From positions 443,410 through 507,409 of the forward strand of contig NZ_BAABCP010000002.1 in assembly GCF_039539005.1 (NCBI RefSeq): a stretch of DNA of 64,000 nt, read 5' to 3'. A program made the position numbers and the translations under genes. Below are positions 1 through 64,000 of the stretch, piece after piece. The stretch comes from Microbacterium soli. GTDB taxonomy: Bacteria > Actinomycetota > Actinomycetes > Actinomycetales > Microbacteriaceae. Under the pieces are notes generated by a model. It worked only from the letters and a program-made list of their open reading frames with translations, was not told where the DNA came from and ran no database searches. The stretch's first letter is position 1. Each line of letters starts with the position of its first letter.

Positions 1-769
1 CGCGCCGCCGGGCGTCATCGTCAAGGTGAAGGTAGCGCTGCGTCGTCGACAGCGATGCGTGCCCGAGCATCTCCTGCACCGCGCGCAGGTCACCGGTCCC
101 CCGGTACGCGGCCGTCGCGCCGGCGTGGCGAAGCGCGTGCGGATTCCACCCGGTGACGCGCTTGATGATCTTGTGGACGGACTGCGGGTGCAGGTGTCCG
201 TCAGTCTCGCCCGGGAAGTAGTGGCCGCGCGGGAGGCGTTCCTCGAGCACGTCGAGCGCGAGCGCTAGCGGGTCGTTCACGTAGACGTAGCGTTCCTTGT
301 CGCCCTTCCCGCGGATCAGCAGCACCTCGCCGCGGCGGTCCCGCATGTGCAACGTGGCGATCTCGGTCAGCCGCAGGCAGGCGTACCGGCCGAGCAGCAC
401 GAGCGCCCGATCACGCGGCGTGGCGTTCAGGATGCTGCGCTGGATGACAGCATCCGGCACGACGCGCGGCATCCTCGCCGCGACGGGTATCTGCTCGATC
501 AGCAGCGTCGGACTGACGAGCACGTACCTGCGGGCGACCGCCCACCGATAGAACAGCCGCCACGACGCGAGGATCGAATGCCGCGTCTCGGCCGATAGCT
601 CGCGCGTCTCGGCGAGTGCCTGCTCGATGTGATCCTCGGTTGCGAGGGTCAGCTGCACCCGCCGCGCGAGTTTCCGGACGTACCGCATCCGCAACTTGAC
701 CGTGCCGCTGGCGCGATAGCTCGCGGTCAGCCACTGCTCGAAGAGGGACAGAATCACATCGTTCTGCAT
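1..769 (-). CDS. Tyrosine recombinase/integrase, 3' end cut by window edge
   Basis: Site-specific DNA integrase of the phage/XerD-like family. The minus-strand reading from ATG at 769 gives 256 residues with an N-terminal SAM-like core-binding domain (about 1-100) and a C-terminal catalytic domain. All catalytic residues are visible in order: Arg in YACLRLTEI, Lys in GKGDKER, His and Arg in NPHALRHAG, His in MLGHASLS, and the nucleophile Tyr in TTQRYLH. Only the last few residues are missing. A GGAG about 10 nt upstream supports the start. It reads away from a tRNA-like remnant and terminator at 1015-1080, so it most likely integrates an element lying to the left. The six-frame open readings here are shadows; the real frame has no in-window stop. 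Confidence 0.9.
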   Translation of the reverse strand, partial: MQNDVILSLFEQWLTASYRASGTVKLRMRYVRKLARRVQLTLATEDHIEQALAETRELSAETRHSILASWRLFYRWAVARRYVLVSPTLLIEQIPVAARMPRVVPDAVIQRSILNATPRDRALVLLGRYACLRLTEIATLHMRDRRGEVLLIRGKGDKERYVYVNDPLALALDVLEERLPRGHYFPGETDGHLHPQSVHKIIKRVTGWNPHALRHAGATAAYRGTGDLRAVQEMLGHASLSTTQRYLHLDDDARRR

Positions 770-797
770 CGGTCTCACTCTCCAGCATCAGCAGAAG

Positions 798-950
798 TCA
801 GCGGTGCACGTCGCCTGTTGCGGTGTCGAGGATGCCCCACGCGTCGACGGCCGGCTCGTTGGTCCGGCGGCACATCACCGCGTCGAAGGCCACATCGAAC
901 GCGACCACCGGGGCGTCGTGCTCATCGACGACGACGTAGCGGCCGGTCAC
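798..950 (-). CDS. Small 50-residue protein upstream of the integrase
   Basis: A minus-strand GTG-initiated ORF (start at 950, TGA at 798-800) encodes about 50 acidic residues beginning MTGRYVVVDEHD and ending DTATGDVHR. It lies 28 nt upstream of the integrase in the same direction, and an AAGGGA Shine-Dalgarno-like stretch precedes the GTG. Such short ORFs beside integrases are sometimes excisionases, but no helix-turn-helix is apparent here; the sequence looks like two or three beta strands. Function unknown. Confidence 0.5.
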   Translation of the reverse strand: MTGRYVVVDEHDAPVVAFDVAFDAVMCRRTNEPAVDAWGILDTATGDVHR

Positions 951-1014
951 GCTGCCGATCCCTTCGCCGCGCGGCGGGCGCTCAATGACACGATGGGCTT
1001 GAAACCGGCAGGTT

Positions 1015-1039
1015 CTTGGTTCGAGTCCAAGCCGGGGAG
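1015..1039 (+). other. tRNA 3'-end remnant, probable attachment-site half
   Basis: CTTGG-TTCGAGT-CCAAG forms a perfect T-arm with a canonical loop, followed by seven acceptor-strand bases CCGGGGA and discriminator G, without encoded CCA. The matching 5' acceptor strand (TCCCCGG) and a pairing anticodon arm are absent upstream, so this is not a complete tRNA. A displaced tRNA 3' end with the native terminator, next to an integrase, is what remains at one junction after tRNA-targeted integration. The T-arm and discriminator G recall actinobacterial tRNA-Gln; that identity is a guess. Confidence 0.5.
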
Positions 1040-1046
1040 CGATCCT

Positions 1047-1080
1047 CGAAGAGACCCCGCCTCACGGCGGGGTCTCTTCG
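1047..1080 (+). terminator. Strong hairpin terminator, probably bidirectional
   Basis: A perfect 15-bp stem (CGAAGAGACCCCGCC and its complement) with a TCAC loop lies 8 nt after the tRNA-like remnant and 25 nt beyond the 3' end of the convergent LysR gene. It could end transcription from both sides. There is no long U-run, as is usual in high-GC actinobacteria. Confidence 0.75.
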
Positions 1081-1104
1081 TCTCCCATCCATCCTGCTGC
1101 CCGA

Positions 1105-2076
1105 TCAGGTATCGTCACCCGATCCGCGATTCGAGTCCTGGCCACGAGGCGGAGCAGTGCCTTCCGCCGCCTGCTGGGAGAACTCCGAGATCAATCTGCC
1201 GAATTCTCGGATGTAGGACGGCGTCCTCGGGCCCGCCGACCAGGCGACCCGCAAGCTGAAGCCGAGCGAGTTCCATGCACGATCCCTGATCGCGCGCGAC
1301 GCGAGCGGTATGCCTCGGACATCGACGGTAGACGCGAAGACGGCGACCCCGACACCCGCCTCGGCGAGCGCGGCGAGCGTATGCGCGTTGCTGGACTCAT
1401 AGACCACCTGCGGGTGGAGACCAGCCGCCTCGAAACTCGCCGTCAGCTCCTGTGTCGAAAGGAACGACGGATCGTTGACGAGCAGATCGAACTTCGCCAA
1501 GTCCGTGATCGAGACGGGACCGTCGTCGACGTCCAGCTCATGGCCCTCCGGGAAGTACGCCCTGATCCCCACTCGAGCGATGGGAAGGGAATGGAACTGC
1601 GGCGGGATCGGGGGCGCGACGATGGCGATGTCGCATTCTCCGGCGATCAGCTGATGGCGAAGACGAGCGGAGCCGTTCTCGATGACCTGCAGCCGAACCG
1701 TCGTGTTGCTCGGTATCCACCGAGCCAGGAACGGCGCCAGGTACGAACCGGCGGCCGTCGCTGCCGCTCCCAGACGGATCGTGGCCCGCGATCCGTTCCG
1801 TGCCTCCGTCCGCAGTGCGACGACTTCGGAGGCCAGCACGCGAGCCCTGTGCAGCGCCGCCTCTCCGGCCGGTGTGACCGTCGCTCCTCGTGGGCCTCTT
1901 TCGAGAAGTCGCACCCCCAGGTCCGCCTCGAGGCGTGCCACCGAGCGCGAGATCGCCGGTTGCGAGGTGAACAGCTGTCCCGCGGCGGAGCGGAAGCTCC
2001 CCGTGCTCGCCACTGCGATGAAGGCCTGCACATCCCTCAAACTGAGATCAGCCAATGTCAAATACGGATCACTCAT
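1105..2076 (-). CDS. LysR-family transcriptional regulator
   Basis: A 323-residue protein with the LysR layout: an N-terminal winged helix-turn-helix at about residues 12-70 (GSFRSAAGQLFTSQPAISRS, then LEADLGVRLLER) and a periplasmic-binding-like effector domain from about 100 to 300. It is divergent from the amidohydrolase/ABC importer/amidase cluster, the classical position for the cluster's own activator, with 75 bp between the two start codons. The effector is presumably the cluster's substrate or a breakdown product. The C-terminus (PRGQDSNRGSGDDT) is unstructured. Confidence 0.9.
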   Translation of the reverse strand: MSDPYLTLADLSLRDVQAFIAVASTGSFRSAAGQLFTSQPAISRSVARLEADLGVRLLERGPRGATVTPAGEAALHRARVLASEVVALRTEARNGSRATIRLGAAATAAGSYLAPFLARWIPSNTTVRLQVIENGSARLRHQLIAGECDIAIVAPPIPPQFHSLPIARVGIRAYFPEGHELDVDDGPVSITDLAKFDLLVNDPSFLSTQELTASFEAAGLHPQVVYESSNAHTLAALAEAGVGVAVFASTVDVRGIPLASRAIRDRAWNSLGFSLRVAWSAGPRTPSYIREFGRLISEFSQQAAEGTAPPRGQDSNRGSGDDT

Positions 2077-2083
2077 CCCTTTA

Positions 2084-2107
2084 GTTATAGCAATCCATGC
2101 ATCATGG
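2084..2107. promoter_or_regulatory. Divergent promoter region with candidate LysR operator
   Basis: The intergenic region contains a TATAAC box (minus strand, 2084-2089) suited to the LysR gene and an inverted repeat CCATG-CAT-CATGG at 2095-2107. The repeat sits between the divergent starts and could be part of a LysR binding site. The assignment rests on position and symmetry only. Confidence 0.4.
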
Positions 2108-2151
2108 TGGGAAGCACTACCGCGACGCCGAACGAAGGAAGAGGTGCGGGC

Positions 2152-3540
2152 GTGCCACTGACAACACTGATCGCAGGAGGAAAAGTAGTGACCCCCGGGG
2201 GAGCTGCACCTGCCGACATCGCCATTCGCGACAGTCGAATCGTGGGGCTTCTCGCTCCCGGCGAGCCTTGGCCCGCAGATGAGGTGATCGATGCCTCAGG
2301 GCTCACGGTCCTTCCGGGGCTCGTCGATGTCCACAGCCATCACCGCGAACCCGGGTTCACGCACAAGGAGGACATTCTCAGCGCCACTCGAGCCTGCGCC
2401 GCAGGGGGCGTGACCACGACACTGGCCATGCCGAACGTGTCCCCGCCGCCGAACACAGTCCGGATCCTGGACGACATGATGCGCCTGTACGAGCGGTCGG
2501 CAGTCGTCGATTGGAACATCAATCCCGCGGGGACGATCGTCGAGGAGATCCCCAAGCTCGCCCAGAAGGGCATCGCCGCGGTCAAGGTCTTCATGGTCAC
2601 CGACACGGGCAGGGATTATCCTCACATGCCCGGAATCGGGGTGCACGATCACGGGCAGCTGCTGGCGACGATGGAGGCGTGCAGCCGAGCGGGAGTGCCG
2701 CTGATGGTGCATCCTCACGATCAATCCCTCATGCACCAGATCGAGACGGCCATGTGGGCTCGTGGAGAACGCGACGCGCTCGCCTACGCACGCGCCTACG
2801 CCGCTCACGACGGTGTGATCTGGGAGACCGCGATCGCGCTGCTCCTCCGGCTTCAGCAGGCGACCGGAGTGCAGTTGCATCTGCTGCACGTTCAGACCGC
2901 CGGCAGCGTCGAGCTGATCCGTGCCGCCAAGGCCCGTGGCCAGAAGGTCAGTGCAGAGGTGAACCCCTGGGCCCTCTTCCTCGGCCATGACTGGGCGAAC
3001 ATCGAACGATTGGGTTCGTATGCGTTGTCCTATTGGGTACCTGAATCGAACCAGGCCGCACTGTGGGAGGGGCTCGCGGACGGCACCATCGACCTGATCT
3101 CGACAGACCATGCGCCCCACACCGCCGAGGAGAAGGAAGTGGGATGGCGGGACGGCTGGGAGGCCCAGACGGGAACACCCTCCGCCCAGTTCTATCTGCG
3201 CATGATGCTGGATGCGGTTCACCACGGCAAGATCTCGCTCGAGAGGGCTGTCGAGCTCTGCTCAACCGCCCCGGCACGAGTGTTCAACATGACCAGGAAG
3301 GGCTCGATCGCCGTCGGCTTCGACGCAGACCTCGTCCTCGTCGACCAGACCGCGCAGAGGACGATCTCCAATTCCGAGGTGCTGAGCAAGATCGGCTACT
3401 CGCCGTACGCCGACATGACCTTCACCGGCCTTCCCGTGCGCACACTCGTCCGCGGTAAGACGGTCTTCGCCGAAGGTACGGTGGTGGGCGAACCCGGCTT
3501 CGGAGAACAGGCGTTCGTCGCGCGCGACGTCCCGGCATGA
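2152..3540 (+). CDS. Cyclic amidohydrolase (dihydroorotase/allantoinase/hydantoinase-like)
   Basis: A 462-residue metal-dependent amidohydrolase expected to open a cyclic amide, imide or ureide ring. Visible motifs are the D-x-H-x-H-x-R-E-P-G metal signature (DVHSHHREPGF), the VKVFM segment with the candidate carboxylated lysine, MVHPHD and LHLLHV with the other metal histidines, and STDHAPH with the catalytic Asp. The RxxPG form points to dihydroorotase/allantoinase relatives, but the catabolic neighbourhood argues against a pyrimidine biosynthesis role. The frame is open far upstream (to 1381). GTG at 2152 is chosen because GGAAGAGG lies 7-8 nt before it; ATG at 2104 is the alternative. It is first in a cluster with a Pot-type importer and an amidase. 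True substrate unknown. Confidence 0.85.
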   Translation: MPLTTLIAGGKVVTPGGAAPADIAIRDSRIVGLLAPGEPWPADEVIDASGLTVLPGLVDVHSHHREPGFTHKEDILSATRACAAGGVTTTLAMPNVSPPPNTVRILDDMMRLYERSAVVDWNINPAGTIVEEIPKLAQKGIAAVKVFMVTDTGRDYPHMPGIGVHDHGQLLATMEACSRAGVPLMVHPHDQSLMHQIETAMWARGERDALAYARAYAAHDGVIWETAIALLLRLQQATGVQLHLLHVQTAGSVELIRAAKARGQKVSAEVNPWALFLGHDWANIERLGSYALSYWVPESNQAALWEGLADGTIDLISTDHAPHTAEEKEVGWRDGWEAQTGTPSAQFYLRMMLDAVHHGKISLERAVELCSTAPARVFNMTRKGSIAVGFDADLVLVDQTAQRTISNSEVLSKIGYSPYADMTFTGLPVRTLVRGKTVFAEGTVVGEPGFGEQAFVARDVPA

Positions 3541-3616
3541 CCGTGACGAACGGTGCGACCGAACACACCCCTCGCGGCCCGCGCGGGAAGAGATGTCCAT
3601 AGAGAGAAGGAAGATC

Positions 3617-4672
3617 GTGTCAAGAAACATCAAGGGATCAGCGCTGATCCTCGTCCCGCTGCTGGCACTGACCGGGTGCGCTGGGCTCTTCGGCGAGAAG
3701 AACACAGAACAAGGCGACCGTACAACCCTCACTTTCGCTTCGTATGGCGGTCCGCTACAGGACCAGCAGATCATTGCGTGGGAGGAGCCGTACATGGAGT
3801 TGCACGACAACGTCGACTTCATCAACACCTCCCCCTCGGACCCGGCCCAGATCCAAGCGATGGTCGAAGCCGGCAAGCCGACCTGGGATGTGGCCGACAT
3901 ATCTCCGTACTTCGCCACCGAGTTCTGCGGCGTCTATCTCGAAGAACTGGACCTGAACATCGACCGGTCGCAGTTCGAGGAGGAGACGATCGGTGAGTGC
4001 GGCATGCCGGCGGAACGGTTCGGGCTGCTGTTCCTGTACAACATCGACACCTACGGAGACGCACCCCCCACCCGCACGGCCGACTTCTTCGACCTCGAGA
4101 AGTTCCCCGGGAAGCGAGCACTGACGAGTTCTCCGCGCGATGGCATGCTGGAGACGGCGCTGCTCGCCAGCGGAGTGGCGCCCGATGACCTCTACCCGCT
4201 CGATGTCGACAGAGCGTTGGAGACCTGGGAGGGTGTCCGCGACGACACGATCTTCGCGGCCAACAACGGGGCCCTGCTCCAGCTGATCGTCGATGGTCAG
4301 GTCGACATGGCCCTCATCGTGACGGGACGGGCGGCGGCGGCCATCGAGGAGGGTGCGAACTTCGCCCCGGTCTGGGATACGACGGTGACCAACTACGCCG
4401 TCCTGGTCGTGCCGAAGGGCTCGCCCAACAAGGAGGAGGCGATGCGCTTCATCGAGTTCGCGACCTCCGTGGAGCCCGCCGCTGAGTTCGCGGAGCTGTC
4501 CACCACGGCACCGTCGAACCTGGAGGCTGTGCCGGAGTACACCGAACTGCAGTCGATGCTGGATGTCTTCGGACCGGCGAACACGGGCTCGCGCGTGGCG
4601 ATGGATGCGACGTGGTGGAGTCAGAACTACTCCGAGATGACCGACCGGTTCAACACCTGGCTCGCAGGATGA
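3617..4672 (+). CDS. ABC importer substrate-binding lipoprotein, PotD-like
   Basis: A 351-residue extracellular binding protein of the spermidine/putrescine family. A signal peptide with lipobox LTGC (cleavage before Cys at about residue 20) anchors it to the membrane. The mature start TLTFASYGG and the segment MARALIVTG-type hinge regions are typical of this family (here QVDMALIVTG). GTG at 3617 is preferred over ATG at 3593 because AGAAGGA lies 5 nt upstream and the signal peptide then begins normally. Binding proteins of this class also serve cation, opine and amide uptake, so the ligand need not be a polyamine. Two permeases and an ATPase follow. Confidence 0.88.
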   Translation: MSRNIKGSALILVPLLALTGCAGLFGEKNTEQGDRTTLTFASYGGPLQDQQIIAWEEPYMELHDNVDFINTSPSDPAQIQAMVEAGKPTWDVADISPYFATEFCGVYLEELDLNIDRSQFEEETIGECGMPAERFGLLFLYNIDTYGDAPPTRTADFFDLEKFPGKRALTSSPRDGMLETALLASGVAPDDLYPLDVDRALETWEGVRDDTIFAANNGALLQLIVDGQVDMALIVTGRAAAAIEEGANFAPVWDTTVTNYAVLVVPKGSPNKEEAMRFIEFATSVEPAAEFAELSTTAPSNLEAVPEYTELQSMLDVFGPANTGSRVAMDATWWSQNYSEMTDRFNTWLAG

Positions 4673-4711
4673 TCCGATGGCCACCGCGATTCGATGCACA
4701 GGAGCAATCCA

Positions 4712-5569
4712 GTGAGAACTGAACGCCGCCTGAGTGCGGGGATCATGCTGCTCCCCGCCGCTGTCATCTTCGCGGTGGCCTTCGTCCTGCCCCTGGCCGG
4801 TGTCGCCTGGCGGAGCATCACCGAGCCCGAACCGGGTCTGGGGAACTACGTCACGCTGCTGTTCGACGGCGTCAGCCTCACGGTGATCCTGCGAACGGGC
4901 TGGGTCGCACTGCTCGTGACCCTCGTGACACTGGTCCTGGGGTATCCCTACGCGTACGCGTTGACACTGGTGTCCCCCCGTACGCGCGCGATCATGTTCA
5001 CCCTCGTGCTCGTGCCGTTCTGGACCAGCATGATGGCGCGGAACTTCGCTTGGCTGGTGCTCCTGCAGAACGGCGGGCCGCTGCAACGCCTGTTCGCCGC
5101 AGTCGGCAGAGAGGACGTCGTGCTCTTCGGGACGACAGCAGGTGTCGTGATCGCCATGTCGCAGGTTCTGCTGCCGTTCATGGTCCTCCCCCTCTTCAGC
5201 GTGATGCAAGGCATAGACCGCAGGCTCGTCTCTGCCGCTGTGAGCCTCGGATCGTCGCACACGAGAGCATTCTGGAAGGTCTACTGGCCGCTGTCTCGAC
5301 GCGGAATCGTCTCCGGCTTCCTGCTCGTCTTCTCCGTGAGCCTGGGATTCTATGTGACGCCGGCCATCATCGGATCCCCGCAGGAGTCGCTGATCGCACA
5401 ACTGCTGAGCGTACGGACCATGGAGCAGCTCGACTTCGGTGGTGCGGGCGCGCTGGGTCTGTTCGTGCTCGTCGTCACGCTCCTGCTCGTCGCGGGGATC
5501 AGCCGGTTCGGCGGCTCCACATCGGCTCTGGGTTCCGCGCTGAGCAGAAAGGACGGGATCAGTGCGTAA
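4712..5569 (+). CDS. ABC importer permease, PotB-like
   Basis: A 285-residue inner-membrane protein with about six hydrophobic helices and a binding-protein-dependent transport EAA-like loop near AAVSLGSSHTRAFWKVYWPLS, which docks to the ATPase. GTG at 4712 is preferred over ATG at 4694 because GGAG stands 7 nt upstream. Its stop overlaps the next permease start by 8 bp, indicating translational coupling of the two membrane subunits. Confidence 0.88.
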   Translation: MRTERRLSAGIMLLPAAVIFAVAFVLPLAGVAWRSITEPEPGLGNYVTLLFDGVSLTVILRTGWVALLVTLVTLVLGYPYAYALTLVSPRTRAIMFTLVLVPFWTSMMARNFAWLVLLQNGGPLQRLFAAVGREDVVLFGTTAGVVIAMSQVLLPFMVLPLFSVMQGIDRRLVSAAVSLGSSHTRAFWKVYWPLSRRGIVSGFLLVFSVSLGFYVTPAIIGSPQESLIAQLLSVRTMEQLDFGGAGALGLFVLVVTLLLVAGISRFGGSTSALGSALSRKDGISA

Positions 5570-6350
5570 CGGGCTGTCACCTTTCTTGAAAGTCGTCGTC
5601 GGCGTGGTCGCGCTGCTGCTGGTCGCACCGACCCTCATCGTCATCCCGATGAGTTTCAGTTCCGGCACGACGTTTCGGTTCCCACCTCGCGGATGGTCAT
5701 TGCGCTGGTACGAGGAACTGCTCACAGACCCCGCGTGGCTCGATTCGATAAGCCGGTCGCTGCTGATAGGGTTCATCGTCATGGTGGTCGCCGGTGTCTG
5801 CGGCACCCTGGTCGCATTGGGGCTGCACTACGGCAAGTTCCGCGGGAGCGGGCTGATCGAGTCGCTCGTCCTGGCGCCGATGGTCGCCCCGACCATCGTG
5901 CTGGCCGTGTCGGTGTACATCTCGTTCCTCTATTGGAACCTCACCGGCACGCTGCTCGGTTACGTGCTCGCCCATGCGATGCTGGCCATTCCGTTCGTCT
6001 ACGTCTCTGTGAACACGAGCCTCAAGAGCCTGGACCCCATCCTGGGAAATGCGGCGGCGAGCCTCGGGTCCACTCCGATGAGGACGTTCCGAAGGGTCAC
6101 CTTCCCACTCGTGCTGCCCGGCGTGCTCGCCGGAATGGTGTTCGCCTTCGTGACCTCCTTCGATGAAGTCGTCGTATCCCTGTTCATCCGCTCCCCCGGA
6201 ACAGAGACGCTCCCGGTGCGCATGTTCAACAGCGTCACCCTGCAGATCGACCCCACGATCTCCGCTGCGGCCAGCGTCGTGGTCGTACTGGTCACCGCCG
6301 TCATCCTGACGGCGCAGCTGGTCTTCGTCCAGCGCAAGCAAACCAAATAA
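5562..6350 (+). CDS. ABC importer permease, PotC-like
   Basis: A 262-residue integral membrane protein with about six helices and the EAA motif region NAAASLGSTPMRTFRRVTFP. It starts at a GTG inside the 3' end of the preceding permease gene. It forms the transport channel with that protein and is energised by the ATPase encoded 15 bp downstream. The conserved ending SFDEVVVSLFI is typical of PotC relatives. Confidence 0.88.
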   Translation: MRNGLSPFLKVVVGVVALLLVAPTLIVIPMSFSSGTTFRFPPRGWSLRWYEELLTDPAWLDSISRSLLIGFIVMVVAGVCGTLVALGLHYGKFRGSGLIESLVLAPMVAPTIVLAVSVYISFLYWNLTGTLLGYVLAHAMLAIPFVYVSVNTSLKSLDPILGNAAASLGSTPMRTFRRVTFPLVLPGVLAGMVFAFVTSFDEVVVSLFIRSPGTETLPVRMFNSVTLQIDPTISAAASVVVVLVTAVILTAQLVFVQRKQTK

Positions 6351-6365
6351 GGACACGAGAGCTCC

Positions 6366-7493
6366 ATGTTGAATCCTGCAAAGCCGCCCCGAGCCGGTGC
6401 CGTCCTCGACGACAGCGCGAGCAACGGCGCGTCGATCGAACTCCGTCAGCTCGCCAAGTTCTACGGTGGGGTCGCCGCCGTGGACGACATCTCCCTCGAT
6501 ATCCGTCCCGGAGAGTTCATGACGCTTCTCGGACCGAGCGGTTCAGGGAAGACGACCACGCTGAACATGATCGCGGGATTCGAGGAGATGGACAGGGGCC
6601 AGATCCTCCTGAATGACTCGGATGTGAGCTCAGTGCCGCCTCATCGTCGTAACCTGGGCGTCGTCTTCCAGCATTACGCGTTGTTCCCGCACCTGACCGT
6701 TGAGCAGAACATCGCGTACCCGTTGCGTGAGCGACGGGTCGCCAAGAAGGAGATCGAGCGCCGGATCGGCGAGGTCCTCGATCTGGTCAACCTCACGGGA
6801 CGCAACCGGGATCTGCCGGATCAGCTCTCCGGAGGTCAGCAGCAGAGGGTCGCCTTGGCACGCGCCATCGTCTTCAGACCAGCCGCCCTGTTGCTCGATG
6901 AACCACTCGGTGCCCTCGACAGGAAGCTTCGCGCGAGTCTTCAGGTCGAGATCCAGCAGATCCATCGCAATATCGGTTCGACCTTCGTCTTCGTCACACA
7001 TGATCAGGAAGAGGCGCTCACGCTCTCCGACAGGATCACGCTCTTCCGTGAGGGCCGGATCGAGCAGGTCGGCACGCCGAAGGATCTCTACGACAACCCG
7101 ATCACCTACTTCGCCGCCGAGTTCCTCGGCGAAGTGAACACCTTCGCCGGGGGCACCTGGTCACGCGGGCTCTACACCTGGGCCGGCCACCGTTTCGCGA
7201 GCCAGGGCAGCGCGGAGGGCACGCCGAACGAGGCTGAGAGGATCCTCATCGTCCGTCCAGAGCGGATGAACATCGCTGTCGAGGAGTCCGACGTTCCTGA
7301 CGCCGCCAACCGGGTGCGCGCACGCGTCCGCGACGTGGTGTTCGTGGGGGACCACTTCCGAGTCCGGCTCGACCTGCCCGACGGCGTAGCGGGACTCGCG
7401 CGTCTGGACACCCATGATGCCGAGAAGTGCCATCCCGGACAGGATGTCTGGACGTGGTGGCTTGCGGCAGATCAACGGGTCGTTCTGGCGTAG
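6366..7493 (+). CDS. ABC importer ATP-binding protein, PotA-like
   Basis: A 375-residue cytoplasmic ATPase with an intact nucleotide-binding domain: Walker A GPSGSGKTTT (about residues 57-66), Q-loop VFQHYALFPH, signature LSGGQQQR, Walker B ALLLDEP and switch histidine in VTHDQEEAL. The C-terminal third is a TOBE/OB-type regulatory domain. It powers the importer encoded by the three preceding genes. An about 25-residue N-terminal extension precedes the domain (IELRQLAKFYGGVAAVDD). Confidence 0.93.
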   Translation: MLNPAKPPRAGAVLDDSASNGASIELRQLAKFYGGVAAVDDISLDIRPGEFMTLLGPSGSGKTTTLNMIAGFEEMDRGQILLNDSDVSSVPPHRRNLGVVFQHYALFPHLTVEQNIAYPLRERRVAKKEIERRIGEVLDLVNLTGRNRDLPDQLSGGQQQRVALARAIVFRPAALLLDEPLGALDRKLRASLQVEIQQIHRNIGSTFVFVTHDQEEALTLSDRITLFREGRIEQVGTPKDLYDNPITYFAAEFLGEVNTFAGGTWSRGLYTWAGHRFASQGSAEGTPNEAERILIVRPERMNIAVEESDVPDAANRVRARVRDVVFVGDHFRVRLDLPDGVAGLARLDTHDAEKCHPGQDVWTWWLAADQRVVLA

Positions 7494-7506
7494 AAGGGCA
7501 CCTCGC

Positions 7507-8946
7507 ATGGACATCACGCTCCTTCCCGCGATCGAGCAGGCCCGGATGATTCGACGCGGCGAGTTGACAGCCGTCGAACTGCTCGAGGCCGTCAGCGAGC
7601 GGTATCAGCAGGTCAACCATCATGTGAACGCCGTTGTCGTCACTCAGTGGGAGCAAGCGCGAAGGCGCGCGGAGGCCGCTGACCGGGCCCTGCGCGAATC
7701 CGCGGACATCGGCGCCCTCCACGGGGTGCCCATCACCGTGAAGGAGTCATTCGACTGGTATGGGACCGCCTCGACCTTCGGGAACGTGAAGTATGCGGAC
7801 AACTATCCCGCACGGAATGCGATCCTGGTCGACCGGCTGCTCGCGGCCGGTGCGAACCTCTACGGCAAGACGAACGTCCCCGAGAATCTCTCCGATTCAC
7901 AGGCTTTCAACGACATCTACGGCACGACGTCGAACCCCTGGGACATCGAGCGGGTGCCGGGAGGCTCGTCCGGAGGCTCTGCCGTCGCCGTCGCGACCGG
8001 TATGGCGGCGATGGAGCTGGGAAGCGACGTCGCAGGTTCGCTCCGCAATCCCGCGCACTTCTGCGGCGTCTTCGCTCACAAGCCCACGTACGGTGCCGTC
8101 CCGATGCAAGGGCACGCGCCACCGGGCAAGCCGGCGGAGGTAGACATGCTCGTCGCCGGTCCGTTGGCGAGGACTGCCGATGATCTTGTGGCGGGCATGA
8201 GCGTGCTGACCGGCCGCGACCCGATGCGGGAGGAGCGCGACCTCTCGCAGTTCAGAGTGGCGTTCATGTTCCGCAGCACCTATGCACAGCAGGATCCAGA
8301 ACTCGTCGACCAGCTGCAGTCTGCGGTCGACGACCTCGCACGACGCGGGGTGCACGTCCGCGAAGCCGGCCCTGACTTCGATGCCGACCAGGCGTACGAG
8401 GACTCGCTGCTCTTGCTCAGGGCTGCGACGAGCTCCGCGATGGATCCGGAGGACATAGCCTCCCTCCGCCCTCTGGCGCGACGCTTCGATGAGGGCCACC
8501 GCGACCGGCAGGCCTTCCTTGCGAAGGGGACGACCCTGTCGGCCGCGGCATGGCGCGAACTGGACGAGTCCCGGACGCAGAACCGGCGACGCTGGGCGTC
8601 GTTCTTCGATGACTACGACGTCCTGCTGTGCCCAGCGGCGAATTCAGCGGCGGGACGACACGACCACAGTCCGGAACGTTTCGACGCCAGACGCACGGAT
8701 GCGGAGGGAAACCCCGTCATGCGCGAGGAGCGGCTGTACTGGGCGATGTTCTCCGGCGCAGCGTATCTGCCGAGCACGATCGTCCCCGCCGGGACGACCG
8801 GCTCCGGGATGCCGTGCGGCATCCAGATCGTCGCGCCCCATGACCAGGACCACGTGAGTCTGGCATTCGCCCAGCACTGGGAGCGCGAGATCTGCGCTTA
8901 CACTCCTCCTCCTGCGCTGGCGACGTGGTCAGGGGCGCCGAACTGA
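7507..8946 (+). CDS. Amidase-signature family hydrolase
   Basis: A 479-residue amidase expected to hydrolyse a carboxamide or carbamoyl product. The Ser-cisSer-Lys triad can be placed: Lys in VPITVKES, the cis-Ser in GGSSGGSA, and the nucleophile Ser in SDVAGSLRNPA. The nucleophile segment is unusual: family members normally have D-T/S-G-G-S-I-R, here DVAGSLR. It starts 13 nt after the ATPase gene and is last in the cluster, so it probably completes breakdown of the ring-opened compound made by the first gene. ATG at 7507 is chosen for the GAAGGG upstream; the frame is open to 7414 but overlaps the ATPase gene. Confidence 0.9.
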   Translation: MDITLLPAIEQARMIRRGELTAVELLEAVSERYQQVNHHVNAVVVTQWEQARRRAEAADRALRESADIGALHGVPITVKESFDWYGTASTFGNVKYADNYPARNAILVDRLLAAGANLYGKTNVPENLSDSQAFNDIYGTTSNPWDIERVPGGSSGGSAVAVATGMAAMELGSDVAGSLRNPAHFCGVFAHKPTYGAVPMQGHAPPGKPAEVDMLVAGPLARTADDLVAGMSVLTGRDPMREERDLSQFRVAFMFRSTYAQQDPELVDQLQSAVDDLARRGVHVREAGPDFDADQAYEDSLLLLRAATSSAMDPEDIASLRPLARRFDEGHRDRQAFLAKGTTLSAAAWRELDESRTQNRRRWASFFDDYDVLLCPAANSAAGRHDHSPERFDARRTDAEGNPVMREERLYWAMFSGAAYLPSTIVPAGTTGSGMPCGIQIVAPHDQDHVSLAFAQHWEREICAYTPPPALATWSGAPN

Positions 8947-8977
8947 GCAGGATGCCTGCTCCTGTCCCGCAGTCCGC

Positions 8978-9739
8978 TCAGCGCGCAGCGTCCGCCTCGG
9001 AGTTCGGCGACCACACGAGGTTCCGGCCGACACCGCGCGCCACCACGTGGCCGCCGCGCAGGATCAGCGCCTCGGCCTCGAGTTCGCGGATGAACGCCGC
9101 GTCATTGGTGACCAGCAGTGCCGACATCGACCGTTCGGTACGGCGTCGGGTGATCGCATCGAACACCACCGGGCGCACCTCCAGGTCGAGGTTCGCGAGC
9201 GGCTCATCGGCGATGAGCACGCGCGGCTCGAGCATGAACGCCCGGGCGATCGCCACCCGCTGGCGCATGCCCGCGCTGAGCTCGTACGGGAACTTCCCGG
9301 CCGCGCCCAACGGCAGGTGGAGCTCGTCCAGCAGCGCGGCGACCCGCAGCGCGAGCGCCCTGCTGTTGACCTTCCTCTCCCGCGAGGTGACGGGCTCGGA
9401 GATCACCTCGGACACGGTCAGCCGGGGCGGCAGGTCCGCCCCGGCGCGCTGAGCGATGTAGCCGCTGAGCGCGGTGAGCATGCGACGCCGGCGTCCGGGT
9501 CTGCGAATGTTCACGCCGCACACCTGAGCGCGTCCCCCGGCGACCTTCACCGAGACGTCGCCGACACCGGCCAGTGCAGACACGAGTGTCGACTTCCCCG
9601 CGCCCGTGGCCCCTCCCACGCACATCAGCTCGCCGGGGTGCAGGGTGAAGGTCACTCCGTCGACGGCGCGCGTGACTCCACCGTGGCCGATCCGGTCGAT
9701 GACCAGATCCGAGCAGTCGATGGCGGCGTCGGCAGACAT
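8978..9739 (-). CDS. Orphan ABC transporter-type ATPase with altered H-loop
   Basis: A 253-residue stand-alone nucleotide-binding domain resembling peptide/nickel or lipoprotein-type ATPases. Walker A is GGATGAGKSTL, the signature is the variant LSAGMRQRV, and Walker B is VLIADEP. The position of the switch histidine reads LLVTNDAAF, with Asn where most family members have His (VTHD). No permease or binding protein is encoded nearby; the gene is convergent with the amidase and followed upstream by dnaG. It may work with a distant transporter or in a non-transport role. ATG at 9739 is chosen over 9778 on domain length and an AGGATGGAG stretch. Confidence 0.8.
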   Translation of the reverse strand: MSADAAIDCSDLVIDRIGHGGVTRAVDGVTFTLHPGELMCVGGATGAGKSTLVSALAGVGDVSVKVAGGRAQVCGVNIRRPGRRRRMLTALSGYIAQRAGADLPPRLTVSEVISEPVTSRERKVNSRALALRVAALLDELHLPLGAAGKFPYELSAGMRQRVAIARAFMLEPRVLIADEPLANLDLEVRPVVFDAITRRRTERSMSALLVTNDAAFIRELEAEALILRGGHVVARGVGRNLVWSPNSEADAAR

Positions 9740-9774
9740 GACTCCATCCTGCCCTGTCCGGCGGCGTCCCGCGA

Positions 9775-11634
9775 TCACGACTCGACGAACCGCATCCGCT
9801 CCTGGTCCAGATCACGCAGCCGCACGCGCAGCGCACGGCCGCCGTCGGAATCGGCGGGCACGCGCTGCACGGCACCCAGCAGCTCGTTCTTCTCCCTGTC
9901 GATGCTGCGCACGATCAGACGTCGGCACAGGTCCGTCGCCGACACCAGTGCCCGTTCCTCATCCTTCGCGGGGAAGGGCATCATCAGCAGCTCGCCCGCC
10001 AGTGAGCGGTACGGCTCGCGCACCGCGTCCACCGCGCCGGCCGCCCAGCCCACACGCGTCCGGTCCTGCGCGGATGCGACGGACTGGCGCACGGCATCCA
10101 GCCCCGGATGCCGGAACTGCTCCGACACGGCCCTGGCCAGCAGCTCCTGGTCGATCAGATGACCGTACTGGAGGATGCCCGTGAGTGCGTCGCGCTCGAT
10201 GGCGACGTCCACGGTTCGCGGGAGATCCGCGAGGCGCACCCGCGTGAGCCCGGGGGAATCCGGCTCCGGTGCTGCGGGGACGATCCGCTGCGGCTCACGG
10301 GCCGCAGCCGACGCCCCGCGCGCCGCACGCCGCACCTCCTGGTGCACGTCGGTGGGGTCCATGCCGAGCCGGCGCGCCAGCACCCTCTCGTACCCGGGTC
10401 GCAGCAGCTCGTCGCGGATCACCGCCACGATGGGGGCTGCGGCGCGCAGCGCTCCGACCTGACCCTCCACCGTGGACAGGTCGTAGCCCGCGAGCTTCCT
10501 GTCGATGGCGAACTCGAACATGGGCACCTTGGCGTCCATGAGTCCGCGCACCGCGGCATCACCGCGTTGCAGACGCAGATCGCAGGGGTCCAGCCCGTCC
10601 GGCGCGACGGCGACGAAGGTCTGCGCGGTGAAGCGGGAGTCCTCCGAGAAAGCGCGCAGCGCCGCCTTCTGGCCGGCCTCATCGCCGTCGAACGTGAACA
10701 CCACCTCCCCTGCCGCGGAGTCGTCCCCCATCACGCGCCTGAGCACCTTGATGTGCTCCGCGGCGAACGCGGTGCCGCAGGTCGCGATGGCCGTGGTGAC
10801 GCCCGCGAGATGGCAGGCCATGACGTCCGTGTACCCCTCCACCACGACCACGCGCCGGGGATCACCGCGCGAGATGTCGCGCTTGGCGAGATCGAGACCG
10901 TAGAGCACCTGCGTCTTGCGGTACAGCGGCGTCTCGGGCGTGTTGAGGTACTTCGGGCCCTTGTCGTCGTCGTACAGCCGACGCGCGCCGAATCCGATGG
11001 TCTGCCCGGTGACGTCGCGGATGGGCCACACCACCCTGCCGCGGAACCTGTCGTACACGCCCCGCTGCCCGGCCGAGACCAGGCCGGCCGTGCTGAGCTC
11101 CTCGCGCGTGAAGCCCTGCGCGGTGAGCGCCGTCAGCATGTTCTCCCAGCCCCGCGGCGCATAGCCGACGCCGAAGTGCGCGGCGGCCCCTGCGTCGAAG
11201 CCGCGCTCGCCGAGGAACCGGCGGGCGCTCTCCGCCTCCGGGCTCAGCAGCTGACTGCGGAAGTACTCGGCTGCGGCCGTGTTGGCGGCGTACAGCCGGC
11301 TGCGTCCGCTGGTCTCCGGGGCCGCTCCGCCGTCCTCATAGTGCAAGGAGTAGCCGATGCGGCCGGCCAGCCGCTCCACGGCCTCGCTGAAGCTGACATG
11401 ATCCATCTCACGGAGGAAGGTGTACACGTCGCCGGATGCACCGCATCCGAAACAGTGGTAGAAGCCGACCTGCGGCCGCACATGGAAGCTCGGGCTCTTC
11501 TCGTCGTGGAACGGGCACAGCCCCTTGAGCGAGCCGATTCCCGCGGATCTCAGCGCGACCCGTTCACCGACGATGTCGGCGATGTTGGTGCGGGACTTGA
11601 CCTCTTCGACGTCGGACTGCAGGATACGCGCCAT
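9775..11634 (-). CDS. dnaG: DNA primase
   Basis: A 619-residue primase that makes RNA primers at the replication fork. The CHC2 zinc ribbon is at the N-terminus (CPFHDEKSPSF, then FHCFGCGASGD-like YHCFGCGASGD), followed by the TOPRIM domain with VVVVEGYTDVMA and FTFDGDEAGQKA. A C-terminal helicase-interacting region follows. The start ATG (11632-11634) overlaps the stop of the upstream dgt gene by one base, so the two are translationally coupled. The open frame extends to 11904 but the zinc-ribbon start is standard. Confidence 0.96.
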   Translation of the reverse strand: MARILQSDVEEVKSRTNIADIVGERVALRSAGIGSLKGLCPFHDEKSPSFHVRPQVGFYHCFGCGASGDVYTFLREMDHVSFSEAVERLAGRIGYSLHYEDGGAAPETSGRSRLYAANTAAAEYFRSQLLSPEAESARRFLGERGFDAGAAAHFGVGYAPRGWENMLTALTAQGFTREELSTAGLVSAGQRGVYDRFRGRVVWPIRDVTGQTIGFGARRLYDDDKGPKYLNTPETPLYRKTQVLYGLDLAKRDISRGDPRRVVVVEGYTDVMACHLAGVTTAIATCGTAFAAEHIKVLRRVMGDDSAAGEVVFTFDGDEAGQKAALRAFSEDSRFTAQTFVAVAPDGLDPCDLRLQRGDAAVRGLMDAKVPMFEFAIDRKLAGYDLSTVEGQVGALRAAAPIVAVIRDELLRPGYERVLARRLGMDPTDVHQEVRRAARGASAAAREPQRIVPAAPEPDSPGLTRVRLADLPRTVDVAIERDALTGILQYGHLIDQELLARAVSEQFRHPGLDAVRQSVASAQDRTRVGWAAGAVDAVREPYRSLAGELLMMPFPAKDEERALVSATDLCRRLIVRSIDREKNELLGAVQRVPADSDGGRALRVRLRDLDQERMRFVES

Positions 11635-13031
11635 CAGGACGCCTCTCCGACCGTCGCCCGGGCGGCAGCGCGCCGATGCGCGCCGCCGCGGGCGTGCCGC
11701 GGCGTCCAGATGCCGACCTCGGCGGGATCGATCTCCCCCACGAGGCGATTGTGCCAGTCGACGGCGGTCTGGTCGGTGAGGCTGGCCACCTGGTCGACGA
11801 CGACACGGGCGCGGGCGGCGTCCGTCTCCGCGGCGAGGAAGTCGGCGGCGAACGCCGGCTCCAGCACGTCCGCGCCGGCCGACCACAGCGCGTCCGTGGA
11901 CCACAGCGAGTCCGCCAGGCGTTCGAGCACGCGACGCTGCTCCTTGTACACGCCCTTGCGCGCCTCGATCGTGACGATGGCCTGCCCCATGATGCCCTTG
12001 AGGACCGCGATCTCCGTCTCGACCTCGCGCGGCACCACGACGTGCCCGTTGTATCGCGCGAGACTCGCGCCGGGGTACGCGTCGCGGGTGGCGGCGACGG
12101 ATGCCCGGGCGAAGCGCCCGATGAGGTCGCTGGTGAGGTTCTTCAACCGGGCGAGGTCATGCCGCGAGCGGTCGAACGCGTCCAGCCACATGGGCTGCCG
12201 GGTGAGACGGCTCAGGGCCTCCTCGAGCTCCTCCCCCGTGTAGTCGAGGCCGACCCACTGACGGATGCGGTCGATGAGCGCATCGTGCTCGGCGGGATCG
12301 GCGAGACGCGCGACGTCGAGGTAGCCGTTGAGGATGGCGTCCTCGAAGTCGTGCACCGAGTAGCCGATGTCATCGGAGAGGTCCATGATCTCCGCCTCGA
12401 TGCAGCGCAGCCTGTCCGGCGCACCGTCGCGCATCCAGCGGAACACCGGCTCGTCATCGGGGTACACGCCGAACTTGAGCCGGCCGCCGGGATCCGGCAG
12501 CGGGCTGTCGACCGTCCAGGGGTACTTGCAGGAGGCGTCCAGACTGGCCCGCGTGAGGTTCAGCCCGACCGAGTGTTCCTGGTCATCGAGGACCTTGGTC
12601 TCCAACCGGGTCAGGATGCGCAGCGACTGCGCGTTGCCCTCGAAGCCTCCGATGTCCGCGGCCCAGTCGTTGAGCGCGCGCTCGCCGTTGTGACCGAACG
12701 GCGGATGCCCGAGGTCATGGCTCAGACACGCCGTGTCGACCACGTCGGCGGAGACGCCGAGTGCGGCGGCCAGCTCGCGGCCGACCTGGGCCACCTCGAG
12801 GGAGTGTGTGAGTCTGTTGCGTGCGAAATCGGCGGTGCTCGCGGGGCTGAGCACCTGGGTCTTCGCGGCGAGCCTGCGCAGTGCCGCGGAGTGCAGCACC
12901 CGAGCCCTGTCGCGGGAGAAGTCGTTGCGCTCCGACCGATGCGTCTCCGCGTAGAAGCGCTCGGCGTCGTGCGCGTCGTACCCCGCGTCGCCCCGCTCGG
13001 AGGGTCCCGCCCCCGTGAGGTCAGCCGCCAC
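11634..13031 (-). CDS. dgt: Deoxyguanosinetriphosphate triphosphohydrolase-like protein
   Basis: An HD-domain dNTPase of about 465 residues expected to cleave dGTP (or other dNTPs) to nucleoside plus triphosphate. The metal-binding H...HD...D set is visible in RLTHSLEVAQV and CLSHDLGHPPFGHNGE, with the aspartate in DLSDDIGYSVHD. It lies upstream of dnaG with a TGATG overlap, a conserved actinobacterial arrangement linking dNTP control with replication. Start uncertain: GTG at 13031 has a GGAG about 10 nt upstream and overlaps dusB by 11 bp; GTG at 13052 is the alternative. Confidence 0.92.
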   Translation of the reverse strand: MAADLTGAGPSERGDAGYDAHDAERFYAETHRSERNDFSRDRARVLHSAALRRLAAKTQVLSPASTADFARNRLTHSLEVAQVGRELAAALGVSADVVDTACLSHDLGHPPFGHNGERALNDWAADIGGFEGNAQSLRILTRLETKVLDDQEHSVGLNLTRASLDASCKYPWTVDSPLPDPGGRLKFGVYPDDEPVFRWMRDGAPDRLRCIEAEIMDLSDDIGYSVHDFEDAILNGYLDVARLADPAEHDALIDRIRQWVGLDYTGEELEEALSRLTRQPMWLDAFDRSRHDLARLKNLTSDLIGRFARASVAATRDAYPGASLARYNGHVVVPREVETEIAVLKGIMGQAIVTIEARKGVYKEQRRVLERLADSLWSTDALWSAGADVLEPAFAADFLAAETDAARARVVVDQVASLTDQTAVDWHNRLVGEIDPAEVGIWTPRHARGGAHRRAAARATVGEAS

Positions 13032-14220
13032 TGTTCTCGATCTCCGCTCCACGCATCATGACACTGATGCCCTGGTCGATCTCCCTCGACTGCAACCACC
13101 CCTCGGGCAGCGCCGTGCGTTTCGGGGAGCCTGCCCGGCCGCGCTGCCCCTCGGCGCCGGCGCCCGGGTACGGCGCGTCGCCGAGCGTGCCCAGCAGGTC
13201 GTCGATCTCCTGCAGGGTGGATGCCCTGGCCAGTGCTCCGCGCAGTTCGCCGCCGACGGGGTACCCCTTGAAGTACCAGGCGACGTGCTTGCGCACGTCC
13301 TTGCAGCCGCGGTCCTCATCCTCGAAGAACTCGACGAGCAGCTCGGCGTGCCGGCGGAACGCGCGGGCGACGAACTGCAGGGTCGCGTCGACCTTCTCGA
13401 AGTGGCCGTCCCCCGCCGCCGTCGATGCGTCCGCGGGACGCAGCGCCTGAGACAGCTCTCCGAACAGCCACGGCCGTCCCAGGCATCCGCGCCCCACCAC
13501 GACGCCGTCGCAGCCGGTCTGCGCCATCATGCGCCGCGCGTCCTCGGCGCTCCAGATGTCTCCGTTGCCGAGCACGGGGATGCTGGTGACGGCCTGTTTG
13601 AGTTCGCCGATCGCATCCCAGTCGGCATGCCCCGAGTAGTACTCCGATGCCGTACGGGCATGCAGGGCGACGGCGGCGGCACCGGCGTCCTCGGCGGCGC
13701 GGGCCGCGTCGAGGAAGGTGAGGTGGTCGCGGTCGATCCCCTTGCGCATCTTGACGGTCAGCGGCAGATCGCCCGCGGCGCGCACTGCTCGGCTCACGAT
13801 GTCGGCGAACAGGGAGGTCTTCCACGGCAGCGCCGCTCCGCCGCCCTTGCGGGTGACCTTGGGCACAGGGCATCCGAAGTTCAGGTCGATGTGGTCGGCG
13901 CGGTCCTCCGCGACGATGATGCGCACGGCCTCCGCGATGGTCGCCGGGTCGACGCCGTACAGCTGGACGGACCTGATCTCCTCGCTCTCGTGATGCTGGA
14001 TCAGCCGCATCGTGATCGCATTGCGCTCGACGAGCGCGCGCGAGGTGATCATCTCACTGACGTAGAGCCCCGCCCCGTACTCGCGACACAGCCGACGGAA
14101 GGCGGCGTTGGTGATGCCCGCCATGGGCGCGAGAACGACGGGCACGTCGAGATCGATGGGCCCGATCCGCAACGCGGAAGCCGCCGCCGTGCGGGGTGGG
14201 AGGTCGGTCGCGAGAGTCAT
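13021..14220 (-). CDS. dusB: tRNA-dihydrouridine synthase (DusB type)
   Basis: A 399-residue FMN enzyme that reduces uridines in tRNA D-loops. The N-terminal TIM barrel starts with VVLAPMAGITNAAFR; the catalytic cysteine is in DLNFGCPVPKVTRKGGG, and phosphate/FMN contacts lie in VLGNGDIW and VVVGRGCLGRPW. The C-terminal helical domain binds tRNA. ATG at 14220 is preceded by GGAGAGGAT and chosen over a start at 14244. It is followed directly by dgt and dnaG in the same direction. Confidence 0.94.
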   Translation of the reverse strand: MTLATDLPPRTAAASALRIGPIDLDVPVVLAPMAGITNAAFRRLCREYGAGLYVSEMITSRALVERNAITMRLIQHHESEEIRSVQLYGVDPATIAEAVRIIVAEDRADHIDLNFGCPVPKVTRKGGGAALPWKTSLFADIVSRAVRAAGDLPLTVKMRKGIDRDHLTFLDAARAAEDAGAAAVALHARTASEYYSGHADWDAIGELKQAVTSIPVLGNGDIWSAEDARRMMAQTGCDGVVVGRGCLGRPWLFGELSQALRPADASTAAGDGHFEKVDATLQFVARAFRRHAELLVEFFEDEDRGCKDVRKHVAWYFKGYPVGGELRGALARASTLQEIDDLLGTLGDAPYPGAGAEGQRGRAGSPKRTALPEGWLQSREIDQGISVMMRGAEIENSGG

Positions 14221-14279
14221 ATCCTCTCCATTCTCCCAGACCACGCCCGGTTCGGGCTCCGCTGACCTAGGCTGTGCAC

Positions 14280-14783
14280 ATGACCGATTCGACGATCCGA
14301 CAGATCCCGTTCTCCTCGGCCGACGGTGCGGAGAGGACGCTCGACGACTACGGCGCGGACGTCGTGCTGGTCGTCAACGTGGCCTCCAAGTGCGGCCTGA
14401 CCCCGCAGTACGAGCAGCTCGAGCAGCTCCAGCGCGAGTACGGCGATCGCGGCTTCACGGTGCTGGGCTTCCCCTGCAACCAGTTCATGGGTCAGGAGCC
14501 GGGTTCGATGGAGGAGATCCTCGAGTTCTGCTCCACCACGTACGGCGTCTCCTTCCCCGTGAACGAGAAGATCAAGGTCAACGGGCGAGGCGCGCATGAC
14601 CTGTACAAGGCGCTCAAGCAGGCGCAGGATGCCGACGGCAGGGCGGGACGAGTGGAGTGGAACTTCGAGAAGTTCCTGGTGGGTGCGGACGGCTCGGTCC
14701 AGCGATTCCGGCCCAAGCAGCGTCCGGATGCGCCGGAGATCGTCTCGGCGATCGAGAGAGCCCTGGAATCGGCCGGGCGCTGA
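14280..14783 (+). CDS. Glutathione peroxidase family (thiol peroxidase)
   Basis: A 167-residue thioredoxin-fold peroxidase that reduces hydroperoxides. The peroxidatic residue is Cys (NVASKCGLT), not selenocysteine; GFPCNQF carries the likely resolving Cys, and WNFEKFLV holds the conserved Trp-Asn. Actinobacteria of this group lack glutathione, so the reductant is probably thioredoxin or mycoredoxin. There is no Shine-Dalgarno; a TAGGCT box at 14268-14273 stands 6 nt before ATG, consistent with a leaderless mRNA. Divergent from dusB. Confidence 0.93.
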   Translation: MTDSTIRQIPFSSADGAERTLDDYGADVVLVVNVASKCGLTPQYEQLEQLQREYGDRGFTVLGFPCNQFMGQEPGSMEEILEFCSTTYGVSFPVNEKIKVNGRGAHDLYKALKQAQDADGRAGRVEWNFEKFLVGADGSVQRFRPKQRPDAPEIVSAIERALESAGR

Positions 14784-14817
14784 GCCCGCACGACGGATCG
14801 CGCAGGCCCGGCGGCCT

Positions 14818-15492
14818 CTACTCGGCCGCAGCGAGATCCTTCTTGGCCCACACGTCACGGATGACGTTCTCGAACGCCTCCGGCGGCTGAGCACCGCTGA
14901 CGCCGTACTTCCCGTCGATCACGAAGAACGGCACCCCGTTGATGCCGAAGGCGCGCGCCTGAGCGATGTCGGAGCGCACCGCATCGGCGTACTCCCTCGC
15001 CTCCAGCGCCGCGCGCACCTCATCGGCATCGAGGCCGACCTCCACGGCCAGCTCGACGAGGTCGTCGACGTGCCCGACGTGGCGCCCCTCGGTGAAGTGC
15101 GCGGCCATCAGGCGCTCCTTCATCTCGTGCTGGAGGCCCTTCGCCTTGGCGAAGTGGAGCAGCTCGTGCGCGGAGAACGTGTTGGTCTGCTTGACGGTGT
15201 CGAAGTGATACTCCAGCCCCGCCTGCGCCCCCAGCTGCGTCAGCCGCTGCGCGGACGCCGCCGCCTGCTCGGGGCTCATCCCGACGTGCTTGGCCAGGTA
15301 CTCGTCGTGCGTACCGTCGAAGTCGACCTCGGCATCCGGCTGAAGCTGGAAGGAGTGGAAGGTGATGCTCACCTGCGGTGCGTCGTCATCACCCGCGGTG
15401 GCCGCCAGGCCCTTCTCGAGATTGCGCTTGCCGATGTAGCACCACGGGCACGCGACGTCGGACCAGATGTCGATGGAGATGGGTTCGCTCAC
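14818..15492 (-). CDS. DsbA-family (FrnE-like) oxidoreductase
   Basis: A 224-residue cytoplasmic thioredoxin-fold protein with a CPWC active site near the N-terminus (WSDVACPWCYIGK) and an inserted all-helical domain typical of the FrnE/2-hydroxychromene isomerase-like branch. No signal peptide is present, so it acts in the cytosol. The cis-Pro loop is GVPFFVID. The GTG at 15492 is only one or two bases after GAAGG, so an upstream TTG is possible; the first beta strand (ISIDIWSD) supports the chosen start. Convergent with the peroxidase gene. Confidence 0.9.
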   Translation of the reverse strand: MSEPISIDIWSDVACPWCYIGKRNLEKGLAATAGDDDAPQVSITFHSFQLQPDAEVDFDGTHDEYLAKHVGMSPEQAAASAQRLTQLGAQAGLEYHFDTVKQTNTFSAHELLHFAKAKGLQHEMKERLMAAHFTEGRHVGHVDDLVELAVEVGLDADEVRAALEAREYADAVRSDIAQARAFGINGVPFFVIDGKYGVSGAQPPEAFENVIRDVWAKKDLAAAE

Positions 15493-15554
15493 ACCTTCAC
15501 CCAACAGCAGAGGAGGGACGACTATTCCGCAGCGCGCAGACGCGCTGCGCGCTG

Positions 15555-16352
15555 TCACGTCTGCGGCGCGTCCACGGCGCCTCCGAAGCGCCGGTCGCGC
15601 GACAGGTAGATCTCGATCGCCCGCCACAGCTCCTCGCGGGAGAAGTCCGGCCACAGCGTGTCGAGGAAGACCATCTCGGCGTACGCGGCCTGCCACAGCA
15701 GGAAATTGGAGGTGCGCTGCTCCCCCGAGCTGCGCAGGAACAGGTCCACATCGGGCATGTCGGGCACGTACAGTCGACGACGGATCTGCTTCTCCGTGAT
15801 CGCGCTCGGCTTCAGTCGCCCGGCACGGACGTCCTCGGCGAGGGAGCGCATCGCGTCGACGAGCTCGACGCGCCCGCCGTAGTTCACGCACATGGTCAGC
15901 GTCAGCACGTCGTTGTCCCGTGTGAGCTGCTCCGCGAACCGCAGCTCCCTGATCACCGATCCCCACAGCCGCGGCCGCCGGCCCGCCCACCGCACGCGCA
16001 CGCCCCATTCGTTGAGCTGGTCGCGTCTGCGATGCAGCACGTCACGGTTGTACCCCATCAGGAAGCGGACCTCCTCCGGGGAGCGCGCCCAGTTCTCCGT
16101 CGAGAAGGCGTACACCGACAGGTGCTTCACACCCGCCTGGATGGCCCCGGCGACGACGTCCAGCAGCACCTCCTCGCCGGCCTTGTGACCCTCGATGCGG
16201 TTGAGCCCGCGTCGGTTCGCCCAGCGCCCGTTGCCGTCCATGACGATCGCGACGTGCTCGGGCACGGCGGAGAACTCCGGCGGATGGAGGCCCGTCCAGT
16301 CCAGCGGACGGAACGGCACCGCATCCTTGTGCGTGTAGGGCTTCGGTGTCAC
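15555..16352 (-). CDS. uppS: Isoprenyl transferase (cis-prenyltransferase)
   Basis: A 265-residue cis-prenyltransferase that extends allylic diphosphates with IPP to make the lipid carrier for cell-wall synthesis. Motifs are [12 protein letters not shown] (catalytic Asp), GHKAGEE, AFSTENW and [18 protein letters not shown] with the IPP-binding Arg/Ser residues. GTG at 16352 is preceded by AAGGAG at ideal spacing and overlaps the recO stop as GTGA, so it is coupled to recO. Confidence 0.95.
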
Positions 16353-17128
16353 GGTGCTCCTTGTCGTCGAAGCGGGGCCGGACGACCGGGCGGGAGCGGC
16401 CGGTCCGCCCCCGCCACGTGCTCCAGGGAACGGATGCCGCGTTCGAGATGCCACTGCGCGTAGGCGGCGACGGTCCCGGCCGCCGCCGCCGCGTCAGCGG
16501 GGCTCGCCGTGTCCACGGCCTCCCAGTCACCGCTCATGAGCGCGCTCAGCAGAGCGAGCGTCGACGCGGCGATGCGCGGACTGCCGGCGGGCGCGCATTC
16601 GTCGCACACCGCACCCCCCAGCTGCGGACCGAAATGCGCATGCGGGCCGGGGGCTCCGCAGCGCGCGCAGTCATCGAGGGACGGAGCCCATCCCGACAGC
16701 GCCATGACGCGCAGCAGGTAGGAGTCCAGGATGCTGCGGGGCTCGTGCTCACCGCGCGACAAAGAGCGCAGGCCGCCCACGAGCAGCAGGTACTGGGATG
16801 CGGTGGCCTCCGCCTCGTTGAGCCTGTCGGCGGTCTCGACCATGGCACTGGCCGCCGTGAACCGCTCGTAGTCCACGACGATGTCCGCTCCGTAGGCGCC
16901 CAGGGAGTCGGCCTGCTGCACGATGTCCAGCGAACGCCCCCGGTACAGCTGCAGGTCGGCGACCATGAAGGGCTCCAGCCGTGCACCGAACTTCGAGGAG
17001 GTGCGTCGCACGCCCTTCGCCACCGCGCGGATCCTGCCGTTACGCCGTGACAGCAGAGTCACGATGCGGTCAGCCTCGCCCAGTTTGTGGGTGCGCAGGA
17101 TCACCGCTTCGTCTCGATAGGTGGGCAC
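16349..17128 (-). CDS. recO: DNA repair protein RecO
   Basis: A 259-residue recombination mediator that helps load RecA. An N-terminal OB fold ([26 protein letters not shown]) is followed by a helical domain with a zinc site, CARCGAP... and CDEC. The start GTG at 17128 has no Shine-Dalgarno, but a GATAAT box (17135-17140, minus strand) stands 6 nt upstream, so the transcript is probably leaderless. It is coupled to uppS. Confidence 0.94.
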
Positions 17129-17260
17129 GCAACGATTATCCCCCGCGCGCGGCCACGTTCGCCTCCGGCTTCCGGCGGCAGCGCCGACTGCACCGGCGGA
17201 GGGGGCGACGGAGACGGGGACCGTCCCGATCATCGAGGACAGATCGGGATGATCCGTCGA

Positions 17261-19033
<1,773 letters not shown>

Positions 19034-19085
19034 TCAGGAAATGTGCTCAGGCCAACACCAGCGCCGCGACGAGAGGGCCCGAAGA

Positions 19086-19145
19086 TCAGGACTCGTCACG
19101 GCAGCTAAGAAGAAGCAGACCGCCCAGAGGCATGCTTCGATGCTA
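19086..19145 (-). promoter_or_regulatory. leuL: Leucine leader peptide and promoter (leuA attenuator)
   Basis: A 15-codon minus-strand ORF (ATG at 19133, TGA at 19086-19088) encodes MPLGGLLLLSCRDES, with four consecutive leucine codons (one CTG, three CTT). A TAGCAT box at 19140-19145 stands 6 nt before the ATG, so the leader is itself leaderless. The 70-nt gap to leuA can pair CGGGCC with GGCCTG. This fits ribosome-mediated attenuation of leuA by charged tRNA-Leu, known from actinobacterial leuA leaders. Confidence 0.8.
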
Positions 19146-19189
19146 ACACCACACTTGGCATTTCGCTCACTGTGCGTCGATCCGCGCGC

Positions 19190-20137
19190 TCAGGGGATCA
19201 GGGCGACCTTGCCGCCGGGGTGCCCGGATGCCAGCATCCGCAGCGCCTGCGGTGCCTGATCCAGCGGATACTCGTGCGCCACCGGCACCTGAAGCAGACC
19301 CTGCTCGGCGAGGGCGACGAGCGGCTCGCGGACCTCGTCGCGGAAACGCGCACTGCCGGGCTGCGAGCCCGAGATGGCGCGGAATCCGTGCTCGGCTGCG
19401 GCAGCGACCGCGACGATGGTGACGATGCGCGCGCGGTCCGGGACCAGCGCCAGCGACACCTCCACGGCCTCGTCCGTCCCGACAGCATCCAGCGCCGCAT
19501 CGATGCGCGATGCCCCGCCATCCGCCAGTGCGCGTACGACGCGGCCGTGCAGACCATCGCCGTGCGCGACCGGAGTGCCGCCGAACGCCCGCACCGCATC
19601 GAACCTGCCCGGGCTCGCCGTGCCGATCACACGGATGCCGCGCAGCGCCGCCTGCTGCAGGAGGCTGAGACCCACCGCACCCGACGCGCCGTGCAGCAGC
19701 ACGAGGTCCCCCGGCTGCGCGGCGACGACACGCAGCATATCGGCCGCCGTCGTGCCCGCCAGCAGCAGATTCGCCGCCTCCGCATGCGTGAGGCCGGCGG
19801 GCTTGCGCAGCACCGTCTGCGCGGGAACGGTGATCTCCGTCGCGTAGCCGCCGCGGACGCGGAAGGCGACGACCTCGTCGCCGACGGAGGCCGGCCCCGT
19901 CGTGATCTCCGTGCCCGGCCCGGCGGCGGCGAGCAGGCCGGAGACCTCGTAGCCGATCGGCGCGGGAAGCTCGAGCCCCGGGCGCGGGCGCGCGAGGTGC
20001 TTGGCGTCGGCGGGGTTGACGCCCGCCGCGCGGATGCGGATGGTGACCTCCCCCGGGCCGGGTGCGGGCGCCTCGTACTCGACCAGTCGCCAGTCGTCGG
20101 GGCTCCCCCAGCTCCCGGCCACCCAGCGACGGCCCAT
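19190..20137 (-). CDS. NAD(P)-dependent quinone oxidoreductase-like protein (MDR superfamily)
   Basis: A 315-residue medium-chain dehydrogenase/reductase of the quinone reductase branch. A GroES-like N-terminal domain (VTIRIRAAGVNPADAKHLARP) is followed by a Rossmann fold with VLLHGASGAVGLSLLQQA. Zinc-binding cysteines of true alcohol dehydrogenases are absent. The ATG overlaps the era stop by one base (TGATG). Substrate unknown. Confidence 0.88.
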   Translation of the reverse strand: MGRRWVAGSWGSPDDWRLVEYEAPAPGPGEVTIRIRAAGVNPADAKHLARPRPGLELPAPIGYEVSGLLAAAGPGTEITTGPASVGDEVVAFRVRGGYATEITVPAQTVLRKPAGLTHAEAANLLLAGTTAADMLRVVAAQPGDLVLLHGASGAVGLSLLQQAALRGIRVIGTASPGRFDAVRAFGGTPVAHGDGLHGRVVRALADGGASRIDAALDAVGTDEAVEVSLALVPDRARIVTIVAVAAAAEHGFRAISGSQPGSARFRDEVREPLVALAEQGLLQVPVAHEYPLDQAPQALRMLASGHPGGKVALIP

Positions 20138-21066
20138 CAGAAGCCCAGTCTGCCGAGCTGCTTGGGGTCGCGCTGCCAGTCCTTGGCGACCCGTACGTGC
20201 AGCTTGAGGAACACGCGCGTGCCCACCAGCTCCTCGATCCCGTGCCGGGCCTCGGATCCGACGTCTCGCAGCCGTGAGCCCTTCCTGCCGATGATGATGG
20301 CCTTCTGGCTGTCCCGCTCGACGACGATCGACGCATACACGTCGGTGAGGTCGCCGTCCTCGCGCGGCTCGATGTCGTCGACCACGACCGCGATGGAGTG
20401 CGGCAGCTCGTCGCGCACGCCCTCCAGCGCCGCCTCGCGGATGACCTCTGCGATGCGGTCGGACAGGGATTCGTCGGTGACCACGCCGTCCTCGTACAGC
20501 CGTGGTCCTTCGGGCATCAGGCCCAGGATCTCATCGGCGAGCACGTGCAGCTGCTCGCGGCCCATCTGCCCCTCATCGACGGCGGACAGCGGGATGACGG
20601 CCGCCCAGTCCTCGCGCAGCGCGTCGACCTCCACGAGGCGCTCGACGACCTCGTCCCGTTCCGCGGCATCCGTCTTGGTGACGATCGCGACCTTCTTCGC
20701 CCGGGGGTAGCCGTCCAGCGATGCGGCGATACGACGGTCCCCCGGGCCGATCCTCTCCGTCGCCGGCACGCAGAACCCGATGACGTCGACATCTCCGAGG
20801 ACCTGCTCCACGAGGTCGTTCAGCCGCTCGCCGAGGAGGGTCCGCGGCTTGTGGATGCCGGGGGTGTCGACGATCACGAGCTGCCCGCCGGGGCGGTTCA
20901 GGACGCCGCGGATGGCCCGTCTGGTGGTCTGCGGCTTCTCACTGGTGATGGCGATCTTCTCGCCGACCAGCGCGTTGGTGAGCGTGGACTTGCCGACGTT
21001 CGGCCGCCCCACGAAGGTCACGAACCCGCTGCGCGGGACTCCGTCCGCCCGGTCCTGCTCAGTCAT
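20137..21066 (-). CDS. era: GTPase Era
   Basis: A 309-residue essential GTPase for 16S rRNA processing and 30S assembly. G motifs are GRPNVGKST (G1), VDTPGI (G3) and TKTD (G4). A C-terminal KH domain contains IIIGRKGSRLRDVG, which binds the 3' end of 16S rRNA. It lies in the ybeY-CNNM-era run and overlaps the CNNM gene by 8 bp. Confidence 0.97.
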   Translation of the reverse strand: MTEQDRADGVPRSGFVTFVGRPNVGKSTLTNALVGEKIAITSEKPQTTRRAIRGVLNRPGGQLVIVDTPGIHKPRTLLGERLNDLVEQVLGDVDVIGFCVPATERIGPGDRRIAASLDGYPRAKKVAIVTKTDAAERDEVVERLVEVDALREDWAAVIPLSAVDEGQMGREQLHVLADEILGLMPEGPRLYEDGVVTDESLSDRIAEVIREAALEGVRDELPHSIAVVVDDIEPREDGDLTDVYASIVVERDSQKAIIIGRKGSRLRDVGSEARHGIEELVGTRVFLKLHVRVAKDWQRDPKQLGRLGF

Positions 21067-22351
21067 CGCCGTCTCCTTCGCCGTCCTTGTCCGCGCTCTC
21101 CTCCGGCACCCGCTCCACGAACACCGTCGCGATGCCGCGGCCGCGGCCGCGTGACGCGCCCCCGGTGAGCACGAGTCCGCCGACGGATGCCGTGTCGCCG
21201 GGCTGCGGGATCCGCCCGAGCGCCTTGCCCAGCAGCCCGCCGATCGAGTCGACCTCCTCGTCCTCGAGCTCGAGGCCGAACAGGTCGCCGACGTCCTCCA
21301 ACGGAAGTCGGGAGTTGACGCGGTAGCGGCCGCCGCCGAGATCGACCACCTCGGCCGGTCCGCGGTCGTACTCGTCGGCGATCTCGCCCACCAGCTCCTC
21401 GATGAGGTCTTCGAGGGTGACGAGCCCCGAGATCCCGCCGTGCTCGTCGACGACGATGCACACGTGCACGGCGTCGCGCTTCATCTGCTGCAGCAGCGTC
21501 TCGGCGCGCATCGACTCGGGAACGAACACCGCCGGACGCGCGATGGGGCGCACGGGCGCCCCCCGCCACGCGCTCTCGTCGCGGTAGGCGAACTGCACGA
21601 GGTCCTTCAGGTACAGCACGCCGACGACATCGTCGGCGTCGTCGTCCACGACCGGCATCCGGGAGACGCCGCTGCGCAGGAACAGATCCATCGCCTCGGT
21701 GGTCACCGCGGCGGCGTCCACCGTCAGCATCTCCGTGCGCGGCACCATCACGGCCCGCACGAACTGATCGGTGAAGTCGAACACGGAGTGGATGAGGTCC
21801 CTGTCGTCCTCCTCGATGAGGTCGTTCGACGCGGCCTCGTCGACCATGCTCAGCAGCTGCTCCTCGGAGGCGAAACTGCTGCGCCCGACTCCCGGTGTGA
21901 CCCTCTGACCCGCCCGCACCAGTGTCTGCGCGAGCGGACCGAGCAGCATCCGCACGCCCCGCGCGGTGGGCGCCCACACGCGCAGCAGTCCTTCGGCGTG
22001 CGCGCGGCCGAAGGAGCGCGGGCTCGCGCCGACGAGGACGAAGGTGATTCCCGTCATCAGCAGCGCCGCAGCGAGCATGGCCCACCAGATGCTGGGCAGC
22101 AGCGCGTCCAGGGCGACGGTCACCAGCACCGCGGCGGTGGTCTCGGCGAGCACGCGCATGAAGGCGACGGCGTTGACGTGCGGGTCGGGATCCGCGGCGA
22201 TGGCACGCAGGGCATCGGCGCTGCGGCCCTGGTCGGCGAGCTCCTCCAGATCGGATCGGGACGTCACCGAGAACGCGGCGTCCACGGCGGCCATCAGTCC
22301 TCCGAAGGCCACCAGCAGCACAGCGGCCGCGAGCAGGAACGCCGGTGTCAT
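21059..22351 (-). CDS. CNNM/HlyC-CorC family membrane protein with CBS domains
   Basis: A 430-residue protein with an N-terminal CNNM transmembrane domain (about 1-170, three to four helices), a CBS pair (about 200-330; VMVPRTEM at its start) and a C-terminal CorC_HlyC domain (RYRVNSRLPLEDVGDLFG). The family is linked to magnesium or cobalt export. It overlaps ybeY by 4 bp and era by 8 bp. The last 20 residues are a highly acidic tail. Confidence 0.9.
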   Translation of the reverse strand: MTPAFLLAAAVLLVAFGGLMAAVDAAFSVTSRSDLEELADQGRSADALRAIAADPDPHVNAVAFMRVLAETTAAVLVTVALDALLPSIWWAMLAAALLMTGITFVLVGASPRSFGRAHAEGLLRVWAPTARGVRMLLGPLAQTLVRAGQRVTPGVGRSSFASEEQLLSMVDEAASNDLIEEDDRDLIHSVFDFTDQFVRAVMVPRTEMLTVDAAAVTTEAMDLFLRSGVSRMPVVDDDADDVVGVLYLKDLVQFAYRDESAWRGAPVRPIARPAVFVPESMRAETLLQQMKRDAVHVCIVVDEHGGISGLVTLEDLIEELVGEIADEYDRGPAEVVDLGGGRYRVNSRLPLEDVGDLFGLELEDEEVDSIGGLLGKALGRIPQPGDTASVGGLVLTGGASRGRGRGIATVFVERVPEESADKDGEGDGDD

Positions 22352-22806
22352 CGGTGTCGCTCGGCGCGGGCGAAGTCGTCGATGAGCGACTTCTGCAGCC
22401 CGAACATCTCACGCTCCTCTTCGGGCTCGGCGTGATCGAATCCCAGCAGGTGCAGCAGGCCGTGCGTGGTGAGCAGGATCAGCTCGTCCATGAGGCTGTG
22501 GCCGGCGGCCTGCGCCTGGGTCTCGGCGACCTGAGGGCACAGCACGATGTCGCCGAGCAGTCCGGCGGGCGTCGGACGGTCGGGACTTCCCGGTCGCAGC
22601 TCGTCCATCGGGAAGCTCAGCACATCGGTGGGGCCGGGTTCGTCCATCCACTGCACGTGGAGGGCCTCCATGGCGCCCTCGTCGACGAGCACGATGGCGA
22701 CCTCGGCGTCCGCGCTGACATGCAGCTGCGCGAGGTTGAAGTCCGTGAGCCGCTGCAGGACGGTCTCATCGATCGTGATGGCCGACTCGTTGTTGATCTC
22801 GATCAT
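22348..22806 (-). CDS. ybeY: rRNA maturation endoribonuclease YbeY
   Basis: A 152-residue metal-dependent RNase for 16S rRNA 3'-end maturation and ribosome quality control. The zinc motif HGxLHLxGxDH is intact (THGLLHLLGFDHAEPEEE). It overlaps phoH and the CNNM gene by 4 bp each, in the conserved phoH-ybeY-CNNM-era order. Confidence 0.96.
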   Translation of the reverse strand: MIEINNESAITIDETVLQRLTDFNLAQLHVSADAEVAIVLVDEGAMEALHVQWMDEPGPTDVLSFPMDELRPGSPDRPTPAGLLGDIVLCPQVAETQAQAAGHSLMDELILLTTHGLLHLLGFDHAEPEEEREMFGLQKSLIDDFARAERHR

Positions 22807-23906
22807 TCCAGGCCTCGTCTCGGCATGCGGTCTCTCGGAGTGCCGCGCAGCCCCGAGCGCCGTTCGGCGCGGTTCGCGAACTCGTGCGCCTGTTCCCGCT
22901 CGACGCGGGCGGCGGTGCGCCGCTCGTCATACTCGCTGTACGCGTCGATGATGCGGCCGACCAGGGAGTGCCGGACGACGTCCTCACTGGTCAGACGCGA
23001 GAAGTGGATGTCGTCGACATCGCTGAGCACCCTCGTCACCAGCCGCAGCCCCGATGCGCCCTGCGGCAGGTCGATCTGCGTGATGTCGCCGGTGACGACC
23101 ATCTTCGTGCCGAAGCCGAGCCGGGTCAGGAACATCTTCATCTGCTCCGGTGTGGTGTTCTGCGCCTCGTCGAGCACGACGAAGGAGTCGTTGAGCGTGC
23201 GTCCGCGCATGTAGGCGAGCGGCGCGACCTCGATGGTCCCCGTCGCCATGAGGCGCGGCACGATCTCCGGATCCATCATCTCGTTGAGGGCGTCGTACAG
23301 CGGGCGCAGGTACGGGTCGATCTTGTCGGTGAGCGAACCGGGCAGGAACCCCAGCCGCTCCCCCGCCTCGACGGCCGGGCGCGTGAGGATGATGCGCTGC
23401 ACCTCCTTGCGCTGCAGCGCCTGCACGGCCTTGGCCATCGCGAGGTAGGTCTTGCCGGTGCCCGCCGGCCCGATCCCGAACACGATGGTGTTCTCCTCGA
23501 TCGCGTCGACGTACTCCTTCTGCCCGAGCGTCTTCGGGCGGATCACCCGCCCGCGGGTGGAGAGGATCGCCTCGCTGAGCACCTCGCTGGGCCGGATGCC
23601 CTCGTCCTGCGCGAGGATGCGCGCCGACCGCTCGACGTCCGAGGGGGCGAGGCTCTGGCCGGAGCGGGTCATCTCCAGGAGCTCCTCGACCAGCCGCTTG
23701 GCGGCCTCGACGTCGGCGTCCGCACCGCCGAGGCTGATCTCGTTGCCCCGGACCAGCACCTGCACGCGCGGGTGCTGCTTCTCCAGCATCCGCAGCAGTC
23801 GGTCCTGCGGTCCGAGCAGCTGCACCATGGCGACGCCGTCGGCGAAGATGCGCTCGGTGCGCTCGGGCTGTGCGGGGAACCGCGGGACGGAATCGTCAGA
23901 AGCCAA
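22803..23906 (-). CDS. phoH: PhoH-like ATPase
   Basis: A 367-residue P-loop ATPase/putative RNA helicase partner of YbeY. Walker A is GPAGTGKTYLA and Walker B is FVVLDEAQN; the N-terminal KH-like segment (VQVLVRGNEISLGG) suggests RNA binding. It overlaps the HIT gene by 11 bp. The exact biological role of the family is unsettled. Confidence 0.94.
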   Translation of the reverse strand: MASDDSVPRFPAQPERTERIFADGVAMVQLLGPQDRLLRMLEKQHPRVQVLVRGNEISLGGADADVEAAKRLVEELLEMTRSGQSLAPSDVERSARILAQDEGIRPSEVLSEAILSTRGRVIRPKTLGQKEYVDAIEENTIVFGIGPAGTGKTYLAMAKAVQALQRKEVQRIILTRPAVEAGERLGFLPGSLTDKIDPYLRPLYDALNEMMDPEIVPRLMATGTIEVAPLAYMRGRTLNDSFVVLDEAQNTTPEQMKMFLTRLGFGTKMVVTGDITQIDLPQGASGLRLVTRVLSDVDDIHFSRLTSEDVVRHSLVGRIIDAYSEYDERRTAARVEREQAHEFANRAERRSGLRGTPRDRMPRRGLE

Positions 23907-24243
23907 CGAGTCTGCTCTCCTCGATGTTCGCGAGCACGTGGGCGTGCACGTGGAAGACGGACTGGCCGGCGCGGGCGCCGTTGTTGAAGATCAGACGATA
24001 CTCGCCGTCGGCGTGCTCCGTGGCGATCTGCTTGGCCATGGCCACCATCTCCGCCAGCAGACCGGGGTCGCCGGCGGCGAGCTCTGTCACATCGCGGTAC
24101 TGCTCGGTCACAGGGATCACCAGCACGTGCACGGGGGCCTGCGGATTGATGTCGCGGATCGCGAAGACCCGGTCGGTCCGCGCGAGGATCTCTCCGGGGA
24201 TCTCCCCGTTCAGGATGCGCGTGAAGATCGAGGGCTCTGTCAT
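23896..24243 (-). CDS. HIT-family nucleotide hydrolase
   Basis: A 115-residue histidine-triad protein (HINT branch) that cleaves AMP from phosphoramidate-type substrates. The triad is QSVFHVHAHVLA. Start ATG at 24243 gives the typical TEPSIFTRILNGEIPGE N-terminus; the open frame upstream to 24657 runs antisense-free but is not family-like. Downstream of rsmE by 38 bp. Confidence 0.94.
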   Translation of the reverse strand: MTEPSIFTRILNGEIPGEILARTDRVFAIRDINPQAPVHVLVIPVTEQYRDVTELAAGDPGLLAEMVAMAKQIATEHADGEYRLIFNNGARAGQSVFHVHAHVLANIEESRLVGF

Positions 24244-24281
24244 GGTGCCCAGTCTAGTGAGCGCGGCTGCGTCGACGTCCG

Positions 24282-25010
24282 TCACCAGCGGCCGAAGACG
24301 CCGGAGAGCACCGCGATCGCCGCGGGGCCGGCCGTCGAGGTGCGCAGCACCGTGTCGCCCAGTCGCACCCGCTCCGCGCCCGCACCCTCGAGGAGCTCCA
24401 GCTCCTCGGGAGCGATGCCGCCCTCCGGCCCGACGACGAGGATGACGTCGCGGCCATCGGGTCGGACGGTGGAGAGCCTGTTCCGCGTCCATGGGTCGAG
24501 GACCAGCATCCTCGCACCGACGGCCCTCTGCGCCAGACGCGCCGTGGACTCGATCTCCGCCACCTCGGGGACCCACGGCCGATGTGCCTGCTTGGCCGCC
24601 TCGCGGACGATGCTCGCCCAGCGCTCCCGCCCTTTCACGGCCTTGGGTCCCGCCCACCGGGAGATGCTGCGCGCGGCCTGCCAGGGGATGATGCCGTCCG
24701 CGCCCAGCTCGCAGGCCGCCTGCACGGCGAGCTCGTCACGGTCGCCCTTGGCCAGCGCCTGTGCGAGCAGGATGCGCGTCTCGGGAGCGTCATGCCGGCT
24801 GCGCGCCCCGATGCGGACGCTGACGCGCGCGGCGGAGACGTCCTCGACGACACCGGACAGCCAGACGCCGCGGCCGTCTCCGAGTGTGACGCTCTCCCCC
24901 ACACGCACACGCCGCACCACGGAGGCGTGCTTGGCCTCCGCACCGGTGAGATCGACGAGCTCGCCGACGGCGGCATCCGTGCATCCGGGGACGATGAAGT
25001 GCAGCGCCAT
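24282..25010 (-). CDS. rsmE: 16S rRNA (uracil-1498-N3)-methyltransferase
   Basis: A 242-residue SPOUT methyltransferase. An N-terminal PUA-like domain (about 1-75) is followed by the knotted SAM-binding domain with VVGPEGGIAPEE and the C-terminal knot RLGDTVLRTSTAGPAA. It lies 15 bp downstream of dnaJ, a common actinobacterial pairing. Confidence 0.95.
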   Translation of the reverse strand: MALHFIVPGCTDAAVGELVDLTGAEAKHASVVRRVRVGESVTLGDGRGVWLSGVVEDVSAARVSVRIGARSRHDAPETRILLAQALAKGDRDELAVQAACELGADGIIPWQAARSISRWAGPKAVKGRERWASIVREAAKQAHRPWVPEVAEIESTARLAQRAVGARMLVLDPWTRNRLSTVRPDGRDVILVVGPEGGIAPEELELLEGAGAERVRLGDTVLRTSTAGPAAIAVLSGVFGRW

Positions 25011-25025
25011 GGCGTCCTCGGTCCG

Positions 25026-27222
<2,197 letters not shown>

Positions 27223-27233
27223 CATCCCTCCCG

Positions 27234-27260
27234 CTGGCACTCCAACCTTCCGAGTGCCAA
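27234..27260. promoter_or_regulatory. CIRCE operator
   Basis: CTGGCACTC-N9-GAGTGCCAA matches the CIRCE consensus TTAGCACTC-N9-GAGTGCTAA with the spacer exactly 9 bp. It stands directly before hrcA and is the expected HrcA binding site. The two arms are perfect complements except for the outermost base pair. Confidence 0.93.
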
Positions 27261-27303
27261 TCCTACCCGCTCGCGAAGCCGAGGAGCCCGGGAGCGGCGG
27301 GTG

Positions 27304-28545
27304 TCAGTCCGTGAGCGCGCGCACGACGGCATCCGCCAGCAGCCGCCCGCGCAGGGTCAGGCGCACCCGCCTGTCGCGCAGCGCGGAGGCCGGATCGATC
27401 AGTCCGTCGGAGATCAGCTCGGCGACGCGCCCACGGTGGCTCTCGGCGATATCGGCGATGGACAGGCCCTCGGCGAGCCTGCTGCGCAGCAGCACGCGCT
27501 CCAGGGTGCGCGCCTGCGCGTCCGGCTGCTCGCGTCCTGCGGCGGGCGACTCCTCGAGCGCGAGGCGCTGTGCGTATGCTGCGGGGTGCTTCACGTTCCA
27601 CCAGCGCACCCCCGCGACGTGGCTGTGCGCGCCGGGCCCGAAGCCCCACCAGTCGTATCCCCGCCAGTACGCCAGATTGTGGCGGGATCTGTGCGGGGAG
27701 GGCGTCGCGGAACCGGCGTCCGACCTGGCCCAGTTGCTGACCTCATACCACGAGAACCCCGCGTCGGTCAGCCGCCGATCCGCGCTCTCATACATGTCGG
27801 CCTGCAGATCGTCATCGGGAGCGGGCACCTCGCCGCGTCGGATCTGACGGGCCAGCTTCGTGCCGTCCTCGATGATGAGGGCGTAGGCGGAGATGTGATC
27901 GGGTTCCAGCTCCAGTGCGGCCTCCAGCGAGCGCTCCCAGTCCGCAAGCGTCTCGCCGGGCGCGCCGTAGATGAGGTCGACACTCACCGCGAGCCCCGCG
28001 GCGCGCGCGGCCTGCACGGCCGTGCGCACGTTCTCGGGTCGATGGGTGCGATCCAGCGCCGCCAGCACGTGCGGGACGGCGGACTGCATGCCGATGGAGA
28101 GCCGGTTCACGCCGGCCTCGCGCAGCGTGTCGACGACCTCGGGCGTGACGGTGTCGGGGTTCGCCTCAACGGTCACCTCCGCGCCCTCCCGGATGCCGAA
28201 CGCACCGGTGGCCGCGTGCAGCATGCGCGCCAGATCGCCGGGGGGCAGCAGCGTGGGCGTGCCCCCTCCGAAGAAGACGGTGTCCATCGGTCGCAGTGCG
28301 CCGACGTCCGTCAGCACGCGGCGGGCGAGATCGATCTCACGGATCAGCGTGTCGGCGTACTCGTCCTGCCGCGCCCCGCGCAGCTCGGTCGCGGTGTACG
28401 TGTTGAAGTCGCAGTAGCCGCATCGGACGCGGCAGAACGGCACATGAAGGTACGCGGAGAACGGCGTCGACGCGTCGACGCGCACGGTGGAGGGAAGACG
28501 ACCGTCGGAGGGCGCCGGATCTCCCTCCGGCAACGGCCCGCCCAT
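27304..28545 (-). CDS. hemW: Radical SAM heme chaperone HemW
   Basis: A 413-residue member of the HemN/HemW family. The CxxxCxxC iron-sulfur motif is CRVRCGYCDF, with SAM-binding FFGGGTPTLL and VSVDLIYGAPGET. It is a HemW rather than coproporphyrinogen dehydrogenase judging by length and the single radical SAM plus HemN_C layout. ATG at 28545 overlaps the upstream DUF1990 stop by one base; the longer open frame (to 28680) runs inside that gene. Confidence 0.93.
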   Translation of the reverse strand: MGGPLPEGDPAPSDGRLPSTVRVDASTPFSAYLHVPFCRVRCGYCDFNTYTATELRGARQDEYADTLIREIDLARRVLTDVGALRPMDTVFFGGGTPTLLPPGDLARMLHAATGAFGIREGAEVTVEANPDTVTPEVVDTLREAGVNRLSIGMQSAVPHVLAALDRTHRPENVRTAVQAARAAGLAVSVDLIYGAPGETLADWERSLEAALELEPDHISAYALIIEDGTKLARQIRRGEVPAPDDDLQADMYESADRRLTDAGFSWYEVSNWARSDAGSATPSPHRSRHNLAYWRGYDWWGFGPGAHSHVAGVRWWNVKHPAAYAQRLALEESPAAGREQPDAQARTLERVLLRSRLAEGLSIADIAESHRGRVAELISDGLIDPASALRDRRVRLTLRGRLLADAVVRALTD

Positions 28546-29195
28546 CAGACGGGTGTCGCGTACAGCGGCGAGATGGCCCGCAGGTAGCGGGAGAACAGCT
28601 CTCGCCGACGACGACGCACCATGCCGGGAAGCCGGTACATCACCGAGGTGGGCGAGTCGAAGGCGCGCACGGTGAACCACACCTCGTCCGTGTCGTCACG
28701 CCAGTCGATGTCGAACGATTCCTCACCGCTGACCACGGATCCGCCGACGGTGCCCAGCACGAAGCCGATGCGGCGCCGCTCCTCCGTGACCGAGATGACG
28801 CGAAGCTCGGCGTCCGCCCGCATGCCCTTCACACGGCCGCGCACTCTGAGCGTCATCCCGGGGGCCACCAGCGGCGTGCCCTCCGCGTCGTAGCGCTGCT
28901 CGACATGGCTGCGGCTGGGCGCGATCGGCACGCCGTCGGCGTCGAAGCTCACGCCGGTGTACATGTCCCCGGCGGCAGGGCGCACGTCGCTCAGCTGGAG
29001 CCCGGCCGCGCGCTGCGCGGTCCATGACAGCAGCGCCTCGCCCGCCGAGCGGAACCGCTCCTCACCGCTGCCGATGCGCCAGGACTCCTCCGCCGGGATG
29101 CTGTGCTCCGGCGGGTAGTGCATGAGGTCGGGCGCACGAGTCGCACCGACCGCGGCGTAGTCCACCGTGCCTTCTCGGAATGTCCCGCGACGCAT
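28545..29195 (-). CDS. DUF1990 family protein
   Basis: A 216-residue soluble protein resembling DUF1990 (YndJ-like lipid-binding fold): GEERFRSAGEALLSW near residue 50, and a C-terminal stretch VWFTVRAFDSPTSVMYRLPG. Function unknown. No Shine-Dalgarno; a TAGGCT box at 29203-29208 (minus) is 7 nt before ATG, so probably leaderless. Coupled to hemW and downstream of lepA. Confidence 0.8.
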   Translation of the reverse strand: MRRGTFREGTVDYAAVGATRAPDLMHYPPEHSIPAEESWRIGSGEERFRSAGEALLSWTAQRAAGLQLSDVRPAAGDMYTGVSFDADGVPIAPSRSHVEQRYDAEGTPLVAPGMTLRVRGRVKGMRADAELRVISVTEERRRIGFVLGTVGGSVVSGEESFDIDWRDDTDEVWFTVRAFDSPTSVMYRLPGMVRRRRRELFSRYLRAISPLYATPV

Positions 29196-29249
29196 GAGCA
29201 CCAGCCTAGGCGACCAGCCTGGGTGCGACGCGCAGACAGGTCGCCGTTT

Positions 29250-31100
29250 CTACTTCTTGGCCTTGCCCTCGACGTCGCCGGACAGCGCGGCGATGAACGC
29301 CTCCTGCGGCACCTCGACGCGGCCGACCATCTTCATCCGCTTCTTGCCCTCCTTCTGCTTCTCCAGCAGCTTGCGCTTACGGCTGATGTCCCCGCCGTAG
29401 CACTTCGCGAGCACGTCCTTGCGGATCGCGCGGATGGTCTCGCGCGCGATGATGCGCGCACCGATGGCCGCTTGGATCGGCACTTCGAACTGCTGGCGCG
29501 GGATGAGCTTGCGCAGCCGCTCCGCCATCATGGTGCCGTAGGCGTACGCCTTGTCGCGGTGCACGATCGAGCTGAACGCGTCGACCTTCTCCCCCTGCAG
29601 GAGGATGTCGACCTTGACGAGGTCGGCCTCCTGCGAACCCGCCGGCTCGTAGTCCAGGGATGCGTACCCCTGGGTCTTGGACTTGAGCTGGTCGAAGAAG
29701 TCGAAGACGATCTCGCCGAGGGGCATGTTGTACCGCAGCTCGACGCGCTCCTCGGAGAGGTACTCCATGCCCAGCAGGGAGCCGCGCCGGGACTGGCACA
29801 GCTCCATGACCGTGCCGACATAGTCCTTGGGCAGCAGGATGGCGGTCTTCACCATGGGCTCGGACACGGAGGCGACCCGGCCGTCCGGGTATTCGCTGGG
29901 GTTGGTGACCACGACCGTCTCCCCCGTGTCGGTGGTGACCTCGTACACGACGCTGGGCGCCGTGGTGATCAGGTCGAGCCCGAACTCGCGCGAGAGCCGC
30001 TCGGTGATGATCTCCAGGTGCAGCAGCCCCAGGAAACCGCACCGGAACCCGAATCCCAGCGCGACGGAGGTCTCCGGCTCATACTGCAGCGACGCATCGG
30101 AGAGTTTGAGCTTGTCGAGCGCCTCGCGCAGCTCGGCGTAGTCGCTGCCGTCGATCGGGTAGATGCCCGAGAACACCATCGGTTTGGGGTCGGTGTAGCC
30201 GGGCAGGGGCTCGGATGCGGGGACGCGCGCCGTCGTGACGGTGTCGCCCACCTTCGACTGACGCACGTCCTTCACGCCGGTGATGAGGTAGCCCACCTCG
30301 CCGACGCCGAGGCCCTGCGTGGGGATGGGCTCAGGGCTGGACACCCCGATCTCGAGCAGATCGTGGGTGGTCTTCGTCGACATCATGGTGAGCCGCTCAC
30401 GCGGCTCGAGTCTGCCGTCCACCATGCGCACGTACGTCACCACGCCCCGATACGCGTCGTAGACCGAGTCGAAGATCATCGCTCTGGCGGGGGCGTCGAC
30501 CTGTCCCACCGGCGCGGGGATCTCGGTGACGATGCGATCGAGCAGGGCCTCCACCCCGACGCCGGTCTTGCCCGACACCCGCAGCACGTCGTCGGGGCTG
30601 CCGCCGATGAGGTCGGCCAGTTCCCTGGCGAACTTGTCGGGGTCGGCGGCGGGCAGGTCGATCTTGTTGAGCACCGGGATGATGGTGAGGTCGTTCTCCA
30701 GGGCGAGGTACAGGTTCGCGAGCGTCTGCGCCTCGATGCCCTGAGCGGCGTCCACGAGCAGGATCGCACCCTCGCAGGCGGCCAGCGAACGCGACACCTC
30801 ATACGTGAAGTCGACGTGTCCCGGGGTGTCGATCATGTTGAGCGCGTAGGTCTCCCCCGCGGTCTCCCACGGCATCCGCACCGCCTGGCTCTTGATGGTG
30901 ATCCCGCGCTCGCGTTCGATGTCCATCCGGTCCAGGTACTGCGCGCGCATGTCCCTGTCCGCCACCGCGCCGGTGATCTGCAGCATCCGGTCGGCGAGAG
31001 TGGACTTGCCGTGATCGATGTGGGCGATGATGCAGAAGTTGCGGATCTGGGTGGCGGGCGTCGCGGCGGGCGACAGCGGAGTGAGTGCGCGGGGTGACAT
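29250..31100 (-). CDS. lepA: Elongation factor 4 (LepA)
   Basis: A 616-residue translational GTPase that back-translocates ribosomes. G motifs are [20 protein letters not shown] and [10 protein letters not shown]; the C-terminal domain ends [16 protein letters not shown], typical of LepA, which lacks the EF-G domain IV. GAGGACC stands 3 nt upstream of the ATG. Head of the minus-strand run to leuA. Confidence 0.97.
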
Positions 31101-31356
31101 GTGGTCCTCGGTGCGGCCGAACGGGTTCCCGCAAGTCTACGATCCGGGCGTCGAATCCCCCATTCGCGCAACCCGGTGATAGTCTCGCGAAGTCATCCCG
31201 GCACCCCGGGACCGGATGTCATCGAACACAGGACTCCGTCGCGACCGACGTCCCATAAGGCGTGCGCCGGCGTGCGGATGGTGCTTGAATGTCATCCCGA
31301 CCCAGTGCTGCGTCGGCAGATCCCGCGCGCGCTGAACAAGAGAAGGAATCACCACC
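31101..31356. other. Intergenic region between lepA and peptide importer
   Basis: The 256-bp gap separates divergent lepA and the importer operon. A GATAGT box near 31174 could serve the rightward operon. No small ORF with a good ribosome-binding site was seen. Confidence 0.4.
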
Positions 31357-32340
31357 TTGATCAAGTATCTCGTGCGCCGGACACTCGGCTGGCTGCTGAT
31401 GATCGTGGTCGCGACCAACGTCACCTACTTCCTGGCGTGGTCCTTCCTCGATCCGCGCAGCAACTACGTCGGCCGCAAGCCGCCGATGAGCCCGGAGCAG
31501 ATCGAGAACCTGCTCCGCCCGCGCAATCTCGACGCGACCGTCCCGCTGATCGACCGGTGGTGGACCTGGTTCACCGGGATCCTGCTGCGGTGGGACTGGG
31601 GTGTGAGCCCGACGGGCGGATCGGTCAACGACCAGGTGGCCTTCCGGATGTGGGTGAGCGCCGAGCTCGTGCTGGGGGCGACGATCATCGCCACCCTGCT
31701 GGGAATCTGGATCGGCGTGTACACGGCATCCCGCCAGTACAAGCTCGGGGACCGCATCTGGCAGGGCATCTCGATCATCACGATGAACATCAACATCATC
31801 GTCGCGGGCCTGGCTGTGGTGATCCTCGCCATCAACTTCAACAACTGGGTCGGCACCCGCGTGTTCTACGTGACGGGGTCGGCGACGGAGGGAGTGACGG
31901 GGTTCTTCCCCGTGCTCATCGATGCGCTCCAGCATCTGATCCTGCCGACCGTCGCGCTCGTCGTCATCCAGTACGCGAGCATCCACTTCCTGCAGCGCAC
32001 GCTCCTGCTGGACAACATCAGCGCCGACTACGTGCGCACCGCCCGCGCGAAGGGGCTGACCAAGCAGCAGGCGATCCGCCGGCACGCGCTGCGCACCTCG
32101 CTGATCCCCGTCGCCACGCAGGTCGCGTTCTCGATCCCCGCGATCTTCACCGGCGGCATCCTGACCGAGACGATCTTCGCCTGGCAGGGCATGGGCCGCT
32201 ACTTCCTGACCACCATCAACGGGAACGACATCCACGGGGTGGTCGCCATCGCGGCCTTCGGCGCCGTGCTGACCGCGATTGGCGCTCTGCTCGCGGACAT
32301 CGCCGTCGTGGTTCTGGACCCGAGAGTGAGAGTGAGCTGA
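31357..32340 (+). CDS. Oligopeptide/dipeptide ABC importer permease, DppB-like
   Basis: A 327-residue membrane protein with six helices. The N-terminal IKYLVRRTLGWLLMIVVA is typical of DppB/OppB, and the EAA loop (YVRTARAKGLTKQQAIRRHAL) docks to the ATPase. The start is TTG at 31357, supported by AGAAGGA about 9 nt upstream. First gene of a four-gene peptide importer. Confidence 0.92.
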   Translation: MIKYLVRRTLGWLLMIVVATNVTYFLAWSFLDPRSNYVGRKPPMSPEQIENLLRPRNLDATVPLIDRWWTWFTGILLRWDWGVSPTGGSVNDQVAFRMWVSAELVLGATIIATLLGIWIGVYTASRQYKLGDRIWQGISIITMNINIIVAGLAVVILAINFNNWVGTRVFYVTGSATEGVTGFFPVLIDALQHLILPTVALVVIQYASIHFLQRTLLLDNISADYVRTARAKGLTKQQAIRRHALRTSLIPVATQVAFSIPAIFTGGILTETIFAWQGMGRYFLTTINGNDIHGVVAIAAFGAVLTAIGALLADIAVVVLDPRVRVS

Positions 32341-32341
32341 C

Positions 32342-33274
32342 ATGAGCGCGGACATGATCGATCCGACCGTCCAGCCCGCCGTGGGCCCCGACACCACCGC
32401 CGAGCGGATCCCCGGCAAGCAGCTGAGCAAGTGGTCGCTGTACACCCGGCGCTTCCTGCGCAACAAGCCGGCCGTCGCCGGCATCGTGATCTTCATCCTG
32501 ATGGTGCTCTACTCCATCATCGTGCCGATCCTCACGCCGTACTCGATCGACGATCAGGACTTCCTGAACCTGTCCACCGGCCCCTCCCCCGAGCACTGGT
32601 TCGGGACGAACGCGGCGGGCAACGACAACTGGCTGCAGACGGCCGTCGGCCTGCAGCGCTCCCTCATGATCGCCGTCACGGTGTCGGTCGGCGTCACGGC
32701 GCTGTCCGCCGTGGTGGGCACCGCGGCCGCGTACTTCCGCGGCCGGATCGAGCAGGGGACCCTCATCGTCATCCACTTCCTCATGGTGGTGCCGACCTTC
32801 CTCATCCTCGCGCTGGTCTCCAACGACGCCGGCGGCGACTGGCGGGTGATCTCGCTCGCGATGATCTTCGTCAGCTGGTTCTTCCCCGCCCGCGTCATCT
32901 GGACGCTGGCGCTGTCCCTCCGCGAGCGGGAGTACGTCGATGCGGCGCGGTACATGGGCGTGCGCGGGATGACCATCGTGATGCGTCATCTGGTGCCGAA
33001 CATCGGCTCGCTGCTGGTCATCAACTTCACACTCGGCGTCGTCACGGCCGTGATGACGGAGACCGGCCTGTCGTTCATCGGGTTCGGCGTGAAGCTGCCC
33101 GACGTGTCGCTGGGCTCGCTGATCGGCTACGGCGCGGCGAGCGTGACCAGCGCCCCCTGGCTGTTCTACTTCCCCGCGCTGGCGCTGACGCTGCTGACCG
33201 TGTCGATGGCGCTCGTCGCCGACGGCCTGCGCGATGCCCTCGACCCCACTTCGGCGGCGGGAGGCCGCGCATGA
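32342..33274 (+). CDS. Oligopeptide/dipeptide ABC importer permease, DppC-like
   Basis: A 310-residue permease partner with an N-terminal cytoplasmic segment before the first helix (YTRRFLRNKPAVAGIVIFI), as in OppC/DppC, and the EAA region YVDAARYMGVRGMTIVMRHLVP. It begins one base after the DppB-like stop, and its end overlaps the ATPase gene by 4 bp. Confidence 0.92.
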   Translation: MSADMIDPTVQPAVGPDTTAERIPGKQLSKWSLYTRRFLRNKPAVAGIVIFILMVLYSIIVPILTPYSIDDQDFLNLSTGPSPEHWFGTNAAGNDNWLQTAVGLQRSLMIAVTVSVGVTALSAVVGTAAAYFRGRIEQGTLIVIHFLMVVPTFLILALVSNDAGGDWRVISLAMIFVSWFFPARVIWTLALSLREREYVDAARYMGVRGMTIVMRHLVPNIGSLLVINFTLGVVTAVMTETGLSFIGFGVKLPDVSLGSLIGYGAASVTSAPWLFYFPALALTLLTVSMALVADGLRDALDPTSAAGGRA

Positions 33275-35214
33275 GCACTGCACCTTCGAACACCGTCCTG
33301 TCCGTCCGCGACCTCACCGTCAGCTTCGCCTCCGAGGCGGGCCGCGTCGACGCGGTCCGCGGTGTCTCCTTCGACCTGGAGGCAGGCAGGACCCTCGGCA
33401 TCGTCGGCGAGTCCGGCTCCGGGAAGTCCGTCACCTCGCTGGCCATCATGGGCCTGCTGGACGAGAACGCCAAGGTCACCGGCTCCATCCGCTTCGAGGA
33501 CGAGGAGCTGCTGGGCAAGACCGACAGGCAGATGTCGATGATCCGCGGCAACGGCATGGCCATGGTCTTCCAGGACCCTCTGACGTCCCTGACCCCCGTG
33601 TTCACGATCGGCGACCAGCTCGTCGAGGCGCTCACGGCGCATCGCGGGATGTCCAAGAGCGAGGCCTGGACACGGGCGATGGAGCTGCTGAGCGTCGTCG
33701 GCATCAGCAACCCGGAACGGCGGATGAAGTCGTTCCCGCACGAGTTCTCCGGCGGTATGCGGCAGCGTGTGGTCATCGCGATCGCGATGGCCAACAACCC
33801 GCGCCTGATCATCTGCGACGAGCCGACCACGGCGCTGGACGTCACCATCCAGGCGCAGATCCTCGACCTCATCGAGAAGGCGCAGGACGAGACCGGCGCG
33901 GCCGTGATCATGATCACGCACGACATGGGCGTGGTCGCCCGCACCGCCGACGATGTCATGGTCATGTACGCGGGCAAGCCCGTCGAGCACGCCCCGGCGC
34001 ACGAGCTCTTCCACAACACCCGGATGCCGTACTCGATCGGACTGCTGGGGGCCATCCCCCGCGTGGACAAGGTCGAGAAGGTCCCCCTGACCCCCATCAA
34101 GGGCAATCCGCCCCTGCTGATCGACCTCCCCGACGCCTGCCCGTTCGCCGCGCGGTGCCCGATCGCGATCGACGCCTGCCACCGCCGTGAGCCGGATCTC
34201 GTGCCGGTGGCCTCCGAGAGCGGCGACCGGCATCTGGCGGCGTGCATCCGCGCCGACGAGATCGGTGCGGACGGACTCATCGGCGGACTGCCGGTGTACC
34301 CGCCCGTCGAACTGCACGAGAGCGAGCTGACCCGCACACCGCGCGAGGAGCGGCCTGTCACGCTCGAGGTGCGCAACCTCCGCAAGACGTTCCCCCTGCT
34401 CAAGGGCGCCCTCTTCAAGCGCAAGGTCGGCGAGGTGCAGGCCGTCAAGGGCATCAGCTTCGATGTCCGCGAGGGCGAGACGATGGCCATCGTCGGCGAG
34501 TCCGGCTCCGGCAAGACCACCACGCTCCTGCAGATCATGGACCTCGAGAAGCAGACCGACGGCGACATCGTCATCGCAGGCACCAGCGTGAACGAGCTGC
34601 ACGGCCGCAAGCGCGAGCGCGAGCTCCGTCACGACATCCAGATCGTCTTCCAGGATCCGATGGGCGCCCTGGACCCCCGGATGACGGTGACCGACATCAT
34701 CGCGGAGCCCATGCGCGCCATCGGCATGGGCCGGGACGAGATCCACGACCGCGTCCAGGAGCTCATGGACCTGGTGGGGCTGAACCCCGCGCACCGGGAC
34801 CGCTTCCCCGGCGCCTTCTCGGGAGGGCAGCGGCAGCGCATCGGAATCGCCCGCGCACTGTCGACCAACCCGAAGATCGTCGTCCTCGACGAGCCCGTGT
34901 CGGCCCTGGACGTGTCGATCCAGGCCGGTGTCATCAACCTGCTGGACGAGCTGAAGGCGAAACTCGGCCTGTCGTACCTGTTCGTGGCGCACGACCTGTC
35001 GGTCATCCGCCACATCGCCGACCGCGTGGCGGTGATGTACCTCGGCGAGTTCGTCGAGATCGGCGACGTCGACGACGTGTTCGACGATCCGCAGCACCCG
35101 TACACGCAGGCGCTGCTCTCGGCGATCCCCGTGCCCGATCCGGACGTGGAGCGCACCCGGCAGCGGGTGGTGTTCGACCCCGAGACGATGAGCACGCGTC
35201 CCGCGACCGTCTGA
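33271..35214 (+). CDS. Fused dual ATPase of a dipeptide/oligopeptide importer (DppD-DppF type)
   Basis: A 647-residue protein with two complete ABC domains. The first (about 5-270) has GESGSGKSVTSL, FSGGMRQRV, LIICDEP and an OppD-type C-terminal Cys-rich stretch (CPFAARCPIAIDACH). The second (about 365-630) has GESGSGKTTT, FSGGQRQRIG and IVVLDEP. In many bacteria these are separate genes. ATG at 33271 overlaps the DppC-like stop. It energises the permease pair encoded just upstream. Confidence 0.93.
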   Translation: MSTAPSNTVLSVRDLTVSFASEAGRVDAVRGVSFDLEAGRTLGIVGESGSGKSVTSLAIMGLLDENAKVTGSIRFEDEELLGKTDRQMSMIRGNGMAMVFQDPLTSLTPVFTIGDQLVEALTAHRGMSKSEAWTRAMELLSVVGISNPERRMKSFPHEFSGGMRQRVVIAIAMANNPRLIICDEPTTALDVTIQAQILDLIEKAQDETGAAVIMITHDMGVVARTADDVMVMYAGKPVEHAPAHELFHNTRMPYSIGLLGAIPRVDKVEKVPLTPIKGNPPLLIDLPDACPFAARCPIAIDACHRREPDLVPVASESGDRHLAACIRADEIGADGLIGGLPVYPPVELHESELTRTPREERPVTLEVRNLRKTFPLLKGALFKRKVGEVQAVKGISFDVREGETMAIVGESGSGKTTTLLQIMDLEKQTDGDIVIAGTSVNELHGRKRERELRHDIQIVFQDPMGALDPRMTVTDIIAEPMRAIGMGRDEIHDRVQELMDLVGLNPAHRDRFPGAFSGGQRQRIGIARALSTNPKIVVLDEPVSALDVSIQAGVINLLDELKAKLGLSYLFVAHDLSVIRHIADRVAVMYLGEFVEIGDVDDVFDDPQHPYTQALLSAIPVPDPDVERTRQRVVFDPETMSTRPATV

Positions 35215-35428
35215 GCACGCGGCGGTGCGACCACGCCACCGGCACCTGCGGGAGCACGTGCCAGGGCCCGATCGGCATGCACCGACGGCGCCGTCCGCGG
35301 CGCCGCGCCCTGTCCCCCGGGTCACCGTCCCATAACAGTTAGTCACGATTCACTCACAGACCCGGCGGAGAGGGAGTGGGGCGAACTAGTGTCCCTTCTA
35401 TGACACGCCGAAAGGCGAAAGGAGCACC
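35215..35428 (+). other. Intergenic leader with GC hairpin before the peptide-binding protein
   Basis: The gap contains a hairpin GGCGCCG-TCCG-CGGCGCC at 35287-35304 and a TAGTGT box at 35387-35392 that could give the binding-protein gene its own promoter, allowing excess binding protein over the membrane subunits. GAAAGGAG precedes its ATG. Confidence 0.45.
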
Positions 35429-37144
35429 ATGAAACAGCACAAGCTGATGGGGGCGCTGGCACTCACAGGCGCCTTCGCGCTCGTTCTGAGCGGCTGCGCG
35501 TCCGACACCGGAAACACCGGTGACGGCGGCGACAACGGGGGCGACAAGGCCCCGGAGACCCAGGCGGCCGACTACAACCCCCAGCCGAGGGAGAACCTCC
35601 AGGAGGGCGGCACGGTCAACTTCCCGATCAACGAGATCCCGGAGCAGCTGAACGCGTTCAACGGAGACGCCAGCGCCGACACCGCGCGAGTCGCATCGTG
35701 GTACATGCCCCAGATCCTGCTGATGGAGCCGGACGGCACGCCGTACAAGAACGACGACTACCTCGACGTCTGGGACAACGAGATCAAGGACGGCAAGACC
35801 GTCCTCACGTTCACGTTCACGGATGAGGCCACCTGGAACGACGGCACGCCCATGGACTGGACCGCCATCGACGCCACGTGGAAGGCCAACCGCTCCAACG
35901 ACGAGGGCTTCGTGCCCAACGCCATCGACGGCTACAAGGAGATCGAGAAGGTCGAGCAGGGCGATACGCCCAAGACCGCCATCGTGACCTTCAAGGGCGA
36001 GTTCGCGTGGCCGCAGATGCCGTTCCTCACCGGCGTCATCCACCCGAAGCTCGCCGACCCGGACACGTTCAACACGGCGATGATCGACGACCCGCACGCC
36101 GAGTGGGGTGCCGGCCCGTACACCGTCGACGAGTTCGACGCCAACACCGACTTCATCTCGTTCAAGCCGAACGACAAGTGGTGGGGCGACAAGCCGCTGC
36201 TGGACAAGGTCACCTTCAAGGGCATGGACGCCCAGGCCTCGATCAACGCCTTCAAGAACGGCGAGGTCGACATGGTCAGCGTCGGCACGAAGGACCGGCT
36301 CGCACAGGTCGCCGACATGAGCGACATCACCATCCACCGCGCCCAGCAGACGGCCAACACGCTGCTGGAGGTCGACGCCGAGAAGCCGCAGTTCAAGGAT
36401 GTCGCCGTCCGCCAGGCGTTCTTCATGGCCGTGAACATCGACCAGCAGAAGCAGATCGCCTGGAACGGCCTGGACTACACCGAGGAGCCCGCAGGGTCCT
36501 TCACCCTGTTCTCCTTCCAGCCGGGTTACAGCAACTCGCTCGAGAAGGCGGGCTGGGCCTACGACCCGGATGCCGCCAACAAGCTGCTCGATGACGCGGG
36601 CTGGGTCGCCGGCGACGACGGCATCCGTGAGAAGGACGGCGAACGACTCTCCGTCGTGTATCCGATCTTCAGCGACGACCCGACGCAGGCCGCGCTCGCG
36701 CAGTCGCTGCAGAAGTCGGAGAAGGAGGTCGGCATCGAGGTGAACATCGATGTCCGTCCGTCCAACAAGTTCGCCGAGGACTACAACAGCAAGAACTGGG
36801 ACATCGCGAGCCTGAGGTTCACGTCCTCCGACCCGTTCGGTGCCGCCTGGTTCTTCCAGCTGTACGGCCAGGACCAGGGTCTGAACCTCTCAGGCGTGCA
36901 GAACGCCGAGACCGACCAGAAGATCCACGACGATGTCGAGTCGATCACCGACCCGGTCAAGCAGACCGCGGCGGCGATGGACCTCGAGGCGGAGATCTTC
37001 AAGGAGTGGGGCCTGATCCCGCTGTACAACGGTCCGTCGATCTTCGCCGCCAAGAAGGGTCTCGCCAACCTGACTCCAGAGCCCTACGTGGGTCTGGACC
37101 TGTTCGGCGTGCAGCCGGTGGAGAACGTGGGCTGGGAGAAGTAA
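35429..37144 (+). CDS. Peptide ABC importer substrate-binding lipoprotein (SBP_bac_5)
   Basis: A 571-residue DppA/OppA-family lipoprotein. The signal peptide ends in lipobox LSGC; an acidic Gly-rich linker follows, then the bilobal family domain (SADTARVASWYMPQILL; VRQAFFMAVNIDQ). AAAGGAG precedes ATG. It delivers peptides or related compounds to the preceding transporter. A strong terminator follows. Confidence 0.93.
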   Translation: MKQHKLMGALALTGAFALVLSGCASDTGNTGDGGDNGGDKAPETQAADYNPQPRENLQEGGTVNFPINEIPEQLNAFNGDASADTARVASWYMPQILLMEPDGTPYKNDDYLDVWDNEIKDGKTVLTFTFTDEATWNDGTPMDWTAIDATWKANRSNDEGFVPNAIDGYKEIEKVEQGDTPKTAIVTFKGEFAWPQMPFLTGVIHPKLADPDTFNTAMIDDPHAEWGAGPYTVDEFDANTDFISFKPNDKWWGDKPLLDKVTFKGMDAQASINAFKNGEVDMVSVGTKDRLAQVADMSDITIHRAQQTANTLLEVDAEKPQFKDVAVRQAFFMAVNIDQQKQIAWNGLDYTEEPAGSFTLFSFQPGYSNSLEKAGWAYDPDAANKLLDDAGWVAGDDGIREKDGERLSVVYPIFSDDPTQAALAQSLQKSEKEVGIEVNIDVRPSNKFAEDYNSKNWDIASLRFTSSDPFGAAWFFQLYGQDQGLNLSGVQNAETDQKIHDDVESITDPVKQTAAAMDLEAEIFKEWGLIPLYNGPSIFAAKKGLANLTPEPYVGLDLFGVQPVENVGWEK

Positions 37145-37160
37145 GCCCGGCCGATTCCGG

Positions 37161-37192
37161 AGCGGGGTCGGTGGTTCGTCCACCGGCCCCGC
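37161..37192 (+). terminator. Hairpin terminator of the peptide importer operon
   Basis: AGCGGGGTCGGTGG pairs with CCACCGGCCCCGCT (one G-U pair) across a TTCGT loop, followed by TCTTC. It sits 16 nt after the binding-protein stop and 4 nt from the end of the convergent transporter gene, so it may serve both. Confidence 0.85.
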
Positions 37193-37196
37193 TTCT

Positions 37197-38450
37197 TCAT
37201 GCGGCCGTGCGAGTGCGCGCAGTCGTGTCGGCACGTGAGGCCGTGCGTGCCATGGCCGTCAGACCGCCGCCCACCAGCGACAGCACGGCGGCCATGAGGA
37301 ACACCAGCCAGAATCCGCCGACGAGAGCGACCAGGCCCGCTCCGGCCACGGGGCCGATGAGCTGGCCGAGCGCAGCCGTGACGTTGACGATCCCCAGGTC
37401 GCGGGCGTGGTCGCGCTCGTCGGGCAGCAGGTCCGTCGCGAAAGCGAGCCCGACCGTGGAGAAGGCGCCGTACCCCACACCCATGAGGGCTGCGGCCACG
37501 AGCGTCATCCCGAAGGTCGGCGCGAGGACGATCGCCACACCGGAGGCGGCCTGAACGACGGTCGCGGCGACGGTGAGGCCCCGCCTGCCGCCCCTGCGGT
37601 CGGACAGGATCCCCGTGCCGACGGACGCGGCCACCACGAACACCGTGTACACGACGATCAGCAGCAGCAGGTTGTCCTGGGCCTGCGCGCTGGGCTGCCC
37701 GAGACCGTGCAGCAGGAAGAACAGGAACAGCGCGGTGCCCAGCGCGTTGCCGATGTTCGTGACGAGCCTCCCCGAGAGCATCCATGCGAAGTCGCGGTCG
37801 CGCAGCGACGCCAGCCGGGGCCCGAACTCCGATCGGCTCGGGAGATCAGCGGTGTCGGCGGGCGGGTCGGGCAGCAGCAGCGCCGTGGCCGTGCCGACGA
37901 CGGCGATGACTCCGGCCAGCAGGAGGTAGCCGGCGAGCACGCCGAGCCCCAGGAGCACGACGAGCCCCACACCGAGCACGATGCCCACGGCCTGACTGGA
38001 GCCCACGGCGGAGGATGCGGCGCCCCGCTGGGAGGGCGGGAGCTGATCGGCGATGAGCGCCGTGAACGCCGCGGAGGCCACCGACACCCCCACCGACACC
38101 CCCACCCAGCACGCGCCCACGAGCCAGGGACCCTCGACGAGACCGGTCAGCACGAGGAACACCGCCGCGACCCAGACGCCGACGAGTGCCCATGGCCGAC
38201 GCCGTCCCCGTGCGGAGCGCGAGCGGTCCGAGACGGCGCCCACCAGCGGTCCGGCGACGATGCCCGCCAGCCCGCCGACACCCAGTACGAGACCGGAGGA
38301 GACGACGCCGCGGACCCAGTCCTCCTCCGAGGTGTCCAGCTGCAGGGGCAGCAGCAGCTGGACGGGGGTGAGCTGGACGGTCCAGATCGCCAGCCACGCC
38401 AGGGTGAACATCGTCATCCAACGCGCACCGGCACGACTGGTGGCGGTCAT
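37197..38450 (-). CDS. Major facilitator superfamily transporter
   Basis: A 417-residue membrane protein with twelve predicted helices and an MFS loop 2-3 motif (GAVSDRSRSARGRRRPW). This motif resembles sugar/cation symporter or sucrose transporter-like members. ATG at 38450 has GGGGAG upstream and overlaps the stop of the GH1 gene as ATGA, so it likely imports the glycoside or exports the product handled by that enzyme. Confidence 0.88.
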   Translation of the reverse strand: MTATSRAGARWMTMFTLAWLAIWTVQLTPVQLLLPLQLDTSEEDWVRGVVSSGLVLGVGGLAGIVAGPLVGAVSDRSRSARGRRRPWALVGVWVAAVFLVLTGLVEGPWLVGACWVGVSVGVSVASAAFTALIADQLPPSQRGAASSAVGSSQAVGIVLGVGLVVLLGLGVLAGYLLLAGVIAVVGTATALLLPDPPADTADLPSRSEFGPRLASLRDRDFAWMLSGRLVTNIGNALGTALFLFFLLHGLGQPSAQAQDNLLLLIVVYTVFVVAASVGTGILSDRRGGRRGLTVAATVVQAASGVAIVLAPTFGMTLVAAALMGVGYGAFSTVGLAFATDLLPDERDHARDLGIVNVTAALGQLIGPVAGAGLVALVGGFWLVFLMAAVLSLVGGGLTAMARTASRADTTARTRTAA

Positions 38451-39808
38451 CGTCCGCTCCCCCGCCGGTTCTCGCGGGAGGCGCGGATGCGGTCCCGGTA
38501 CCAGTCGTAGGACGCCTTCGGCGTGCGGATCCCGGTCTGGAAGTCGACGTGAACGAGGCCGAAGCGCTGCGTGTGGCCATCGGCCCACTCGAAGTTGTCC
38601 AACAGCGACCACACCGTGTACTCCTCGACCTGCACGCCCTGGGCCATGGCCTCGGCGATGGCGGCGAGGTGCGCGGACAGGAAGCCGATCCGCTCGTCGT
38701 CCTCCACTCGGCCCGCAGTGGAGGGCTCCGGGAACGAGGCGCCGTTCTCGGCGATCACGATGGGAGGAAGGTTCGGATGCCGACGGGCGAGGTCCACGAG
38801 GAAGTCGCGCAGCGCCTCCGGCATGATGGGCCAGCCGAAGCCCGTCGTCGGGACGTCCGGCGTGGGCAGCAGGGCGAACGGCAGCGGGTCGTCCGGATCC
38901 GCCGCACCCACCGTGGTCGGGTTGTAGAAGTTCATGCCGTAGAAGTCCGTCGACGAGGCGATCGACTCCAGGTCGCCGTCGAGGACCGGCAGCGCCGGCA
39001 GTCCGAACACCTCCAAGTCGGGGTACGTCCCGGCGAGCAGCGGTTCGGAGAACAGCCGGTTGTGGAGGGTGTCGTACACGTGCGCGGCGGCGAGGTCGGC
39101 ATCCGTGTCCCCACCGGGGAGCACCTGCGTGTGGTTGTTGGTGAGCCCGACCCTGCGCGCCCCTGCCGCGCGCAGGGCGGAGGCCGCCCAGGCGTGCGCG
39201 AGCAGCTGATGGTGCACGGTGGGCAGGGCGTCGAACAGCAGCCGCCGGGCGGGGGCGAGGTCACCGATGCCGTAGCCCTGCAGCGTGGTCATCGCCGGCT
39301 CGTTGATCGTGTACCAGTCGTGCACGCGGTCGCCGATCCCGTCGGTCACAAGGGCCGCGTAGTCGGCGAAGCGCGCGGCGGTGTCGCGGCTGAGCCAGCC
39401 TCCGTCGGCCTCGATCTCGCTGGGCAGCTCCCAGTGGTACAGCGTCGGCTGCGGGGTGATGCCGCGCTGGAGGAGCCCGTCGACGAAGCGCGAGTAGTGG
39501 TCGAGGGCGGCACGATTGACGGGGCCGGATCCGCCTGGCTGCACGCGTGACCACGGGATGGAGAAGCGGTAGGCGTCCACCCCCAGACCCGCGACGAGCT
39601 CGATGTCCTCCGTCGTGCGACGGTAGCTGTCGCAGGCCGGTTCGGCCGTGCTCCCGTCGACGACGGCTCCGGGTCTGTCGACGAAGTCATCCCAGATGGA
39701 CCGGCCGCTGCCGTCCGCGCGACGGGACCCCTCGATCTGGAAGGCGGATGTGGCGACCGACCAGCGCAGCTGCGCGGGCAGTGGGATCGCAGACTGGGAA
39801 TGCACCAT
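38447..39808 (-). CDS. Glycoside hydrolase family 1 (beta-glucosidase-like)
   Basis: A 453-residue intracellular retaining beta-glycosidase. The acid/base is in TINEPA and the nucleophile in IVIAENGAS (AENG in place of the usual TENG). The N-terminal FQIEGS and the C-terminal SLLDNFEW are family hallmarks. No signal peptide. The second of two adjacent ATGs (39808) is better spaced from GAAGGAG; 39811 is the alternative. Coupled to an MFS transporter. Confidence 0.92.
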
Positions 39809-39925
39809 CATGCTCCTTCGACGTCATCGTGCGGGTACCGTCGATTCTGCACGTCGTTCCATGCTTCGCGCGACCGGATCCCGCTCGGCACGCCCCGTCG
39901 TTTCGCACGCGAGGGGCTCGGCTGG

Positions 39926-39931
39926 TAATAT
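39926..39931 (+). promoter_or_regulatory. Probable rpsT promoter -10 box
   Basis: TAATAT at 39926-39931 with a TTTCGC-like -35 about 20 bp upstream lies about 100 bp before rpsT, leaving a leader that could contribute to S20 autoregulation. Confidence 0.45.
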
Positions 39932-40032
39932 CGGTTCTTGGCTTGCGTGTGGGTTCGCCCCTCACGACCGCTGTCGACGCCCTCTCTCGTCTGCAGCATC
40001 CGATCACCCATCCAGACAGAAAGCGTCCACAC

Positions 40033-40293
40033 GTGGCAAACATCAAGTCGCAGATCAAGCGCAACAAGACCAACTTGAAGGCGCAGGAGCGCAACACCGC
40101 CGTCAAGAGCGAGCTGAAGACCCTCGTCCGCAAGACCCGTGAGGCTGTCGCCGCCGGCGACAAGGAGACCGCCGAGGCCGCGCTCAAGGTCGCGTCGGTC
40201 AAGCTCGACAAGGCCGTCAGCAAGGGCGTCATCCACAAGAACCAGGCGAAGAACCGCAAGTCGGCCATCGCCAAGCAGGTCGCCGCTCTCTGA
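40033..40293 (+). CDS. rpsT: 30S ribosomal protein S20
   Basis: An 86-residue basic protein binding 16S rRNA, beginning [13 protein letters not shown] and ending KQVAAL. Length and sequence are standard. Start is GTG at 40033 with only a weak AGAAAG upstream. Monocistronic between its own promoter and terminator. Confidence 0.97.
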
Positions 40294-40308
40294 GCCGCAG
40301 ACCCCGCC

Positions 40309-40342
40309 GGAAGGCCCGTCCCGATTCCGGGGCGGGTCTTCC
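40309..40342 (+). terminator. rpsT terminator hairpin
   Basis: GGAAGGCCCGTCCCG pairs with CGGGGCGGGTCTTCC around ATTC, with two G-U pairs, 16 nt after the S20 stop. Confidence 0.8.
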
Positions 40343-40410
40343 GCGTCTGCGGATCGATGCGGCGTCGGAGACGCGGCGGCGCGTGTCCGGGGCGGGGCGC
40401 CGCGGGCGAG

Positions 40411-41457
40411 TCAGCGTCCGAAGGGCTCGCGCGTGGCGACCACGGCGACCATGCGCTCGAGGGCGAAGAGGGGGTCGCGCGCGGCGCCCTTGACCTCGGC
40501 GTCCGCGCGTGCCGTGGCCTGGATGGCCATGCCGAGGGATCGCTCGTTCCACCCCGCCAGATCGCGTCGGGCGCGATCGACCTGCCAGTCCTTCATCCCG
40601 AGCCGCTGCGCGAGCTGACGGCTGGGTTCGCGGTTGCCCGCCACCTTGGCCATGGTGCGCAGCTTCATGGCGAACGCCGCGACCATGGGCACGGGGTCCG
40701 CTCCGGAGGCCAGCGCATGCCGCAGGGCGATGAGGGCCTCCCCGTAGCGCCCGGAGATGGCGGTGTCGGCGACGACGAAGGCCGAGACCTCGACCCGCCC
40801 GCCGTAGTACTTGGTGACGATGTCGTCGGTGATGTCTCCCTCGACGTCGCCGATGAGCTGCTGGCAGGCCGCCGCGAGCTCGGTGAGGTCGTCGGCGAAG
40901 GCCGACACCAGGGCCCGCAGCGCGGAGAGGGCGATGCGTCGCCGGGCGGCCTTGAACTCCCCCGCCGCGAAGTCGACCCGGTCGCCGTCGCGCTTGACGG
41001 CGGCGCAGGGGATCTCGATCCCTCCCCCCATGCCCGCCCGTACGGCGTCCAGCAGCTTCTTGCCACGCACGCTGGCACCGGTGTGCCGCAGGATGACGGT
41101 GGCGCCCTCCTGCGGGTGCTCCGCATACGCGACCGCCTCCTGCAGGAAGGCGTCCGAGCACTTCTCCACACCCGCCACGCGCACCAGTCGGGGTTCGCCG
41201 AACAGCGAGGGCGAGGTGAGCGAGAGCAGTGTGCCCGGCGCGTAGTCGTCGGCGCGGATGTCGCTGATCTCGAGGGACGGGTCCTCCGCACGCAGATAGT
41301 CGCGCACGCCGGCGATGGCGCGCTCGGCGAGCACCTCCTCGGGGCCGGAGACCAGCACGATGGGTGCCGGTCTCGGCTCCCGCCACGACACCTGGGGGAT
41401 CTTGGCGCCCTTGGCGGCGGTGCTGCGCGCACGGGATCCTGATCGGGGTGCTGCCAT
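40411..41457 (-). CDS. holA: DNA polymerase III subunit delta
   Basis: A 348-residue clamp-loader subunit. The N-terminal AAA+-like domain lacks a Walker A motif as expected (IVLVSGPEEVLAERAI), and the C-terminal helical collar domain contains LRTMAKVAGNREPSRQLAQ. It opens the beta clamp with the other loader subunits. Convergent with rpsT and downstream of comEC, matching the conserved comEA-comEC-holA/rpsT order. Confidence 0.93.
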   Translation of the reverse strand: MAAPRSGSRARSTAAKGAKIPQVSWREPRPAPIVLVSGPEEVLAERAIAGVRDYLRAEDPSLEISDIRADDYAPGTLLSLTSPSLFGEPRLVRVAGVEKCSDAFLQEAVAYAEHPQEGATVILRHTGASVRGKKLLDAVRAGMGGGIEIPCAAVKRDGDRVDFAAGEFKAARRRIALSALRALVSAFADDLTELAAACQQLIGDVEGDITDDIVTKYYGGRVEVSAFVVADTAISGRYGEALIALRHALASGADPVPMVAAFAMKLRTMAKVAGNREPSRQLAQRLGMKDWQVDRARRDLAGWNERSLGMAIQATARADAEVKGAARDPLFALERMVAVVATREPFGR

Positions 41458-41502
41458 CCTCCCAGCCTACCGGCGGGCGCCGACACCGCCCATCGTGCAC
41501 CG

Positions 41503-43782
41503 TCAGCCCGGCGGCGGCGCGCGGGTCGACCACACCAGCAGCTCGTCGCGATCCAGGCCGAGCAGGATGAGCCCGCGCCGGTCGGTGCGCAGCGCCCGTG
41601 TGCCGTCCGACTCCAGCAGCGCCAGCGTCTCCGGACGCGGGTGCCCGTAGTCGTTCTCCTCCCCCACGCTGATCAGCGCCACCGCAGCCCGCACCGCGGC
41701 GTACAGCGCCGGCTCCTGGTCGCGGCTGCCATGGTGCGAGACCTTCACGACGTCATAACGGCCGCGCAGCCTGCCGGATGCGAGCAGCAGCCGCTGAGAG
41801 CCGGCGCCCAGGTCCCCCAGCAGCAGGGTGCGCGGGATCCCGCCGCCGGCGATCTCGACCACCACACTCGCATCGTTGCCGGACGGGAAGACGACCGGGT
41901 CGGCATCCGGCCACAGTACATGCCACCGCGCACCGTCGAGCGCTCCCGAGAGCCCTGCGCTCGCGTCGTGCAGCGTCGCGCCGGCTGCCGCCAATTCGTG
42001 CAGCATCCGGCGCTCCCGATCCTCCGTCACCGGACCGTGCAGCACATCCCCCACCTTCCCCACGACGGCCGATGCGCCGCCGACGTGGTCGAGGTCGAAG
42101 TGCGTGAGCACGAGCAGGTCGACGCGTGCGACGCCCGTCTGCGACAAGCAGTCGCGCAGCGCGTCCGGGTCGGGTCCGGTGTCGACGAGCGCCACGCGCC
42201 TGCCCGAATGCAGCAGGACCGCGTCGCCCTGGCCGACGTCGCACGCGGCGATCGCCCACTTCGCGGGCGCCGTCAGCGTCGCCAGCGGGCCGCTCACAAG
42301 CATCCGCCCGCCCGCCGCCGCGAGTGCGATCACGATGATCCCCACGGACACCGCCCGCAGCCGCCGCGACCGACGGGTCACGACGACGATGACGATCGCC
42401 GCGCTCAGCAGGCCCACGGTGAGCGCGGCGATCGGTCCCGGCGCGACGGTCACCGTCGCCGCGGGAAGAGCGGCGCTGACGGTCGCGGTCCTGTCGATCC
42501 ACGCCGCGGGCAGCCATGCCGCCGCGGCCAGCAGGTCGGCGACGGGCGGCATGAAGGCGGCGAGGCACGCCAGCAGACCGATGACGGTGGCGATGGGTGC
42601 GGCCGGTTCGGCGATGAGGTTGGCGGGCACGCTGACCAGGGACTGCTGCGGGGAGAACAGTGCGATGACGGGGCCGCACACCACCTGGGCGGCCAACGGC
42701 ACCGACAGCGCGAGGGCCAGCGGTGCGGGCATCCACCGTCCCAGTCCGCGCAGCAGTGGCCGGGACAGCACCAGCAGCGCCGCGGTGGCGGCCGCCGACA
42801 GGGCGAAACCGGGTGACGCGGCGAACCAGGGGTCCGCCACCAGCAGCCCGCTCACCGTCAGCGAGAGCATCGCCAGCCCCGCGCTCGGACGGCCGAGCAG
42901 AATGCTCAGCATCGCGAGCGCCGCCATGACGGCCGCGCGCACCACACTGGGCTCGGGTGTCACGAGCACCACGAAGGCCGCCAGTGCCGCGAGGGCCAGC
43001 ACGACGCGCAGGATGCGGCCGCCGCCCGCGAGCGAGACGAGCCAGAACACGGCCGCCACGATCACCATGCAGTTCGCTCCGCTGACCGCCGTCAGATGGC
43101 TCAGTCCGGAGGCCAGCATGGCGGCGTTCAGCTCCTCCGAGACGGCCCGCGTGTCTCCGACGGCGAGCCCGGGCAGCAGCCCCGCCCCGGGTTCGGGCAG
43201 ACGGGTCGCCCTGGCGACGAAGCCCGCGCGGGTGGCGGCGGCGATCGCGAACACGCCGGTCGCCGGTCGCACGACCTCGGCCGTCGTGCCGAAGATCACC
43301 AGCCCCGCCTTCTCGGAGGGCGAGGTGCTCTTCGCCTGCCCGACCACGCGCAGGCGCGCGCCCATGTCGGCCCCGGCGATGTCCGGGGCGCCGACGCGCA
43401 CCGCCGCGTCGACCGCCTCCGGAGCACCGGGCGCTCCGAGTGCGATGGCCCGTGCGTCGAACCACAGCCTGTCGTCGGAGCCCATCGAGGCCGATGAGGA
43501 CACGTGCACGACGGCCTCCACCACCCGTCCGTCGGACGCCGTCAGCGCCGCCCGCGCCGGCTGCGCACCGGCGACGACGACGCCCACTGCGGCGGCGCAC
43601 AGCAGCGTCAGCACGACCAGCCCGCTCGCACGGCGCCGCGTGCGAAGACGGACGGCGGCCAGGGCGACGGCTCCGGTCCCCGCGGCACCGGCGGCCGGCA
43701 GCGCCAGCGACGGCTGAGCGATGCACAGCAGGGCGACCGCCCACAGCACGATCGCCAGCGCGCTCGTGCGCGGATCCTTCAC
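41503..43782 (-). CDS. comEC: ComEC/Rec2-family DNA uptake channel
   Basis: A 759-residue membrane protein. It has an N-terminal signal/transmembrane pair, an OB-like extracellular region, the competence domain with about eight helices (GLSHLTAVSGANCMVI is the signature), and a C-terminal metallo-beta-lactamase-like domain (LTHFDLDHVGG, KVSHHGS) that may degrade the non-transforming strand. GTG at 43782 overlaps the comEA stop by 4 bp; ahead of it the frame is open to 43884. Confidence 0.92.
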   Translation of the reverse strand: MKDPRTSALAIVLWAVALLCIAQPSLALPAAGAAGTGAVALAAVRLRTRRRASGLVVLTLLCAAAVGVVVAGAQPARAALTASDGRVVEAVVHVSSSASMGSDDRLWFDARAIALGAPGAPEAVDAAVRVGAPDIAGADMGARLRVVGQAKSTSPSEKAGLVIFGTTAEVVRPATGVFAIAAATRAGFVARATRLPEPGAGLLPGLAVGDTRAVSEELNAAMLASGLSHLTAVSGANCMVIVAAVFWLVSLAGGGRILRVVLALAALAAFVVLVTPEPSVVRAAVMAALAMLSILLGRPSAGLAMLSLTVSGLLVADPWFAASPGFALSAAATAALLVLSRPLLRGLGRWMPAPLALALSVPLAAQVVCGPVIALFSPQQSLVSVPANLIAEPAAPIATVIGLLACLAAFMPPVADLLAAAAWLPAAWIDRTATVSAALPAATVTVAPGPIAALTVGLLSAAIVIVVVTRRSRRLRAVSVGIIVIALAAAGGRMLVSGPLATLTAPAKWAIAACDVGQGDAVLLHSGRRVALVDTGPDPDALRDCLSQTGVARVDLLVLTHFDLDHVGGASAVVGKVGDVLHGPVTEDRERRMLHELAAAGATLHDASAGLSGALDGARWHVLWPDADPVVFPSGNDASVVVEIAGGGIPRTLLLGDLGAGSQRLLLASGRLRGRYDVVKVSHHGSRDQEPALYAAVRAAVALISVGEENDYGHPRPETLALLESDGTRALRTDRRGLILLGLDRDELLVWSTRAPPPG

Positions 43783-44423
43783 ACCCGCACCTTCTCTCGC
43801 AGTCCCGCCAGCAGCTTGTCTCCGATGCCCGGCACGGCCAGCAGATCCTCCACGGCGCGGAACCGGCCGTTCTGCCCCCGCCACTCCAGGATCCGCTGGG
43901 CGAGGGCCGGTCCGATGCGCGGCAGCATCTCCAGGTCGGCCTGAGTCGCCGCGTTCAGATCGATGACGCCGTCCGCACCGACGGCCGACGCCGCAGCGGT
44001 GCCCGCGGGCTCCTCGCCCAGCGCGGGAACGACGAGCTGCTCGCCGTCGCTGAGGGGCCTCGCGAGGTTGACGGCGCCGAGGTCGGCGGAGTCCCGCGTC
44101 CCGCCCGCGGCGGCGAGCGCATCGACCAGGCGCGCTCCGGGTTCGAGGATGTACAGACCGGGCCGCGCGACCTCCCCCAGCACATGCACGTACAGCCCCT
44201 CCGCGTCATCCAGGACGATGCCGTCCGCCGTACCCTCCGAACCCGCGTCGAGGGCGATCTGATCCATCGGCGCCGTCTGTCCGCGCAGAATTCCCCATCC
44301 CACGGCCGCTGACAGCACCACGAGCCCCAGGGTGACGGCCGCGCCGACGCTCAGGCTCAGCCGGCGGTGCGGGCGCGCGTCCTCGTGATGCGCGTCCTCA
44401 GCTGGCGGTTCCGATGCGGGCAC
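43779..44423 (-). CDS. comEA: ComEA-family DNA-binding competence protein
   Basis: A 214-residue membrane-anchored protein: cytoplasmic N-terminus, one helix (about 27-46), an SLBB domain (VHVLGEVARPGLYILEPG) and two helix-hairpin-helix motifs at the C-terminus (LEMLPRIGPALAQRI, LLAVPGIGDKLL) that bind double-stranded DNA. The start is GTG at 44423 with a TAGCGT box 6 nt upstream (44430-44435, minus), so probably leaderless. Coupled to comEC. Confidence 0.92.
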   Translation of the reverse strand: MPASEPPAEDAHHEDARPHRRLSLSVGAAVTLGLVVLSAAVGWGILRGQTAPMDQIALDAGSEGTADGIVLDDAEGLYVHVLGEVARPGLYILEPGARLVDALAAAGGTRDSADLGAVNLARPLSDGEQLVVPALGEEPAGTAAASAVGADGVIDLNAATQADLEMLPRIGPALAQRILEWRGQNGRFRAVEDLLAVPGIGDKLLAGLREKVRV

Positions 44424-44530
44424 GCCGTCACGCTACGCACCGGCGACGGATGCCGGATCCCGATTCCCGCCGGATGTGGACAACTCCCGCGCACCCGCGG
44501 GATGTGCAGGAGTTGTCCGGGCGCTGCCGC

Positions 44531-47068
44531 TCAGCCCTTGACGGCGAAGTTCACGATCTTCGGGGCGCGCACGATCACGCGCACGATCTGCTTGCCCTCC
44601 AGTGCCCGCTGCACGCGCTCGTCGGCGCGGGCCGCCGCCTCCAGATCGGCGTCGGAGATCCCCGCGGGCACCTCGATGGTCGCGCGCACCTTGCCGCCGA
44701 CCTGCACGGCCGTGGTGACGGTGTCCTCCACCAGCAGCGCGGGATCGGCATCCGGCCACGGCACCCGACTCACCGACGGCTCATGACCGAGCCGCGACCA
44801 CAGCTCCTCCGCGGTGTGCGGCGAGATGGGCTCGAGCATCAGCGCGACGGTCTCCGCGGCCTCGCGCACGGCGGGATCGGCTCCCCCCGCCCCTGTGTCG
44901 ATGGTCTTGCGGATGCCGTTGACCAGTTCCATCAGACGCGCGACGAGCACGTTGAACTTCGTCTGCTCGACCAGGGACGGTGCCTCGGCCCGCAGCCGAT
45001 GCGTGATCCGGCGCAGGGCGACATCGCCCGCCGCGGCATCCGCCCCCACCGGGCTCGTCGTGTCGTCCCCTGCGCGCAGCGCACGGGACAGGAACTTCTG
45101 CGCACCGGCCAGGGAGACGCCGTTCCACTCCTTGTCGTCCTCCACCGGGCCGGCGAACGCCAGTCCCAGTCGCAGCGCGTCCGCACCGTATTGCGCCAGC
45201 AGGTCGGACAGCTCGACGAGGTTGCCCTTGCTCTTGGACATCTTGGAGCCGTCCATGATGACCATGCCCTGGTTGACGAGGTTCGAGAACGGTTCCTGGA
45301 AGTCCACCAGCCCCATGTCGAAGAGCACCTTGGTGATGAAGCGCGCGTACAGCAGGTGCAGGATGGCGTGCTCGACACCGCCGAAGTAACCGTCCACGGG
45401 AGCCCAGCGCTTCGCCTGGGCGGGATCGAAGGCGAACTGGTCGCTGTGCGGCGAGAGGAAGCGCAGGAAGTACCAGGAGCTGTCCACGAACGTGTCCATG
45501 GTGTCCGGGTCGCGCAGCGCGGGCTCACCGGATGCCGGGTCGACCGTGCGCACCCACGACTCGGCGGCGCCCAGCGGTGAGGAGCCCTTGGGGCGCAGAT
45601 CCAGTCCCTCCACGCTCGGCAGCGTCACCGGCAGCTGCTCCTCGGGGACCGGAACGACCGAGCCGTCCTGCAGGTGCAGCATGGGAATGGGCGTGCCCCA
45701 GAACCGCTGACGGGAGATCAGCCAGTCGCGCAGACGGAAATTCTTCGCCGCACGGCCGTTGCCCGCCTCCGTCATGCGCTGGATGGTCGCGGCGATCGCC
45801 GCATCCTTCTCCAGACCGTCCAGCTCGCCGGACCCGGTCATCCTCCCGCTGCCGACCAGCGCGACGCCCGTGACCGCCGGGTCGATCTCCGCCAGATCCT
45901 CGCCGGCGTTCGCCCCACCGGCCACCGTGGTGTCCACGACGACGCGGATCGGCAGATCGAAGGTGCGCGCGAAGTCGAGGTCGCGCTGGTCGTGCGCGGG
46001 AACGGCCATGACCGCGCCGTGGCCGTAGTCGGCCAGCACGTAGTCGGCCGCCCAGATCGGCAGCCGCTCCCCGTTGACCGGGTTGATCGCGTAACGCTCC
46101 AGGAACACGCCGGTCTTCGGACGGTCGGTGGACTGCCGCTCGATCTCGGTCTGCTTCTGAACGGTGTCCAGGTAGTCCTGGAATCGCATCCGCACCTCGG
46201 CGGAGGCGCCGGCTGCCAGCTCGGCGGCGAGATCGGCATCCGGGGCGACGACGAAGAACGTGGCGCCGTGCAGCGTGTCGGGGCGCGTGGAGAACACCGT
46301 CACCGGCTCGTCGCGGCCCTCGATGTGGAAGTCGACGTCGGCACCCGTGGAACGGCCGATCCAGTTGCGCTGCATCTGCAGCACCTTGTGCGGCCAGTGC
46401 CCCTCGAGCTCGTCCAGGTCGTCCAGCAGCCGGTCGGCGTACTCGGTGATCTTGAAGTACCACTGCGTGAGCTTCTTCTTCACGACCTCGGTGCCGCAGC
46501 GCTCGCAGCGCCCGTCGACCACCTGCTCGTTGGCGAGCACGGTCTGATCCTTCGGGCACCAGTTCACGGCGCTCTTCTTGCGGTACGCCAGCCCCCGCTC
46601 ATGCAGCTTCAGGAACAGCCACTGGTTCCAGCGGTAGTACTCCGGGTCGGAGGTGTGCAGCACGCGCGACCAGTCGTACGACATGCCGTAGCCGCGGAAG
46701 CCGGCCTTGTGCTGATCGATGTTCCGGTAGGTCCACTCACGCGGGTCCGCACCGCGTTTGATGGCGGCGTTCTCCGCCGGCAGGCCGAACGAGTCCCAGC
46801 CGATCGGGTTGAGCACGTTGTGCCCGCGGTGCCGCCAGTAGCGGGCGACGATGTCCGGATACAGGTAGTTGATCGCGTGCCCCATGTGCAGGTCGCCGGA
46901 GGGGTACGGGAACATGCCCAGGATGTACTTGCGCGGCCGGTCGTCGTCCTCGCCGCCCGCGAGGAAGGTCTCGTCATCCGCCCAGAACTGCTGCCACTTG
47001 CGCTGGATGTCGTGCGCGGACATCGCCTCGGCGGACTCGGAGGGGGTTTCTGACGCGTGCTCGGACAA
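44531..47068 (-). CDS. leuS: Leucyl-tRNA synthetase
   Basis: An 845-residue class I synthetase. HIGH-type motif [15 protein letters not shown], the CP1 editing domain (about 230-420, with [16 protein letters not shown]), and KMSKS in [11 protein letters not shown]. An isolated WCPKD/CERCG zinc-like pair lies near residue 175. The start is uncertain: TTG at 47068 has no clear Shine-Dalgarno, while ATG at 47023 gives a 15-residue shorter N-terminus. Confidence 0.96.
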
Positions 47069-47122
47069 GGAACGACCAATCTGCAGATGCGGGGGCGGCC
47101 CGGAAAAACGGGATGATCCAGA

Positions 47123-48478
47123 TTATCGCGACTGCGCGACGGCCGCCCACTCCGCGGGCACGACGGCTCCCAGCGCCGCCAGCGGCGCGCGGGCCTTGAT
47201 CGCCACCTCCGCGACCTCCGCGTCGGGCCTGGACAGCCAGGTGATCCCACCGCCCGCACCGACCTGGGCCTCGTCCTGCTCCACGACGACGGAGCGGATG
47301 ACCATCGCCAGGTCCGCCCTCCCATCCAACCCGACGTGTCCGAAGCACCCCGAGTACACCCCGCGCGGTGCCTGCTCGAGTCCCGCGAGGATCGTCATCG
47401 CCGAGAGCTTCGGCGCCCCGGTCATGCTCCCCGCCGGGAACACCGCATCGACGAGATCCCCGACCGTGATGCGCTCCTGGAGCCGTGCATCGACCGTGCT
47501 GACCAACTGATGCACGGCGGGGTACGACTCCACGTCCCACAGCCTGCGCACACGCACCGTGCCCGGGACGCTCACGCGGGAGAGGTCGTTGCGCATGAGA
47601 TCCGCGATCATGACGTTCTCGGCGCGCTCCTTGGCATCCGTGCGCAGCTCCTCCACCAGCCGTGCGTCCTCCTCGGCGGTGGCGCCCCGGGGCCGGGTGC
47701 CCTTGATCGGGCTCGTGGAGACCGATCCGCCTGCGACGGAGAGGAACTGCTCGGGGCTCGCACTGAGCAGGAGGCGATCGCCGATGCGGAGGAATCCGCC
47801 GTGATGCGCGGGCGTGGCGCGCCGCAGTCGCCGGTAGACGGCGATGGGGTCCGCAGGCCGGGGCACGGTGAAGCGAGTCGTCAGGCAGAGCTGGTACGCG
47901 TCGCCGCGCCCGATGGCCGCACGGCATTGCTCGATCATCGCCTGATACTCCACGACGCCGTGCCGCGCCGTCGCCACCACGACTGCCGGCGACGGCGGTG
48001 GTGGGGCGGGCACGAGACGCTCCAGCAGCGCCTGCACCTGGGCGCGCCACTGCGCGAGGCGCGCGGGTGCGGCGAGCGCGAACACCCGTCCCGTCGCGTG
48101 ATCCACGGCGACCGCCCGGTCGACGACGATCCATGCACTGCCACGGTCCGGACCGGACACGGGGGCGCCGAGCGCAGCGGCGCCCTGCTCGTAGCTCAAC
48201 CAGCCCACCCAGCCGCCGTGGAACGGGATCCCGTCCCCTGCCGGCGCGGGAGACGCGGGCGTCGGTCCGGCGAGTTCGACGGCTCGCACGCGCGACGGGT
48301 CGGGCTCGATCCCACCTGTGCCGAGGATGCTCCATCCCCGGGACGCCCGCGCACCCGCGTCCAGCCAGAACGACGCCTCGGAATCGGCGAACAGCCGCAG
48401 GAACAGCCTCTCGACGCCGAGAGGCTCGTCCGTGCGGACGGCGAGGGGGGCTGCGTCGAGGGGGCATGGCGCGGACAC
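47123..48478 (-). CDS. pabB: Aminodeoxychorismate synthase component I
   Basis: A 451-residue chorismate-utilising enzyme for the p-aminobenzoate branch of folate synthesis. The decisive PIKGTRPRG motif carries Lys (anthranilate synthases have Ala here); VMIADLMRNDLSRV and GSMTGAPKL complete the chorismate site. No glutamine amidotransferase domain is attached. GTG at 48478 is preceded 7 nt upstream by TACGCT (48486-48491, minus), so the mRNA is probably leaderless. Confidence 0.92.
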   Translation of the reverse strand: MSAPCPLDAAPLAVRTDEPLGVERLFLRLFADSEASFWLDAGARASRGWSILGTGGIEPDPSRVRAVELAGPTPASPAPAGDGIPFHGGWVGWLSYEQGAAALGAPVSGPDRGSAWIVVDRAVAVDHATGRVFALAAPARLAQWRAQVQALLERLVPAPPPPSPAVVVATARHGVVEYQAMIEQCRAAIGRGDAYQLCLTTRFTVPRPADPIAVYRRLRRATPAHHGGFLRIGDRLLLSASPEQFLSVAGGSVSTSPIKGTRPRGATAEEDARLVEELRTDAKERAENVMIADLMRNDLSRVSVPGTVRVRRLWDVESYPAVHQLVSTVDARLQERITVGDLVDAVFPAGSMTGAPKLSAMTILAGLEQAPRGVYSGCFGHVGLDGRADLAMVIRSVVVEQDEAQVGAGGGITWLSRPDAEVAEVAIKARAPLAALGAVVPAEWAAVAQSR

Positions 48479-48485
48479 GACTCTC

Positions 48486-48514
48486 AGCGTACGGGAGGAC
48501 GGACGCCGTACGCT
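48486..48514. promoter_or_regulatory. Overlapping divergent leaderless promoters (pabB / dedA)
   Basis: Two TACGCT -10 boxes face outward only 17 bp apart: 48486-48491 on the minus strand, 7 nt from the pabB GTG, and 48509-48514 on the plus strand, 6 nt from the dedA GTG. Each -35 region must therefore overlap the other promoter, so the two genes may compete for polymerase. Confidence 0.7.
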
Positions 48515-48520
48515 CGTGGG

Positions 48521-49177
48521 GTGAACGACTTCGTGCTCTGGGCGATCGAGACCGTGCAGGCCGTCGACCCCGTCCTTCGCACAGTCATCGCCGGAGTCGC
48601 GATCATGCTGGAGACGAGCATCCTCATCGGCCTGATCCTCCCCGGCGATACCGTCGTCCTCGTGGCGGCCATCGGCGTCACGTCCTGGGCGGAGGGGATC
48701 GCACTCGGCCTCGCCGTCATCGGCGGGGCGCTCATCGGAGAGTCCTTCGGCTTCTGGCTCGGGCACTGGGCGGGACCCCACATCCGCGCGTCCTGGTTGG
48801 GGCGCCGCATCGGCGAGGAGAGTTGGAAGCGCTCGGAGCGCTATCTGCAGCGCCGCGGCGGTATCGCGATCCTGCTGTCGCGCTTCTTCCCCGTGCTGCA
48901 CTCGCTCGTCCCGCTCACGGTCGGCATGAGCGGCTACGCCTATCGGCGGTTCATCGCCTGGACGCTGCCGGCGTGCACGCTGTGGGCGGCCATCTATGTC
49001 GGCCTGGCCGCCGGAGCGGCCGGCAGCTATCCGGAGCTGTCGCACCGCGTGCACTACGCGGGCTACTTCTTCGTCGGGGTGATCGCGGTGGCGCTGCTGG
49101 TGATCTACCTCGTCAAGAAGCTCATCGCGCGGCGCGAGGAGCATCACATGAAGGAGGAGCCGCGGCCCGAAGCGTGA
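48521..49177 (+). CDS. DedA-family membrane protein
   Basis: A 218-residue integral membrane protein with about five helices. The DedA signature region GLILPGDTVVLVAA and the F-x-R-x-x-P motif (LLSRFFPVLHSLVPLTVG) point to the undecaprenyl-phosphate/phospholipid flippase-like family, linked to membrane and cell-wall lipid recycling. GTG at 48521 is the leaderless start. The C-terminal tail is charged and cytoplasmic. Confidence 0.9.
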   Translation: MNDFVLWAIETVQAVDPVLRTVIAGVAIMLETSILIGLILPGDTVVLVAAIGVTSWAEGIALGLAVIGGALIGESFGFWLGHWAGPHIRASWLGRRIGEESWKRSERYLQRRGGIAILLSRFFPVLHSLVPLTVGMSGYAYRRFIAWTLPACTLWAAIYVGLAAGAAGSYPELSHRVHYAGYFFVGVIAVALLVIYLVKKLIARREEHHMKEEPRPEA

Positions 49178-49190
49178 AAGACTGGGTGCG

Positions 49191-50216
49191 ATGACCTCCG
49201 CTTCAGCGTCCAGGATCCACTGGTTCGCCCGGCTCGAGCGCCGGTTCCACGTCTGGCGCGAGCGCCGCGCCCGCCGACGTGGGCGTTCGGCGACGATCGT
49301 GCCGTTCCCCGGCTACGGCGGATCCGGCTGGGTGCGCGTGGTGGGGCGGGTGCTCATCGTCCCGCCTCCGCCGAGACGGGATCGGGGAGAGGGCACGGGC
49401 GTCCGCGGCTGGCGGGCGTTCGTCGGCATACCGGTCGGCTTCGCGGCCGTCCAGGTCCACCTGGCCGGTCGCACCCACGACGTGGTCGCCGACCGCGGCG
49501 GGGTGATCGACACCGTCATCCGCGCCGATCTCGCGCCCGGCTGGCAGCGCTTCACGATGTCGGTCGAAGGGCGCGACCCCGTGGACGCCACCGTGTTCGT
49601 CGTCTCCGACGACGCCCGGTTCGGGGTGGTGTGCGATGTGGACGACACCATCATGGTCACGGCGCTCCCCCGCCCGTTCATCGCCGCGTGGAACTCCTTC
49701 GTCCTTGACGAGCACGCCCGCACCCCCGTACCGGGGATGGCGGTGCTTCTCGAGCAGCTGCGCCGCGAGCATCCGGGGTCGCCGGTCGTCTATCTGTCCA
49801 CGGGCGCGTGGAACGTCGCCCCCACCCTGCGCCGGTTCCTGAACCGGCATCTGTTCCCTCCGGGTGCCATGCTGCTCACCGACTGGGGCCCCACCCACGA
49901 CCGCTGGTTCCGCAGTGGCCGCGCGCACAAGTCCGAGAACCTGCGACGCCTCGCCGCGGAGTTCCCCGAGGTGCGGTGGCTGCTCATCGGCGACGACGGG
50001 CAGCACGACGAGGCCATCTACTCGGACTTCCTCGCGGAGCACCCGGACTCCGTCGCCGGTGTCGCCATCCGGCGCCTGCTGCCGGCGGAGGCGGTGCTGG
50101 CCGGCGGCCGGGCCACGGTGGAGCACACCGCGGACCCGGTTCCGTGGGTGAGCGCGGAGGACGGCGCCGGGCTGCGCGACCGGCTCCGTGAAGCGGGTCT
50201 CATCGACCCCCGCTGA
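49191..50216 (+). CDS. APP1-like phosphatase (DUF2183)
   Basis: A 341-residue HAD-like phosphatase resembling eukaryotic phosphatidate phosphatase APP1. The catalytic motif DxDxT is CDVDDTIM (about residue 149), followed by VVYLSTGAWNVAP and the C-terminal metal motif LIGDDGQHDEAIY. The N-terminal domain is beta-rich. It starts 13 nt after the DedA gene; a role in lipid turnover fits the neighbour but is inference. Confidence 0.88.
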   Translation: MTSASASRIHWFARLERRFHVWRERRARRRGRSATIVPFPGYGGSGWVRVVGRVLIVPPPPRRDRGEGTGVRGWRAFVGIPVGFAAVQVHLAGRTHDVVADRGGVIDTVIRADLAPGWQRFTMSVEGRDPVDATVFVVSDDARFGVVCDVDDTIMVTALPRPFIAAWNSFVLDEHARTPVPGMAVLLEQLRREHPGSPVVYLSTGAWNVAPTLRRFLNRHLFPPGAMLLTDWGPTHDRWFRSGRAHKSENLRRLAAEFPEVRWLLIGDDGQHDEAIYSDFLAEHPDSVAGVAIRRLLPAEAVLAGGRATVEHTADPVPWVSAEDGAGLRDRLREAGLIDPR

Positions 50217-50241
50217 CCGGCTGTCCGCGTATCCTCGTGTG

Positions 50242-51132
50242 GTGGACGTCTCCGCCATCCTCCCCCGTGACGAGTGGGTCCAGCGCGCCGCCCGGCATGA
50301 GGAGCGGGCCGACGCGCTGACCGCCGCGCACCGGTCCCGCGCGGCGCACGGTGAGAAGCACCCGGTGTGGGACTTCCTGTTCACGTACTACGCGTACCGG
50401 CCCTCCCTGCTCCGACGCTGGCATCCCGGGGCGGGCGTCGCACTCGCGGACGCGCCGGAGCGCGCGGGCTGGCGCTGGTACTCGGATGCGGCCCGCCATG
50501 GCGTCGTCGAGACGGACGCCGTGGTTCCGGATGCGGAGGCCTTCCGCACCGAGAAGCCGCAGCTGGCGTCGCTGGTCGAGCGGATGCTGCGCCGCACCGC
50601 CTCCCGGCCGGGCCAGTTCGGCTGCTTCGGCCTGCACGAGTGGGCCATGGTGTATCGGGAGCAGGAGCATCGGCATCCGATTCCCCTGCGACTGGGGCAG
50701 GCCGGGACGGATGCCGTGGTGGAGACGCACGAGCTGCGCTGCACGCACGTCGACGCGTTCCGTTTCTTCACCCCGGAGGCCGTGCCCCGCAACCGTCTCG
50801 CTCCGACCCGTGCCTCCCAGCCGGAGCTGGAGCAGCCCGGATGCCTGCATGCGGGCATGGACGTGTACAAGTGGGCGATGAAGCTCGGACCGCTGGTCCC
50901 GGGCGAACTGCTGCTGGACGCCTTCGAGCTGGCGCGCGACATCCGTCTGCTGGACATGCAGGCGGCTCCCTACGACCTGACGGAGTGGGGCGTGCGGCCG
51001 GTGCGCATCGAGACCGCGGACGGCAAAGCCGAGTACGTGCGCCGTCAGCGCGCGTTCGCCGCGCGCAGCACGGCACTGCGAAAGCGGATGCTGAACGCCT
51101 GGCTGGGCGAACCGGCATCCGCCGACTACTGA
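50242..51132 (+). CDS. Conserved actinobacterial protein (often labelled 3-methyladenine glycosylase)
   Basis: A 296-residue soluble protein with the recurrent motifs HPVWDFLFTYYAYRP and RRWHPGAGV, then FGCFGLHEWAMVY and HPIPLRLG. Homologues in actinobacteria are often annotated as 3-methyladenine DNA glycosylases, but no HhH or AlkA-type motif is evident here and the activity is unproven. GTG at 50242 has a TATCCT box 6 nt upstream, consistent with leaderless translation. Convergent with the GH3 gene, overlapping by 7 bp. Confidence 0.75.
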   Translation: MDVSAILPRDEWVQRAARHEERADALTAAHRSRAAHGEKHPVWDFLFTYYAYRPSLLRRWHPGAGVALADAPERAGWRWYSDAARHGVVETDAVVPDAEAFRTEKPQLASLVERMLRRTASRPGQFGCFGLHEWAMVYREQEHRHPIPLRLGQAGTDAVVETHELRCTHVDAFRFFTPEAVPRNRLAPTRASQPELEQPGCLHAGMDVYKWAMKLGPLVPGELLLDAFELARDIRLLDMQAAPYDLTEWGVRPVRIETADGKAEYVRRQRAFAARSTALRKRMLNAWLGEPASADY

Positions 51133-52304
51133 GCCGCCGCGGAGTCCGCCAGGCGCATTCGCAGCGCCATGACGTGCACGGCGGCATCCCGCAGCCGCGC
51201 CGCGGGCAGCGTGCCGTCGTCGACCGCCCGCGCGATCCCCGCGGCCATCTCCGCTGCGGTCCGCGCCGTGGATCCGGCGACCATGAGCACCATGTCGTTG
51301 CCGGCGGCGAGAGCGGTCACCGCGTTCGCCACCGGGTCCCGGTAGGCGTCGATGCCCGAGGATGCGAGCATCCCCAGGTCGTCGGTGATCGCCACGCCCC
51401 GGAAGCCCAGCTCGTCGCGGGCGATCTCGTGCCAGCGCGCGGACAGGGAGGCCGGTGCCGAGTCCACCGCCGTGTAGGCGAGGTGACCGAACATCAGCAG
51501 GTCGGCGCCCGCGTCGATCCCCGCCGCGAACGGCACGGCATCGGCGGAGCGCCACTGCGACAGCGACTCGTCGGTGCCGGGGATGCCGTGATGGGAGTCT
51601 CCCGGCGCCGCGCCGTGACCGGGGAAGTGCTTGAGCGTGGAGAGCACGATGCCCCGCTCCCCCTGCACCGCCGCGGCGACATGCGCGGCCGAGGAGTCGG
51701 GGTCGGTGCCCAGCGCGCGGGAGGAGATGAACGACGACGACGAGCGGGGGATGTCGGCGACGACGCCGAGATTGACGTTCGCACCGGACGCCTGGACCAT
51801 GCGCGCCCGCTGCGTGAACACTGTTCGTGTGCGCTGGGCGTCCTCGGCCTGCAGGGCCCGTCCGCCGGGGAGCCGATCCCAGGGCAGGCGCGAGACGACG
51901 CCGCCCTCCTGGTCGATCGCGATGAGCGGCGGGAGCGCGGGGTCGAGGGTGAGCTCGTCGGCCACCGCCCGGACGGCGTCCTCGTCGCCTGCGATGTTCG
52001 CCCCCATCAGGATGAAGCCGCCCAGCGCAGCTCCGCCCGGGCCGGACGCCATGAATTCCCGCAATGCGGCGGGGTCCGTGGTGGGCAGGTGGCCCATGAC
52101 GACGCTCGCGGCCTGCTCGGCCGTGCTCATGCGGTCCACGGCAGCGTCGACGGGTGACACGGTGGGCGTCGCGGACGGGGACGGTGGTGGTGCCGAGGCG
52201 GACCGGTCCGGTTCCGGCATGGACGGTGCCGCTCCGGGTGCGCAGCCGACGAGGAGCATCACCGCCACGGCGGCGACAGCAGTCCCCCGGATCGCGCTGC
52301 GCAT
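51126..52304 (-). CDS. Lipoprotein glycoside hydrolase family 3 (NagZ-like)
   Basis: A 392-residue exported lipoprotein (lipobox VGCA near residue 20), then a Pro/Ser-rich linker and a GH3 domain. The NagZ-like loop KHFPGHGAAPGDSHHG contains the proposed acid/base dyad residues, and ITDDLGM holds the nucleophile Asp. It probably releases N-acetylglucosamine from peptidoglycan fragments outside the cell. A TAGCGT box lies 7 nt before ATG, so leaderless. Confidence 0.9.
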   Translation of the reverse strand: MRSAIRGTAVAAVAVMLLVGCAPGAAPSMPEPDRSASAPPPSPSATPTVSPVDAAVDRMSTAEQAASVVMGHLPTTDPAALREFMASGPGGAALGGFILMGANIAGDEDAVRAVADELTLDPALPPLIAIDQEGGVVSRLPWDRLPGGRALQAEDAQRTRTVFTQRARMVQASGANVNLGVVADIPRSSSSFISSRALGTDPDSSAAHVAAAVQGERGIVLSTLKHFPGHGAAPGDSHHGIPGTDESLSQWRSADAVPFAAGIDAGADLLMFGHLAYTAVDSAPASLSARWHEIARDELGFRGVAITDDLGMLASSGIDAYRDPVANAVTALAAGNDMVLMVAGSTARTAAEMAAGIARAVDDGTLPAARLRDAAVHVMALRMRLADSAAAQ

Positions 52305-52314
52305 GTCGGCAACG

Positions 52315-53403
52315 CTACGCCACCGTCCCGACCGGTACGGCGAAGTCCCGCTCGGCGAGGGCGGCGAGGCTGCGCTGCACGCCCTTCGCGGCGGTGCGGC
52401 CGGCACGGTTGGCCCCGATGGTGCTCGCCGAGGGACCATAGCCGACGAGCTGGATGCGCGGGTCGGCCACGGCCGTGGTGCCGCGACCGTCGCGGTCCAA
52501 CCGGATGCCGCCGTGCTCGCTGCGCAGATGCAGCGGCGCGAGATGCGTGATCGCCGGGCGGAACCCGGTGGCCCAGAGGATGACGTCGACGGCCTCGAAT
52601 CCGCCGTCCGCCCAGCGCACGCCGTCGGGTTCGATACGGGCGAACATCGGCCGGCGGTCGGCGTAGGCGCCCAGTCGTTCCGCCTCGCGCTCCTGCGGGC
52701 GCAGCAGGAGCCCGGTGACGCTGACCACGCTCAAGGGCGGGAGTCCCTGCGCCACGCGCTTCTCGACCAGCGCGACGGCGGCAGCCCCGACCTTCGGGGT
52801 GAACTCGTCCGTGCGCCACACCGGCGGCCTGCGCGTGGCCCAGAGCGTGTCGGTGACGGGGGCGAGCGCACCGAGGAACTGCACGGCCGATGCACCGCCG
52901 CCGACCACCATCACCCGCCTGCCGCGGAAATGCTCGGGTCCCGGATAGTCCACGGTGTGCAGCTGCTCGCCGAGGAACGTCTCCATACCGGGATAGTGGG
53001 GCAGGAAGGGCCGCGTCCAGGTCCCCGTCGCGTTCACGAGCGTGCGCGTACGCCACACGCCGGCATCCGTCCGCGCGATGAGGATTCCCTGCTCGTCGGC
53101 GACCTCGCGCACGGTGACGGGCCGGATGACGGGCAGATCGTGGGCCCGCTCGTAGGCGGCGAACGTCGCGGGCACGACCCTGTTGGCACGCTCCTGCGTG
53201 CGAGCGGGCGGGGTGTCGCCGGGCAGCCCGGCGACACCGTGCACGTCGACCATCGTCAGGGCGTCCCAGCGGTGCTGCCACGCACCGCCCGGCTTCTCGT
53301 TCGCATCCAGGACGACATGGTCGATGCCGAGCCGGCGCAGATGATACGAGGCCGACAGGCCCGCCTGCCCCGCCCCGATCACGACGCTCTCGAGAATGCT
53401 CAC
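52315..53403 (-). CDS. FAD-dependent NAD(P)-binding monooxygenase-like oxidoreductase
   Basis: A 362-residue flavoprotein with two Rossmann motifs, VVIGAGQAGLSA at the N-terminus (FAD) and VMVVGGGASAVQF (about residue 166, NADPH), in the pattern of flavin-containing monooxygenases and thioredoxin-reductase-like enzymes. ILWATGFRP is the typical ATG-type signature. Substrate unknown. It starts 40 bp before the divergent antiporter promoter. Confidence 0.85.
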   Translation of the reverse strand: MSILESVVIGAGQAGLSASYHLRRLGIDHVVLDANEKPGGAWQHRWDALTMVDVHGVAGLPGDTPPARTQERANRVVPATFAAYERAHDLPVIRPVTVREVADEQGILIARTDAGVWRTRTLVNATGTWTRPFLPHYPGMETFLGEQLHTVDYPGPEHFRGRRVMVVGGGASAVQFLGALAPVTDTLWATRRPPVWRTDEFTPKVGAAAVALVEKRVAQGLPPLSVVSVTGLLLRPQEREAERLGAYADRRPMFARIEPDGVRWADGGFEAVDVILWATGFRPAITHLAPLHLRSEHGGIRLDRDGRGTTAVADPRIQLVGYGPSASTIGANRAGRTAAKGVQRSLAALAERDFAVPVGTVA

Positions 53404-53443
53404 CCTGGCCTCAACAGCCGGCGGAGCGCCGATGTTCCCCTGC

Positions 53444-53449
53444 TACACT
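53444..53449 (+). promoter_or_regulatory. Promoter -10 box for the riboswitch-antiporter transcript
   Basis: TACACT with an extended TGC upstream would start transcription near 53456, about 10 nt before the first riboswitch hairpin and about 70 nt before the coding start. No clear -35 box. Confidence 0.5.
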
Positions 53450-53462
53450 CACCTGCAGGAGA

Positions 53463-53513
53463 CCGACGGGACGACCCGACGGCGACGTCACAGGCGGGGA
53501 CGACCCCGCGGAA
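53463..53513 (+). ncRNA. Probable guanidine-II (mini-ykkC) riboswitch
   Basis: Two short hairpins share an identical ACGA tetraloop: CGGG-ACGA-CCCG at 53467-53478 and GCGGGG-ACGA-CCCCGC at 53494-53509, separated by 15 nt. Two stems capped by ACGR loops define the mini-ykkC/guanidine-II class. GGA of the likely ribosome-binding site (53510-53512) directly abuts the second stem and the coding start is at 53525, so control would be translational. It precedes a cation antiporter-like gene, suggesting a guanidinium-related role. Confidence 0.72.
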
Positions 53514-53524
53514 TCGGTTTCGTC

Positions 53525-54679
53525 ATGCGCATCCCCGCCCCGCTCCGCGCGACTCTCACGCCCACGGCGGTCCTCCGGCTGGTGCTCGGCTGGGGGTCGG
53601 TCCTCCTGCTGAGCGCGTTCGGCCCGTCGTCCCCGGCCGGACTCCCCACCCCGGTGCTGTGGCTGCTGCTGGCCGGTGTCGTCGTGGTCATCACGATCAG
53701 CTCCTTCGGCGTCGTCACCGAGGCCGAGCATCTCGCGCATCGTCTCGGCGACCCCTACGGCACGCTCGTGCTCACCCTGTCGATCGCGGGAATCGAGGTC
53801 ATCCTCATCTCCGCGGTCATGCTCGGTCCCGGCGAGCACACGACCATCGCGCGGGACTCCGTGATGGCCGTGTCGATGATCATCCTGAACCTCGTGGTCG
53901 GTGTCGCCCTGCTGGTGGCCGCGCACAGGCGCCGCGACCTGCGGGTGAACAGCACGGGATTCACCCAGTACCTGGGGATGCTGATCGTCCTGCTGTCGGC
54001 GGTCTTCGCGCTTCCCGCCCTGATCGGCGAGGACGGGTCCTACACGCCCGCACAGGCCATCCCCCTCATCCTGCTGACACTCGGACTGTACGCGTTCTTC
54101 CTGGCCCGCCAGATGGGTGTTCAGCGGACGGACTTCCAGGAGCTGCCTGACATCGCATCCACCCGCACGCCGTCCTCCACATCCGATGAGGTCCGACCGC
54201 CCATCGCCGCTGTGCTCCGGCAGCACCGGGCGGAGCTGATCACCCGCACCGTCATGCTGATCGTCATGGTGCTGCCCGTCGTCCTGCTCTCCCATGAGAT
54301 GGCCGCACTCCTGGATGACGGCCTGGAGCGTCTGGGCGCACCCGTCGCGCTGTCGGGCGTCCTCATCGCCATGATCGTGTTCCTCCCCGAGACCATCACG
54401 ACCATCCGAGCGGCGGTGGCCGGGGAGATGCAGCGGGTGAGCAACCTGTGCCATGGCGCCCTCGTCTCCACGGCCGGGATCACCATCCCCGCCGTGCTGA
54501 CGATCGGTCTGCTCACCGGTCAGACGGTGCTGCTGGCCGAGACGCCGACGAACCTGCTGCTGCTCGGTGCCACCCTGCTGCTGACTCTCGCGACGTTCGC
54601 CGGGCGCCGGGCCACCGCCGTGCACGGTGCGACCCACCTGTTCATGTTCGTGCTGTACGGGCTCAGCGTGTTCTCCTGA
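53525..54679 (+). CDS. Calcium/cation:proton antiporter-like membrane protein (ChaA/CaCA family)
   Basis: A 384-residue protein with about eleven hydrophobic helices in two repeats. The exchanger alpha-repeats are recognisable from GVVTEAEHLAHRLGDPYG...SIAGIEVILIS and IAMIVFLPETITTIRAA, with conserved acidic residues for cation coordination. A charged loop about residues 205-240 separates the halves. It lies under a candidate guanidine riboswitch, so guanidinium export is possible, but the family normally moves calcium or sodium. The frame is open upstream to 53396, which would swallow the hairpins; ATG at 53525 is preferred. Confidence 0.85.
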   Translation: MRIPAPLRATLTPTAVLRLVLGWGSVLLLSAFGPSSPAGLPTPVLWLLLAGVVVVITISSFGVVTEAEHLAHRLGDPYGTLVLTLSIAGIEVILISAVMLGPGEHTTIARDSVMAVSMIILNLVVGVALLVAAHRRRDLRVNSTGFTQYLGMLIVLLSAVFALPALIGEDGSYTPAQAIPLILLTLGLYAFFLARQMGVQRTDFQELPDIASTRTPSSTSDEVRPPIAAVLRQHRAELITRTVMLIVMVLPVVLLSHEMAALLDDGLERLGAPVALSGVLIAMIVFLPETITTIRAAVAGEMQRVSNLCHGALVSTAGITIPAVLTIGLLTGQTVLLAETPTNLLLLGATLLLTLATFAGRRATAVHGATHLFMFVLYGLSVFS

Positions 54680-54688
54680 GCCCTCCGC

Positions 54689-55024
54689 TCATGCCTGTTC
54701 GGCGGAGCCGAACTCGCTCACCAGATACGTCATCGTCCGCGCCACGCACGCCGCGTCGCACCGCCCGGCCTGGTATCCCCCACCGCAGGTGATGAGCTCC
54801 TTGAGCACGGGGATCAGCTCCGCCGACTCCGAGCCCAGAGGTGCGAGATCGCGCCCGGCCGCCTGCTCGCCGGCCTGGTATCCGCGGACGGCGGCGATCA
54901 TGGCATCCGTCATCGCCTGCACGGTGACCTCCCCGCGGAGGAATCCCGGACCCAACGACACCGGGCCCTCGATCGCCGCCCGGATCCGCTCCGCCTGCTG
55001 CACCGACTCCGTCGTCTCCGCCAT
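54689..55024 (-). CDS. Small hypothetical protein with C-terminal cysteines
   Basis: A 111-residue soluble, mostly helical protein. Two related segments occur: GYQAGEQAAGRDLAP and GGYQAGRCDAACVA, the second with three cysteines (ITC...RCDAAC). AAGGAG 7 nt before the ATG makes it a real gene. No family recognised; the Cys cluster could bind a metal or act in redox. Convergent with the antiporter gene. Confidence 0.65.
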   Translation of the reverse strand: MAETTESVQQAERIRAAIEGPVSLGPGFLRGEVTVQAMTDAMIAAVRGYQAGEQAAGRDLAPLGSESAELIPVLKELITCGGGYQAGRCDAACVARTMTYLVSEFGSAEQA

Positions 55025-55165
55025 GACCTGCTCCTTCGCCGCCCGATCTTCGATTCCATCATCCTCCCGCTCGGCCGGTCGGGCGTCGCAAGGCCGGTCG
55101 GTTCTGTATAGGGTGGTCGTCGGAGTGCACGACAGCGGGCAGGGGGATGCCCGGAGGGGATGCCG

Positions 55166-56257
55166 ATGAACGCCAGGAACGCCAGGAACGCAGCAGCTGC
55201 ATCGATGCTCGCGGTGCTGTCCGCGCCGCTTCTGCTCACCGGCCCGGCCGTGGCCGCCGAGGAGGGCTCGGAGATCCCCGTCGTCGCCGTCGCCCGCGGG
55301 GATGCATCCACCGCGCAGAGTTCGATTCCCAACGGCCGATACGAGTTCGCCGTCCACGGCGTATACCGCTACGACGGCGGCACCGTCGCCTACTGGTCGG
55401 TGCGCAGCGACACGGCCTACGACTCCGACGAGCTGTCGGATCCGAGGAAGTTCCACTGGCGGCGCGGGAACTTCGAGAACTCCGGCTTCGGGATCTCGGA
55501 GGCGTCGCTCGTCGTCCGCGAGCGCGGCGAGCTCTACACGACGCTGCTGGCCGACGAGGGCGCGGGGATCTGCCTGTGTACGAATGCGCTGGTTCTCGAC
55601 GACGACGAGCCGCAGGAGTGGCAGACGGTGTATGCGGCCTTCGCCGAGCTGCCCGCCGAGGTCACGCGGGTCTCGATGCATCTGGACGGATACGGCACGG
55701 TCGTGCACGACGTGCCGGTGAGCGATGGGCTCCCGCAGCCGCAGGTCGATGCCGAGACGGTGCCCGTCGGCCAGGGCTGGCCGACCGCGCCGGACGCCGA
55801 TGCCGTGGAGCAGGCGGCGGCTGACCGCAGCGGCGGCCCGATCTGGGTGCTCCACGAGCCGGGCGGTGCCGCCGACGGCAGTTGGAGGAGCACCTCCAGC
55901 GGCGAGGAGGAGACCGTCGACATCTCCGCCGATGTGCTCTTCGATTTCGACGAGGCCACGATCACCGCGGCGGCCGACCGTGCGCTCGACGACGTCGCCG
56001 CACGGATCCGCGCCTCCGGCGCCCGCTCGGCGACGGTCATCGGACACACCGATTCGACAGGCGACGAGGCGTACAACCAGGACCTCTCCGAACGCCGTGC
56101 GCACGCGGTCGAGCAGGCGCTGAAGAGCCGGCTCCCCGGCATCGCACTCGCGGTCGAGGGCCGAGGCGAGACGGAACCCGTCGCACCCAATGACACGGAC
56201 GAGAACCGAGCGCTGAACCGGCGCGTCACGGTCGTGTTCGTCGGGGGTGAGGACTGA
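55166..56257 (+). CDS. Exported OmpA-domain protein
   Basis: A 363-residue secreted or wall-bound protein. A signal peptide (cleavage about AVAAEE) is followed by a novel domain with CLC motif (GAGICLCTNALVL) and a C-terminal OmpA-like peptidoglycan-binding domain (VLFDFDEATIT; IGHTDSTGDEAYN; LSERRAHAVEQAL). Start at 55166 has GGAGGGG at correct spacing; ATG at 55160 is too close. It overlaps the following lipoprotein gene by one base, and the two proteins share the CLC motif. Confidence 0.88.
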   Translation: MNARNARNAAAASMLAVLSAPLLLTGPAVAAEEGSEIPVVAVARGDASTAQSSIPNGRYEFAVHGVYRYDGGTVAYWSVRSDTAYDSDELSDPRKFHWRRGNFENSGFGISEASLVVRERGELYTTLLADEGAGICLCTNALVLDDDEPQEWQTVYAAFAELPAEVTRVSMHLDGYGTVVHDVPVSDGLPQPQVDAETVPVGQGWPTAPDADAVEQAAADRSGGPIWVLHEPGGAADGSWRSTSSGEEETVDISADVLFDFDEATITAAADRALDDVAARIRASGARSATVIGHTDSTGDEAYNQDLSERRAHAVEQALKSRLPGIALAVEGRGETEPVAPNDTDENRALNRRVTVVFVGGED

Positions 56258-56856
56258 TGCGGTCCGGCGTGTTGGGCGGCGTCGCCCTCGTCCTCGCCAC
56301 GGTGCTCCTGGCGGGCTGCACCGGCGGGGCTCCCGAGCCCGTGGAGGAGACCTCGCCCGCGGCCGACAGGAGCGCCCCACTCACCATGCCCGACTGGGTC
56401 GATGACGAACTGGCGGAGCTGGATGCACGGAGCATGCCGGTGCTCGGATCGGCCGAGGGGGAGCTCCCGCACGCCGACACGACGCTGACCGTCGACGTCC
56501 TCGCCGTCGACCGCCACGACGACGGACTCGATCTCACGTTCCGCCTCACCCCCGATGAGGAGATCAGCAGCTTCCTGTTCTCGCACGAGCTCTCGGATGA
56601 GACGCTCAGCTCGGAGATCAGTGCCGTCCGACTGATCTCCGGCGACGAGTACGTCGCGCCGATCCGCTACCGGGCCGACCCGGAGACCTGGCCGAACATC
56701 AAGGACCTGCGCTGCCTGTGCTCCAAGCTGCCGCGGAAGCTGGGCACGGACGGCATCGTGCTGCACGCGAGCTTCCCCGACTTCACCGATGCCGTCGTCG
56801 ACGTCGCCGTCGCCATGCCGGGATTCTCCCCGGTCGCGGGGATCCCGGTGCGCTGA
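56257..56856 (+). CDS. Lipoprotein paired with the OmpA-domain protein
   Basis: A 199-residue lipoprotein (lipobox LLAGC near residue 22). It carries the same type of domain as the preceding protein: a beta-rich region ending in DLRCLCSKLPRKLG and a terminal stretch VVDVAVAMPGFSPVAGIPV that resembles VVHDVPVSDG-type sequence of its neighbour. The start overlaps the upstream stop as TGATG. Function unknown; partners are probable. Confidence 0.8.
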   Translation: MRSGVLGGVALVLATVLLAGCTGGAPEPVEETSPAADRSAPLTMPDWVDDELAELDARSMPVLGSAEGELPHADTTLTVDVLAVDRHDDGLDLTFRLTPDEEISSFLFSHELSDETLSSEISAVRLISGDEYVAPIRYRADPETWPNIKDLRCLCSKLPRKLGTDGIVLHASFPDFTDAVVDVAVAMPGFSPVAGIPVR

Positions 56857-56896
56857 TCAGCCTCGGCCTGTGCGCCGAACCGGCGACACACCCGGG

Positions 56897-58705
56897 TCAC
56901 CCGAGCGATTGGCGAACGCTCCGCGCGTCGTTGTATGCTTTACAGGTTGCCGGGGCTCCGGTCCCGCAACGCGATGGGCCTGTGGCGCAGCTGGTAGCGC
57001 ACCTGCATGGCATGCAGGGGGTCAGGGGTTCGAGTCCCCTCAGGTCCACCCAAAGTGTCTTACGGGAACACGCGACATCGAAAGATGTGGTGTGTTCCCG
57101 TAAGGGTTCCTCTCCCTCGTCGCTGGGGGTCTTGCTCTCGCGGATGATGGTGGCGAACGGCTCGGCCAGGCGCGGACGTAGTTGCTCGTCATCGGTGATG
57201 TCGAGGCGGGTGTAGAACGCCTGGTTCGCCAGCCGCCGGTCGGCATCACCTGAACGAGCGTAGGCACGGTGCGCGTCGGTGAGCAGCCGCAGCGAGTCGT
57301 GCAGGAACGCGCGTCCGCCGGTGTGGTGCTCATCGTGCTCGGCAAGGCGCTGGTTCACGTCGGACAGGCCCGCCCGGATGCGGTCTTGATGCCGCTTCAA
57401 GGTCGGCAGGTCAATCGCGTCGGCGAAGTGCGCGGCCAGCAGCTTGTCGCTCTCCGACTCCAACTTGGCCCGGTTCGCCATGAGGTCGGCGATCTCCTGG
57501 TCGTGGCCCGCCATGCGCTTGTCGAACGCCGCGTCCACCCGCTTGGCGAGGTCGCGGTAGGTGTCGTCGCTGATCGTGATGGAGGCGTAGGAGTCCGCGA
57601 CGAGACGTTCCGCGACCGCGACCGGAACCGCCCGCCTCGTGCAGCTCGTCTTCTTGGCGGCGCGGCCGGAGCAGACGAAGTAGGCGTAGGTGGTGCCGCG
57701 CGGGTTGGTGGCGAAGTCGAGGAGCATCCGCGACCCGCAGGTGCCGCAGTACAACAGGCCTTTGAGGTGATGGGCGTGCTGCACATGCCGGGTCTGCTTC
57801 GCGGTCCGCGCTTTCAGTAGCGACTGCACCTGATCGAACAGCGCCGCTTCCACGATGGGCTCGTGCGCACCGGGATACAGGGCGCCCTTGTACCGGATCA
57901 GCCCGGCGTAGTACGGGTTCGTCAGCAGCTTGTAGAGCGTGTTCTTCCCCAGCGGCTTGCTCGGGCGCTTCGGCGTCGGCACCGTGACCAAGCCGCGTGC
58001 GGTGAGGTCGCGCAGCAGCCCGGTCACCGAGGTCTCACCCTCGGCATAATGCTCGAACGCCCACCGGATCAGCGGCGCACGCTCGGGGTCGACCTCAACG
58101 GTTCTGATTTCGCGGCCGTTCTCATCCGTCTTGCGGACGTTGAGGTAACCGATGGGGGCGCGCATCGGGGTGCCGCCCTGGGCGATCTTCTGCGATAGGC
58201 CCTTGGACACTTCGGTGGCGAGGTTGCGGCTGTAGAACTCCGCGATGGACGACATGATGCCGTGCACGAGCATCCCCGAGGGCGTCTGGTCGATCGACTC
58301 CGTAGCCGACACCAATGTCACGCCCGCAGACAGCAGTGCTTGGTGGATGGTCACGTCGTCGGCGCGGTTGCGGGCGAGCCGGTCGAGCTTGTGCACGATG
58401 CAGAACTGCACCCGAGACGCAGCGATGAACGCCAGCATCTCTTTCAGGCCGTCACGATCCGCCGAGCGTGCCGACTCGCCTGCGTCCACGAACTCGTGCA
58501 CGATCCGCGCCCCGAGTTCGTCGGCCTTGCGCTGGTTGGCCTCACGCTGGGCGGGGATCGAGAACCCCTCGTCAGTGCCGCCACGCTCGGCCTGCTCGCG
58601 CGTGGAGACACGTAGATAGGACACGGCCAGCAGCACCGGCTTGTCGCCTGTCCAGCCGTCGGTGACGCCTGCCGGGGCGAGGGCGGGAGCGGTGATGGTG
58701 CTCAT
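56897..58705 (-). CDS. Large serine recombinase; C-terminus reads antisense through tRNA-Ala
   Basis: A 602-residue integrase of the large serine family. The N-terminal catalytic domain has the nucleophile in YLRVSTREQ and the KLDRLARN motif; a recombinase domain follows, a zinc-ribbon (LYCGTCGSRMLLDFA, FVCSGRAAKKTSC) and a coiled-coil. ATG at 58705 has AAGGAG upstream. Residues from about 553 on (VDLRGLEPLTPC and beyond) are encoded by the antisense of the tRNA and chromosomal flank, not by the element, so the native C-terminus probably ended differently. The upstream small gene overlaps by 4 bp. Confidence 0.9.
   Translation of the reverse strand: MSTITAPALAPAGVTDGWTGDKPVLLAVSYLRVSTREQAERGGTDEGFSIPAQREANQRKADELGARIVHEFVDAGESARSADRDGLKEMLAFIAASRVQFCIVHKLDRLARNRADDVTIHQALLSAGVTLVSATESIDQTPSGMLVHGIMSSIAEFYSRNLATEVSKGLSQKIAQGGTPMRAPIGYLNVRKTDENGREIRTVEVDPERAPLIRWAFEHYAEGETSVTGLLRDLTARGLVTVPTPKRPSKPLGKNTLYKLLTNPYYAGLIRYKGALYPGAHEPIVEAALFDQVQSLLKARTAKQTRHVQHAHHLKGLLYCGTCGSRMLLDFATNPRGTTYAYFVCSGRAAKKTSCTRRAVPVAVAERLVADSYASITISDDTYRDLAKRVDAAFDKRMAGHDQEIADLMANRAKLESESDKLLAAHFADAIDLPTLKRHQDRIRAGLSDVNQRLAEHDEHHTGGRAFLHDSLRLLTDAHRAYARSGDADRRLANQAFYTRLDITDDEQLRPRLAEPFATIIRESKTPSDEGEEPLREHTTSFDVACSRKTLWVDLRGLEPLTPCMPCRCATSCATGPSRCGTGAPATCKAYNDARSVRQSLG
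56909..56939 (+). promoter_or_regulatory. Promoter of tRNA-Ala
   Basis: TTGGCG (56909-56914) and TATGCT (56934-56939) separated by 19 bp lie 37 bp before the tRNA gene. Confidence 0.6.
56976..57048 (+). tRNA. tRNA-Ala (GGC anticodon)
   Basis: A complete 73-nt cloverleaf: acceptor GGGCCTG/CAGGTCC, D-arm GCGC/GCGC, anticodon arm CCTGC-ATGGCAT-GCAGG with anticodon GGC, and T-arm AGGGG-TTCGAGT-CCCCT; discriminator A, CCA not fully encoded (ACC at the end). It marks the integration site of the element on its right. Confidence 0.93.
57059..57104. repeat. Long near-perfect hairpin abutting the tRNA, candidate attachment/termination element
   Basis: CTTACGGGAACAC (57059-57071) pairs perfectly with GTGTTCCCGTAAG (57092-57104); inside, a GCG/GGT internal loop, a 5-bp ACATC/GATGT stem and a GAAA tetraloop. 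It begins 10 nt after the tRNA. It lies within the recombinase coding frame and may be part of the att site or end transcripts. No U-run follows in either direction. Confidence 0.75.
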
Positions 58706-59010
58706 GCGGTGCTCCTTCGTTGGTGCGGTTGCTCTGCTTCTACTCTGCCTCGTTCGTCTGACACCGGCCCGAGTCCATCAGGTGCCGGGAGGTCGTAGGG
58801 GTCGGGTTCCCCGGCGCGGTGCGCGTCGTAGCGGGCCTGGGTGATGTTCAGCACCCACTCCACCAATTTGCGCATGTCTGGTTCCTCCCGTCGCTCCGCC
58901 CGCAGTCGCAACTGAGGCGGATCGTTGCCCTTGCCTGTTCCGAGCGCACCCCTGCTCTGCGCCGCGCGTCGCGGCGACTCATCACTCGTGCGTCGGGGCC
59001 GGTCGCTCAT
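58702..59010 (-). CDS. Small hypothetical protein co-transcribed with the serine recombinase
   Basis: A 102-residue hydrophilic protein overlapping the recombinase start as ATGA, so likely co-translated. The middle part DMRKLVEWVLNITQARYDAH is helical; the ends are disordered and Arg-rich. Divergent from the HTH-ending gene at 59102 and downstream of an inverted repeat operator. No family recognised; could be an auxiliary regulator or recombination directionality protein. Confidence 0.6.
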   Translation of the reverse strand: MSDRPRRTSDESPRRAAQSRGALGTGKGNDPPQLRLRAERREEPDMRKLVEWVLNITQARYDAHRAGEPDPYDLPAPDGLGPVSDERGRVEAEQPHQRRSTA

Positions 59011-59016
59011 CTCTAT

Positions 59017-59045
59017 CTCACGTCGTGGCAGATACGTGAGTTATA
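59017..59045. promoter_or_regulatory. Inverted-repeat operator and promoter in the element
   Basis: CTCACGT (59017-59023) and ACGTGAG (59034-59040) form a perfect 7-bp inverted repeat with a 10-bp spacer. The right arm touches a TATAAC -10 box (59040-59045, minus strand) driving the small gene and recombinase, so a repressor here would silence the integrase. Confidence 0.6.
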
Positions 59046-59101
59046 GAGTAGCACACACATGGCGTAGCGGCCATTGCATGAGGTCATGTAGGATTGGGAG
59101 C

Positions 59102-59800
59102 ATGATCGAGGACTTGGAAAGTGTGCCGCTGCTGGTCGCGGCGGACTTGCCTGCGGGCTGGCAGATGCCCGACGCCTCGCCCATCGACCCCGAACGCGAC
59201 AGCCCCGCGATCGACGCGGCACTCAGGTATGAGCAGTGGGTCGATCCCGCGCCGGGGCTGGATCGCAGGCTGAACTCCAGCCACAACAACACCGACTCCG
59301 GGCGCTGGTTCCTCATCCAGCACACCGAGTCGTCCACTCGTGTGCTGCTGCGCCTGCAACGCCAATACCTGCTGGACGAGGAACCCAAGGGCGAGGTGCG
59401 GATCACCGGGATCGTCTACCTGCCCGAGTGGGCAGGCGATCCCGTGGCGAGCCCGATGCTCCGCAACCTGCCCACGTCGCGGATCGAGGCGGCGATCAAC
59501 CGCCGCCAGTTCGCCGTCACCGGAGCCAGCCGGTTCGAGGGCAGCACCATGACCATGCCGTCGGGTCGCGTCCTCCGCTCGGCGGATGTGATGAAGCCGT
59601 TGGGGAACCCGAAGCGCACCCCGGACTTCTACGAGGTCGTTGCCCTCCAGCACACCCGCCTCGTAGACGACGGCGAACCGAACCCGACCGCGAGAATGGC
59701 CGAGCTCAGCCGCGTGCCGCTCTCGACCGCGCAGGGCTGGGTCGCCCGCGCCCGCCGCAAAGGACTGCTCCCACCCGGACGCCGAGGCCGCGCCGGATAA
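59102..59800 (+). CDS. Mobile-element protein with C-terminal HTH-like end
   Basis: A 232-residue protein with a beta-rich N-terminal two-thirds (RWFLIQHTESSTRVLLRLQ; GEVRITGIVYLPEW) and a C-terminal helix-turn-helix-like end (TARMAELSRVPLSTAQGWVARARRKGLL), which suggests DNA binding. A TAGGAT box at 59089-59094 is 7 nt before ATG, so leaderless translation is likely. It precedes the phosphatase-like gene by 7 bp. No domain name can be given with confidence. Confidence 0.75.
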   Translation: MIEDLESVPLLVAADLPAGWQMPDASPIDPERDSPAIDAALRYEQWVDPAPGLDRRLNSSHNNTDSGRWFLIQHTESSTRVLLRLQRQYLLDEEPKGEVRITGIVYLPEWAGDPVASPMLRNLPTSRIEAAINRRQFAVTGASRFEGSTMTMPSGRVLRSADVMKPLGNPKRTPDFYEVVALQHTRLVDDGEPNPTARMAELSRVPLSTAQGWVARARRKGLLPPGRRGRAG

Positions 59801-59807
59801 GGCCCGC

Positions 59808-60245
59808 ATGACGAGCTGGGCGGTTGACGACGCGGGCGTGGTGCGCCTGCCGGACGGTCGTCTGATCCGTGGCACAGGTGCGCGTCGGCCTCGCGGTCAG
59901 GCCCCGGCCCCTGAGTTCGCCGTCTACCTCCTGGGCCGCGACCCTCGCGTGGCCGACTGGCCCTACCGCTGGGTCAGGTGGCCCGACTTCCGCCTGCCTG
60001 CCTCCACCGAGGACGCCGTAGACGCGCTCAGGGAAGCTCACACGCGGGCCGCGTCCGAGCGAGTCGAGATTGCCTGCGGCGGCGGGATCGGCAGAACCGG
60101 AACCGCCCTCGCGGTGCTCGCCGTGATGAGCGGCGTTCCAGCCGACACCGCCGTGGAGTGGGTGCGAACGAACTACCACCCCCGAGCCGTCGAGACACGC
60201 CGCCAACGCGCCTGGATCGCCACCGTCGCATCCTCCCTCTCCTGA
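59808..60245 (+). CDS. Protein-tyrosine/dual-specificity phosphatase-like protein
   Basis: A 145-residue protein with the P-loop IACGGGIGRTGTAL, a C(X)5R-T motif, at about residues 88-100, and an upstream WPDFRLP segment with a plausible general-acid Asp. The C-terminus is helical (YHPRAVETRRQRAWI). A phosphatase encoded next to a conjugative relaxase is unusual; roles could include host signalling interference or hydrolysis of nucleotide or phospholipid. Substrate unknown. Confidence 0.8.
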   Translation: MTSWAVDDAGVVRLPDGRLIRGTGARRPRGQAPAPEFAVYLLGRDPRVADWPYRWVRWPDFRLPASTEDAVDALREAHTRAASERVEIACGGGIGRTGTALAVLAVMSGVPADTAVEWVRTNYHPRAVETRRQRAWIATVASSLS

Positions 60246-60344
60246 CACCAAGCCCCCGCCCCTCGCCGCACTCGCGAGCGCACCCGCTCGCCACACCCCC
60301 CAGCGCTCCCAACCGCTCGCCACACCCTCCCGGTTCTCGCCCTT

Positions 60345-60373
60345 ATCTCAGTGAATGAACGTAATCTAAGTGA
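60345..60373 (+). repeat. Direct repeats upstream of the relaxase gene
   Basis: ATCTCAGTGA (60345-60354) and ATCTAAGTGA (60364-60373) repeat with a 19-bp period, just before the relaxase promoter. They share TATCTCA with the operator region at 59014-59020, so one regulator may bind both; alternatively they belong to oriT, which in MobF elements lies near the relaxase gene. Confidence 0.45.
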
Positions 60374-60393
60374 CGTAGTTGCTGATACGCTAG

Positions 60394-63300
60394 ATGGTGA
60401 GTGGGGCAGACGCAAGGGTGGTGGTCGAGATGCAGGGCGGCGTGATCCCGTTCCGGGGCACCGGAGCCGACGCGCTGCGCTACGTCGAGGCCGACTGTTC
60501 CCGCGCTGACGACTACTACCTGGGCGCGGAAGCGACCGTCGCGCAGTTCGCGGCACTCGACGGATCGGGCGAGGTGACCGCTGAGCTGGCGCTTGATCCT
60601 GTGGGGTATGCGAGGTGGGTGGACTGGGAGAACCCGCTCACGGGCGAGTCGATGGGCAAACCGCGCCGGGCGGGGTCGGATCGGCGAGGCTCGCCCCGGT
60701 TCATGGAGATGGTCATCAACACGCCCAAGAGCTTGTCGATCGCCGCCGCCCTGCACCCCGAGGTCTCGGAGGTGCTGGATGCGGCGCAACAGGATGCCCT
60801 CAGCGAGATTCGGCGCTGGCTCGCCCAGCACTCCGTGACTCGTGTCGGGCCGTTGGGGGCGCAGGAGGTCGTACCCATCGAGAGCATGCAGGTCGTGGGC
60901 ATCACGCACCGCACGTCGCGGGCGGGTGATCCGCACCGGCATATTCATATGCAGATCGGCATGAGAGTGTGGGCGGCGGGCAAGTGGCGGGGCTTGAACG
61001 GCGCTGCGCTGTTCAAGCAGCAGGGCGCGATCCGCGCCCTCGGCACCGCCGTGATCGCCGCCCACCCCGACCTCGCCGCCGTGCTCGACCGGCACGGCCT
61101 GACCCTCGACCCCGCCACCGGCGAAGTCGCCGAGTTGGAGCCGTTCAACGCGCTCATGTCGAAGCGGGGCGAGCAGGTGCGCAAGAATCTCGAACGCTTC
61201 GAATCCGAATGGGATCAAGCGCACCCCGGCGAGATGATCGGGCCGGTCGTCGCCTCCCGCCTGCGCGCCGAGGCGTGGGCGTATGAGCGACCCGCGAAGA
61301 AGCCCACCACCCTGCGGGAGGAAGCCGCATGGGTGACCGAGCTGCGCGAAGCCGGATACGACCCCGAACGGGTCGAACGCAAGACTGCGCAACCCCCAGT
61401 GCTGCTTGAAGACCTCAGCATGCAACAGGTCGCGTCGCGGGCGCTGGATCGGTGCGCCGCTAGTGCGTCGGCATGGACGCCGCACACTGTGGAGGAACAT
61501 GTCACCCGGATCACGACCGAGGCAGGCGTGCAGGCCACACCGCAGGAGTTGCGCGAGTTCGTGAGCCTCGCAACCGATCTTGCGGTATCGGATTGCTTCT
61601 CCATCCTGCCGCCTGGCGCAGCTGCACCGGAGTACGTCGCCCACCTGACCAGCGTCGGCGTGGTCGCCGCTGAGACCGCGCTGCGCGACCAGCTCACCGC
61701 CGCAACCCTGCGCCGGGAGCCGAAACCAGCGGACGTGACCGAGGCCGCACACACCGCCGGGCTCGATGAGGGGCAGACGGTCGCCGCCGCTGCGGTCGCC
61801 TCGAACGATCCGCTGGTGATCGTGGAGGGTGCAGCCGGGGCCGGGAAGACCACGATGCTCGGCGGCGCCATCGAGGTCGCCGCCGAGCAGGGCAGGGCGT
61901 CGCGGGTGGTTGCGCCGACGCTGCGGGCGGCGCAGGTCGCGCACGACGAACTCGGCGTACCCGCCACCAGTGTTGCGGCGCTGGTGTATGCGCATGGGTG
62001 GCGGTGGAACGCCGACGGCGTATGGACACGCCTCACGCGGGGCGATACCGACCCTGAGACCGGGCGCGCATTCACCGGCCCACCGCGAGAAACGGTGCTG
62101 TCGCGGGGTGAGCGGGTGATCGTCGACGAGGCCGGGATGCTCGACCAAGACACCGCCCACGCCCTCCTCACCATCACTGCCGAAGCAAACGCGACGGTTG
62201 CGCTCGTCGGCGACCGCGCCCAACTCCCCGCCGTCGGGCGCGGCGGTGTGCTCGACATTGCCGCACAGATCAGGGGCCGTACCTACGATATGAGCGAGCT
62301 GCATCGCTTCACCGATGCCCAGTACGCGGCGCTCACGCTGGCGATGCGAGACCGCGAGAACCCCGGCGAGGTGTTCGACCGGCTCGCCGCTATGAAGCTC
62401 GTGACGTTGCATGCGGACGACGAGCAGGCCCGCGACCACATCACCGTCAGCGCCCGCGCCCGCGCCCGCGCCCGCGACGGCGACGGCGAGGCGATCACGG
62501 TGTCGACCAATGACGAGGCGGCGGCGTTGAATGAGCGCATCCGCGCCGGACGGATCGAGCGTGGCGAGGTCGACGACACGGTGACGGAGACCGGCAGCGA
62601 CGGGCTGAGCATCGGGGCCGGTGACCTGATCCAGACCCGCAAGAACAACAGTGATCTTGGGGTGGCGAACCGGCAGCAGTGGATCGTGCAGCACGTCGAG
62701 AGCGACGGCACGGTCTACGCGCGTGAGGTCGGCAGCGGGCGCAAGAGCCCGCGCACCGTTGCCCTGCCTGCCGAGTATTTGGGTGAGCATGCGCACCTGT
62801 CCTACGCCGCCACCGCCTACGGCGTCCAAGGCGCCACCGTCGATGCCTCGCACACGGTGCTGTCGGAGGCGACGAGCGCGGCGGGCGTCTACGTCGGCAT
62901 GACCCGAGGCCGCAACACGAACCGGCTCCACGTCGTCGCGGAAGACCTCGCGGATGCGCGGGCGCAGTTCATCGACGCGATGGAACGCGACCCCGCAGAC
63001 CGGGGCCTCGACCACGCCACCCACGCCGCACAAGAAGCCGTGCGCGGCCTCGTCAACGACGGCCCCGTGCGGCTCGTCACCGAAGAACTCGCCCGCCTCG
63101 ACCACGAAGCCGAACGCGCACAACGGACGGCGGCACGATGGGAGCAGATCGCCGCCAGGCTCGACGCCCAACGCTCCACCCACCGCGCCGAGGACGACGA
63201 GAGTGCTGCTGTACTCCGCAAGGCCGAAGAAGTCGCCGAGCAGGTGCGCGCCGAGGCCGCCAGGCCGCTCACCGTCCAAGCCGAGCACGACGGGGCCGCC

Positions 63301-63924
63301 TACCTCGCCGCCGTGGAGAACGAGGCCGCTACCAGCGCCCGCCTCGCCACCGTGGGCAGGTTCGGCAGGCGCAAAGCCCGTACTGAGCACCGCGCCGCGA
63401 CCGAACACACGCAGGAGCTGCGTGGACAGGTCAGCAGCGAATGGGGCACCACCCCGACCTACGCCGATTGTCTCCCGGCATGGGCGAGCAGGGCCGCCGA
63501 GAAGCGTGCAGAGACCGATCCTCGCGTGGCCGAGGCTGTGCAGACCGTCGCCGCCGCGACTGCCAACCGTGAGGCGATGCGGGAACGCCATGAGCAGGAG
63601 CGTCTGGCGTTGCTGGTCAGCGAGTACGGGCCACAGCAGGCCCGCCGCGACCAGCTCGGCATTCGCACCACCAGCCCCCACCGCAAGGCTCGCGACACCA
63701 GAAACCGGGGCGCCATGACTCGGGCCGAAGCCGACCAACTCCGTAGCCTGCCCGTGAACGAAGCCGCCGAACGCATCGAAGCCAAGCGCGCCGAGCAGGA
63801 GCAAGCGCGGCAGCGAGTCGCAGAGCGGGCACAGCGGCTTCCCGACCCATTCGCGCACGACACCCACCGCAGCGGGACTGTCTTATTTTCGGTGTTTCTG
63901 GGTCGGCCTGACCGAGAGGAATAG
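60394..63924 (+). CDS. MobF-family relaxase-helicase (TraA-like)
   Basis: A 1176-residue conjugation initiator. The N-terminal TrwC-type relaxase domain has MVINTPKSLSI and the metal-binding three-histidine motif DPHRHIHMQIG (about residue 185); nucleophilic Tyr candidates are near 30-42 (LRYVEAD, DDYYLG). The RecD-like helicase has Walker A GAAGAGKTTM, DEAGML, GDRAQLPA and a C-terminal YAATAYGVQGAT region. A short ARARARAR tract sits between helicase motifs, and a coiled-coil tail follows. A TACGCT box lies 2 nt before ATG and 5 nt before an in-frame GTG at 60397, which may be the real start. Confidence 0.92.
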   Translation: MVSGADARVVVEMQGGVIPFRGTGADALRYVEADCSRADDYYLGAEATVAQFAALDGSGEVTAELALDPVGYARWVDWENPLTGESMGKPRRAGSDRRGSPRFMEMVINTPKSLSIAAALHPEVSEVLDAAQQDALSEIRRWLAQHSVTRVGPLGAQEVVPIESMQVVGITHRTSRAGDPHRHIHMQIGMRVWAAGKWRGLNGAALFKQQGAIRALGTAVIAAHPDLAAVLDRHGLTLDPATGEVAELEPFNALMSKRGEQVRKNLERFESEWDQAHPGEMIGPVVASRLRAEAWAYERPAKKPTTLREEAAWVTELREAGYDPERVERKTAQPPVLLEDLSMQQVASRALDRCAASASAWTPHTVEEHVTRITTEAGVQATPQELREFVSLATDLAVSDCFSILPPGAAAPEYVAHLTSVGVVAAETALRDQLTAATLRREPKPADVTEAAHTAGLDEGQTVAAAAVASNDPLVIVEGAAGAGKTTMLGGAIEVAAEQGRASRVVAPTLRAAQVAHDELGVPATSVAALVYAHGWRWNADGVWTRLTRGDTDPETGRAFTGPPRETVLSRGERVIVDEAGMLDQDTAHALLTITAEANATVALVGDRAQLPAVGRGGVLDIAAQIRGRTYDMSELHRFTDAQYAALTLAMRDRENPGEVFDRLAAMKLVTLHADDEQARDHITVSARARARARDGDGEAITVSTNDEAAALNERIRAGRIERGEVDDTVTETGSDGLSIGAGDLIQTRKNNSDLGVANRQQWIVQHVESDGTVYAREVGSGRKSPRTVALPAEYLGEHAHLSYAATAYGVQGATVDASHTVLSEATSAAGVYVGMTRGRNTNRLHVVAEDLADARAQFIDAMERDPADRGLDHATHAAQEAVRGLVNDGPVRLVTEELARLDHEAERAQRTAARWEQIAARLDAQRSTHRAEDDESAAVLRKAEEVAEQVRAEAARPLTVQAEHDGAAYLAAVENEAATSARLATVGRFGRRKARTEHRAATEHTQELRGQVSSEWGTTPTYADCLPAWASRAAEKRAETDPRVAEAVQTVAAATANREAMRERHEQERLALLVSEYGPQQARRDQLGIRTTSPHRKARDTRNRGAMTRAEADQLRSLPVNEAAERIEAKRAEQEQARQRVAERAQRLPDPFAHDTHRSGTVLFSVFLGRPDREE

Positions 63925-63927
63925 GCC

Positions 63928-64000
63928 GTGATGGACACGACCGAGATGATCGATCCTGTGACGGGAGAGATCATCGATGAGCAGCAGCTCGCGGAGCAGC
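63928..64000 (+). CDS. Start of a gene downstream of the relaxase (partial)
   Basis: A GTG at 63928 follows the relaxase stop by 3 bp with GAGAGGA about 7 nt upstream, giving MMDTTEMIDPVTGEIIDEQQ and running off the window. It belongs to the same transcription unit as the relaxase. Too short to classify. Confidence 0.55.
   Translation, partial: MMDTTEMIDPVTGEIIDEQQLAEQ

Follow-up and report, generated by a model that had tools for sequence, protein, structure and literature searches.

A probable guanidine-II riboswitch in the leader of an antiporter-like gene

Why should a gene of a kind annotated as encoding a calcium:proton antiporter lie behind an RNA of a guanidine-sensing class? Guanidine-II (mini-ykkC, RF01068) riboswitches mainly control SMR-family exporters and urea/guanidine-utilisation genes, according to the available portions of PMC12186494, PMC2864571 and PMC3766115. 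In the window (the whole 64,000-nucleotide stretch of Microbacterium soli DNA analyzed here, to which positions refer unless a locus is named), the initial annotation had placed two hairpins with ACGA loops between a TACACT box and the start codon of an exchanger-like gene, and had taken them for a probable member of this class. Both hairpins are present in the sequence, with 15 nt between the intervals noted for them, and the class assignment agrees with the Rfam covariance model, which matches RF01068 to bp 53463-53507 (+) with 34.9 bits, above the curated cut-off of 32. This 45-nt match is 2.9 bits above the cut-off, lies 17 nt upstream of the CaCA/ChaA-like gene (E-value: 0.0028 when the whole window was searched against 4227 families, 8.9e-6 for a 201-base stretch) and is the sole guanidine-II match in the 3.1-Mb M. 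soli genome. No match to guanidine-I or guanidine-III was found in this genome at an E-value of 0.001.

All elements of the leader are on the + strand. A predicted -10 box, TACACT (53444-53449), is identified from its sequence and from the conserved position of TANNNT in homologous loci. It is followed by the P1 hairpin (53463-53482), which has its ACGA loop at 53471-53474 and one A-A mismatch in the stem; the first hairpin as originally drawn (53467-53478) is the inner 12 nt of P1. A linker (53483-53493) joins P1 to the P2 hairpin (53494-53509), whose ACGA loop is at 53500-53503 and which extends beyond the end of the Rfam match at 53507. P2 adjoins a weak Shine-Dalgarno-like stretch, GGAATCGG (53510-53517), and the GGA that had been described as touching the second stem (53510-53512) directly adjoins it. 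AAGGAG is found near the Shine-Dalgarno position in a number of relatives, the M. soli version being weak. Immediately 5' of the ATG is TTTCGTC (53518-53524), whose TCGTC is predicted to base-pair with the P2 loop region when the leader folds freely, a pairing that is possibly the off-state of the M. soli leader. The gene itself (53525-54679) encodes a CaCA/ChaA-like cation:proton antiporter of 384 aa, our candidate guanidinium exporter. A start at 53396, as in the mechanically called open reading frame, was rejected because that frame only reads through the RNA; the start codon is the ATG at 53525.

The divergent neighbour of this gene (52315-53403, -) encodes a flavin monooxygenase (296.9 bits with an ArsO-like profile, below the cut-off of 425). 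A conserved operon with the neighbours was considered and is not supported: within flanks of ~1.5 kb, the flavin monooxygenase was found at 14/134 loci and the downstream OmpA-like gene at 1/134, some of the 134 loci being the same genome counted twice. Elsewhere in the window, a large recombinase-like ORF (56897-58705, -; recognized by eye from its N-terminus), the 3' part of which overlaps a tRNA gene (56976-57048, +), and a relaxase/helicase-like ORF (60394-63924, by eye) suggest an integrated mobile element. The 314-aa ORF at 50188-51132 (+) had no Pfam or NCBIfam match at an E-value of 0.001.

The transporter protein

Placement of the regulated gene in the CaCA exchanger fold, as initially suggested, is borne out: the protein matches PF01699 over two stretches (68.7 bits, cut-off 24.9) and no other Pfam family, and its predicted structure has the calcium/proton-exchanger fold. 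Its score with the ChaA equivalog NF007895 (146.5 bits) is under the cut-off of 505, and its identity to nine ChaA-like paralogues and E. coli ChaA is 27-32%. The protein retains the two exchanger-repeat glutamates in the membrane, E91 and E289. Compared with 18 ChaA-like proteins, the clade to which the protein belongs also keeps R110-D111, and 55 positions are clade-specific (conserved in at least 95% of 79 clade proteins and in less than 10% of the 18 paralogues). The motif GN(A/V)E in the alpha repeats defines the CAX-type Ca2+/H+ exchangers. VCX1 has GNAVE and GNAAE, whereas the clade lacks both, with IE and PE at the corresponding positions, the E being common to the ChaA-like set. Matching proteins number 2266 at an E-value of 1e-40 or better, and the riboswitch was checked in 80 named loci and in samples from the genus and family.

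Linkage of riboswitch and transporter gene

In a genus-wide search, RF01068 was found in 50 of 198 Microbacterium genomes at an E-value of 0.001, with 39 over the cut-off. A survey of the genes that follow this RNA in Microbacteriaceae had been suggested in the initial annotation; in these 50 genomes they are mainly CaCA genes (34 genomes); 5 genomes have an SMR exporter there instead, and 11 have no gene of either kind. The 11 matches without such a target, 4 of which score over the cut-off, appear to be chance matches of the model. The open frames around them span 438-1331 codons, and since the matches before CaCA and SMR genes are likewise in open frames (250-862 codons) in this GC-rich DNA, reading frames cannot separate the chance matches.

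When the search was started from the protein (E-value: 1e-30), the CaCA transporter was found in 45 of the 198 genomes, and a guanidine-II motif lies directly upstream in 41 of these. Specifically, 34 have Rfam matches at an E-value of 0.001, four score lower with Rfam, at 25.1-28.3 bits (G071, G099, G189 and G155), and three have paired ACGR hairpins only, with no Rfam listing (G033, G133 and G118); that is, 7 of the 41 leaders are below the Rfam threshold used (E-value: 0.001). Two further genomes (G149 and G159) have guanidine-III in place of guanidine-II before the CaCA gene. Their Rfam scores of 35.6 and 34.4 bits are just below the cut-off of 36, a model of the genus Gdx leaders gives 30.3 and 27.2 bits (E-values: 6.4e-5 and 4e-4), and both leaders share core letters with guanidine-III. 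The more distant CaCA protein of G087 (43% identity) has no riboswitch upstream, and the locus of G162, at a contig end with its upstream region unreadable, is counted separately among the 45. In other Microbacteriaceae, clade members (46% identity or above) were found in 9 of the genomes searched, and 8 of the 9 have the motif, five over the cut-off and three with 29.0, 27.3 and 22.9 bits. Loss of the second ACGR loop in close relatives had been named as potential counter-evidence; it is not observed, and both loops are kept.

Beyond the family, we scanned the best 80 of 588 confirmed CaCA loci in named genomes, which represent 24 actinobacterial genera (including Nocardiopsis, Saccharopolyspora, Corynebacterium, Brevibacterium, Rothia, Arthrobacter, Streptomyces, Kocuria and Cellulomonas); some of these genomes are already in the genus and family counts. 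Two ACGR hairpins were identified upstream by rule at 74 of the 80. At L257 and L261 the rule picked the wrong hairpin pair, the correct pair nonetheless being there, while L255 and L274 have both loops and an imperfect stem (by eye). With L255 and L274 added, the two hairpins are found at 76 of 79 readable loci among the best 80 (L316, without upstream sequence, is left out). An intact motif is absent from L285 (Leifsonia sp. Root4) and L286 (Pseudonocardia parietis), which have none, and from L275 (Arthrobacter sp. U41), which has a degenerate P1; these three clade members are natural test cases for constitutive expression or altered function. The Rfam cut-off was reached by 13 of 20 named loci tried, with 7 below.

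G127 and G077 have a second guanidine-II riboswitch ~420 nt upstream of that of the CaCA gene. It precedes a 94-aa ORF (L010:1138-1422, + and L011:1138-1422, +) that, judged by eye, probably has two membrane helices. L081 has an 81-aa ORF of similar appearance (by eye) behind a guanidine-II riboswitch at 1501-1545. The 94-aa ORF has 25 homologues at an E-value of 1e-4, those with names being all hypothetical proteins and the organisms given being Microbacterium; this is possibly another guanidine-regulated family.

RNA structure and mode of control

Compensatory changes were examined in an alignment of 48 leaders anchored on the loops, with 43 distinct P1 and 40 distinct P2 sequences. The two loop-closing pairs are G-C throughout, with one G-U exception. 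P1 pairs 3-8 are changed on both sides in 5, 7, 11, 15, 14 and 3 sequences, respectively, counts that are biased towards structure as the hairpins were selected for pairing. P2 pair 3 also has changes on both sides, and standard pairing at this pair and at P1 pairs 3-8 drops once the partners are slid. The outer P2 pairs 6-7 are poorly kept (18 and 14 of 40, versus 16 and 12 when slid by -1). Shared ancestry alone was rejected as an explanation for leader conservation because the leaders diverge among relatives, yet the loops and inner pairs are retained, and because guanidine-III substitutes in G149 and G159.

A TANNNT box is found 24-42 nt 5' of the P1 loop in 58 instances at 70 loci, with 3.2 expected; in the window it is at -27. 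Its position suggests that transcription probably starts 5' of P1 and that the whole RNA would be transcribed, the opposite of a start downstream of the first hairpin, which the initial annotation had held to be incompatible with a riboswitch here. The stretch from the RNA match to the first possible start codon measures 16-21 nt at 33 of 34 genus loci, and this fixed short distance from P2 argues for control that is most likely exerted at translation. In the M. soli leader, the modelled accessibility of the Shine-Dalgarno stretch increases from 0.42 to 0.76 when P1 and P2 are imposed. Across the 48 folded leaders, imposing both hairpins raised accessibility by more than 0.1 in 6 and lowered it in 9, with no common off-state or shared switch pattern, and a general switch model based on folding alone was dropped on these counts.

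Distribution of Gdx in Microbacterium

Using as query an SMR protein encoded behind a guanidine-II riboswitch (E-value: 1e-15), a Gdx-type SMR was identified in 129 of the 198 genus genomes, with no match in M. soli at this threshold. CaCA alone is found in 43 genomes, Gdx alone in 127, neither in 26 and both in only 2 (G133 and G087), compared to ~29 expected from the totals (Fisher p = 7e-23, with genomes taken as independent). In G087, the CaCA protein that accompanies Gdx is the distant one without a riboswitch. Guanidine-III is directly upstream of 19 of 20 sampled genus Gdx genes (including those of G133 and G087, with G026 as the exception), which indicates that these SMR genes are guanidine-linked.

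Because related genomes are not independent, a species tree was built from LepA for 100 genomes, a non-random pick comprising the 40 of 45 CaCA genomes with a listed LepA position and 60 others that were also listed. On this tree, well supported branches account for at least 8 changes of the CaCA-only label, out of 12 in all. In 9 supported independent contrasts, Gdx went in the opposite direction in 6.7, in the same direction in 0.4 and showed no difference in 1.8 (averages). The contrast test gave a median p of 0.031 (range 0.016-0.125) when CaCA changes were followed and a median p of 0.07 when the traits were exchanged and Gdx changes followed. Outside Microbacterium the exclusion is weaker, a Gdx-like SMR being also present in 8 of 25 CaCA genomes tried (from the 80 named loci, with no comparison group). 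Near exclusion of CaCA and Gdx is the strongest functional evidence for the exporter reading.

At some loci, guanidine-III points away from the CaCA gene (L127:850-914, -; L125:736-800, -; L326:827-891, -; L287:866-930, -) and is followed ~180 nt downstream by a cytochrome b-like ORF (QcrB, by eye). Since Gdx found no match in G127 or G077 at an E-value of 1e-15, this outward guanidine-III may be the relic of a lost Gdx gene.

Proposed function and alternatives

We propose that the guanidine-II riboswitch in the 5' leader would sense guanidinium and, when bound, would turn on the CaCA gene, most likely at translation. The ChaA-like CaCA protein would then export guanidinium in exchange for protons, taking over the job of Gdx, which is absent from M. 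soli and from most CaCA-bearing genomes of the genus. To this reading, in which an exchanger-fold guanidinium/H+ exporter is the non-homologous stand-in for Gdx, we assign a probability of roughly 0.6 on comparative sequence evidence. Its parts differ in strength. The gene is almost certainly under guanidine control, judging from these comparisons, while guanidinium export by the transporter is probable, as it explains the swap with Gdx most simply. We lean slightly towards a broader claim, that a clade of Actinomycetota proteins annotated as calcium:proton antiporters are dedicated guanidinium/H+ exporters of the exchanger fold, an independent invention that took the place of Gdx repeatedly while the riboswitch class in front of it changed. 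Conserved linkage, the exchange of riboswitch classes and the near exclusion of Gdx all favour the initial suggestion that a new transporter family may have to be added to guanidine physiology. Against the exporter reading are the annotation and fold of the protein, which are those of Ca2+/Na+/K+:H+ antiporters, and the 26/198 genus genomes with neither gene.

One alternative is that the hairpins are chance structures in GC-rich DNA, without a regulatory role. The M. soli locus offers just one 45-nt match, which exceeds the cut-off by 2.9 bits, and matches without a CaCA or SMR gene occur in 11 of the 50 genus genomes with RF01068, 4 of them over the cut-off. Set against this, the two-hairpin rule identified 74/79 homologue upstream regions versus 3/1580 dinucleotide shuffles, 4/768 flank windows (both strands) and 0/18 ChaA-like paralogues, and by Rfam no guanidine riboswitch was found at 16 ChaA-like paralogues (E-value: 2). 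With the compensatory changes, the guanidine-III substitution and the position of the promoter box, these controls leave chance hairpins extremely improbable, and this explanation was rejected. A rapid protein tree of 100 rows puts the 18 ChaA-like proteins to one side (99*), and explaining where the riboswitch is present takes 4 changes (with L275 scored as present); the tree carries long branches, and the divergent riboswitch-bearing G476 is nearer the ChaA side.

The main rival to guanidinium export accepts the riboswitch as real and takes the protein to be a Ca2+, Na+ or K+:proton antiporter that is induced as guanidinium upsets cation balance or membrane charge. By family and fold the protein does belong with the Ca2+/H+ and Na+/K+:H+ antiporters, it retains the two cation-site glutamates, and guanidine aptamers are tied to Ca2+ genes in vertebrates in the available part of PMC12335538. 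By itself, however, an inorganic-cation antiporter leaves unexplained both the near exclusion of Gdx and the lack of the riboswitch at all ChaA-like paralogues tested, from which the clade is set apart at 55 positions, and we regard it as unlikely. More doubtful still is a transporter of wider substrates (methylguanidine, aminoguanidine or Cs+), for which guanidine would be only the inducer or one substrate among others. A vertebrate guanidine-II aptamer binds methyl and amino guanidines about as well as guanidine (PMC12335538, portion available), and Cs+ is weakly carried by Gdx itself (PMC13064478, likewise in part), but the comparative evidence indicates no particular other ligand, and the swaps with Gdx and guanidine-III favour guanidine itself.

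Should the clade export guanidinium, the CaCA fold would have evolved export independently, with an organic cation added to its substrates, and a large group of proteins now called calcium:proton antiporters (the 2266 matches above) would carry the wrong name. If its members are instead true Ca2+ or Na+/K+ antiporters, bacteria tie guanidine to inorganic cation balance, which would be an unexpected parallel to the guanidine aptamers of vertebrate Ca2+ genes (PMC12335538, as far as its available text goes).

Comparison with known systems

We found no paper that connects any gene for a CaCA, ChaA or calcium:proton antiporter protein with a guanidine riboswitch, and no bacterial CaCA target is mentioned in the available portions of PMC12186494, PMC2864571, PMC3766115, PMC13064478, PMC7266159, PMC7544219, PMC9574504, PMC7736828 and PMC12335538; the words antiporter, calcium and exchanger do not occur in the text of PMC7736828. 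The mini-ykkC gene lists of 2007, 2010 and 2017 (including Additional file 8 of PMC2864571) may already hold the bare association.

The M. soli RNA shares with the RF01068 class two ACGR-loop hairpins closed by G-C pairs, a short linker, a place in the 5' leader and a start codon soon after P2, and differs from it in its target, a CaCA transporter. A vertebrate guanidine-II aptamer is said to be selective like the bacterial ones (PMC12335538, portion available). Guanidine-III (ykkC-III, RF01763) has the same ligand and precedes 19/20 sampled Gdx genes as well as CaCA in two genomes, but its structure is unrelated and it has no match in the M. soli genome at an E-value of 0.001.

Among transporters, the ChaA/CAX branch (E. 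coli ChaA, YfkE, VCX1 and CAX1) differs in sequence, with 27-32% identity and a clade protein below the ChaA equivalog cut-off, in the GNAVE/GNAAE of VCX1 that the clade lacks and in the riboswitch, present in the clade and absent from 18 paralogues. Gdx (SugE) is likewise encoded by a guanidine-riboswitch-controlled transporter gene; its distribution in the genus is nearly complementary and the same job is proposed for both proteins. Gdx is ~105 aa in length, with four helices, and functions as a dimer (PMC12186494 and PMC13064478, available portions), and in everted vesicles the E. coli protein has a Km of 37.5 uM for guanidinium and 46 mM for Cs+ (PMC13064478, same portion). In contrast, the M. 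soli protein is 384 aa in length and has the exchanger fold, with PF01699 as its only match. In the literature covered here, SMR-family Gdx is the experimentally shown guanidine exporter; in the available part of PMC7736828, MATE and PnuC are proposed as such, owing to their guanidine-IV riboswitches. MATE and PnuC have other folds and belong with another riboswitch class. As with the CaCA clade, however, they are non-SMR families for which export was proposed from riboswitch linkage; going by that portion, non-SMR guanidine exporters have already been put forward on the same kind of evidence.
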